NCBI RefSeq assembly: GCF_001904745.1 | Contig: NZ_MRCD01000084.1 | Location: forward strand, 1 to 36,219 | DNA length: 36,219 nt | Source of the DNA: Calothrix sp. HK-06 | GTDB lineage: Bacteria > Cyanobacteriota > Cyanobacteriia > Cyanobacteriales > Nostocaceae | Reading direction: 5' to 3' | Shown here: positions 1 to 36,219 of the stretch, in pieces | Numbering within the stretch: the stretch's first letter is position 1 | Layout of the letters: each line of letters starts with the position of its first letter | Position numbers and translations under genes: made by a program | The notes under the pieces: generated by a model | What the model saw: only the letters and a program-made list of their open reading frames with translations | Told to the model about the DNA's origin: nothing | The model's database searches: none

Positions 1-220
1 CAATGCCTTGCTTGACAGCCTCTTGTACCTGGTCTTCCTGGGTAACATCCATCTGTACAACGTACAGTTCCGGGTGGTTGTGCAGGGTAGTGGCGAGTTG
101 TGCAGGCTGGCTGCGAACCGTCGCTACTACCTGGTCACCCGCTGCTAGGGCTGCTTTGGCAATTTCCAACCCAAAGCCTCTGGAAGCTCCGGTAATAAAC
201 CATACTTTCTGCGTTTTCAT
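1..220 (-). CDS. SDR family oxidoreductase, N-terminal part (runs off window)
   Basis: Reading inward from the ATG at 220, the protein begins MKTQKVWFITGASRGFGLEI, which carries the classical short-chain dehydrogenase nucleotide-binding motif TGASRGFG at about residues 10-17, followed by the second strand and a VVQMDVTQ stretch typical of the adenine-binding region. The remainder, including the expected YxxxK active site, lies outside the window, so substrate and coenzyme preference cannot be judged. A GAGGA ribosome binding site sits about 8 nt before the ATG. It is on the same strand as the next genes and is probably a soluble NAD(P)H-dependent reductase of the same stress/redox cluster. 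The family call is secure; the exact function is unknown. Confidence 0.85.
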   Translation of the reverse strand, partial: MKTQKVWFITGASRGFGLEIAKAALAAGDQVVATVRSQPAQLATTLHNHPELYVVQMDVTQEDQVQEAVKQGI

Positions 221-369
221 TTTGTGTGTCCTCGTTTTAGGTGTTGTCTACTTTGTTGGCTTTAGTTGTTTGGGTTAGTGCATAATTGCTAAAATAATGG
301 TGGGTAGCAAAAGGAGCGAAATAGGTGATACTTTTGGCTGCTTTTGCTCCTGAAGCGGTTGATGTCCTC

Positions 370-837
370 TTAGCGCCCGGGAAGTCGCGTCTTCACCTCC
401 TGAAGCACCCAACCGTTGCCGTCGGGATCACTGAACGAAGCATATGAGGCATAGTCGCGACGTTTCGGATCGGGACCTGGTAAGCGACCTTCGGTTCCGG
501 CGTGGTGGAAGATGCCTCCGATGTCGTGGAACACCTCACTCACCTCGACACCACGCTCGACGAGTTCGGCGCGGGCTGCCTCGATGTCGTAAACTATCAG
601 GTACAAACCCTGAACTGAACCAGGCGCCGAATTCGTAATTCCTTTACCGAAGATGATTGAGGCTTCTGAGCCAGGAGGCGTTAACTGCACTACCCGAAAG
701 TTCTCATTGGTAACAAAGTCGGCATCTAGTCGCCACCCCAACGTTTTATAGAAGTCCTTGGATTGATCGACATCGGAGACGGGCAATACCACAACTTCGA
801 GTTTCATGTTTTGACTGTTTACGTAATTGCTACTCAT
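370..837 (-). CDS. VOC family (glyoxalase/bleomycin-resistance-like) protein, copy 1
   Basis: A 155-residue protein with the vicinal-oxygen-chelate layout: a first beta-alpha module (KLEVVVLPVSDVDQSKDFYKTLGW, residues 12 on, quoted only in part here) and a C-terminal module ending in SDPDGNGWVLQEV, the usual metal-site strand. Members are metal-dependent lyases, dioxygenases or resistance proteins; nothing here fixes the substrate. An AAGGAG site lies 6 nt before the chosen ATG, which favours it over the internal Met11. A second copy at 5510-5977 differs at only four of 155 residues, and the homology continues about 110 nt upstream of the start, so this is a recent segmental duplication that includes the promoter region. 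It is flanked by other small oxidoreductase genes on the same strand. Confidence 0.85.
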   Translation of the reverse strand: MSSNYVNSQNMKLEVVVLPVSDVDQSKDFYKTLGWRLDADFVTNENFRVVQLTPPGSEASIIFGKGITNSAPGSVQGLYLIVYDIEAARAELVERGVEVSEVFHDIGGIFHHAGTEGRLPGPDPKRRDYASYASFSDPDGNGWVLQEVKTRLPGR

Positions 838-948
838 ATTGATCTCCTTGAAATTGGTGAAGCTTGCTGCCCACCTCGATTAACTTTATTCTTCAGCAAT
901 CGCCCAATCTACACCACTCAAGTTAATTGAGTTAAAACGCGACTTAAT

Positions 949-1173
949 CTATTCGGATTGGAGAAAAGTAACAGGAAGTGAGCCGGAAGTCGTTAGACCC
1001 CTGATATGCTGTAAGTAAGCTGCGTAATAAAGTAATTGTGGATTGTCCTGCTCACGCACATAAAGTTGAGTGATATCGGCAACGGTGATGTTATTATCAT
1101 CCCAACTTACTAGCTTTAGAGTGTTTCCGGCTCCAACTTCGGTAGCGTCGATACATAAAAATCTTGTGTGCAA
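949..1173 (-). pseudogene. MOSC-domain protein, C-terminal fragment
   Basis: The 74-codon open stretch contains EVGAGNTLKLVS and ITQLYVREQDN, which match the C-terminal part of the intact MOSC protein at 24558-25190 (EVGAGDTLELVS, ITQLYVREQDN) nearly residue for residue. The N-terminal two thirds, with the MOSC core and conserved Cys, are missing, and the last 20 residues are unrelated to the intact protein, as if frame-shifted or replaced. It lies directly downstream of the cupin gene on the same strand. It has no convincing ribosome binding site of its own. I read it as a relic of a second MOSC gene, and it shows that this region and the 24-25 kb region share paralogous material. Confidence 0.75.
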
Positions 1174-1182
1174 TTTTGCGTT

Positions 1183-1638
1183 TTACTCACCGTCCAGTGT
1201 GGTAAGGTTGTTTTCATTGGTATCGACTACAAAGACGGCTAACATACGCATGGGTTGAGTATCACTGGCATTTGCGCTGACACGATGATGATCGCCAGGT
1301 TCTTCAACAAAGTTCTCACCAGCATGATACACCTGCTCTGGATTATCATTGATTTTGCTACGAATCGCACCTTCCAACACTGTTGCATAGATAAAAGCCG
1401 AGGCTGCATGAGTATGTGCGGGTGTTGAGCCACCTGGCGGATATTCGACCAGCAAGCCTTTGACACTCTTTCCAGGCACATTAGGAAGGGGGCGATAAAA
1501 GACCTGCGTTACCTTAGACGTATCAGCAGATAAATCATTGGCTGAAGCTGCAAATACGGGGAGAGTTGCAACTATGGAGAGTACTATAAATATGGAGAGA
1601 GTCATAAATACAACTCTATAGAAAAATCTAGTAACCAC
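1183..1638 (-). CDS. Exported cupin-domain protein
   Basis: The 151-residue product starts with a basic stretch and a hydrophobic segment ending VATLPVFAASA (residues 22-32), a clear Sec signal peptide with cleavage near residue 31. The mature part is one small cupin barrel: PPGGSTPAHTH (His75, His77) forms motif 1, although the usual Glu is not at its expected place, and PGDHHRVSAN (His117/118) forms motif 2. It therefore probably binds a divalent metal in the periplasm; the reaction is unknown. I use the GTG at 1638 because AAGGAG lies 7 nt upstream; an internal ATG at 1605 would shorten the signal peptide. It lies 33 nt downstream of the NmrA-like gene and may be cotranscribed with it. Confidence 0.85.
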   Translation of the reverse strand: MVTRFFYRVVFMTLSIFIVLSIVATLPVFAASANDLSADTSKVTQVFYRPLPNVPGKSVKGLLVEYPPGGSTPAHTHAASAFIYATVLEGAIRSKINDNPEQVYHAGENFVEEPGDHHRVSANASDTQPMRMLAVFVVDTNENNLTTLDGE

Positions 1639-1671
1639 TTCCGTTCTCCTTGCGTGAATACAAACTGATCT

Positions 1672-2421
1672 TTAAACGATAGAGCGGTTGAGCCAGTCCT
1701 CGAAACGGGTCGAGCCAATGAGCGAGTTGCCCTGCGGAACAAGCTGATCGTTCAACGCTGCACCAAAGTAACGGGCATGACTGTCTACAACCACCTGACG
1801 TGAGTCGTGAGTTGTACTCAGGAATTGGCGGATGATTTCCTCGAAATGGAACCGCTCTGGACCCGCTAAATCGATAATGCCGTTGACTGGCGCCCCCAGT
1901 GTAATATCGACCAGCGCATCAACAACGTCCTCCGACAGGATAGGCTGGATAAAGGCAGGGGGCAAGTGAACTATTTGCCCATCGGTGGGAAATTGAGCGA
2001 TGATCGTTTCGATGAACTCAAAGAACTGCGTAGCGCGGACGATTGTATAAGGTATTCCTGCGGACTGGATCAACTTTTCCTGAGCGACTTTCGCACGCAT
2101 ATAGCCGCTATCAGGAATGCGATCGGCGCCGACGATTGATACTACAATGTGATGAGCAACACCAGCGTCTGCTTCCGCCGCAAGAAGGTTCCGGGATGAC
2201 TTCTGGAAGAACTCTAACACCGCCGCATCCTCAAAGGAGGGTGAATTCGTTACATCGACAACAACTTGAGCACTCACTAACACCTCAGCCAGTCCTGCAC
2301 CTGTAACAGCGTTGATGCCTGAAGAAGGGGATGCCGCCACTGCCTCATGCCCAAGCTCCTGTAGCTTGCTCACAAGCTTCTTACCAATCAGCCCACTGCC
2401 ACCAATTACAACAATTTTCAT
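1672..2421 (-). CDS. NmrA-like atypical SDR, NAD(P)-binding protein
   Basis: A 249-residue protein with an N-terminal Rossmann fold whose glycine motif GGSGLIG (residues 7-13) is that of atypical SDRs. There is no clear YxxxK catalytic pair; a YMRAKVAQEKL segment around residues 127-137 occupies the corresponding place, and PYTIVRATQFFEF is the conserved strand seen in NmrA/NAD(P)H-binding proteins. Members act as reductases, quinone-related enzymes or redox sensors. An AGAGGT site is 6 nt before the ATG. It lies just upstream of the exported cupin. The family is secure; enzyme versus sensor cannot be decided from sequence alone. Confidence 0.85.
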   Translation of the reverse strand: MKIVVIGGSGLIGKKLVSKLQELGHEAVAASPSSGINAVTGAGLAEVLVSAQVVVDVTNSPSFEDAAVLEFFQKSSRNLLAAEADAGVAHHIVVSIVGADRIPDSGYMRAKVAQEKLIQSAGIPYTIVRATQFFEFIETIIAQFPTDGQIVHLPPAFIQPILSEDVVDALVDITLGAPVNGIIDLAGPERFHFEEIIRQFLSTTHDSRQVVVDSHARYFGAALNDQLVPQGNSLIGSTRFEDWLNRSIV

Positions 2422-2588
2422 GACAACACCTCTGATAATTTAAAGAACATAGTTGTTAAGTTTTGAACCTCTCAACTTAAATGGCTGTTCCTACCCTCTT
2501 CAAGTAGCAACACTTTCTGCCTGAAATCATCGTGTTCAACGATTCTTGCAACAGAACCCAAAATTTTGCATCCGGTTAGCCTAGTTAC

Positions 2589-3065
2589 TTATTTGATCTC
2601 AGCCGGGTCAAACTCGGTAACTCGTCCCGGACGGGTAGCCAGAAATACATCGTAGGAAGAACAATAGGTAATCGTGATATCATTGGCTTTATTGTAAAGA
2701 TGAACTACCGTGCCCGCTTCTCCAGGATACCGTTGGCGAATAGTGGGTCTGACGCATCAATGCAGATATACCGCCCGCAGGGATCAAAGCCTGGGGCTAT
2801 CCATACAAAGCCTGCTCCCGGTAGGCTTTGTTCAATTAGCCGCACCCTTCTAAGGTGCTGGCGAGTTGTAGGAGGTGAGATAATGAGGACTCACCCCTCA
2901 TTCGCCAATGGCATCCTCCAGGTTGAAGGGCAATCGGTTCTAGGTCGCCAAAAAAGAGGCGACGAATGGTATCACCACTGCCCAATTCATCCCTTAATTT
3001 CCGTAACAGAGTTTCCCTTCCAGGGTTGGAGGGGTTGGATCAGCAGGATGCTTTGCTTGAGTTAT
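2589..3065 (-). pseudogene. Broken copy of the small unknown gene at 4013-4297, interrupted by an insertion
   Basis: This stretch is a close nucleotide copy of 4013-4297 and its 3' flank (similarity continues down to about 2470). Three defects are visible. The start codon is ATA instead of ATG at 3065. Near 3013-3020 a few bases are missing compared with the intact copy (gagtttccc versus gagccagttttcc), which shifts the frame. A 190-bp element sits inside the gene at 2726-2915. The copy therefore cannot make the protein. The longest open frame across it on the plus strand is accidental. Confidence 0.85.
2726..2915. mobile_element. MITE-like 190-bp insertion with terminal inverted repeats
   Basis: Compared with the intact copy at 4013-4297, exactly this block is extra. 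Its left end GATACCGTTGGCGAAT and the reverse complement of its right end GATGCCATTGGCGAAT match at 14 of 16 bases, with weaker similarity further in. CTCCAG occurs on both sides (2720-2725 and 2916-2921), once in the uninterrupted copy as CCCCAG, so it is a likely 6-bp target duplication. Inside is a perfect hairpin, ACAAAGCCT (2805-2813) with AGGCTTTGT (2823-2831). There is no transposase, so it would be a non-autonomous element moved in trans. I cannot name the parent IS. Confidence 0.7.
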
Positions 3066-3161
3066 AAGTGCTTGTGCAAAATAAAATATACACTCCTGAA
3101 TTCTGAATTCCGTATTCAGTAAAGTTAGTAGGAAAAAAGATATATAAATAATTTTGCACAC

Positions 3162-3746
3162 CTACTTAAGGAGATTGAGTTTGCCAGTCACCGTTGCGAG
3201 TTTGCTGCCAAGTTGCAGAATACTTGTCTTTTGGGCTTCATCCTTCAAATTGGCATTATCATCAAACGCTTGATAAGCGTTCCCAATTGCCTGCTGATCT
3301 GGCAACACCAGAACCCCAATGTTACCAAGAATGGAACGGACATGAGCTAATCCTCGTAAGCCTCCCAAATATCCAGGGGAAGCACTCATTAATACTGCAA
3401 CCTTTTCTTTGAAACACGCCAATGGAGGTTCGTCCGGCTCAGGACGCGATGCCCAATCAATCGCATTTTTCAGCAGTGGGGTGATCGAACTGTTGTATTC
3501 TGGGCAGGCAATAAGGAATCCCTGATGTGCTATCATCAAGGTTTTGAGCTTGAGAACATTTTCCGGCAGTCCTTCAGCCTCCTCCAAATCCCCATCATAG
3601 AGCGGTAAGGGCAGATCGCGGAAATCCAGGTAGGTCACTTCTGCACCTACGGCTTTAGCTCCTTCAACGGCAATTTTCACCAGTTTTTTGTTGACAGAAT
3701 CTTGGCGAGCACTTCCGGCAAAAGCGAGAATTTTGGCAGTGATCAT
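3162..3746 (-). CDS. NADPH-dependent FMN reductase family protein
   Basis: A 194-residue flavodoxin-fold protein. The N-terminal phosphate loop GSARQDSVN (residues 11-19) binds the FMN phosphate, and PEYNSSITPLLKNAIDW (from residue 82) is the family signature next to the flavin ring. Members reduce flavin, quinones, azo dyes or metals with NAD(P)H in the cytoplasm. The length is normal for the family and both ends look intact. An AAGGAG site lies 6 nt before the ATG at 3746. About 90 nt separate it from the broken gene downstream, and it probably belongs to the same redox-stress cluster as the SDR genes on either side. Confidence 0.9.
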   Translation of the reverse strand: MITAKILAFAGSARQDSVNKKLVKIAVEGAKAVGAEVTYLDFRDLPLPLYDGDLEEAEGLPENVLKLKTLMIAHQGFLIACPEYNSSITPLLKNAIDWASRPEPDEPPLACFKEKVAVLMSASPGYLGGLRGLAHVRSILGNIGVLVLPDQQAIGNAYQAFDDNANLKDEAQKTSILQLGSKLATVTGKLNLLK

Positions 3747-4012
3747 AAATTGCTCCTTCTTTTTTTCTCATGATGAGTCTATAGTTGTTGAGTTTTGAGC
3801 CATCTGCAGTGAATTGTGAAAACATGAGAACTTACCCTCGATAAGCAGTTGTGTCGCAAATAATGATAGGGTTGGAAGGTTATTTTCCTCTGTTTTCAAC
3901 TTAAATGCCTGTTCCCACCCTCTTCAAGTAGCGACACTTTCTGCCTGAAATCATCGTGTTCAACGATTCTTGCAACAGAACCCAAAATTTTGCATCCGGT
4001 TAGCCCAGTCGC

Positions 4013-4297
4013 TTATTTGATCTCAGCCGGGTCAAACTCGGTAACTCGTCCCGGATGGGCAGCCAGAAATACATCGTAGGAAGAACAATAGGCAATCGTG
4101 ACATCATTGGCTTTGTTGTAAAGATGAACTACCGTGTTTGCTCCCCCAGGTTGAAGGGCAATCGGTTCTAGGTCGCCAAAAAAGAGGCGACGAATGGTAT
4201 CACCACTGCCCAATTCATCCCTTAATTTTCGTAACAGAGCCAGTTTTCCTTCCAGGGTTGGAGGGGTTGGATCAGCAGGATGCTTTACTTGAGTCAT
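4013..4297 (-). CDS. Small conserved hypothetical protein
   Basis: I place the start at the ATG at 4297 (MTQVKHPADPTPPTLEGKLA), because GGAG lies about 10 nt upstream; an upstream in-frame ATG at 4336 lacks a site and would add 13 residues. The 94-residue product has a Pro-rich N-terminus, a helical stretch (KLALLRKLRDELG) and a C-terminal half with VVHLYNKANDVTIAYCSSYD that looks like beta strands. There is no signal peptide or membrane segment. I do not recognise the family. A broken second copy lies at 2589-3065, so the gene has been duplicated locally. It follows the epimerase gene by 80 nt on the same strand and may be cotranscribed. Confidence 0.7.
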   Translation of the reverse strand: MTQVKHPADPTPPTLEGKLALLRKLRDELGSGDTIRRLFFGDLEPIALQPGGANTVVHLYNKANDVTIAYCSSYDVFLAAHPGRVTEFDPAEIK

Positions 4298-4377
4298 AAT
4301 CGTTGTTCTCCAATGTTGTTGAAATCTACGGGTCAAACTTTTTCCCAGTTGAAATGCTCTACTTCTCTTTTAATTAG

Positions 4378-5316
4378 TTAACCGGCATGAACCACGGTAC
4401 TAACCACCCATTCCAACGGTCGAGGTTGAAAATTCAGTTCGCGTTTTGCCTTGGCATTCGATGCGCCTCGCATTTGAGTCCCGTAGTAAACCATATCCGC
4501 ACCACCCTCCATTTTCAGAGCATCTTCAACGGATATCTGTGGCGGAGGTGGAGCATTCAGCCATCGAGCAAACGCAGGGAGCCAGTCGCGCACCGCTAAA
4601 GGCTGATCATCCACAATCAGATAAACACCAGGATTGCCCTGCTCTGCGGCTGCAACGGTGGCTATTGCTGCATCCTCAATGTGTATCCACGACCAGACAC
4701 CATCACCATTCTCGACGATTGGAAACTGTTGCTGCCGCACCTGTTGTCCAACATCGCCATCAGCATTGAACCAGGTGCCGGGTCCGTAGAAAAAACCATA
4801 GCGTAAAGCGATTCCTTCCAGATTAGGCGTTTGGAGTAAACGACGTTCAGTCTCAATTACGAGGCGAGCATCTGCGGCAACGGCGGGGGAGGCATCAACC
4901 GATAACGGTGTTTCCTCATCTGCCAATCCAGCACCGGGAATTCCCCAGAATGCCATCGACTGTTTCAGGTAACGGCGCACCCCTGCTGCCTGTGCTGCCG
5001 CTAGCACATTAGCTCCCCCTTCCGACCGAATGCGCGTATTCAAAGCCGCTGTCGCATTCATTGATTCGCGAGTGTAAGTCCTGGGTAGAGCGGTGAGTTG
5101 TTCAATCACTACCTCCGGTTGAGCCTGGGCGATAGCTGCTTTGACTGAATCTGGGTCGAATACATCTGCGATTGCCGATTCGATTCCCTGTGCCGCTAAT
5201 GACTGTGCTGTTTCTGGAGAGCGGGTCATCGCGACAACGTTGTGTCCTTTGGCAAGTAATTGGTCGAGTAGTGGGCGACCGATCGCGCCTGTTCCCCCGG
5301 CAACAAAAATCCTCAT
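4378..5316 (-). CDS. NAD-dependent epimerase/dehydratase family (extended-SDR-like) protein
   Basis: A 312-residue protein with Rossmann motif GGTGAIG (residues 7-13) and an NAD-binding region continuing to the DVFDPDSV stretch. The usual YxxxK pair is not evident: residues near 119-125 read KQSMAFWG, and the middle has GIALRYGFFYGPGTW, a conserved substrate-domain strand of this family. It may be a sugar or small-molecule reductase, or a non-catalytic NAD-binding relative. A GAGGAG site is 6 nt before the ATG at 5316. A G-rich stretch at 5371-5399 lies just upstream. The family is secure; the substrate is unknown. Confidence 0.85.
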   Translation of the reverse strand: MRIFVAGGTGAIGRPLLDQLLAKGHNVVAMTRSPETAQSLAAQGIESAIADVFDPDSVKAAIAQAQPEVVIEQLTALPRTYTRESMNATAALNTRIRSEGGANVLAAAQAAGVRRYLKQSMAFWGIPGAGLADEETPLSVDASPAVAADARLVIETERRLLQTPNLEGIALRYGFFYGPGTWFNADGDVGQQVRQQQFPIVENGDGVWSWIHIEDAAIATVAAAEQGNPGVYLIVDDQPLAVRDWLPAFARWLNAPPPPQISVEDALKMEGGADMVYYGTQMRGASNAKAKRELNFQPRPLEWVVSTVVHAG

Positions 5317-5370
5317 TTGTAACTCCTCTAAAACTTGCTAGCTAGTACGGTACTACATTGCGTTGATAGC

Positions 5371-5399
5371 GGGGTAGAGGGGTAAAGGGGTAGAGGGGG
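5371..5399 (+). other. Four-run G tract (potential G-quadruplex) upstream of the epimerase gene
   Basis: Four runs of four or five guanines (5371-5374, 5379-5382, 5387-5390, 5395-5399) are separated by 4-nt loops TAGA, TAAA and TAGA. This is the textbook quadruplex-forming pattern on the plus strand. It lies 55-83 nt upstream of the minus-strand epimerase start, so the G strand is the template strand of that gene. It may equally be a simple intergenic repeat. Confidence 0.6.
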
Positions 5400-5509
5400 A
5401 TGATAAGTAGCTCCTATACTCCTTCTCCACTCGTCTACTTCTCCACCCATTTCCTGTCATAATCTCTGTCGTAAACTTTGATTCTCTCCTTAAGCGATTT
5501 CATGTCCTG

Positions 5510-5977
5510 TTACCGTCCAGGAAGTCGCGTCTTCACCTCCTGGAGTACCCAACCGTTGCCGTCGGGATCGCTGAACGACGCATATGAGGCATAGTCGCGA
5601 CGTTTCGGATCGGGACCAGGTAAGCGTCCCTCGGTTCCGGCGTGGTGGAATATCCCTCCGATGTCGTGGAACACCTCACTCACCTCGACACCACGATCGA
5701 CGAGTTCGGCGCGCGCTGCCTCGATGTCGTAAACTATCAGGTACAGACCCTGAACTGAACCTGGCGCCGAATTCGTAATTCCTTTACCGAAGATGATTGA
5801 GGCTTCTGAGCCAGGAGGCGTTAACTGCACTACCCGGAAGTCCTCACTAGTGACGAAGTCGGCATCCAGCCGCCACCCCAACGTTTTATAGAAGTCCTTG
5901 GACTGATCCACATCGGAGACGGGCAATACCACAACTTCGAGTTTCATGTTTTGACCGTTTACGTAATTGCTACTCAT
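5510..5977 (-). CDS. VOC family (glyoxalase/bleomycin-resistance-like) protein, copy 2
   Basis: The second copy of the VOC gene at 370-837, with the same length (155 residues) and the same AAGGAG site 6 nt before the ATG. Differences are S8G, two changes in the FVTNENF/FVTSEDF segment, and E/D in AELVERG/AELVDRG. All are conservative, so both copies should fold and both may be functional. It is the most upstream gene of the minus-strand group, with 1.5 kb of non-coding DNA behind it, so a promoter should lie in the duplicated segment at about 5978-6092. Confidence 0.85.
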   Translation of the reverse strand: MSSNYVNGQNMKLEVVVLPVSDVDQSKDFYKTLGWRLDADFVTSEDFRVVQLTPPGSEASIIFGKGITNSAPGSVQGLYLIVYDIEAARAELVDRGVEVSEVFHDIGGIFHHAGTEGRLPGPDPKRRDYASYASFSDPDGNGWVLQEVKTRLPGR

Positions 5978-6092
5978 ATTGATCTCCTTGAGATTGGTGA
6001 AGCTTGCTGTCCACCTCGATTAACTTTATTCTTCAGCAATCGCCCAATCCACACCACTCAAATTCTTTGAGTTAAAACGCAATTTAATTTTT
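5512..6092. repeat. Segmental duplication of 372-950 (VOC gene plus upstream region)
   Basis: Similarity with 372-950 starts at the VOC stop region and runs through the coding sequence and about 110 nt of upstream DNA (through cttcagcaatcgcccaat and gagttaaaacgc). Both boundaries are sharp. The copies are in the same orientation about 5.14 kb apart, so they could recombine and delete or duplicate everything between them. Confidence 0.85.
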
Positions 6093-6303
6093 CTGTGCTT
6101 TGCTATTAGCTTTGTCAGTATTCGTTTGTTAAACATTGCTAGAAGTTGAATATTCATGGTCCTCAAGGGAAATTTAATAAACTAGGACTTACGGCTTTGA
6201 TATGAAATTTGATTGTATGAGTCAAGCCTGAGTTGATTAGCAAACAGAAGTGAAGCATGAATAAGCTAACATTCCCGTATTCTAATAGGTGTAAGCTCGC
6301 TCG

Positions 6304-6408
6304 GATTATGCACTCAGGGAATAAAAATCGCAATTAAAGTCAGTACTTACTGCATTGTTTTTAATGCACGTATCTGCTCAGTAATATCTTTAAGTAAAGT
6401 GCATAATC
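6304..6408. repeat. Inverted repeat with 11-bp perfect arms
   Basis: GATTATGCACT at 6304-6314 is matched by its reverse complement AGTGCATAATC at 6398-6408, enclosing 83 nt. A related GTGCATAATT occurs near 276. It may be the ends of a small non-autonomous element; no target duplication is obvious. Confidence 0.5.
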
Positions 6409-6477
6409 ATAAAAGCTTAAACTCAATTAAAATAACAGGCTTTCACCTTTTTAACCTGTAAAACTTTTACGATTAGT

Positions 6478-6600
6478 GCTAGTGTCCTGTGTGATTAATT
6501 ATGATGCTCGTAGTAAGGAATGCGCGTCTTTAATATAAGCGATAAATCCTTACTACAAACCTACCAAAATTAATGACATAAACTACTAGTGTCCTGTTTC
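6478..6600. repeat. Palindromic intergenic repeat flanked by direct TAGTGTCCTGT copies
   Basis: The 11-mer TAGTGTCCTGT occurs at about 6480 and again at about 6588. Between them GTAGTAAGGA pairs perfectly with TCCTTACTAC (27-nt loop). Hairpins of this GTAGTAAGGA type look like known dispersed intergenic repeats of filamentous cyanobacteria; that attribution is from memory. Confidence 0.5.
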
Positions 6601-6978
6601 AGTAGTACTGCGGAATTATTGATTATTAATGTGTAAAAGCTTTCCATAATTTACATTTTTACAACCTCCATCTAGATTTTGCTAATCTTCTCAAAATTCA
6701 TGATACTAATTGCTAGTACAAATTGATATCTAATCTGGCTAGTCTCACTTTTTTAGTATTCTGTCACGTTTTGGGTGAGAGTGATTATTAAGTTAATGTT
6801 AAATTAAGTCCGTTAGATAGAGTACAAAATAATTATTTATCATCAACAGCGCAAAAGTGTTAAAAATATCTCCCATAATAAGTATCACAAATACTTCTTA
6901 AGATAGATTTTTTGAAATTCTAGGCGTGTAACAGGCACAGGCGCCTGCAATTTAGTTCACGAGAGTTTATTTAATTTC

Positions 6979-7174
6979 CTATTTCCAAAATCTAAATTTC
7001 CAGAAAGGTTTGGTATCAGACCATATCAACTCGCAAATTACGCCTTGAGGTGAGCGCGATCGCCTTTGGAATTTGCCCCCCAAGGAATTAGCTAAATCTT
7101 TAGCCTGAATAGTACCTCGCCCGCTTGTAGCACAATAGGTATCAGAAAGATTAACTCCGTTATCAATTATTTAC
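6979..7174 (-). pseudogene. Histidine-kinase ATPase domain relic
   Basis: Reading the minus strand from about 7174, an open stretch gives IIDNGVNLSDTY, then GRGTIQAKDLANSLGGKF and SPQGVICELIW, ending at a stop at 6981-6979. IIDNG is the G1 box of a GHKL ATPase (normally DNGxG; the second Gly is replaced here), and the later segment has the spacing of the G2 box and last strands. There is no start codon, dimerisation domain or N box, and a stop lies just upstream, so this is a decayed C-terminus of a sensor kinase. Confidence 0.5.
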
Positions 7175-7338
7175 ATTGGGTTGTAGGAGCTGACTGGGAA
7201 GCCTTTATTGGCTCAAGAGGGTATTTTTTCAGTACAAAACAGCGATAAAGTACTTTGTTCTTTAAATCTTTGCTGGCAGATTACAAGCAATCCTGAGTAC
7301 GGAGGATTAATTAAGATTCTATTAAATATATATAATTT

Positions 7339-7454
7339 CAAAAGTCAAAAGTAAAACTTAAAAAGTCAAAAGGTAATTCTCATGAATTTAGGGGCTTCAT
7401 TCAAACCCAATATTTCCTTTTTATTTATGAGTACGTTTTTACTTTTGACTTTTG
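7339..7454. repeat. Long-arm inverted repeat (18-bp perfect arms)
   Basis: CAAAAGTCAAAAGTAAAA at 7339-7356 and its exact reverse complement at 7437-7454 flank an 80-nt spacer. The spacer and right arm (ggggcttcattc to the second arm) resemble 23438-23502, so the unit is dispersed. It lies 80 nt upstream of the large kinase gene. Confidence 0.7.
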
Positions 7455-7485
7455 CATTGTTTGGTAATTGTTTTTTTGAGTCCGT

Positions 7486-7504
7486 TCACCAATATAATTG
7501 GTGA
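7486..7504. promoter_or_regulatory. Palindrome upstream of the large kinase, candidate operator
   Basis: TCACCAAT and ATTGGTGA are perfect 8-bp arms around a 3-nt spacer, 31 nt before the ATG at 7535. The dyad size fits a dimeric regulator site at a promoter or in the 5' leader. The binding protein is not known; the NarL-type regulator nearby is only a guess. Confidence 0.4.
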
Positions 7505-7534
7505 TATTACTCATGCTAATTTGGAGAAATTTCT

Positions 7535-10500
7535 ATGATTGATCGATCTGGAATTGTTATCCAAAGCAAAATCTATGAAAGTTCAACATCTTTGGTGTAT
7601 CGGGGCATCAGGGATGATGGACTAGCAATAATCGTAAAAATGCTCAAACAAGATTATCCTTCTCCTCAAGAGTTGACCCGCTACAGACAGGAGTATGTAA
7701 TTACCCGTTCCCTCAACCTGGAAGGAGTTGTCAAAGCATACAGCCAGCACGATTATCAACGCACTCTCGCTATTATATTAGAAGATTTTAGCGGAGAGTC
7801 TTTGAAGCATTGGATACAAAGGCGCCCTCAGTGCTTCTGCCCGATGCCCTTATTGAGTTTTCTGCGTCTTGCCATCGACCTGACAGAGATTTTGGCTCAA
7901 ATCCATGCAGCCAATGTCATTCATAAGGATATTAACCCTGGAAATATCGTCTACAATCCCGATACTGGCGTTGTCAAAATTATTGACTTTGGGATTGCCA
8001 CCCGATTTAACCGCACAAACCCAACTTTCAAAAGCCTTCATATATTAGAAGGTACACCTGCGTATATATCTCCTGAGCAGACTGGGCGGATGAACCGTTT
8101 GCTCGATTATCGTAGCGATTTTTACTCGCTGGGTGTGACATTTTACGAACTGCTAACTGGGCATTTGCCGTTTACGACAACGGACATGCTTGAGCTAGTT
8201 CATTGCCATATTGCCAAACAGCCGATTGAACCAAGTCAGGTCAATGCAACAATTCCTAAACCAATTTCAGACCTGATTTTAAAATTGATGGCGAAGAATG
8301 CCGAGGATCGTTATCAGAGTGCGTGGGGCATCAAAGCAGATCTAGAAAGCTGTTTTGAGCAATTCCTACAAACAGGTAAAATTAAGAACATTCAGCTAGG
8401 TCTGCAAGACGTTTCGGATCAGTTTCAAATTCCCCAAAAACTGTATGGGCGGGAAGCAGAGATTCGAGGATTATTGGCAGCGTTTGACAGAGTTGCAGGA
8501 ACGGGGAAGCAAGAAAACTCTCAATCTCAAGTCGAGATGATGTTGGTTTGTGGCTACGCTGGTATTGGTAAATCAGCACTAGTGCAGGAACTGTACAAAC
8601 CGCTCACCGAAAAGCGCGGCTATTTTATCTGTGGGAAATTCGATCAATTTCAGCGCAATATTCCCTACAGCGCAATCGTCGATGCCCTGCAAAAACTTGT
8701 GCAGCAACTGCTCGGAGAACCAGAGGAACAGATACAACAGTGGCGCTTCCAGCTGATAACGGCTTTGGGAAGCAACGCACAAATTATCATTGACGTGATC
8801 CCTGAAGTTGAATTGATTATTGGCAAGCAACCACCCGTACCAGAAGTAGGAGCAACTGAAGCTCAAAATCGCTTTCATCTAATCTTTCAGAAGTTTGTGC
8901 GGGTGTTTTGTACAGAGGAACATCCGCTTGTGATCTTTTTAGATGATTTGCAGTGGATAGACTCAGCAACGCTTAAATTAATCGAGCTAATGCTGCTTGA
9001 TGAACAAACCCAATTCTTATTTTTAATTGGCGCCTATCGAGACTCGGAAGTACATCCAACACATCCACTAGCATTAACGCTCTCGAAACTGCGAAAACTT
9101 GGCGCAGTGCTTCACGAGATTATTCTGGCGCCTTTAACACTGGAACCTTTGATTTGCTTGATTGCCGAAACGCTACATCAGGATGCAGAAACCGTCCGTA
9201 CTTTAGCTGAGTTGGTGCTGCATAAAACTGAGGGCAATCCTTTCTTTGTTGGTGAATTTCTGAGAATGCTGCACAGTGGAAATCTGCTAAAGTTTAACCT
9301 CGGTTGGCAGTGGAACATTGCCCAGATTCAAACGCAGGATATTACCGATAATGTGGTAGAGTTGCTGTTGAGACAGTTAAAAAAACTACCAGAAAACACA
9401 CAACAAATTCTTCGGTTAGCGGCTTGTGTCGGCGCCGAGTTTAATTTAGATACATTAGCTATCGTTTCTCAGCAATCTCCGAAAGCAGTTTCTCTAGATT
9501 TACTGGCAGCGATTCAAGCTGGACTAATTCAACCTCTATCTGAATTAAACAAAGACTTGTTGGTTCAAGAGTATAAGTTTTTGCACGACCGCGTACAGCA
9601 AGCCGCCTATGCCTTGATTGATCAGTCACAAAAACAAGCTGTTCATCTACAAATTGGTCGCAATCTCCTCAAAAAAGCATTACCAAAGGCACTATCAGAT
9701 CAACTATTTCAAATTGTTGATCATTTGAATCATGGAATTGAGCTTGTTACCGATCAAGTCGAACGAAATGAAATTGCTCGATTAAATTTAATCGCAGGTC
9801 AGAAAGCAAAGGCAGCGATCGCCTATAGTATGGCTGAAAAGTATTTAGCTGCAGGTCGAGCATGGCTGGCAACTTCTTGTTGGCAAATTAACTATGAGCT
9901 GACATTAGAGTTATATTTAGAAACAATAGAAGTTGCGTATTTATGTGCCAATTTTGAGCAAGTAGAATCGTGGGGCGCCATCGTTCTGCAATCCGCTAAA
10001 ACGGTTCTCGACATTGTAAGAGTTTACGAAGTTAAAATTCAAACCTATGTGGCGCAGTGCCAGCCATTGAAAGCGATCGATACTGCATTGCAAGTTTTAC
10101 AGCAACTGGGGATTACTTTTTCGGAAACGCTCACTCAGTCAGATATTCAGCTTGAGCTAGATGCCATCACATCCCTTTTAAATAAGAAACCAATCAGGGA
10201 CTTGATCTATTTACCGACAATGACTGAGCCGGACAAGTTAGCAGCAATGCAAATCTTATCCAGCATAACGATTGCTGCCTATATTGCTGCTCCCAATTTG
10301 ATGCCTCTACTTGTATCAAAACAGGTCAACTTGTCTATCAAATATGGCAATACATTTGTATCTGCCTTCGCATATGCCAACTTTGGGTTTGTTCTTTGTG
10401 GGATAGTCGGAAATATAGAAATTGGCTACGAGTTTGGACAGCTTGCTCTAAGGCTGTTGTCGCTGGCAAATACCCATTCGCCGCTTAGAGCTAAGACATT

Positions 10501-13459
10501 GCTGACCGTAAATAACTTTATCATCCATTGGAAAAAACATCTTAGAGAAATATCTAAGCCATTATTAGAGGGCTATCAAAGTGGGCTAGAAACAGGGGAT
10601 TTAGAGTTTGCTGCCTACTGTGCCCATTGTTACTGCCTCCAATCTTTCGTCGTTGGAAAGGAGCTTGTGGAAGTTGAACGCGAGATGGCAACATACAATG
10701 AAGCAATGCGTCAAATCAAGCAGGAAGCAGCACTCACCTGGACTCAAATATTTCATCAATCTGTCTTAAATTTGATGGGGTTCTCGGTAAATCCAACACG
10801 TCTACTTGGTGAATCCTACAATGAGGAGAATAGACCTCCACAATACGAAAAAGATAGAGTCGTAATCTTTCAGGTATATTTAAACAAACTCATCCTATGC
10901 TATTTATTTTCTGAGTATTCCCAGGCAGTTGAAAACGCAGCCCTCACGAAAAGTTATTTGATCCAAGGCAGAGCCGCCCCCCTTGAGCCTTTGTACTACT
11001 TCTATGATTCCTTAGTCAGACTCGCAACATATCCTGCTAGCAGCACTCAAGTCCAGGAGGAAATTCTTAAAGAAGTAGCCGTTAGCAAGAAGAAAATAGA
11101 GCAATGGGCATATTATGCGCCCATGAATCATTTGCATAAATACTATTTGGTGCAAGCGGAGACTGCACGAGTTTTGGGTCAGTTGTTTGAAGCAGAAGAA
11201 TTCTACGAACAAGCGATCCAAGGCGCCAGAGAAAATGGATATATCCAAGAAGAGGCGTTAGCATACGAATTGGCTGCTAAACATTATTTGGCACGAGGTA
11301 GGGAGAAAATTGCCCAAACATACATGAAGGAAGCACATTACTGCTACGAACGTTGGGGAGCAACTGCAAAGGTTAAGGATTTAGAAACTCGCTATCCGCA
11401 GCTATTTCTTCAGTTGACTCATACTTCAGCCCACAACACTTCTACCACCACTTCTAATAATTCAGACATTGCTCTGGATTTAGCAGCAGTGATGAAAGCA
11501 TCACAAGCGATTGCTCGCGAAATTGAATTGGAGCAATTGCTCCATGCCTTGATGAAAATTTTAATCGAGAATGCTGGCGCCCAAACAGGATTTTTGATTT
11601 TGGAAAACTCAGGAAAATGGGTGATTGAAGCGTCGGGTCAACTCGATGATATAAATAATGAGATAAATAATGAGAATGTTTGTGTTACGCACGTATTACA
11701 ATCTATCCCAATAACAAATTGCCTGCCTGAATCTATTATTAATTACGTGATTCGCACTCATAAACCTATCATCTTAAATGACGCGACGAATGAAGGTAAT
11801 TTTATCAATGAGCCATACATTCGGCGCCATCAGCCCCAGTCAATTTTGTGTTTGCCACTGGTAAATCAAGGCAAGCTCGTCAGCGTGTTGTATTTAGAGA
11901 ATAAACTAGCAGTCGGAGTATTTACTAAAGAGCGCTCACAAGTTTTAAACCTATTATCGACCCAAGCAGCCATTGCCATTGAAAATGCCAAACTCTACTC
12001 AAAGCTACGCGAAAGCGAAAGTAAAATGGCTCAATTTCTAGAAGCTGTCCCAGTAGCAATTGTAGTAGTGGATGCGACTGGTCACTTTTACTATGCTAAT
12101 CAACGCAGGGTTCAAATAGTAGGTAAAGCCATCGATCCTGCGGTGAGAGCGGATCAATTTGCAGAGGTTTATCAATTTTATCAGGCGGGAACAAATCAAA
12201 AATATCCAACTGAGAAACTGCCAATTATCCGCGCGTTGCAGGGTGAACGCACCACGGTTGACGATATGGAAATTTGCCAAAGCAACAAAACAATTCCAAT
12301 TGAGGCTTGGGGAACTCCAGTGTTTGACGAACAGGGCAAGGTGGCTTATGCAATCGTAGCCTTTCAAGACATTACAGAGCGGAAACAGACAGAGCAACTG
12401 TTAGCCGATTACAATCGCACCTTAGAACAACAGGTTGCAGAACGAACGGCGGCTTTACAAAAAAGCGAAGCAGCACTGCGCGAGCGAGAACAGGAATTGC
12501 GGCTGATCACAGATGCTTTACCTGTTTGTATCTGTTATGTAGATGCCGACCAGCGCTATAAGTTTGTCAACCATACTTATGAGGTCTGGTTTAGCTGTAG
12601 TCGAAATGAAGTTTTGGGCAAGCATACCCGTGAATTTCTGGGTGAGGCAGCTTATCAAATTGTCGAGCCGTATATCAATCAAGCGTTGGCAGGACAAATT
12701 ACAACTTATGAAGCAGAAATACCCTATTTATTTAGTAAAAAGTATATTAGTGCTACCTTGATCCCCGATTTTGCTTCCGGTACTCAAGTGAGAGGATATT
12801 ATGGTCTAATCACAGACATTAGTGATCGCAAACGCGCCGAGCAAGCCTCGATTCTGGAAGAACGCAACCGCATGGCGCGAGAAATACACGATACGTTGGC
12901 TCAAGCGTTTACTGGGATTTTGGTTCAGGTAGGAGCTGCGACCCAAGTAATAAGAGATGATCTCGAAGCAACCCAGGCACACCTGGAAATAATTGATGAA
13001 TTGGCACGTACCGGACTGGCTGAGGCACGTCGCTCAGTGTCAGCACTCCGTCCTCAACTATTGGAGGAAGGCAGCTTACATAGTGCCATGCATCGGCTCG
13101 TGACTCAAATGAGAGCCATTACGAATGCCGCTTTGATTTATGAAATTCGAGGTACAGCCTATCCTTTACCAACTGAGGTTGAGAATAACTTATTCCGGAT
13201 TGGACAGGAAGCATTGACTAATGCCACAAAATATGCTCATGCTGAAGAAATTCGGATTGAGTTGGTGTATGAAAACACACAATGTATCTTGCGGATTAAA
13301 GATAATGGGTTGGGCTTCGGGCTTGGTAGTATCCCACGTGTTGGCGGCTTTGGATTGCTAGGAATGAGCGAACGGGCAGAAAATATTGGGGCACAACTGT
13401 CGATTAGGAGCCAACCTGGACAAGGAACAGAAATTCTTGTCATTGTAAATCGAGATTGA
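7535..13459 (+). CDS. Giant Ser/Thr kinase-AAA ATPase-GAF-PAS-histidine kinase hybrid
   Basis: A 1974-residue signalling protein. Residues about 5-275 form a Ser/Thr kinase domain with catalytic loop HKDINPGN (Asp132), DFG and the APE-like SPEQ segment. A STAND/AAA_16 NTPase follows, with Walker A GYAGIGKS (Lys346) and Walker B LVIFLDDLQW. Residues about 700-1300 are helical and repeat-like. Then come a GAF domain (about 1330-1490), two PAS domains (about 1500-1620 and 1650-1770), a HisKA_3 helix AREIHDTLAQAF with His1785, and an ATPase with N box FRIGQEALTNATKYA and G1 DNGLGFG. It lacks transmembrane segments, so it is probably cytoplasmic. GGAG lies 8 nt before the ATG. The HisKA_3 type predicts a NarL-class partner, and one lies 1.2 kb downstream. 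Both kinase activities look intact. Confidence 0.93.
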   Translation: MIDRSGIVIQSKIYESSTSLVYRGIRDDGLAIIVKMLKQDYPSPQELTRYRQEYVITRSLNLEGVVKAYSQHDYQRTLAIILEDFSGESLKHWIQRRPQCFCPMPLLSFLRLAIDLTEILAQIHAANVIHKDINPGNIVYNPDTGVVKIIDFGIATRFNRTNPTFKSLHILEGTPAYISPEQTGRMNRLLDYRSDFYSLGVTFYELLTGHLPFTTTDMLELVHCHIAKQPIEPSQVNATIPKPISDLILKLMAKNAEDRYQSAWGIKADLESCFEQFLQTGKIKNIQLGLQDVSDQFQIPQKLYGREAEIRGLLAAFDRVAGTGKQENSQSQVEMMLVCGYAGIGKSALVQELYKPLTEKRGYFICGKFDQFQRNIPYSAIVDALQKLVQQLLGEPEEQIQQWRFQLITALGSNAQIIIDVIPEVELIIGKQPPVPEVGATEAQNRFHLIFQKFVRVFCTEEHPLVIFLDDLQWIDSATLKLIELMLLDEQTQFLFLIGAYRDSEVHPTHPLALTLSKLRKLGAVLHEIILAPLTLEPLICLIAETLHQDAETVRTLAELVLHKTEGNPFFVGEFLRMLHSGNLLKFNLGWQWNIAQIQTQDITDNVVELLLRQLKKLPENTQQILRLAACVGAEFNLDTLAIVSQQSPKAVSLDLLAAIQAGLIQPLSELNKDLLVQEYKFLHDRVQQAAYALIDQSQKQAVHLQIGRNLLKKALPKALSDQLFQIVDHLNHGIELVTDQVERNEIARLNLIAGQKAKAAIAYSMAEKYLAAGRAWLATSCWQINYELTLELYLETIEVAYLCANFEQVESWGAIVLQSAKTVLDIVRVYEVKIQTYVAQCQPLKAIDTALQVLQQLGITFSETLTQSDIQLELDAITSLLNKKPIRDLIYLPTMTEPDKLAAMQILSSITIAAYIAAPNLMPLLVSKQVNLSIKYGNTFVSAFAYANFGFVLCGIVGNIEIGYEFGQLALRLLSLANTHSPLRAKTLLTVNNFIIHWKKHLREISKPLLEGYQSGLETGDLEFAAYCAHCYCLQSFVVGKELVEVEREMATYNEAMRQIKQEAALTWTQIFHQSVLNLMGFSVNPTRLLGESYNEENRPPQYEKDRVVIFQVYLNKLILCYLFSEYSQAVENAALTKSYLIQGRAAPLEPLYYFYDSLVRLATYPASSTQVQEEILKEVAVSKKKIEQWAYYAPMNHLHKYYLVQAETARVLGQLFEAEEFYEQAIQGARENGYIQEEALAYELAAKHYLARGREKIAQTYMKEAHYCYERWGATAKVKDLETRYPQLFLQLTHTSAHNTSTTTSNNSDIALDLAAVMKASQAIAREIELEQLLHALMKILIENAGAQTGFLILENSGKWVIEASGQLDDINNEINNENVCVTHVLQSIPITNCLPESIINYVIRTHKPIILNDATNEGNFINEPYIRRHQPQSILCLPLVNQGKLVSVLYLENKLAVGVFTKERSQVLNLLSTQAAIAIENAKLYSKLRESESKMAQFLEAVPVAIVVVDATGHFYYANQRRVQIVGKAIDPAVRADQFAEVYQFYQAGTNQKYPTEKLPIIRALQGERTTVDDMEICQSNKTIPIEAWGTPVFDEQGKVAYAIVAFQDITERKQTEQLLADYNRTLEQQVAERTAALQKSEAALREREQELRLITDALPVCICYVDADQRYKFVNHTYEVWFSCSRNEVLGKHTREFLGEAAYQIVEPYINQALAGQITTYEAEIPYLFSKKYISATLIPDFASGTQVRGYYGLITDISDRKRAEQASILEERNRMAREIHDTLAQAFTGILVQVGAATQVIRDDLEATQAHLEIIDELARTGLAEARRSVSALRPQLLEEGSLHSAMHRLVTQMRAITNAALIYEIRGTAYPLPTEVENNLFRIGQEALTNATKYAHAEEIRIELVYENTQCILRIKDNGLGFGLGSIPRVGGFGLLGMSERAENIGAQLSIRSQPGQGTEILVIVNRD

Positions 13460-13467
13460 GAATTATT

Positions 13468-13617
13468 ATGAGTTAATCAATGATTATTCGAGTTATGATT
13501 GTTGAAGTTTATTGCATTGTCAGGCAAAGATTGGCGCCATCATTAACCGCGAATCTAATTTTAGATAAATTGGCAAACGCTCGCGCTAAAGCGGTGATTG
13601 TGGCAATTAGACAATGA
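13468..13617 (+). pseudogene. Relic of the NarL response regulator with a large internal deletion
   Basis: The DNA right after the kinase repeats the start of the real regulator gene at 14647: ATGAGT, then TAATCA where the regulator has CAATCA (a stop at codon 3), then a recognisable ATTATTCGAGTTATGATTGT. After about 28 codons it jumps to the regulator's C-terminus: NLILDKLANARAKAVIVAIR aligns with NRILSKLGVNDRTQAVIVAVK. The phospho-acceptor region and most of the HTH are gone. It shows that the regulator, or the kinase-regulator pair, was once duplicated here. Confidence 0.8.
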
Positions 13618-13662
13618 ATTGTCAATTTGTCAGCAAATCTTACAAAGGTTTAAATAGGGATT

Positions 13663-13806
13663 GCAACTTTAGTTGGAGCCTTGCTTTGATTTTGAGGTGG
13701 AATGATTTATCAATCACTTTATTGTGCAAAAGTTTCATCTCAAAGTGGACGGCAAACCGAAATTAATTGCATATATTGAATACATGCAAACATTGATAGC
13801 AATGCC
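13663..13806 (+). promoter_or_regulatory. Conserved ~140-nt non-coding element, copy A (upstream of the crystallin gene)
   Basis: The first of three related blocks (others at 15299-15435 and 23588-23756). Shared landmarks in order: CAACTTTAGTTGG, TTTTGAGxTGG, TGATTTATCAA, AAAAGTTTCA, GTGGACG, ATATTGAAT, CAAACATTGAT. It is the most diverged copy. It ends about 130 nt before the crystallin ATG and starts 46 nt after the regulator relic. It is non-coding in all frames; it is probably a promoter/leader or an old repeat. Confidence 0.7.
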
Positions 13807-13936
13807 CATTGCAAGATAATAGTTTGCTTCACACAAATATCATAGTTCGAGGGTTGTATAGCGCTCGTTGCGATGAGCATTTTTCTCTCGGAGATATTTT
13901 AAAAGTATCAAACCTATTGTTCTCAAGGAAAAAATA

Positions 13937-14281
13937 ATGTTGACTAAGAACTTTACAGTTTTGGCAGTTTTAAGTGCCAGTTTGATATCTGGCGCCATTC
14001 ACCAAACAAGCGTATCGGCACAAAGTGTACCAGATGTAACTTTATGGGATCAGCAAATTGGTAGAGGAGCATCATTTAAGACAAATAAAGCCGTGGCAGA
14101 TTTAAGTAAGTATGGATTTAACGACAAAGCCTCAGCGATTCAAGTCAATAATGGTCAGAAGTGGAGGTTTTACGCAGGCAAAAACTTCACAGGTGAATAT
14201 ATTGATGTAGGCCCAGACGAGGCTGTTGGAAGTATTGGTCGGCTCAACAATAGAATCTCATCTCTCAAAGCAATTAATTAA
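13937..14281 (+). CDS. Exported beta/gamma-crystallin family protein
   Basis: A 114-residue protein with a signal peptide (hydrophobic residues 7-21, likely cleavage after VSAQ near residue 29). The mature part is one crystallin domain of two Greek keys: FNDKASAIQV (61-70) and KWRFYAGKNFTGEYIDVG (75-92), ending RLNNRISSLKAI. NDKASA (62-67) and NNRISS (104-109) fit the N/D-N/D-x-x-S/T-S calcium-site pattern, the second perfectly. The protein thus probably binds Ca2+ in the periplasm or outside. AAGGA lies 8 nt before the ATG. It lies between the large kinase and its regulator behind conserved element A, which suggests, but does not prove, control by that pair. Confidence 0.88.
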   Translation: MLTKNFTVLAVLSASLISGAIHQTSVSAQSVPDVTLWDQQIGRGASFKTNKAVADLSKYGFNDKASAIQVNNGQKWRFYAGKNFTGEYIDVGPDEAVGSIGRLNNRISSLKAIN

Positions 14282-14452
14282 ATCCCCCCAACCTACGCCA
14301 CAAAAGCAAGGGCAGGGAAAACCCTCGGAAGTTTCGAGCATAAAAGCAAACCCTACGGGTTATGGCGGATACCGCTCAAACTTCTCTGGGTACGCAAGTG
14401 GCTCCCTTTATTAAGGGGGGCTAAGAACAATAATGTCCATCTTCATATAAAA
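14282..14452. other. Gene-free spacer bounded by a C-run and a G-run
   Basis: It starts with AAATCCCCCC after the crystallin stop and ends with TTAAGGGGGGC near 14412-14422, so the ends could pair weakly and act as a terminator or be ends of a small repeat. The open frame across it on the plus strand looks accidental. Confidence 0.35.
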
Positions 14453-14618
14453 ATGGTATTACAGGCGGAACCAAAGTATGGGCGAAGCTATTGTCAAACG
14501 TCTAAGGCAAGCTGGTGCAACGGTTATTACAACCGCTCGCTCAAAGCCCAATGAATTTCAATCGTCGGATTTATTATCGGATCTGATATTAGTACGCCTG
14601 ATAGAGTGGGAAAAGTAG
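14453..14618 (+). pseudogene. SDR oxidoreductase relic, N-terminal part with frameshifts
   Basis: ITGGTK is followed, after an apparent one-base loss (accaaagtatggg), by MGEAIVKRLRQAGATVITTA, which is the Rossmann start of an SDR. A second frame change brings in SDISTPDRVGKVV, the expected next strand. The rest of the enzyme is missing. The relic runs straight into a copy of the large kinase's last codons (IVNRY and stop, versus IVNRD and stop), marking a recombination junction. Confidence 0.75.
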
Positions 14619-14646
14619 TCATTGTAAATCGATATTAAGAATTATT
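14616..14646 (+). repeat. Copy of the kinase 3' end and regulator leader
   Basis: TCATTGTAAATCGA, then the stop and GAATTATTATGAG, repeats 13439-13474 almost exactly. The same kinase-tail/regulator-start junction therefore occurs twice, 1.18 kb apart, as expected for a tandem duplication followed by loss of the second kinase body. Confidence 0.8.
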
Positions 14647-15276
14647 ATGAGCCAATCAACTATTATTCGAGTTATGATTGTTGACGATCATTCAATTGTC
14701 AGGCAAGGATTGGCAACCATCATTAACCGCGATCCAGAAATGACGGTTATTGCTCAAGCAGAAGATGGGCAACAAGCAATAAATTACTTTCGTGAATACC
14801 AACCAGATGTAACGTTAATGGATTTACGAATGCCGCAAATGGGAGGAGTTGAAGCTATTACTGCTATTTGTGCTGAATTTAAACCTGCCCGAATAGTAGT
14901 ACTAACTACCTATGATGGTGATGAAGATATTTATCGTGGATTGCAGGCAGGCGCCAAAGGGTATTTGCTTAAGGATGCTAAACCCAACGAACTTCTGAGT
15001 GCAATTCGCATCATTCATGGCGGTCAGCAGTATATTCCACCAGAAGTTGGGGCAAAACTGGTGCAGCGGATGAGCAATCCAGAACTGAGTGAGCGAGAGC
15101 TAGAAGTGCTGCGTTTAATGGCGCAAGGGATGAGTAATTTAGATATTGCTACTGCCCTAATTATCGGTGAAAGCACCGTCAAATCTCACGTTAATCGAAT
15201 TTTAAGTAAATTGGGAGTGAACGATCGCACTCAAGCCGTAATTGTTGCCGTAAAACGAGGCATTGTTAGTTTGTAA
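14647..15276 (+). CDS. NarL/FixJ-type response regulator
   Basis: A 209-residue regulator. Residues 7-120 form the receiver domain with acidic pair Asp13-Asp14, phospho-acceptor Asp59 in VTLMDLRMPQ, the TTYDGDE switch segment and Lys109 in YLLKDAKP. Residues about 145-207 are a LuxR-type HTH (SERELEVLRLMAQGMSN, then GESTVKSHVNRILSKLG). The length is normal and nothing is missing. It is the natural partner for the HisKA_3 kinase at 7535-13459: it stood directly after a copy of the kinase 3' end, and a relic of itself still follows the intact kinase. No strong ribosome site is visible before the ATG. Its DNA target is unknown; the element at 15299-15435 just downstream is a candidate. Confidence 0.93.
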   Translation: MSQSTIIRVMIVDDHSIVRQGLATIINRDPEMTVIAQAEDGQQAINYFREYQPDVTLMDLRMPQMGGVEAITAICAEFKPARIVVLTTYDGDEDIYRGLQAGAKGYLLKDAKPNELLSAIRIIHGGQQYIPPEVGAKLVQRMSNPELSERELEVLRLMAQGMSNLDIATALIIGESTVKSHVNRILSKLGVNDRTQAVIVAVKRGIVSL

Positions 15277-15298
15277 TCAAGTAGTATTTTAATTTTAA

Positions 15299-15435
15299 TT
15301 CCAACTTTAGTTGGAACCAACCTTCCATTTTGAGATGGGCTGATTCATCAATCACACTACTAAACAAAAGTTTCAACTTATAGTGGACGACTTCTTAGAG
15401 TCAATTGGATATATTGAATTCATACAAACATTGAT
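15299..15435 (+). promoter_or_regulatory. Conserved ~140-nt non-coding element, copy B (upstream of a small exported protein)
   Basis: It begins with the perfect dyad TTCCAACTTTAGTTGGAA (15299-15316) 22 nt after the regulator stop and ends about 40 nt before the next start codon. It matches copy C at 23588-23756 closely over its full length and copy A more loosely. It contains the shared blocks CCATTTTGAGATGG, TCAATCACACTA, AAAAGTTTCAACT, GTGGACGACTT, TTAGAGTCA and GGATATATTGAATTCATAC. Confidence 0.75.
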
Positions 15436-15474
15436 CAGTAAAAAACTGAAGCCTCAAAATTACAACAATAAACT

Positions 15475-15867
15475 ATGAAAACACTAACTATGAAAACACT
15501 TCGGAAGCAAATTTTATTATTGCTTGGTTCGATGACTTGCCTTTCAGTCTATCTTTCCTTACCTGCCTCGGCAGACTCTACGGCTAACTTAATACTCAGT
15601 TTGAAATGCCAAAATGAGTATACCGTTAATATTTGGAAAAGGCATAATTCGGGCGAACTTCTCTACCGTGCTACAGGACCTCTAGGAAATTTGAGTTTGG
15701 GAAAAGGAACTGGAAATAATACAGGATCAGCCCAAGTTTACAAATTTAAAAATGGCGAGTATGAATATCAAGTGCTTGGGGGTAGGGGAGATCACCAAGG
15801 AAAAGGAACGTTAGAGGTATATAAGAACGGTAACTCCATTTTTACTCAAACTTGTACACCTCAATAA
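15475..15867 (+). CDS. Small exported hypothetical protein
   Basis: A 130-residue product with two possible ATG starts (15475 and 15490), both giving a signal peptide: a basic MKTLRKQ stretch, a hydrophobic core, and cleavage after LPASA near residue 33. The mature 97 residues look beta-rich and contain two cysteines (SLKCQNEY and TQTCTPQ), which may form a disulfide. A YEYQVLGGRGDHQGKGTLEV stretch is notable. No family is recognised with certainty. It sits 40-55 nt behind conserved element B and 199 nt behind the response regulator, parallel to the crystallin gene behind element A. Confidence 0.75.
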   Translation: MKTLTMKTLRKQILLLLGSMTCLSVYLSLPASADSTANLILSLKCQNEYTVNIWKRHNSGELLYRATGPLGNLSLGKGTGNNTGSAQVYKFKNGEYEYQVLGGRGDHQGKGTLEVYKNGNSIFTQTCTPQ

Positions 15868-16028
15868 TAGTAGAGGCTAAAGTCTCAACTGCAAATTTTG
15901 TCTATGACCTGATCCTCTAATCATGGCGCCCTAAATAGTAGTTTGTTACTAAGCACTTACTAATGTTCCAAGCGGGAAGTGTATCGTTCACTTTCCGCTT
16001 CAAAGCACTCAAAGAAGGAATTTCTGCT

Positions 16029-16418
16029 ATGAATGCAAATAATGGCATCATCAGCCAGTCCAGCAAATATTCAGTGACTGAAAGCATTGATCGATTAGAA
16101 GCCGTACTTCAGGCAAAAGGTATCACCATTTTTGCCCGCATCGATCAACAGGCAGAAGCCGAAAAAGCCGCACTAAGCCTGCGTCCAATGCAATTGTTGC
16201 TGTTTGGCAACCCGAAAGCCGGAACACCTCTCATGGTTGCTTCCCCGACGATTGGCCTCGATTTACCTCTGAAAGTACTGGCATGGGAAGCAGTTGACGG
16301 CAAGGTGTGGCTGAGTTACAAAGATCACAATTACTTGAAGCAGCAGTTCTCTCTCTCGGATGAATTGGTAAAAAACATTGCGATCATTCCATCCTTAATC
16401 GAGCAAACATTGGCTTAA
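16029..16418 (+). CDS. DUF302 family protein
   Basis: I start it at the ATG at 16029 (MNANNGIIS) with AAGGAA 8 nt upstream; an ATG at 15963 would add 22 residues without a ribosome site. The 129-residue product has the DUF302 layout: YSVTESIDRLEAVLQAKGIT, then RPMQLLLFGNPKAGTPLM and the VWLSYKD strand. The domain is small, soluble and of unknown function; DUF302 proteins are often found near redox or thiol genes. It is the last plus-strand gene before the convergent hybrid kinase. Confidence 0.85.
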   Translation: MNANNGIISQSSKYSVTESIDRLEAVLQAKGITIFARIDQQAEAEKAALSLRPMQLLLFGNPKAGTPLMVASPTIGLDLPLKVLAWEAVDGKVWLSYKDHNYLKQQFSLSDELVKNIAIIPSLIEQTLA

Positions 16419-16461
16419 AAAACGAGCCGATGCCATCTTTATTAGATATCTCCGTAAATTA

Positions 16462-16490
16462 GTAGAGACGCGATTTAATCGCATCTCTAC
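16462..16490. repeat. Hairpin repeat (GTAGAGACGCGATT type)
   Basis: GTAGAGACGCGATT is followed by a nearly exact inverted copy ending in ATCTCTAC, with one mismatch in the stem. Such GTAGAGACG palindromes are, from memory, common intergenic repeats in cyanobacteria. It could also end transcription of the DUF302 gene. Confidence 0.65.
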
Positions 16491-16617
16491 CAAGGATTGC
16501 AGGCAACGCATAATTCTTTTCCGGAGATGTGTAATTATTGCCTAAAATTGATAATATTGTAGTCTAGACAGTTAGAATTTAATGTTAAATTAAAATAACT
16601 TAGCTATCACGTAATTA

Positions 16618-16660
16618 CTCGAAACCCAACTCCTTCGGTATGGCAAGGGGTGGGGTTGAG
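16618..16660. terminator. Possible bidirectional terminator between convergent genes
   Basis: CTCGAAACCCAACTCC and GGGGTGGGGTTGAG pair imperfectly around a short spacer, between the DUF302 gene and the convergent hybrid kinase. There is no clear poly-T tail, so the role is inferred from position. Confidence 0.4.
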
Positions 16661-16714
16661 TAAATTATGCAGTAAGTTATTAACAGGATTTCAAATAACA
16701 TACATCAGCTGAAA

Positions 16715-19700
16715 TTACTTAGTTTTTCCCTCGGAAATTATTAGTTCCAAGATGGCATTAACTAATGCTTCTGGCTCAACAGGTTTGGGAATATGTTTAT
16801 GGAAGCCAACCAATAGAGCTTGCCGTTGGTCGTATTCTGCGGCATAAGCTGTCAGGGCGATCGCACGAATGAGTCCACCCTGCTGTGGCGATCGCTGACG
16901 AATTTGCTGCATCAGCGTATAGCCATCCATATCTGGCATTCCAATGTCACTGATCAAAATATCGGGCAGTTGGCGATCAAACAACATTAGCGCCTCAGCA
17001 GCAGTTGCGGCAACCGTAACTTGCGCTCCCTTTTGTTGGAGAATGATTTGTACCAAATCCCGCATATCCTTTTCATCATCCACCACTAAAATCCGCAGTT
17101 GGCTTAAGTCAACTGATTGATTAGCAGTAGAAATTTCTGGCTCTGAAACTGTTGCAACTGCCATCAAGGGCAACCTAACTGTAAATGTGGCGCCTTGTCC
17201 TTCGCCAGGGCTAGCTGCATCAACAGTTCCTCCATGTAATTCGGTCAAATGACGAACTATAGCTAAACCTAAGCCCAGCCCACCAAATTTGCGAGTAATC
17301 TTACCATCTTCTTGCCGGAAGTAGTCAAAAACATAGGGTAAAAAATCAGGATTGATGCCTTTTCCTGTATCCTTGACTTGGATTTGGGCATAGTTGCCAA
17401 TTTTATCTAAGTAAATTTTGATATCTCCGCCATCTGGGGTGAATTTAACGGCATTAGATAGCAAATTCCAGACAATTTGCCCAAGTCGAGTCCCATCACC
17501 TGAAACCAGCGCGTTATCAAGGGTAACAAAAGTTTGAATTTGAATTTGTTTTGCCTCTGCTGCCAACCGCACTGTCTCTAGTGCAGATTCAACTACAGTA
17601 ACCAAGTTGAAGGGGCAAATGTTTAATGCCATCTTACCGCGTAAAATCCGGGACACATCGAGCAAATCCTCAATTAGTTGGGTTTGCAGCTTGGCATTAC
17701 GTTCAATTGTTTCTAAAGCGCGACGAGTTGCTTTTTGATCTAATTTGCCTTGTTGCAGTAGTTTTGACCAACCTAGAATTGGGTTGAGGGGTGATCGCAA
17801 TTCATGGGATAATACAGCTAAAAACTCATCTTTAATACGGTTTGCAGTTTCGGCTTCTTCCCGTGCTGCCTGTTCTCGTTGCAGTAATTGTTCTCGTTCT
17901 GCCTCTGCTTGCTTACGGGCTGTGATATCACTAAAAGAGATTGCCAAACCGTCTTCTAACTTGACCGCCATATTGCGGAACCATCCAACGATACCATTTG
18001 TGTTGTAAGATAGTTCAATATCGTGGGCAACTCCTGTTTCTACAACCTCTACATAGCGCTCAAATAATTCGCTGTTGGTTTGGTTCCCGGGAAGCACTTC
18101 GAGTAGCCCTTGACCAAGAAGGTTTTTAACAGGACGCTGAATAATTTCGGCGGCTTTGGGATTTACGTAAGTCCAGACAAAATCAACGATTGCTCCAGTT
18201 TCGTCTCGTACACTGTCTAGAATTGTAAATGCATCAAGGGACAATTCTTGACTGATGCGTAAGCGTTCTTCACTTCGACGCAGAGCCTCTTGGGCGCGTC
18301 TGCGCTCGGTAATATCTATTAATGTCGCCCCTAAACCGATCACTTCCCCATCTGGAAGGCATACTGGGAAGTAATTTACTAAGCCATGTCTGATAATATC
18401 AGCAGGATTGGTTGCACCTACAACTTCCTGATTCAACAATGGCTCTTTTGTTTGCATAATCTGCTCAAGGATTGGCGTCACAATAGGCGCCCATTGAGGA
18501 AGCACTTCCCAGAGCGTTCGTCCCAAATGCTCGCTTAAGGGAATACCGTTAACTGTAGCCAAGGCTTCATTAGCATGAATATAGCGTAAGTTACGATCAA
18601 AAAATGCAATGGCAATGGGTGAACTGGCAATAAATGCATTAAGCGTTGTTTCACTCTGACGCAATGCCAACTCAACTTGTTTTCGGTCTGTAATATTAAT
18701 GGAAGCACAGGTTATACCAATAATTTCTCCACCCACATTGAGCAATGGCTCAACTGTCAAATCGTAGTAAAATTCTTGTCCCTGCATCGTCACCTTAATT
18801 TCTTCTTGCGCTCCCATTCCTGTTTCTAAAACTCGACGCTTAATTTGAGTCAGTACTAAAGCATCCTCGCTCGGCAGAAAATCAGCATCTTGTTTACCAA
18901 TTACTTGCGTTGCATGGTATGCAAATGTTGAATTATATACCCAGGTATAGCGCAACTCTATATCCTGATGAAAGACAGTAATCGGTGAATTTTTTAGTGC
19001 AACTCGTAACCGCTCCTCACTCGCTCGCAAGGCTTCTTCAGCTTGCTTGCGCTCGCTAATGTCACTCATTGCACCGACTACACGCATAGGTTTTCCGGCT
19101 GAGTCTCGAATGATGAAAGCACGATCAAGAACATTGGCGTAGGAGCCATTTGCTCGAAGAAACCTATATTCGTCTGTCCATAAAATTTCTCCACCGTTTA
19201 AACAGTTTTCGTAGCTAGCATAAATTCGCTCTAAATCTCCAGGATGAACCCGTTCAGCCCAACCCGACATATCAAACCTCAATTCTTCGGGTTTATAACC
19301 AAACACAATCTCTACTCGCTCACTCCACCACATTTCATGAGTTAAGAGATTGCAATCCCATATTACATCGTTGGTTGCCTGAGCAATGAGTTGAAACCGT
19401 TCTTCGCTCTTCCGTAATGCCTCTTCTGCCTCCTTGCGGTCGTGGATATCCGTATCCATGCCAATCCATTCTCGCACCGAACCGTCCGCATTTAATAAAG
19501 GAACTGCACGGGCGGTTATGTGCCGATACTCGCCACTAGGAGCGTGCCAGAGGCGCCCTTCTACCTCGTAAAATGACCGCTTTGCCAAAGCGCCTTCCCA
19601 TCGTGTTTTTAATCCCTCACGATCTTCTGGATGAAACATTTCCAGCCAGCCCCATCCAGCGTATTCTTCCCAACTTTGTCCTGTATAAGCCTCCCAGGAA

Positions 19701-21331
19701 AGCTGAGAGCAAATAAATCCACCATTTGCATTCGTTGTCCACACAACTGCCGTCGTTGTTGCTATTAGTAAACGATACCGTTCCTCACTAGTTCGCAGTG
19801 CCTCTTCTGCTCGTTTGCTTTCGGTGATGTCCCAGGCAATACCCAGGCAACCTGGATTTTCCTGTGCATCGTGAATTAAATTAGCCCAAATCTCCAAATC
19901 TACCATGTGCCCATCTTTAGCTTGATGCTGGGCTTCAAAACCATTTAGCGAGTGCCCACTCAATACTGTTTGAATGCTAGCGAGAAATTCTTGTTGCCTA
20001 TGGGGAACGGTTGGCATAAACTGCCCAATCGCTTCAGAGGCACTCCAACCAAAGATGTTTTCTGCTGCGCGATTCCATAACCTTACAATCCCTTGGGGAT
20101 CAAGAACAGCAATGGCAACCGGGCACGCATCAATTAGAGTTTGTAACGTTTGGTTTGTTTGCCTAAGTGTCTCCTCTGCCCGTTTGCGATCGGTAATTTC
20201 AGTAACAAGGACAGATACCCCTGTAGAATTCGGATAGATATGGTTCTCAAACCAACGTTGCCAAGATGGGTAGAAGTACTCAAAGTAAACAATTCTCTGC
20301 TCTGCTGCTGCACTATGCACTTGCTCGTAGAACTGACTGCCAACAGTATCTGGAAACGCTTCCCAGATACACTTACCTAGCAGATCCTCCCTGGGCATTC
20401 CCACAACTTCCACAACTCTGTCGTTAACGTAGGTGTAGCGCCACTCGCGATCTAGGACTAAAAACTGATCGTTAATACTTGCTAAAACAGCTTCTAGTTG
20501 TTCCTTTGTAGCTTGCACTTCAGTATGTAACGCTCGCTCCCGACGGGCTGCTTCTTGTTGTGCAGTTTCTGCTCGTTTACGTTCGCTCAAGTCAAGCACG
20601 AAACCAACAACCGTCCTTTCTCCCGTCATTACAGCACCATGCAGAACTGGAACACGAGAAGCATCCTTACAAATATACTCTTTCTCAAAAGGTTTACAAG
20701 CTCCCGTAGTTATAAGTTCTTGGACTGCTCTATCACTCGCCTCAAGAGATTCTGGCGTAGTCATCTCGCGCCAACGCATTCGACCCGAACTTAGTTCCTC
20801 TTTGGTGTAGCCAACCATTTGCAGAAAAATATCATTAGCCTCAAGGATGGAACCCTTCAAATCGGCTACAATTATTCCAATAATACTAGATTCTGCTAAA
20901 CGCCCAAACCGTGCTTCACTCTCACGCAGAGCTTGTAAATTAACTTCGGCTTTCCGTTGCGCTAATCGTTGTGCTTCATTAAGTAAATTGATAAGCAAGG
21001 CTGTTACTAAGAAAACGCTAAGTTGTACTAATGATCCTACAGTGGTCATCTTGAGCGAGTAGAACGGCTCAATAAAGAAGTAATTAATTGCCACTGTAGA
21101 TAAAGCGGTTGCTAGCAGCCCTGAGCCGAAGCCCCCATACCAGGCACTCACCGTGATGGCGGCGAAAAATAATGGAGTTGGTGTTGGAGCGAGATAGGGA
21201 CTTAACAGAAAGTTTGTTGCCAGTGCTAGGGCAACTGATAACAACGCAACGCCATAGTGCAAAAGTTGCGTTGGCAAAATCGTCCATCTTCCCTGCCTAC
21301 CCTTGACAAATTCTGAATTTACCTCGCTCAT
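16715..21331 (-). CDS. Membrane hybrid histidine kinase with about eight PAS domains
   Basis: A 1538-residue protein. Residues about 15-115 are a DUF4118-type bundle of hydrophobic helices as in KdpD. About eight PAS domains follow, each starting with an ALRxSEER-like linker and ending with a DITERK-like motif (roughly 135-1130). Then come a HisKA domain AVLSHELRSPLN with His1176, an ATPase with N box NLLSNAVKF, G1 DTGKG and G2 GLGLGL, and a C-terminal receiver with Asp1462 in ISDIGMPD and Lys in PKPVEP. It therefore autophosphorylates and passes phosphate to its own receiver; an output protein is not evident here. A frameshifted HTH gene overlaps its start, so the two were probably translated together. 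Confidence 0.93.
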   Translation of the reverse strand: MSEVNSEFVKGRQGRWTILPTQLLHYGVALLSVALALATNFLLSPYLAPTPTPLFFAAITVSAWYGGFGSGLLATALSTVAINYFFIEPFYSLKMTTVGSLVQLSVFLVTALLINLLNEAQRLAQRKAEVNLQALRESEARFGRLAESSIIGIIVADLKGSILEANDIFLQMVGYTKEELSSGRMRWREMTTPESLEASDRAVQELITTGACKPFEKEYICKDASRVPVLHGAVMTGERTVVGFVLDLSERKRAETAQQEAARRERALHTEVQATKEQLEAVLASINDQFLVLDREWRYTYVNDRVVEVVGMPREDLLGKCIWEAFPDTVGSQFYEQVHSAAAEQRIVYFEYFYPSWQRWFENHIYPNSTGVSVLVTEITDRKRAEETLRQTNQTLQTLIDACPVAIAVLDPQGIVRLWNRAAENIFGWSASEAIGQFMPTVPHRQQEFLASIQTVLSGHSLNGFEAQHQAKDGHMVDLEIWANLIHDAQENPGCLGIAWDITESKRAEEALRTSEERYRLLIATTTAVVWTTNANGGFICSQLSWEAYTGQSWEEYAGWGWLEMFHPEDREGLKTRWEGALAKRSFYEVEGRLWHAPSGEYRHITARAVPLLNADGSVREWIGMDTDIHDRKEAEEALRKSEERFQLIAQATNDVIWDCNLLTHEMWWSERVEIVFGYKPEELRFDMSGWAERVHPGDLERIYASYENCLNGGEILWTDEYRFLRANGSYANVLDRAFIIRDSAGKPMRVVGAMSDISERKQAEEALRASEERLRVALKNSPITVFHQDIELRYTWVYNSTFAYHATQVIGKQDADFLPSEDALVLTQIKRRVLETGMGAQEEIKVTMQGQEFYYDLTVEPLLNVGGEIIGITCASINITDRKQVELALRQSETTLNAFIASSPIAIAFFDRNLRYIHANEALATVNGIPLSEHLGRTLWEVLPQWAPIVTPILEQIMQTKEPLLNQEVVGATNPADIIRHGLVNYFPVCLPDGEVIGLGATLIDITERRRAQEALRRSEERLRISQELSLDAFTILDSVRDETGAIVDFVWTYVNPKAAEIIQRPVKNLLGQGLLEVLPGNQTNSELFERYVEVVETGVAHDIELSYNTNGIVGWFRNMAVKLEDGLAISFSDITARKQAEAEREQLLQREQAAREEAETANRIKDEFLAVLSHELRSPLNPILGWSKLLQQGKLDQKATRRALETIERNAKLQTQLIEDLLDVSRILRGKMALNICPFNLVTVVESALETVRLAAEAKQIQIQTFVTLDNALVSGDGTRLGQIVWNLLSNAVKFTPDGGDIKIYLDKIGNYAQIQVKDTGKGINPDFLPYVFDYFRQEDGKITRKFGGLGLGLAIVRHLTELHGGTVDAASPGEGQGATFTVRLPLMAVATVSEPEISTANQSVDLSQLRILVVDDEKDMRDLVQIILQQKGAQVTVAATAAEALMLFDRQLPDILISDIGMPDMDGYTLMQQIRQRSPQQGGLIRAIALTAYAAEYDQRQALLVGFHKHIPKPVEPEALVNAILELIISEGKTK

Positions 21332-21565
21332 TAAACCCTCGACTCCGTTTCAGAAAAGTACTGACTCTAATAACTTCTGACTTCAACTGCTTGAGCATAG
21401 TTTTAATTTGCTTAAGCGCCAATGCAGAAGGTTGGATGTGACCTTTTCCCAGCGATTTACGGTACAGTAAGCGACCCCTAGTGTTGTAGCAAACTGCTCT
21501 TTGCTAAGTGACATTAACTGTCGGAGTTGACGTATCAGATAGCTAACTTCTGGTTGCTTAAGCAC
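21297..21565 (-). pseudogene. XRE-like HTH regulator broken by an apparent one-base deletion
   Basis: From the GTG at 21565 (AGAGG 5 nt upstream) the frame gives YLIRQLRQLMSLSKEQFATT and LGVAYCTVNRWEK, a helix-turn-helix whose recognition helix is intact. Right after WEK the frame runs into nonsense, but shifting one base at the A-run (tttt at 21444-21447) restores KGHIQPSALALKQIKTMLKQ, the usual continuation of this family. The restored frame ends at 21297, overlapping the kinase start by 35 nt, which suggests translational coupling. It is either a recent pseudogene or a sequencing error in a homopolymer. Confidence 0.7.
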
Positions 21566-21712
21566 GATTGCCTCTTTCTGTACGAGAGCTTTGAGTACAA
21601 ACTGAAAAAACTCAGAGATTATATAGAATATGTTATATTTAACTGTCTGCCAACAGCAGGGTGCCATTATCTATCCTGCGATAGAGCTTAAAACTCAAGA
21701 AATGTATAACTT

Positions 21713-21796
21713 TAGGTTGGGTATATTGGATTTCACTACGTTGTAATGGGACTTTGCGAAGTTGATGTTGGGTTCCACTGCGTCCCACCCAACCTA
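21713..21796. repeat. Inverted repeat (TAGGTTGGGT type)
   Basis: TAGGTTGGGT at 21713-21722 pairs with ACCCAACCTA at 21787-21796. The interior has further GGGTTCCACTGCGTCCCACCC-like symmetry. It resembles the dispersed GTAGGTTGGGT repeats of cyanobacteria. Confidence 0.6.
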
Positions 21797-21826
21797 CAAT
21801 CAAGTTTTTAGTTCCAGGTAGGGTGC

Positions 21827-22066
21827 CTACAGCAAGCCGATAGCCTTGAATACGTAGGGCAGGAAGTCAGGAGGAATACCCTTTTCAGTGTCGCTAACGG
21901 TGATTTGAGCTTGATTATCAACTTTTTCTAATTGCACCTTACCCGTCCCCCTGCGGGTGTAAATTTAACTGAGTTTGCCGCACTGGAATTTGCACGACAA
22001 ACTCAGTTCCTTGCCCCACATTGGAATGTACTCAATCTTACCACCGTGTTTTTGATGGCGTAGTTG
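21827..22066 (-). pseudogene. Remnants of histidine-kinase ATPase domains
   Basis: Two pieces can be read on the minus strand. First (about 22062-21970) KHGGKIEYIP and, after a frame change, GTEFVVQIPVRQTQLN, the last strand of a kinase ATPase. Then (about 21965-21827) FTPAGGR, a frame change, VQLEKVDNQAQITVSDTEKG and IPPDFLPYVF, an internal ATPase segment with G1 box DTEKG where DTGKG is expected. The order is wrong for one protein, so at least two kinase genes or a rearranged one decayed here. Confidence 0.7.
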
Positions 22067-22265
22067 CTGAAAAAACTTGGCAAGCATTGAGTATTTTTTA
22101 ATCCCTTGAGTTTAGGCTTTATTTGTCGAAAGTCTAAAAAGCTAACTCCAGCAACATCTCTGCATAATCAAAAATAGCAATTAGTTGGTGCAGGACAAGC
22201 GGATGGCGCCCAATGTTAACAGCATCTATTGCTACTCGCACCCCAGGCAACAAGTTTTATCTTAA

Positions 22266-22390
22266 GGACTTCCAAAAATTTAATTCTCCATATTGTGGAA
22301 TGGGCGCAACGCAGTGCCCGTTCCAGCCGTGGGCGCCTCTGGACTTACACCCCACAAGACAATTTTGGGTATTTATTTATTTGGAAGTCC
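22266..22390. repeat. Intergenic element with GGACTTCCA inverted ends
   Basis: GGACTTCCA at 22266-22274 is the reverse complement of TGGAAGTCC at 22382-22390. The interior is AT-rich next to the ends, with a GGGCGC-rich centre. The last codons and stop of the kinase relic at 22373 lie in this element, so it probably inserted into or beside the kinase end. Confidence 0.55.
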
Positions 22391-22813
22391 CTTAGAGGCA
22401 ACCGATATGGGAATTTCAACCCAAAATTCGGTTCCTTGATCTGGTTGCGATATGCAGGAAAGTTGCCCTCCATGTTGCTCAACGACAATTTTATAGCTAA
22501 TTGATAAACCAAGACCAGTACCGCTACCCACAGGTTTAGTTGTGAAAAATGGGTCGAATATTTTTTGTTGAATATTAGCCGGAATTCCACAACCATTATC
22601 AGCAATGCAGACTGCTATATAATTTTTATCTAAACATTTAGTTGTAATTGTAATTTTATTTTTAGTTTTTGATTTTGGTTCTCTATACATTTGTAAAGCA
22701 TCAATCGCGTTACTCAAAATATTCATAAATACTTGGTTGAGTTGTCCGGGATAGCATTCAACTAAAAGCAAATTTCCATAATTTGGTTCTTGCGTACTTA
22801 ACGTGCTAAAATA
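22373..22813 (-). pseudogene. Histidine kinase, ATPase domain only (5' truncated)
   Basis: The minus-strand frame is open from a stop at about 22816. It reads NYGNLLLVECYPGQLNQVFM, then NILSNAIDAL (N box), IADNGCGIP (G1), FDPFFTTKPVGSGTGLGLS (F and G2 boxes), and ends WVEIPISVASKGLPNK, where the last eight residues come from an intergenic repeat. All ATP-binding boxes are intact, but the dimerisation/phospho-acceptor domain and sensor are absent and no ATG with a ribosome site precedes it. It is best read as a 5'-truncated gene; expression of a lone ATPase domain from a TTG is possible but unlikely. Confidence 0.75.
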
Positions 22814-23105
22814 TTAGAATATATATTCGTGTTTTAGCAAAATCAATTATGAAAAGAATCCTTACTCAACTATTAAATTTGCCAATGGCGCCCAATCTCT
22901 AGTAAATAGGCTGGGCTTTTTATTTATATAGCCTAATGCCTTGCGTACATTAATCAGTTAATAAAGATAACGACGATAATGACGACGACGATGATGAGGG
23001 TTCTGACGATTCAATCTTAATTATTTATTAAAATTAACCGTTTATATGTTTATATATAGTAGATCAATGTGGCGGGCGATTTTTTCGACTGCAAGTCACA
23101 AAGAT

Positions 23106-23232
23106 CTTGCACGACACGGGGACACTGAGACGCGGTGACGCGGAAATTTTGAGCTTGAGACTGGGGAAAAACCTGAGTTGCTCACTGTGTCGATAGTGTC
23201 CTTGTGTCCTCACCGCGTCCCCATGTCGCAAG
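23106..23232. repeat. Imperfect long inverted repeat, GC-rich
   Basis: CTTGCACGACACGGGGACAC at 23106-23125 has an imperfect inverted partner ending at 23232 (CCGCGTCCCCATGTCGCAAG). Together with GACGCGGTGACGCGG next to the left arm, it can form a long hairpin. The AT-rich flanks contrast with this patch, which looks like a dispersed repeat rather than a gene. Confidence 0.5.
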
Positions 23233-23284
23233 CATTTCAGCTTACCGTGCGTGCCATTCCTCTTAAGGAAGAAGGTTAGCTTAT

Positions 23285-23437
23285 ATCTTGCACCTCTCCG
23301 TATATACCCAGGCTAAGTACAAATCAGAGGGATAAAGCTACATTATTTTTATTGCTTTTTATCGCTAAATTAAGCGCTTGAGGTTTCATACTGAGTGTTT
23401 AAAACCCATCAAATTTTCTTGGTGCAAGATGTGAGTT
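23285..23437. repeat. MITE-like unit with ATCTTGCACC inverted ends
   Basis: ATCTTGCACC at 23285-23294 is the reverse complement of GGTGCAAGAT at 23421-23430, enclosing 126 nt of non-coding AT-rich DNA. The right end, TGGTGCAAGATGTGAGTT (23420-23437), recurs as its exact complement at 36163-36180 at the edge of the FecCD pseudogene, so the end sequence is dispersed. Confidence 0.5.
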
Positions 23438-23587
23438 AGGGGCTTCAACCGAATATTTTGTTTTTGTTTATGAGTACAATTTTACTTTTTACTTTTGCCT
23501 CGTTTGTTTCAGTGCTGCCAAGTTCTTCTAAAATAGGCGTGTTTAGCAAGGCGCCTGTATTAAGGCAATAAGCTAATTAAGCAAACT

Positions 23588-23756
23588 CAACTAAAGTTGG
23601 AATTTAAATTCCAACTTTAGTTGGAGTCAAACTACCATTTTGAGATGGAGTGATTTATCAACCACACTATTTAAGAAAAGTTTCAACTCAAAATGGACGA
23701 CTTGTTAGAGTCAGTTGGATATATTAAATTCATACAAGCATTGATAGCAATGCCTG
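23588..23756 (+). promoter_or_regulatory. Conserved ~140-nt non-coding element, copy C, led by a 36-nt perfect palindrome
   Basis: The palindrome at 23588-23623 is built from CAACTAAAGTTGGAATTT and its exact complement. The rest follows copy B block by block: CCATTTTGAG (23635-23644) and its perfect inverted partner CTCAAAATGG (23687-23696), ATGGACGACTT, GTTAGAGTCA, GGATATATT and CATACAA. Copy C thus holds the best-kept inner stem. It ends about 90 nt before a short ORF with a strong ribosome site, which leads into the DsbA-like gene. Confidence 0.75.
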
Positions 23757-23847
23757 TTGTAATCACTAAGGTTAATTTGAAAAAACAGAAGTAAAACAAA
23801 GGATTAGTCTCTATTTAAATTTACTCAACTTAGCCAAGGAGGGAATA

Positions 23848-23967
23848 ATGTTTAAATTAAAACAACTAACTACTCTAGTATTTTTAACAGTTACTTTTGT
23901 TAGGAATTGGCAATCACTTACAGTAAACCTGCTTTTTCTAGGAGGTATAAGTGTGCTGTTACCGTGA
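23848..23967 (+). CDS. Short ORF with signal-peptide-like N-terminus, overlapping the DsbA-like gene
   Basis: A very good AAGGAGG site lies 6 nt before the ATG. The 39 codons begin MFKLKQLTTLVFLTVTFVRN, a plausible signal peptide, and the stop lies 17 nt inside the following DsbA-like gene in another frame. Removing one base near the GTTAGG would give VGIGNHLQ, so it may be the frameshifted stub of an exported protein, parallel to those behind elements A and B. Alternatively it is a coupled leader peptide. I cannot decide between these. Confidence 0.4.
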   Translation: MFKLKQLTTLVFLTVTFVRNWQSLTVNLLFLGGISVLLP

Positions 23968-24508
23968 TCACAGTTCGTTATTCGTCCCACCTTTAACACA
24001 GGATCACATAAAAGGTGTGTTAAATGCAACCGTAGTAGTGATGATGTATGGGGACTATCAATGTTGTCAGAATGCAGATGTTTATAGGCTAATTAAAGTC
24101 ATTCAACAACAGCTTAGTGCTTCTTTTGGAGAAAATTATTTGTGCCTCATCTTCCGTCATTTTCCACAGATACATATCCATTCTCATGCTCAACGTGCAG
24201 CAGAAGCGGCAGAAGCGGCTGCTGTCCAAGGTAAGTTTTGGCAAATGCATAATATTCTATTCACCCATCAACAACATTTAGGAAACGGCTATCTTGTAGA
24301 ATATGCCAATAATCTAGGACTTGATATTTCCCAATTTCTGCAAGATATGTCTAAAAAAGTGCATATCGACCGCATTAATCAAGATATCGCTCATGGATTA
24401 CACAGTGGAGTAACGACTGCCCCAGCATTGTTTATTAATGGAATTCGCTATAACGCTCGCTGGAACATTGAGCAGTTAATGGCAGCCATTATCTCTGCAA
24501 GTAATTAA
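23951..24508 (+). CDS. DsbA-like thioredoxin-fold protein without a CxxC motif
   Basis: A 185-residue thioredoxin-fold protein of the DsbA/Thioredoxin_4 type. The GTG at 23951 has AGGAGG 5 nt upstream. Family landmarks are VVVMMYGDYQC (28-38), FRHFPQIHIHSHAQRAAEAA, GKFWQMHNILF, and the cis-proline strand TTAPALFING (Pro158). At the active site, where CPxC is expected, the sequence is C38-C39-Q-N, so the second redox cysteine is replaced by Asn41 and an extra Cys follows the first. It cannot act as a normal dithiol oxidase but could be a monothiol, chaperone or binding form. No signal peptide is present, so it is predicted to be cytoplasmic. Confidence 0.85.
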   Translation: MCCYRDHSSLFVPPLTQDHIKGVLNATVVVMMYGDYQCCQNADVYRLIKVIQQQLSASFGENYLCLIFRHFPQIHIHSHAQRAAEAAEAAAVQGKFWQMHNILFTHQQHLGNGYLVEYANNLGLDISQFLQDMSKKVHIDRINQDIAHGLHSGVTTAPALFINGIRYNARWNIEQLMAAIISASN

Positions 24509-24557
24509 GTCCCTAATTCTTGACTTCCATCTTTGACATATTGAGCAGGCATTTAAG

Positions 24558-25190
24558 ATGAAACTTATTTCTGTCAACGCAGGACTTCCGCGTCAAGTAA
24601 CCTGGAACGGAAAAACAGTGACAACTGGAATTTTCAAAGAACCAGTCAGCGAACGGGTGATGGTACGATCGCTTAATTTAGATGGTGATGGACAAGCTGA
24701 TCTAACCGTTCATGGCGGAGTAGACAAAGCAGTTTATATATATCCATTTGAGCATTACGATTACTGGCGAGGTCAATTGCTTGATACAGAGCTACCGCTA
24801 GGCATCTTTGGTGAGAATTTTACAACTACTGGGTTGAGAGAAGAGGAGGTGAACATTGGGGATTGCTTTAAAATCGGCAATGTAAAACTAATGGTAACAC
24901 AACCTCGCCTACCCTGCTACAAACTTGGGATTCGGTTTGGACGAGCGGATATGGTGAAACAATTTCTCGCGAGTCGTCGAACCGGATTTTACTTTCGTGT
25001 TTTGCAAGAGGGCGAAGTTGGCGCCGGAGACACTCTAGAGTTGGTGAGCCGGGACGAGAACAATGTTACGGTTGCCAATATTACTCAACTTTATGTTCGT
25101 GAGCAGGACAATCGAGAGTTACTTTACCGCGCAACTCAACTTGAAGCTTTACCCAAAAGTTGGCGTGATTACTTCAATCGCTTTTTTTAA
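24558..25190 (+). CDS. MOSC domain protein (YiiM-like)
   Basis: A 210-residue protein starting MKLISVNAGLPRQV. The MOSC beta-barrel (about residues 5-155) includes DLTVHGGVDKAVY (49-61), FGENFTTTGL and the conserved MVTQPRLPCYKLG with Cys120, the residue that carries the molybdenum cofactor sulfur chemistry in MOSC proteins. The C-terminal three-helix part ends EALPKSWRDYFNRFF, as in YiiM, which reduces N-hydroxylated compounds with Moco. It is probably a cytoplasmic Moco-dependent or cofactor-handling protein. A fragment of a second copy is at 949-1173. It follows the DsbA-like gene by 49 nt and may be cotranscribed with it. Confidence 0.9.
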   Translation: MKLISVNAGLPRQVTWNGKTVTTGIFKEPVSERVMVRSLNLDGDGQADLTVHGGVDKAVYIYPFEHYDYWRGQLLDTELPLGIFGENFTTTGLREEEVNIGDCFKIGNVKLMVTQPRLPCYKLGIRFGRADMVKQFLASRRTGFYFRVLQEGEVGAGDTLELVSRDENNVTVANITQLYVREQDNRELLYRATQLEALPKSWRDYFNRFF

Positions 25191-25290
25191 GATATGAGAC
25201 GGGGAGCGCATTTAATTTTTCGCATTTAATTTTTCAATCCTCATTCACACAAATACTTCAACTTCACTTTTATAAACAAGGAGCAAAATC

Positions 25291-26181
25291 ATGATCACAT
25301 TTCGCACAGTTTCGATAGATGGTTTAGATATCTTCTATCGAGAAGCTGGTTCCCGCGACAATCCGACAATTTTGCTGTTGCACGGCTTTCCAACTTCCTC
25401 TCATATGTTCCGTAATCTAATACCTGCACTTGCAGATAAATTTCATCTGGTTGCCCCTGATTATCCAGGTTACGGAAACAGTTCAATGCCAAGCGTGCAT
25501 GAGTTTGACTACACGTTTGATCACCTAGCTGAGATCATGGAGAAATTTATTACCGCGATTGATCTCAAGCAATATAGCCTTTACGTAATGGATTATGGCG
25601 CCCCGATTGGTTACCGGATTGCGGCTAAATATCCAGAGCGAGTGCAAACCCTAATTGTTCAAAATGGAAATGCCTATGAGGAAGGTCTGCGCGAATTTTG
25701 GGAACCCATCAAGGCATACTGGCAAGACCGTTCGCCTGAGAATGCTGAAAAACTAAAATATTTAGTCACTCTAGAAGCAACGAAATGGCAGTACACTAAT
25801 GGTATTCGCAACCTGGAAGCGATTAGCCCGGATACCTGGAATATGGATCAGCTCTTCCTTGATCGCCCTGGAAATGGTGAGATTCAAATGGCGCTACTTT
25901 ATAGCTATGGCACAAATCCACCGTTATACCCACAATGGCAGGAATATTTTCGCCAACATCAACCCCCTACCCTTATTGTTTGGGGTAAAAACGACTACAT
26001 CTTCCCTGCCGACGGTGCTTATCCCTACCAGCGCGACCTGAAAGATGTTGAGCTTCATTTACTCGATACCGGACATTTTGCCTTGGAAGAGGACGGCGAT
26101 GCGATTGCAGACTATATGCGTCAGTTTATAACCACTCACCTTGTAAACCAGAACATCATATTAGCAGCCAGCAGGAAATAA
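25291..26181 (+). CDS. Alpha/beta hydrolase, epoxide hydrolase/haloalkane dehalogenase type
   Basis: A 296-residue alpha/beta hydrolase. The oxyanion motif is HGFP (31-34). The nucleophile elbow VMDYGAPIG has Asp101 rather than Ser, the mark of epoxide hydrolases and haloalkane dehalogenases, and the catalytic base is His262 in DTGHFALEE. The acid should be in WGKNDYIFP. Cap-domain helices lie between about 130 and 210. AAGGAG lies before the ATG (about 8 nt). The substrate is unknown. It stands between a MOSC gene and a second, serine-type hydrolase on the same strand, which suggests a small detoxification cluster. Confidence 0.88.
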
Positions 26182-26318
26182 TTTCAACTGGGAAGCGATG
26201 TCGTAGAAGGTGATTGTCATCCACAATCATTGCCCGTTAACAAACACTGTCAAATTAACTAGCTTAACGGCGCCACTTCAATAAATTGTTTATCATTCAT
26301 CAACAAAAGGAGAACGTC

Positions 26319-27314
26319 ATGGTTTCTCAAGTAAATCCGCAAGCAATCAAAGTTTTGGAAGTTGCAGATGATCCGCGTCTTTCCAGGGGAACGAAGGTAT
26401 TTTTGAAAGAGTTGAACTCAGCAGGTGTGGCTCTAGAGACACTCGCTCCACTCGAAGCACGTCAAGTACTCGTGGATGCACAAGCTGCTGTTAAGGTTGA
26501 CCTCTCAGGCATCGACGAGTTTGAGAAGACAATTACCACTGACGGTTATTCGATTACGCTCAACATCGTGCGCCCTAAAGGTGTCAAAAGCATATTGCCT
26601 GTTTTCATGTTTATTCATGGCGGCGGTTGGGTACTAGGCGATTACCCAACGCACAAGCGCATGGTTCGCGATCTCGTCGTGCTTTCAGGTTTTGCTGCTG
26701 TCTTTGTCAATTACACTCGAACTCCAGACGCTGAGTATCCACAAGCTATCAATGAGATCTATGCTGCGACCAAATGGGTCGCCGAGCATGGTGAGGAGAT
26801 TGGGGTTGATGGCAAAAATTTGGCAATCGTAGGAAACAGTGTCGGCGGTAATATGTCGGCAGTAACCACGTTGATGGCGAAAGCGAAAGGAGGCCCACAC
26901 ATTAAGTTGCAAATTCTGATGTGGCCCATCGTAGACGCTGATTTTGAAACGAATTCTTACCACCAATTCGGGGACAAGCGTTTCCTAACCACACCGACGA
27001 TGAAGTGGATGTATGACATGTACATCGCTGACCCAGAAAAGCGCAAAGACATCTATGCCTCTCCTTTACGGGCTACTGTTGAGCAGTTGAAAGGCTTACC
27101 TCCAGCGTTAATTCAGATTGCAGAGAGCGATATTTTGCATGATGAAGGCGAAGCCTATGGACGCAAGCTAGATGAAGCAGGGGTAAACGTGACAACCGTG
27201 CGTTACAACGGCATGATTCATGACTTCGGACTGCTGAATGGTTTAGCCGAGCTTCCATCAACCCGCTCTCTTTTTGTCCAGGCAGCCGCCGAACTGAAAA
27301 AGCATCTGCAATAG
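26319..27314 (+). CDS. Alpha/beta hydrolase fold-3 (HSL-type) esterase
   Basis: I use the ATG at 26319 (MVSQVNPQAIK) because AAGGAG lies 6 nt upstream; the ATG at 26286 has none. The 331-residue enzyme has the HSL oxyanion motif HGGG (100-103) and nucleophile elbow GNSVGG with Ser174 (GDSAGG in most relatives). The acid is in QIAESDILHDEG, and the base is the His of GMIHDFGLLNG. All catalytic parts are present, so it is probably an active short-chain carboxylesterase in the cytoplasm. It is the last gene of the plus-strand group; hairpins and a transposase relic follow. Confidence 0.9.
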   Translation: MVSQVNPQAIKVLEVADDPRLSRGTKVFLKELNSAGVALETLAPLEARQVLVDAQAAVKVDLSGIDEFEKTITTDGYSITLNIVRPKGVKSILPVFMFIHGGGWVLGDYPTHKRMVRDLVVLSGFAAVFVNYTRTPDAEYPQAINEIYAATKWVAEHGEEIGVDGKNLAIVGNSVGGNMSAVTTLMAKAKGGPHIKLQILMWPIVDADFETNSYHQFGDKRFLTTPTMKWMYDMYIADPEKRKDIYASPLRATVEQLKGLPPALIQIAESDILHDEGEAYGRKLDEAGVNVTTVRYNGMIHDFGLLNGLAELPSTRSLFVQAAAELKKHLQ

Positions 27315-27423
27315 GTAAAGATTGTTTGGCGTTGTTGATTTTAGGGATGATTTGTCATTAGTCGCGAAGCGATCCTTAGAAGCATTTGCCGCAGGCTAGA
27401 ATCACCATAGATGCTACCCTACA

Positions 27424-27444
27424 CCGTAAAGCGCAGCTTTACGG
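27424..27444. terminator. Hairpin downstream of the esterase gene
   Basis: CCGTAAAGC and GCTTTACGG form a perfect 9-bp stem with a 3-nt loop, 110 nt after the esterase stop. There is no poly-T tail, so it may be an intergenic repeat rather than a true terminator. Confidence 0.45.
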
Positions 27445-27496
27445 GAAATCCTACCCTTCGGGAAAACTTCGTTTACGGATTACGGGAAAAGCTACC

Positions 27497-27645
27497 CTAG
27501 CAAGAAAATGAGCATAAATTTCTTTACGTACCATTTCTGGTGTTTTACTTCGTAAAATATCCATTCCAAGAGAAGTTTTTAAATGTTTTAAATTCACTTC
27601 CACATTCCAACGTTGATGGTAAAGCTTTATTATTTCATGAGTCGG
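27497..27645 (-). pseudogene. IS4-type transposase relic (C-terminal part)
   Basis: The minus-strand frame gives EIIKLYHQRWNVEVNLKHLK and SLGMDILRSKTPEMVRKEIY. The first contains the exact Y-x2-R-x3-E-x6-K signature of IS4-family DDE transposases, with the catalytic Glu. Only about 50 codons remain, without the Asp residues or inverted ends. Hairpin repeats directly abut it on both sides. Confidence 0.85.
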
Positions 27646-27679
27646 AAATTGTTAGCAGGCATCCCTGCCTGACAATTTC
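27645..27679. repeat. Hairpin repeat next to the transposase relic
   Basis: GAAATTGT and ACAATTTC are outer arms, GCAGG and CCTGC inner arms, with a short CATC loop. It looks like a mobile intergenic hairpin that cut the transposase frame at its 5' side. Confidence 0.55.
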
Positions 27680-27894
27680 TTAATATAAAATTTATGTTGA
27701 TACTGAGTGTTTGTAAAGAAATGTAATGTGAACCGTGGTTCACATCTTCTGGGCGCCTAAGCAGAAATTACAACAGCAAATCTTATTAATGCAACGAAAT
27801 GCTATAAAAATTCAAATCATTAGTTTTGTAGATTAATGCTAATAATTAGCTATAAAGAAAGTAAGTTGTACTTTGTCAACCTGGAGTGTCAATT

Positions 27895-28047
27895 ATGGAA
27901 GATACAACCAAAAATACTTCAGTAGCAATTGAAAATCGTAACGCTTGGCGCTGGGGATTCACACGTCAAGCAGAAATATGGAACGGGCGCCTAGCGATGC
28001 TGTTAGTAACGGTAGGATGTCTCGTCTGTGCGTTTGTTTACAAATGA
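27895..28047 (+). CDS. hli: High-light-inducible protein (small CAB-like, HLIP)
   Basis: A 50-residue protein. WRWGFTRQAEIWNGRLAM (residues 18-35) is the chlorophyll-binding helix motif of the CAB/ELIP/HLIP family (ExxNGRxAM, with Glu27 and Arg32 pairing), followed by a hydrophobic stretch to complete one transmembrane helix. HLIPs dimerise in the thylakoid membrane, bind chlorophyll and carotenoid, and quench excess energy during stress or photosystem assembly. GGAG lies 9 nt before the ATG at 27895. It stands alone between an IS relic and a regulator fragment, close to the iron locus; iron starvation is a known inducer of some hli genes. Its length is normal for the family. Confidence 0.92.
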   Translation: MEDTTKNTSVAIENRNAWRWGFTRQAEIWNGRLAMLLVTVGCLVCAFVYK

Positions 28048-28252
28048 TTTGATTCATAACAAATTCTTACTACAGTTGAGAAAAATTTCATTTGTAATTG
28101 ATTGACAATATATGCTTTTTGTGAAGTGGAGAGCGGCGCCCTTTGGCTTGCTGCAGTTCACGCTCGCGTGGGAAACCTACGCTTTGTGGGCTGCTTCACC
28201 GTGCGGGGGGTGGGGAACGTTGAGACGACTGCAGGGCATCCTTGTCCGCTTT
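28048..28252. other. Non-coding spacer with GC-rich patch
   Basis: No gene is supported. The part at about 28125-28245 is GC-rich (ggagagcggcgccctttggc, acgctcgcgtggg, gtgcggggggtgggg) in contrast to its flanks, and looks like an inserted repeat that cuts the AraC-type fragment that follows. Confidence 0.4.
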
Positions 28253-28390
28253 TCGATAGTAACCTTTACCAAGTTTTTTGGGTGTTTCACAAAAATATTC
28301 AAATGCTTCTAGGGTTGGGTTGCGCGTACTGTGTTCTTGGCTTTCCTCCCACAGTTCATCATAGTCTTTGACTGTTAAGGTTATTGTCAT
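28253..28390 (-). pseudogene. AraC/PchR-type regulator, N-terminal fragment
   Basis: From the ATG at 28390 the product begins MTITLTVKDYDELWEESQEH and reaches KKLGKGYYR at residue 46, matching in layout the N-terminus of the intact regulator at 34699-35679 (MALTISEEGFYKQ to LSKGYRR). After that the frame enters a repeat-like sequence and stops within 20 codons. The effector part and the whole HTH are missing. It is a relic of a second siderophore regulator at the other end of the iron locus. Confidence 0.65.
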
Positions 28391-28517
28391 CGTTGGGAAT
28401 GATTGAATTAGGATTTAATGATAAATAATTGCAATAATTCTACCATACTCTATCATGGAAATAAACCAGCGTACAGTCTAAAAATAGGTGTAAATATAAG
28501 AAACCCCACCCCTAACT

Positions 28518-28538
28518 CCTCCCCGGAAACCGGGGAGG
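28518..28538. repeat. Strong CCTCCCCGG/CCGGGGAGG hairpin
   Basis: A perfect 9-bp GC-rich stem with an AAA loop inside the CCCCACCCCTAACTCCTCC context. It sits about 210 nt past the MFS stop and could terminate that operon, but it resembles a dispersed cyanobacterial repeat. Confidence 0.6.
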
Positions 28539-28746
28539 GGAATCAGAATTCTGATAAAAACGCAGAATTGGCAATTATACTTTTATTCCCCTTCAGAACT
28601 CGCTCCTTTTGGGTAAGTTTGTTGGAGTTTGAAGAAGTACGGGTAAATTCAACCACTTGTGTGTACACCGTAGGTATATGGGGAGGGGTGCATTTATGCG
28701 GGGTGGGGTGTACTTCATTCATCTGAAATATACTGTAAATTAAATC

Positions 28747-30036
28747 TTAGCTATCGTGGTCAAGCAAAATCTTTTCTATATTCCGCAGTGAGGGAATAGC
28801 AAACCCAAGCAACCCGACAAGAAGCATACATACGGCGCCCATTACGTACACAAAAGCAATTCCCGTACCTTTACCGCTTCCAAATATTCCTCCCTTTAAT
28901 ATTGTTGCTGGTTCTAATACTTTATCTGCTAAGAAACCTGCTATTAGGGTTGCAAAACTTGACATTAGCTGTGACATCAATGACTTTGCCGCAAATACTC
29001 TACCTTGTAAGTTAGGGGGAATTTTTGCTAGCCAAATAGCTGTTTCGCTACTGTTCATCAAAGGAAAGTTTAAGGAAGAACAAAACTGTGCCGGTACCCA
29101 AATTGATAAATTACGTCCTAGTCCAAATATAGTTTTACTTGCACCGGCGCCGATAAAACCTAACAACACACCATAAATGCGTGGTTTAATACCGGGGCAA
29201 ATACTAAAAATAATTGCTGCCATCACACCGGAAATACCAGCAGCAGCAGAAATACTAGCTAATGCGGTGGGGTTACTATTGCTACGCGCGAGAATCATTG
29301 CCTCTCCTACAGATTCTGCAAAGTCGTGGGCAAACCAAAATAAACTGATAGCTAATAGAAAAATCCGCAAACTTTCATTTGTAAACAAGTAGCGAAAACC
29401 AAATGTTATATCTGTTAATAAATTTGCCGATGTTTGTTCTACATCTGTCTGAGGAGGCTGAGGAATTACTATCGTATATAAAGTCACAATTGCAACTAAA
29501 AAACTCAGTAAATCTATCAATAAAATTCCTGTTAAACCAATTAGGGGGTATAAACTACCCGCAAAAGCAGGCGCCAGAATAACCGGGCCATAATGAACTA
29601 CAGACCCCATACTAGTTGCACGCGCGTAGTGTCGTTTTGGAACAATTTGAGTTAAAGAGGCTTCATAAGCTAAGTTTTGAATTTGCTGAAAACACCCATT
29701 AATGGCGCCAGTGAAGTAAAGATGCCAAATCTGTAAATGATTCGTAAGGTAAAGTGCAAGTAAGGCACAATTAGAAATAGCAGCGATAGTATCACCGAGA
29801 ATCATTAAATTTTTGCGGTTGAAACGGTCTACTATAATTCCAGCAAACAGAGTAGTGGGAATACGAAGGATTTGAGAAAAGAAAGCAACTAAGGTGAGAG
29901 CAGTAGCTGAAGTAGTGAGTTGCCATACCCACAAAGATATGGCAAAGTTGGTCATGTACGTTCCGATGGTGGAGACGACTTGACCGAGCCAAATAATTGT
30001 AAAAGTTCGTAAGCTCGCAGGTTGTTGTGGCGCCAT
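28747..30036 (-). CDS. MFS transporter, EntS/siderophore-exporter-like
   Basis: A 429-residue membrane protein with about 12 hydrophobic segments in two halves. DRFNRKNLMILGD (about 69-81) is the MFS loop 2-3 motif, and the sequence has the MFS_3/EntS style of siderophore exporters. The ATG lies one base after the stop of the FhuF-like gene, so the two are translationally coupled. It is the last gene of the iron transcription unit. Exporter of a siderophore is the favoured role; the alternative is importer of a ferric siderophore across the inner membrane, which would also fit the loss of the ABC permease. Confidence 0.88.
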   Translation of the reverse strand: MAPQQPASLRTFTIIWLGQVVSTIGTYMTNFAISLWVWQLTTSATALTLVAFFSQILRIPTTLFAGIIVDRFNRKNLMILGDTIAAISNCALLALYLTNHLQIWHLYFTGAINGCFQQIQNLAYEASLTQIVPKRHYARATSMGSVVHYGPVILAPAFAGSLYPLIGLTGILLIDLLSFLVAIVTLYTIVIPQPPQTDVEQTSANLLTDITFGFRYLFTNESLRIFLLAISLFWFAHDFAESVGEAMILARSNSNPTALASISAAAGISGVMAAIIFSICPGIKPRIYGVLLGFIGAGASKTIFGLGRNLSIWVPAQFCSSLNFPLMNSSETAIWLAKIPPNLQGRVFAAKSLMSQLMSSFATLIAGFLADKVLEPATILKGGIFGSGKGTGIAFVYVMGAVCMLLVGLLGFAIPSLRNIEKILLDHDS

Positions 30037-30037
30037 T

Positions 30038-30910
30038 TCAATCCACCTCGGTCATTTCTTGCTTGATTTGAGCAATACGTTCGCACGGTTTGAGCAGAGG
30101 ACAGTTAGTACACTTCTCGTCATGCGGTGGAATTAGATAATATAAACAGCAAGTAACGCGAACCGTATATTTATTGGGTAAACCAGGTTCGTTTATTTCT
30201 TCGGAACGCACTAAATTATAAAGGGGGTTACGACCTGGCATTACTATACTGTATGGCTGTTCAAATAAAACTGAGTAATCTGCTTTTACTGCTTCGGAAC
30301 TTGCACATTTACTAAAATCTTCATATAAACCCTCGGAAGCATTGACTGCATTTCCCCACATTGTTTTTTTAGAAAGTTTAGTCAAGCTGTGGATAAGCTC
30401 AACTACGGTGTTAATATTGTTTTCAAATAATCCAGTGAATACAAATTTATGTAACTCTTCAACGCTATTAACTAACTTACCTGGATAATTTGGAGGAAGC
30501 GTAATAGGTAAACGCGGTGGGTAAATTACACTACGACTCAGGTCATGAAAGTATAATGCTTTTGGTTCACCATTTTCTAAAATAAAACTTACATTGTCAA
30601 CAGATGCATCTAACCCTACACCTGCCCATGTCATCAAAGCTAAAACACCCGGTAAAGTTTTCCAGTTATAAACTTTGTTACATATAGATGCAGCAACATG
30701 GATATCCTGACTACTTTGGTAAAAAGATGTTGCTTTAAACAAAGATAAAAGTTTTTCAGATTGTAGATATTCTGCAAGTGAAATTACCTCAGCTTGAGCA
30801 GGAGTATAAAAAGTGATGCAATCAGTATAGAAACTATCTAATCTTTGTTTAGCAATGACAAATATCTCTTCAAAAAAGTTAGATATATCAGAATTTTTTG
30901 GTTTTAACAT
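30038..30910 (-). CDS. FhuF-like ferric-siderophore reductase
   Basis: A 290-residue protein. The C-terminus carries Cys254-Cys255, then Cys267 and Cys270 (CC-x11-C-x2-C, in TCCLYYLIPP and KCTNCPLL), the special cysteine pattern that holds a [2Fe-2S] cluster in FhuF proteins. One more Cys (276) follows. The rest is the helical siderophore-binding fold. It would reduce Fe(III) in imported siderophore complexes and release iron in the cytoplasm. It lies 39 nt after the binding-protein gene and one base before the MFS gene. No strong ribosome site is seen before the ATG. Confidence 0.87.
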   Translation of the reverse strand: MLKPKNSDISNFFEEIFVIAKQRLDSFYTDCITFYTPAQAEVISLAEYLQSEKLLSLFKATSFYQSSQDIHVAASICNKVYNWKTLPGVLALMTWAGVGLDASVDNVSFILENGEPKALYFHDLSRSVIYPPRLPITLPPNYPGKLVNSVEELHKFVFTGLFENNINTVVELIHSLTKLSKKTMWGNAVNASEGLYEDFSKCASSEAVKADYSVLFEQPYSIVMPGRNPLYNLVRSEEINEPGLPNKYTVRVTCCLYYLIPPHDEKCTNCPLLKPCERIAQIKQEMTEVD

Positions 30911-30949
30911 TACTTATGTTATTTGATTTTTGTGGTTTTCATTGTAAAC

Positions 30950-31933
30950 TTAGATTCCTGGCTTTTTTAATAGAACCTGAAGTAAATCATCTAAGATAGC
31001 ATTCGCTGATAAAATGCTACCAAATATCCAGTGACCAGAATCAACTGTATAAACACGCTGGTTTTTCACGACATGAAGCGTTTGCCATAAAGGATTATTT
31101 CGGTATTTGTTAAAGTTTTTCTCTGAACCTGGGTCTAGTGCTACAAACAAAATATCTGCATCTATAAGTTCCATTTTTTCTTTACTAACTGTCACATAAG
31201 TACCATCTGAATATTTCTGTTTTAGTAACTGATTTTGTTGTTTTGGTACTGCAAATCCGATTTCTTGTAAGATACTTCCAGAAAAAGACAGTGGAGTTTG
31301 GAATTGGGTGAAGTTCCATCCTGCATAAAACCTACTCACCGAAATATCGGTATTTTTTAGTTTATTTTTGAAAAGCTCTTGAATTCCTTTTACTTTGTTT
31401 TCGTATTGAAATAGTAATTTGTCAGCTTGTTCAATTCTATTTAACGCTTGAGCAATTAATCGTAAATCTTTTTTCCAAGCGGCATGATTAAAATCGAATG
31501 TCAGTGTGGGAGCAATTTTGGAGTATAATCTATAGCCTTGGCCATCAATTCCTAACCCTAAAATCAAATCTGGCTGTAATTTTACCATTTTTTCAAGATT
31601 AGGCTGGCTTTCTTTACCTAAATAAGTTATATTTTCGATTTTTTTAGCCAAGATACGCTCTTTGCTCCCCACAATATTTGCTTTGACTGCTCCCACTGGT
31701 TGAAAACCTAAAGCTACAGCTATTTCTAAAGACTCTTGGTCGGTGACAATTATACGCTGAGGTTTAATGGGAACACAGCTTTCTCCTAATATGTGTTGAA
31801 CTTTTCTACACTCAGATATTTCTTTGTTTTCATTAAGATAGTGGCTATTGTAATTTCCAAGTTGATAACACCCTGTTACTAGCACAATAGCTAATCCCAT
31901 TAGACAAAATAATTTGAGAACTTTTTTAAACAT
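30950..31933 (-). CDS. Iron-siderophore ABC transporter substrate-binding lipoprotein
   Basis: I prefer the ATG at 31933, 5 nt after the receptor stop; a TTG at 31951 would overlap the receptor. The 327-residue product begins MFKKVLKLFCLMGLAIVLVT followed by GC, a lipobox with Cys22. The mature part is a FecB/FhuD-type clamshell: QRIIVTDQESLEIAVALGFQ, a LQPDLILGLG strand and VYTVDSGHW near the end. It would bind ferric siderophore in the periplasm. The matching permease and ATPase are not in the window, and the only permease trace is the FecCD pseudogene at 35768. The function may be served by a transporter elsewhere. Confidence 0.9.
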   Translation of the reverse strand: MFKKVLKLFCLMGLAIVLVTGCYQLGNYNSHYLNENKEISECRKVQHILGESCVPIKPQRIIVTDQESLEIAVALGFQPVGAVKANIVGSKERILAKKIENITYLGKESQPNLEKMVKLQPDLILGLGIDGQGYRLYSKIAPTLTFDFNHAAWKKDLRLIAQALNRIEQADKLLFQYENKVKGIQELFKNKLKNTDISVSRFYAGWNFTQFQTPLSFSGSILQEIGFAVPKQQNQLLKQKYSDGTYVTVSKEKMELIDADILFVALDPGSEKNFNKYRNNPLWQTLHVVKNQRVYTVDSGHWIFGSILSANAILDDLLQVLLKKPGI

Positions 31934-31938
31934 GACGA

Positions 31939-34599
31939 TTAAAATTGCCAACCTAGAGTAAATTTTACCGTCCTTGGGGCGCCGGGGAAAACACGCAAGT
32001 TACTTTCCGCAGCTTCAAAATAATCAGTGTCTAACAAATTTTGTAGATTTAAAGCAGCTCGGAAGTTATTTTTGCGGTAGAATAAAGCAGCATCGGTGCG
32101 TACATAACTAGGTAAAGTGAAAGTATTATCTAAGTCTCCTTGTCTTTCTCCTATATAAAATAGTCCTAATCCAAATCCCAAACCTTGCAAACTACCCTTT
32201 TGAATTTCGTATGTACTCCATAAATTGATAGCGTGTTCTGGTACATTATTAATTCTATTACCTTCTGGAATAGCATTATCTTCTGAGACTATTGCGTCGG
32301 TGTAAGCATAACCAGCAATAATTTTCCATCCAGGTAAAATTTCTCCAGTGATATCTAACTCAATTCCCCGACTTCTTTGTTCTCCAGTTTGAATAGAAGA
32401 TAAGCCTTCAGGGTCTCTAGGGTCAGTGGTTAGAACATTTGAGCGTGTAATTTGATATAAAGCGAATGTAGAAGAAAGCCTTTGTGTCCAATCTAGTTTA
32501 ACACCTACTTCATATTGTGTACCCCGTTCTGGTTCAAATAGCCTTCTATCGAAGTTGGTTCCCGTCACCTGTTGAAAGGAGCGACTGTAGTTAGCGTAAA
32601 GCGAAACTTGTTTGCTAGGTTGATACACAAAACCAATGCGAGGGCTAAAAGCTTCGTCTTGTTGGAATGATGTTGTCTCACCTTGGGATTCTAACTTTTG
32701 GTTGACTATATCAAACCTACCACCTAAAACTAATTTAAAGTTATCGGAAAAAGCAATTTGGTCTTGTAAATAAATACCCAAACCATCTGATTGACTTGGT
32801 TCTGAGGCAAGTTCCTCAAGAGGGGCACCAACATTTTCACGACCATAAATTGGATTAAATAAGTCTATAGGACTAAGTTCCTGAAAAAAGTTTCTTCCTT
32901 CTTGAAAAGAACGGTCTCTTGACAATTCAACACCTATTAACAACTTATGGTCAATGTTACCTGTTTTAAAATTGCCAACGATGTTTGTATCAAGGGTATA
33001 AGTTTGTTGAGCAAATTTAGCAATGACTAACCCTCTTGTCAGAGTGCGATTATCTTCTAATAAAGTATCTGGGAAAACAGAGTTCTGTTGAACGCTTAAG
33101 TATGAAAAGTTGAAAGCATTCCGTAATTGCCAATCTTGACTCAAACGATGTTCAAAATTATAGCTGAGTCGAAAGGAACGTCGATTATTTTGGTCAATAG
33201 AAGGTTCACCAATGAAACGGTTGATAGGGATTTTACCATTGGGGTTAAATAAAATAGTTCCTATAGCAGGTAAACCTCTATCATTCGGTTGTCTCTGGTC
33301 TGAATATTCTGTTTCTACAGTGAACTGGGTATCCTTCCCTACTATCCAAGTCCAACTTGGCGCCACAAAATAAGTTTCTCTATCAAAAAAATCAACGAAT
33401 GTATCTGTACTCGAAGCCCCAGCATTTAAACGATATAACAAAGTTTTGTCATTATTTAGAGGACCTGTTAAATCAATTGAGCCACCATAGGTATTAAAAT
33501 TACCAATAGTACCCTCTATCGAGTAAAAAGGTGTACTTAAAGGCTTTTTAGTAACAATATTTACTGTACCTCCGGCGCCACCTTGACCAAAAATAACTGA
33601 AGCTGGACCCCGCAACACCTCTATCTGTTCAATATTTTCTGTGAGAATATTAGTTGTAATACTGGTATCATCCCTCAAACCATTACGAATAATATTCCGG
33701 TTTGAGAAACCCCGAATAGTAAAACCTTCAAATGCAGAACGTGTTGAATTATCAGGTACAACACTAGGTGAATTTCGTAGTGCATCATTTAAACGCTCCA
33801 CTTGCTGGTCTTCTAGTACTTGTCGAGGTATAACTTGAATTGCCTGGGGAACATCACGTAAAGGCGTATCTGTCCGTGTACCAGTTGTTGTAGTATCGAC
33901 TTTATAGCTGTCTTGTTCACCCGTCACCACTAATTCAATTGGCTCCGAAGAGGGTTGTTCTGGCTTTTGCGGTGTTTCTGATTGCTGCGGTGTTGATCCC
34001 TGACTTTGCTGCGTTTCTGATTGCTGCGGTGTTGATTCTTGGCTCTGTCGCTCCCCTTGCTCAGGCGACGGAAGGGCGGGGTTTTGCGCCACTCCAAAAA
34101 TTAAACCTTCATTGCTGTCAAACAACTCTACATTCGGTAAAGCTGTCTCTCCTGTCACAATCAACCTAACACTATTAGCATCGCTATTTGTTACCGATAC
34201 TTCAGCAATTCCCGCAATAGGCTTTTCTTGTCGGAATACATTTCCATTTGAATAACGCAATTGAGCATTAGGAATATCTACAATTAAACTATTACCTTCG
34301 CTGCGGCTTGTTGGCTGGAGCTTTTCTGCATCTAAGGTGTCTAAAATAACTTCGATGCCTTCTTTCGTTTGGTTAATACGAACACCCGTCACTAACGATG
34401 GAGATGGTGAAGCAGGTGATTGGGAAAGCCATCCTTTAATTGTTGTTGCAGGCTTTGGGAATTCATTCAGTTGAGAGATTCTTGATATATAATTTTCTTG
34501 AGTACCAGAATCTTTCTTTACCTCTGCTTTTGCAAAAGCAGGAAAAAACACCCAAAATGTACTAAGCGTTGCAAATAAATATTGTAGTTTATTTAACAT
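31939..34599 (-). CDS. TonB-dependent siderophore receptor with N-terminal AMIN domain
   Basis: An 886-residue outer-membrane protein. A signal peptide (about 1-25) is followed by an AMIN domain (about 70-170, LVTGVRINQTKEGIEVILDT), a low-complexity Ser/Gln/Pro linker (about 175-220, TPQQSETQQSQ), the TonB-box-like PIELVVTGEQD, a plug (about 245-355, DVPQAIQVIPRQVLEDQ to GGAGGTVNIVTKKP) and a 22-strand barrel that ends in WQF with the terminal Phe. The AMIN domain is typical of cyanobacterial receptors and may anchor to the cell wall. It is preceded by the tandem 20-bp repeat at 34672-34713 and the AraC-type regulator. Confidence 0.95.
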   Translation of the reverse strand: MLNKLQYLFATLSTFWVFFPAFAKAEVKKDSGTQENYISRISQLNEFPKPATTIKGWLSQSPASPSPSLVTGVRINQTKEGIEVILDTLDAEKLQPTSRSEGNSLIVDIPNAQLRYSNGNVFRQEKPIAGIAEVSVTNSDANSVRLIVTGETALPNVELFDSNEGLIFGVAQNPALPSPEQGERQSQESTPQQSETQQSQGSTPQQSETPQKPEQPSSEPIELVVTGEQDSYKVDTTTTGTRTDTPLRDVPQAIQVIPRQVLEDQQVERLNDALRNSPSVVPDNSTRSAFEGFTIRGFSNRNIIRNGLRDDTSITTNILTENIEQIEVLRGPASVIFGQGGAGGTVNIVTKKPLSTPFYSIEGTIGNFNTYGGSIDLTGPLNNDKTLLYRLNAGASSTDTFVDFFDRETYFVAPSWTWIVGKDTQFTVETEYSDQRQPNDRGLPAIGTILFNPNGKIPINRFIGEPSIDQNNRRSFRLSYNFEHRLSQDWQLRNAFNFSYLSVQQNSVFPDTLLEDNRTLTRGLVIAKFAQQTYTLDTNIVGNFKTGNIDHKLLIGVELSRDRSFQEGRNFFQELSPIDLFNPIYGRENVGAPLEELASEPSQSDGLGIYLQDQIAFSDNFKLVLGGRFDIVNQKLESQGETTSFQQDEAFSPRIGFVYQPSKQVSLYANYSRSFQQVTGTNFDRRLFEPERGTQYEVGVKLDWTQRLSSTFALYQITRSNVLTTDPRDPEGLSSIQTGEQRSRGIELDITGEILPGWKIIAGYAYTDAIVSEDNAIPEGNRINNVPEHAINLWSTYEIQKGSLQGLGFGLGLFYIGERQGDLDNTFTLPSYVRTDAALFYRKNNFRAALNLQNLLDTDYFEAAESNLRVFPGAPRTVKFTLGWQF

Positions 34600-34671
34600 T
34601 TTCTCACACCACCAAAAGGAATCTTTATCAATAAGCTTAAAGGTAAGCTCTTTACGAGTGAAGATGGTTTT

Positions 34672-34713
34672 GGTGGCTAGACGGAATTTTTATGGTGGCT
34701 AGGCGGAATTTTT
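34672..34713. promoter_or_regulatory. Tandem 20-bp repeat, candidate AraC-type operator of the receptor operon
   Basis: GGTGGCTAGACGGAATTTTT (34672-34691) and the same with one change (34694-34713) stand with a 22-bp period, two helical turns, as expected for two HTH motifs of an AraC-family protein. It lies 73-114 nt upstream of the receptor ATG. The second copy contains the stop codon and last codons of the regulator, so the regulator's C-terminus is set by its own presumed operator. Confidence 0.6.
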
Positions 34714-35679
34714 GAGATAAATACTTGGATTCACGCCAAACTTCTTACGAAAAGCAGCAGCAAAGTAACTGCGGTCACGAAATCCCACCATTTGAACTAC
34801 ATCTGTAACTTTGGCGCCTCCTGTTTCGAGTAAATGTCGCGCTTTTTCCAGGCGATAATCGTATAAATATCCAAATGCGGTCGTTCCAAATACTTCGCGG
34901 AAACCTTTTTTGAGGGTGCAGTCGTTCAAACCTACCTTTCGCGCGTGTTCCATTAATGAAGGTGGTTTATCAAGATTTTTAATTAAAATATCTCTGGCGC
35001 CATAAATGCGGTCAATATCATCAGGTTTAAGACTGCTGGATATATTCGTAGGTGAATCACTTTTAATTTGTTCTAAGCGTAGCGCAATTAGTTCTAATGC
35101 TTTACTTTCCAAATATAATCTTCTCGTGATTCCCTGATACGGACAGTTTAAAATTTGATTTATCAGATTTTGCATCGCTGGAGTAGTTTTCGCGAAATGA
35201 AAATAATCTGGTTCTCCTTCAACTTGCATGACTCGTCGCATCTGTTGGGGTAATTGCTCAATATCATCGGCAATCAGGGTTTGGAAGAACGGGACTTCAA
35301 GATGGATATCAAATTTCAAAATGCGTGAACCTGCTTGCCATTTGAAAAAACCCCCTTTTCCTGAATGCCACCCAGCCGCAAAGAAATTTTGTCCTTTATG
35401 AGTTTTTTCTGTATAATTACTACCTAAAAGACTGAAGCTTAACTCTAACTGCGAGCCAGGTGTACCATCTGCTAACTCAACAGTTAAATCTTCTTGCAAC
35501 GTATAATCATCAATTAAAAAATCCAGCCCGGGACAAATCTCAATTGATCTACGATACCCTTTACTCAGATTTTTTGGGTCATTGAGCTGTATTTCAACAG
35601 TTTGGTATGGCGAAATATTTTTCTCTTCGACTTGAAAAATTTGTTTGTAAAATCCTTCTTCTGAGATGGTTAGAGCCAT
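34699..35679 (-). CDS. AraC-family regulator, PchR-type, of siderophore uptake
   Basis: A 326-residue regulator. Residues 1-215 are the effector-binding half as in PchR, starting MALTISEEGFYKQ. Residues about 225-322 are the double HTH: GLNDCTLKKGFREVFGTTAF, then VTDVVQMVGFRDRSYFAAAF and KKFGVNPSIYL. PchR-like proteins bind a ferric siderophore and activate its receptor gene. Here the receptor gene is the next one downstream on the same strand, after 100 nt. A Fur-box-like palindrome precedes the start by about 53 nt, so iron repression of the activator is likely. A truncated relative is at 28253-28390. Confidence 0.9.
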   Translation of the reverse strand: MALTISEEGFYKQIFQVEEKNISPYQTVEIQLNDPKNLSKGYRRSIEICPGLDFLIDDYTLQEDLTVELADGTPGSQLELSFSLLGSNYTEKTHKGQNFFAAGWHSGKGGFFKWQAGSRILKFDIHLEVPFFQTLIADDIEQLPQQMRRVMQVEGEPDYFHFAKTTPAMQNLINQILNCPYQGITRRLYLESKALELIALRLEQIKSDSPTNISSSLKPDDIDRIYGARDILIKNLDKPPSLMEHARKVGLNDCTLKKGFREVFGTTAFGYLYDYRLEKARHLLETGGAKVTDVVQMVGFRDRSYFAAAFRKKFGVNPSIYLKNSA

Positions 35680-35731
35680 ATTGCCTTGCTTTTAGATACA
35701 GGTAGAGGGGTGGCTGATGTTATGCTTGTTG

Positions 35732-35752
35732 AAAAATAATATCATTATTTTT
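35732..35752. promoter_or_regulatory. Fur-box-like palindrome upstream of the AraC-type regulator
   Basis: AAAAATAAT and ATTATTTTT are perfect 9-bp arms around ATC; the core ATAATATCATTAT resembles the classical Fur box. It lies 53-73 nt upstream of the regulator ATG. AT-rich DNA gives such dyads by chance more often, so the iron context is part of the argument. Confidence 0.5.
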
Positions 35753-35767
35753 GAAAAATTTTAACAC

Positions 35768-36171
35768 CTATCTGTTGCCACTCTTGCGACTTTGCACCAA
35801 CAAATATACAAAGTACGGCGCCCCAATAACAGCAGTAACAATTCCGCAAGGAAGTTCAATTGGTGCAAAAATAGTTCTGCCAACAAAATCTGACCAGACT
35901 ACAATCATTGCACCTGTCATTCCTGCTACGGGTACTAAACCTTGATGATTTCCCTCTACTAACTGGCACCCTATATGAGGTGCAATTAGTCCTACAAATC
36001 CTATTGATCCTGCTGTAGCAATTGCGGCGCCGGAAAGTGCTGCACTAATTAATAGCAGTAAACTACGTTGCCATCGCCGCCCCTACCATCATCGCAATGA
36101 TTGAGCGCGGTAATCGCACAGTCTGGATAATCAGATGTTCTCTCGAACCATCAAATACAGTAAACTCACAT
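35768..36171 (-). pseudogene. FecCD-type iron-siderophore permease with internal deletion
   Basis: Minus-strand reading from about 36168 gives TVFDGSREHLIIQTVRLPRS and [11 protein letters not shown], the N-terminal part of a FecCD permease, then a stop. From about 36062, in another frame, it gives [52 protein letters not shown] and the normal C-terminus with stop at 35768. Roughly the middle half of the protein is missing, and the joint is out of frame. Codons 1 to about 20 are also lost next to a repeat. The gene is dead. Confidence 0.85.
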
Positions 36172-36203
36172 CTTGCACCAGGCCTAGAAACCGGGCTTCT
36201 TGA
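36163..36203. repeat. Dispersed repeat end and hairpin at the window edge
   Basis: AACTCACATCTTGCACCA (36163-36180) is the exact complement of 23420-23437. It is followed by AGAAACCGGGCTTCT (about 36187-36201), a short hairpin of a kind common in cyanobacterial spacers. The repeat marks where the FecCD pseudogene loses its 5' end. Confidence 0.55.
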
Positions 36204-36219
36204 CAAAAACTTTGCTATA

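Follow-up and report, generated by a model that had tools for sequence, protein, structure and literature searches.

A dispersed cassette with promoter-like features predicted to serve a giant Ser/Thr-His kinase and NarL-type regulator in Calothrix sp. HK-06 and other cyanobacteria

Two kinds of described system come closest to the locus considered here. The first is the set of NarL-regulated promoters of Escherichia coli, of which ogt and yeaR-yoaG are treated in the accessible part of PMC7419079. In these promoters, the sites are seven-base inverted repeats with a 2 bp spacer (7-2-7) and are arranged in tandem, with one site abutting the -35 element; at ogt, the sites are centred at -44.5 and -77.5. 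The second is HstK of Anabaena, a protein with both Ser/Thr and His kinase domains (PMC2176072); the accessible part of that paper describes no operator or regulon for the HstK-type class.

The stretch of DNA analysed here (hereafter, the window) comprises 36,219 nt of a Calothrix sp. HK-06 contig, and encodes a kinase of the HstK type: Pkinase, GAF, HisKA_3 and HATPase_c domains lie in one protein. To our knowledge, few outputs of this giant kinase class have been described. The kinase and regulator pair in the window differs from the HstK type in that it carries its own predicted promoter cassette (hereafter, the block). The block shares with the E. coli promoters the repeat length, the 2 bp spacer, the tandem arrangement and the site abutting the -35 element, but differs from them in (i) its half-site, TCCAACT, (ii) the presence of four sites, three good and one weak, spaced on a 24-bp grid, whereas the accessible part of PMC7419079 gives two sites 33 bp apart for ogt, (iii) the 3-bp spacer of its +72 site, and (iv) the conservation and repetition of the whole ~150-bp promoter. 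A literature search returned no title recognisably on this block, and the letters of its head dyad gave no paper.

From the comparisons below, we consider it very probable that the block acts as an activator-dependent promoter under a NarL-type regulator and its giant Ser/Thr-His kinase, and that it has been dispersed as a ~150-bp cassette. Such a block would provide a predicted target promoter and regulon for the giant kinase class (in 62 of 388 class genomes and four plasmid records), a case in which sequences may reveal how promoters spread and specificity changes, and a collection of promoters ready for testing.

Genes and blocks in the window

The principal features of the window are as follows.

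7535-13459, + strand: giant hybrid kinase, 1974 aa, with Ser/Thr kinase, AAA_16, GAF, PAS, HisKA_3 and HATPase_c domains (Pfam)
13460-13647, + strand: relic of a first regulator that retains its two ends but not its middle (matched at DNA level by 14618-14732 and 15193-15435; regulator 3'-end profile)
13648-13802, + strand: block A
13937-14281, + strand: exported-type beta/gamma-crystallin protein, downstream of A (Pfam Crystall, E=8e-9)
14647-15276, + strand: NarL/LuxR-type response regulator, 209 aa, Response_reg and GerE (Pfam)
15289-15435, + strand: block B, starting 12 nt after the stop codon of the regulator
15475-15867, + strand: small exported-type protein with cysteines, downstream of B (no Pfam match at E<=0.001)
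23596-23750, + strand: block C, the copy with a perfect head dyad and inner stem
23951-24508, + strand: DsbA-like thioredoxin-fold protein, downstream of C (Pfam Thioredoxin_4/DSBA)
24558-27314, + strand: MOSC protein and two alpha/beta hydrolases, after the DsbA-like gene (Pfam)

An earlier note on this DNA described three related blocks sharing words in a fixed order. Alignment of the three agrees: A, B and C can be aligned over ~155 nt, with common words in identical order, and their similarity is far above chance (in a search of the Calothrix genome with block C, B is found at E=9e-45 and 87% identity, and A at E=5e-24 and 76% identity). The set was incomplete, in that the same search finds six copies in the genome. 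Three of these lie outside the window, at C227:37259, C199:33892 and C143:147; the C227 copy, on the same contig and ~1 kb past the window end, precedes a short-chain dehydrogenase gene (identified by eye). The same note placed two copies after the NarL regulator or its relic, and this also stands, for B and A respectively. Two pairs of segments match each other around these blocks (13439-13552 with 14618-14732 at 88%, and 13552-13797 with 15193-15435 at 71%), and A and B look like the outcome of a duplication in tandem that took in the kinase end, the regulator and the block.

The regulator combines a receiver and a GerE output domain (Pfam), the composition of NarL/LuxR two-component regulators, and the adjacent kinase carries the HisKA_3 domain (Pfam) expected of a partner histidine kinase; judged by their adjacency, the two would work as a pair. 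The DsbA-like gene, the MOSC gene and the two alpha/beta hydrolase genes probably form one operon. Where DsbA carries its CxxC motif, the letters in the DsbA-like protein (23951-24508) and in 52 relatives are of the CxQS or CCQN type (alignment A4, in which one row, L023, is not a true relative). The cysteine is absent from the columns conserved in 90% of the alignment, which makes it doubtful that the protein acts as a classical disulphide oxidase. Elsewhere in the window, two minus-strand glyoxalase-family ORFs (370-837 and 5510-5977) are identical at 151 of 155 residues, and are evidently a recent duplication; cupin, NAD-binding/epimerase and FMN reductase genes lie between them.

Dyads and promoter-like hexamers

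The dyad sites and hexamers of the three blocks, with coordinates read off the sequence, are listed below; the extra dyad precedes the head dyad of C by exactly 24 bp.

13661 (+0), 13685 (+24), 13709 (+48, barely a site) and 13733 (+72), + strand: starts of candidate dyad sites in A
15299, 15323, 15347 (barely a site) and 15371, + strand: starts of candidate dyad sites in B
23609, 23633, 23657 (barely a site) and 23681, + strand: starts of candidate dyad sites in C
23585-23601, + strand: extra near-perfect dyad, ACTCAACTAAAGTTGGA
near 13749, + strand: weak putative -35 hexamer of A, ACGGCA
13772-13777, + strand: putative -10 hexamer of A, TATATT
15410-15415, + strand: putative -10 hexamer of B, TATATT
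23720-23725, + strand: putative -10 hexamer of C, TATATT

The head dyad, to which the earlier note had drawn attention, consists of TCCAACT, a two-base spacer (TT) and AGTTGGA (7-2-7); it is perfect in B and C, and carries one change in A (TTGCAACTTTAGTTGGA). The inner stem proposed at the same time, CCATTTTGAG/CTCAAAATGG, is indeed perfect in C, but connects two distinct operator-like sites (+24 and +72).

Copies were collected with a sequence-only profile built from 42 copies (alignment A2; 42 of 57, with near-duplicates, weak copies and contig-end copies removed). After matches of fewer than 90 model positions or below 25 bits were dropped, 144 distinct copies were counted, of which the 105 with standard spacing were scanned for the dyad TTCCAACTNNAGTTGGA. 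The match peaks at offset 0 (13.76 of a maximum of 15), +72 (9.75) and +24 (9.64), against background offsets with a mean of 3.75, a standard deviation of 1.27 and a maximum of 7.10 (at -6). Since the head dyad sets both pattern and register, its own score is not an independent test, while those of the remaining offsets are. The signal at offset 73 (7.29) is a shadow of the 3-bp spacer in the +72 site, and the -24 site (7.25) barely stands out from the best background offset. The +48 slot reaches 5.85, with none of the 105 copies scoring 10 or more; the array is therefore not an even run, given that +48 is hardly a site and -24 only just exceeds the background. Autocorrelation of the profile tops at lags 72, 73, 24 and 48, with p<=0.0015 for lags 24, 48 and 72 (column shuffling). 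The block has what is expected of a NarL/LuxR regulon: 7-2-7 dyads in the candidate target promoters, one of them (+72, with a spacer of 3) beside the -35 position.

A hexamer that agrees with TATATT in at least 5 of 6 bases starts 18 nt past GGACGAC in 122 of 139 copies. Among the standard-spacing copies, TATATT is exact at the fixed place in 78 of 105, and the hexamer 17 nt ahead of it is ACGACA in 66 of 105. These agree with TATAAT at 5 of 6 bases and with TTGACA at 4 of 6, respectively. The arrangement reads best as dyads leading into a sigma-70-type promoter, with the last dyad centred ~42 bp upstream of the predicted start (taking the start as ~7 nt after the -10 hexamer, which places the centre of the +72 site near -42). 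An activator in contact with polymerase at the -35 would be expected at this position. The -35 hexamer is of low quality, ACGACA being the best form, and is weaker still in the window copies (ACGACT or ACGGCA); the promoters of A and B are missing from the output of a generic promoter scan. Across the weighted copies, conservation is concentrated on the dyads and the -35/-10 region, and fades within ~10 nt past the predicted start; in the alignment of close relatives, more of the leader is conserved, with some conservation beyond the predicted start. One candidate, a short 5' UTR peptide that looked conserved by eye in the alignment, was dropped because its ATG is often AGG or ATA.

Distribution of the block and the genes around it

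BLAST with block C finds the block in four of 60 relatives and 18 of 388 class genomes (own genome counted in both). Four plasmid records match at E<=1e-5 (Nostoc sp. UHCC 0926, Nostoc sp. C057, Fischerella sp. NIES-4106 and Kovacikia minuta), and six at ~2e-5 or better; the phage records gave no block match, and a phage link was rejected. With the profile, the block is present in 68 of the 388 class genomes; copy numbers are lower bounds, since at most six candidates per genome were scored and the filters were strict. The 17-base head dyad occurs in 91 genome-contig stretches, of which 30 have the block by the cut-off used; the remaining 61 were treated as chance or partial matches.

The earlier note had envisaged a portable 5' cassette tied to a kinase-regulator pair, and the genome counts bear this out. 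A match to the window regulator at E<=1e-70 is found in 96 of the 388 genomes. At E<=1e-90, 62 genomes have both regulator and block, one (G042) has the regulator only, six have the block only, and 319 have neither; the Fisher p-value of ~1e-63 is too strong, because related genomes are not independent. In the same order, the counts are 64, 32, 4 and 288 at E<=1e-70, and 58, 1, 10 and 319 at 1e-98. Among 81 distinct regulators, a block lies within 417 nt past the stop codon for 56 of the 62 with at least 78% identity (six of the 62 are without) and for none of the 19 with 75% identity or less. The block itself served to retrieve some of the loci in this count; within L149-L203, nearly all of which were picked by regulator match, a block is found at 27 of 33 close regulators. 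Two plasmid records show the order kinase, regulator, block, DsbA-like gene (the final gene of the second record carries a hypothetical annotation, and is DsbA-like by clustering).

A regulator lies directly upstream of the block in 60 of the 144 copies, and the block follows the stop codon after 11-15 nt in 48 of the 60; the test for regulator remains described below adds two further cases, and the other 82 copies are not directly behind a regulator. The first downstream ORF (mechanically called, at least 60 aa) is on the strand of the block in 128 of 135 cases, and in 75 of 80 where no adjoining regulator was seen. The outcome that the earlier note named as fatal to its reading, matches scattered without linkage, did not occur: the linkage is to the regulator and to gene starts generally.

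The commonest first downstream gene encodes a DsbA-like thioredoxin fold (62 of 134, matched to the DsbA-like protein of the window; the DsbA-like cluster holds 64 genes, two of which do not match that protein). Others are short-chain dehydrogenases (seven), a cupin group (seven), a GMC oxidoreductase group (five) and many small groups; among the 70 first genes that do not belong to the DsbA-like cluster, Pfam domains include Cupin_2 (eight), adh_short (seven) and GMC_oxred_N (five). The target theme, going by family names, looks like redox or electrophile handling. The earlier note had instead proposed exported proteins as the common theme. A and B do precede signal-peptide-like starts, while for C the signal-like start was seen by eye in a 39-codon ORF that overlaps the likely downstream gene, the DsbA-like one. 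By a rough hydrophobicity rule, exported-type starts are found in only 16 of 134 first genes (four of the 64 in the DsbA-like cluster and 12 of the 70 others, some doubtful), and the theme does not hold.

Two side observations concern neighbouring genes. Small exported proteins of the SLPASADSTA type recur after blocks of the Calothrix genome and of a relative (15475-15867, L024 at ~3337 and L030 at 8892-9266). At ten loci (L027, L186, L254, L261, L264, L268, L269, L273, L274 and L275), the block lies upstream of the N-terminal part of an oppositely running gene for a kinase like that of the window; the kinase match includes the first residue in seven of the ten. As the block points away from these kinase genes, some blocks seem to stand between divergent genes.

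We infer regulator binding, phosphorylation and activation, as well as the stress answered, in the following scheme. The giant Ser/Thr-His kinase would drive phosphorylation of the NarL/LuxR-type regulator encoded just after it, and dimers of the phosphorylated regulator would bind the 17-bp dyads (half-site TCCAACT, two-base spacer) along the 24-bp grid. At the +72 site, which abuts the poor -35 hexamer, a bound dimer would sit ~42 bp upstream of the start and could recruit RNA polymerase to the conserved -10, usually TATATT. The block would drive a DsbA-like gene in nearly half of cases and, in the others, varied genes, many for redox, detoxification or small exported proteins.

Alternative readings, specificity change and spread

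The earlier note had left a choice between structured leader RNA and operator array. A structured leader RNA or riboswitch-like 5' UTR element would be in keeping with dyads that could make hairpins, the inner stem that is perfect in C, and the conservation beyond the predicted start in close relatives. For 42 copies, RNAalifold predicted zero pairs. The cells of the inner stem pair in 75.2% of cases, against 74.9% with shuffled letters. On one of five measures, the stem exceeds most shuffles (both sides are changed in 17 cells, against 11.0 in shuffles, with six of 500 shuffles reaching 17), but 26 such cells result when the partner is shifted by one column. The other four measures show no excess over shuffles for the inner stem, and the three dyads taken as hairpins show none on any of the five. 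The window has no Rfam match at gathering scores, and the early loss of conservation past the predicted start in the weighted copies also speaks against a leader RNA. No consensus structure with compensatory changes, as expected of a structured cis-regulatory RNA, was found. With pair counts that lack consistent compensation, the block reads best as DNA, and we regard a leader RNA as very improbable; the operator array, with its dyads on a 24-bp grid running into promoter-like hexamers, is the option that has held up.

As DNA, the block could be nothing more than a dispersed repeat or a MITE, with no role in regulation: genomes carry several copies at 70-87% identity to block C, and in some genomes the copies cluster together. 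Such an element would have no fixed strand relation to its neighbours, whereas the block is oriented towards the downstream gene in nearly all cases; together with the fixed place behind one regulator, the co-occurrence with that regulator and the focus of conservation on the dyads and hexamers, this makes a mere repeat extremely improbable. Alternatively, the array could serve another DNA-binding protein, the regulator gene being a neighbour or a target. In favour of this are the inferential nature of regulator binding and the majority of copies that are not directly behind a regulator; against it stand the genome-by-genome co-occurrence, the missing block behind regulators of 75% identity or less, and the 7-2-7 layout, which is like that of the NarL sites in the accessible part of PMC7419079. 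The distant regulators also bear on this point. Five regulators at 74-75% identity have the recognition helix KSN rather than KSH. Behind the genes of four of these (L189-L192), a TGAACTTAAGTT-type palindrome lies at the same place (one base off in L191), and L189 has a second half-site 24 bp further on (by eye); the region behind the fifth gene, L194, has no such palindrome. A shared core, AACTNNAGTT, is unusual (p<=0.02, Markov control) behind six of 15 distant regulators, L191 not being among them (p=0.236). These observations, in modest numbers that include close relatives, suggest that regulator and site change together. An altered recognition helix accompanied by altered palindromes argues against another binding protein, which we hold to be improbable.

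Given the promoter reading, how might the block have spread? A profile test for regulator remains gave 14 hits in 82 copies, against three in 78 downstream control stretches, a control rate that leaves room for chance among the weakest hits. Of the 14, two are intact regulators and two are cut by contig ends, which leaves ten copies that are not directly behind a whole regulator yet keep a partial regulator match. Protein comparison also recovers seven of the ten, one of which has, in addition, a whole regulator ~860 nt upstream; the other three come from the DNA profile alone. Two are in the Calothrix genome: A, and the C199 copy, which matches regulator residues 130-209 at 94%.

A tree of 38 copies is mixed, with 20 of 35 inner branches weak. 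In it, the G172 copies cluster, as do the Kovacikia copies, the G315 copies fall in pairs, four close Nostoc genomes group by place, and the copies of the own genome are spread. The pattern is consistent, for some lineages, with copies having spread out of the regulator locus, the A/B tandem duplication being the clearest case; concerted change is a possible alternative account of the grouping of copies. Tentatively, and at somewhat less than even odds, we suggest that the regulon grows by copying of the ~150-bp operator-promoter cassette, sometimes with pieces of the regulator gene, to positions before new genes, and that duplicated pairs evolve new half-sites, giving rise to separate regulons.
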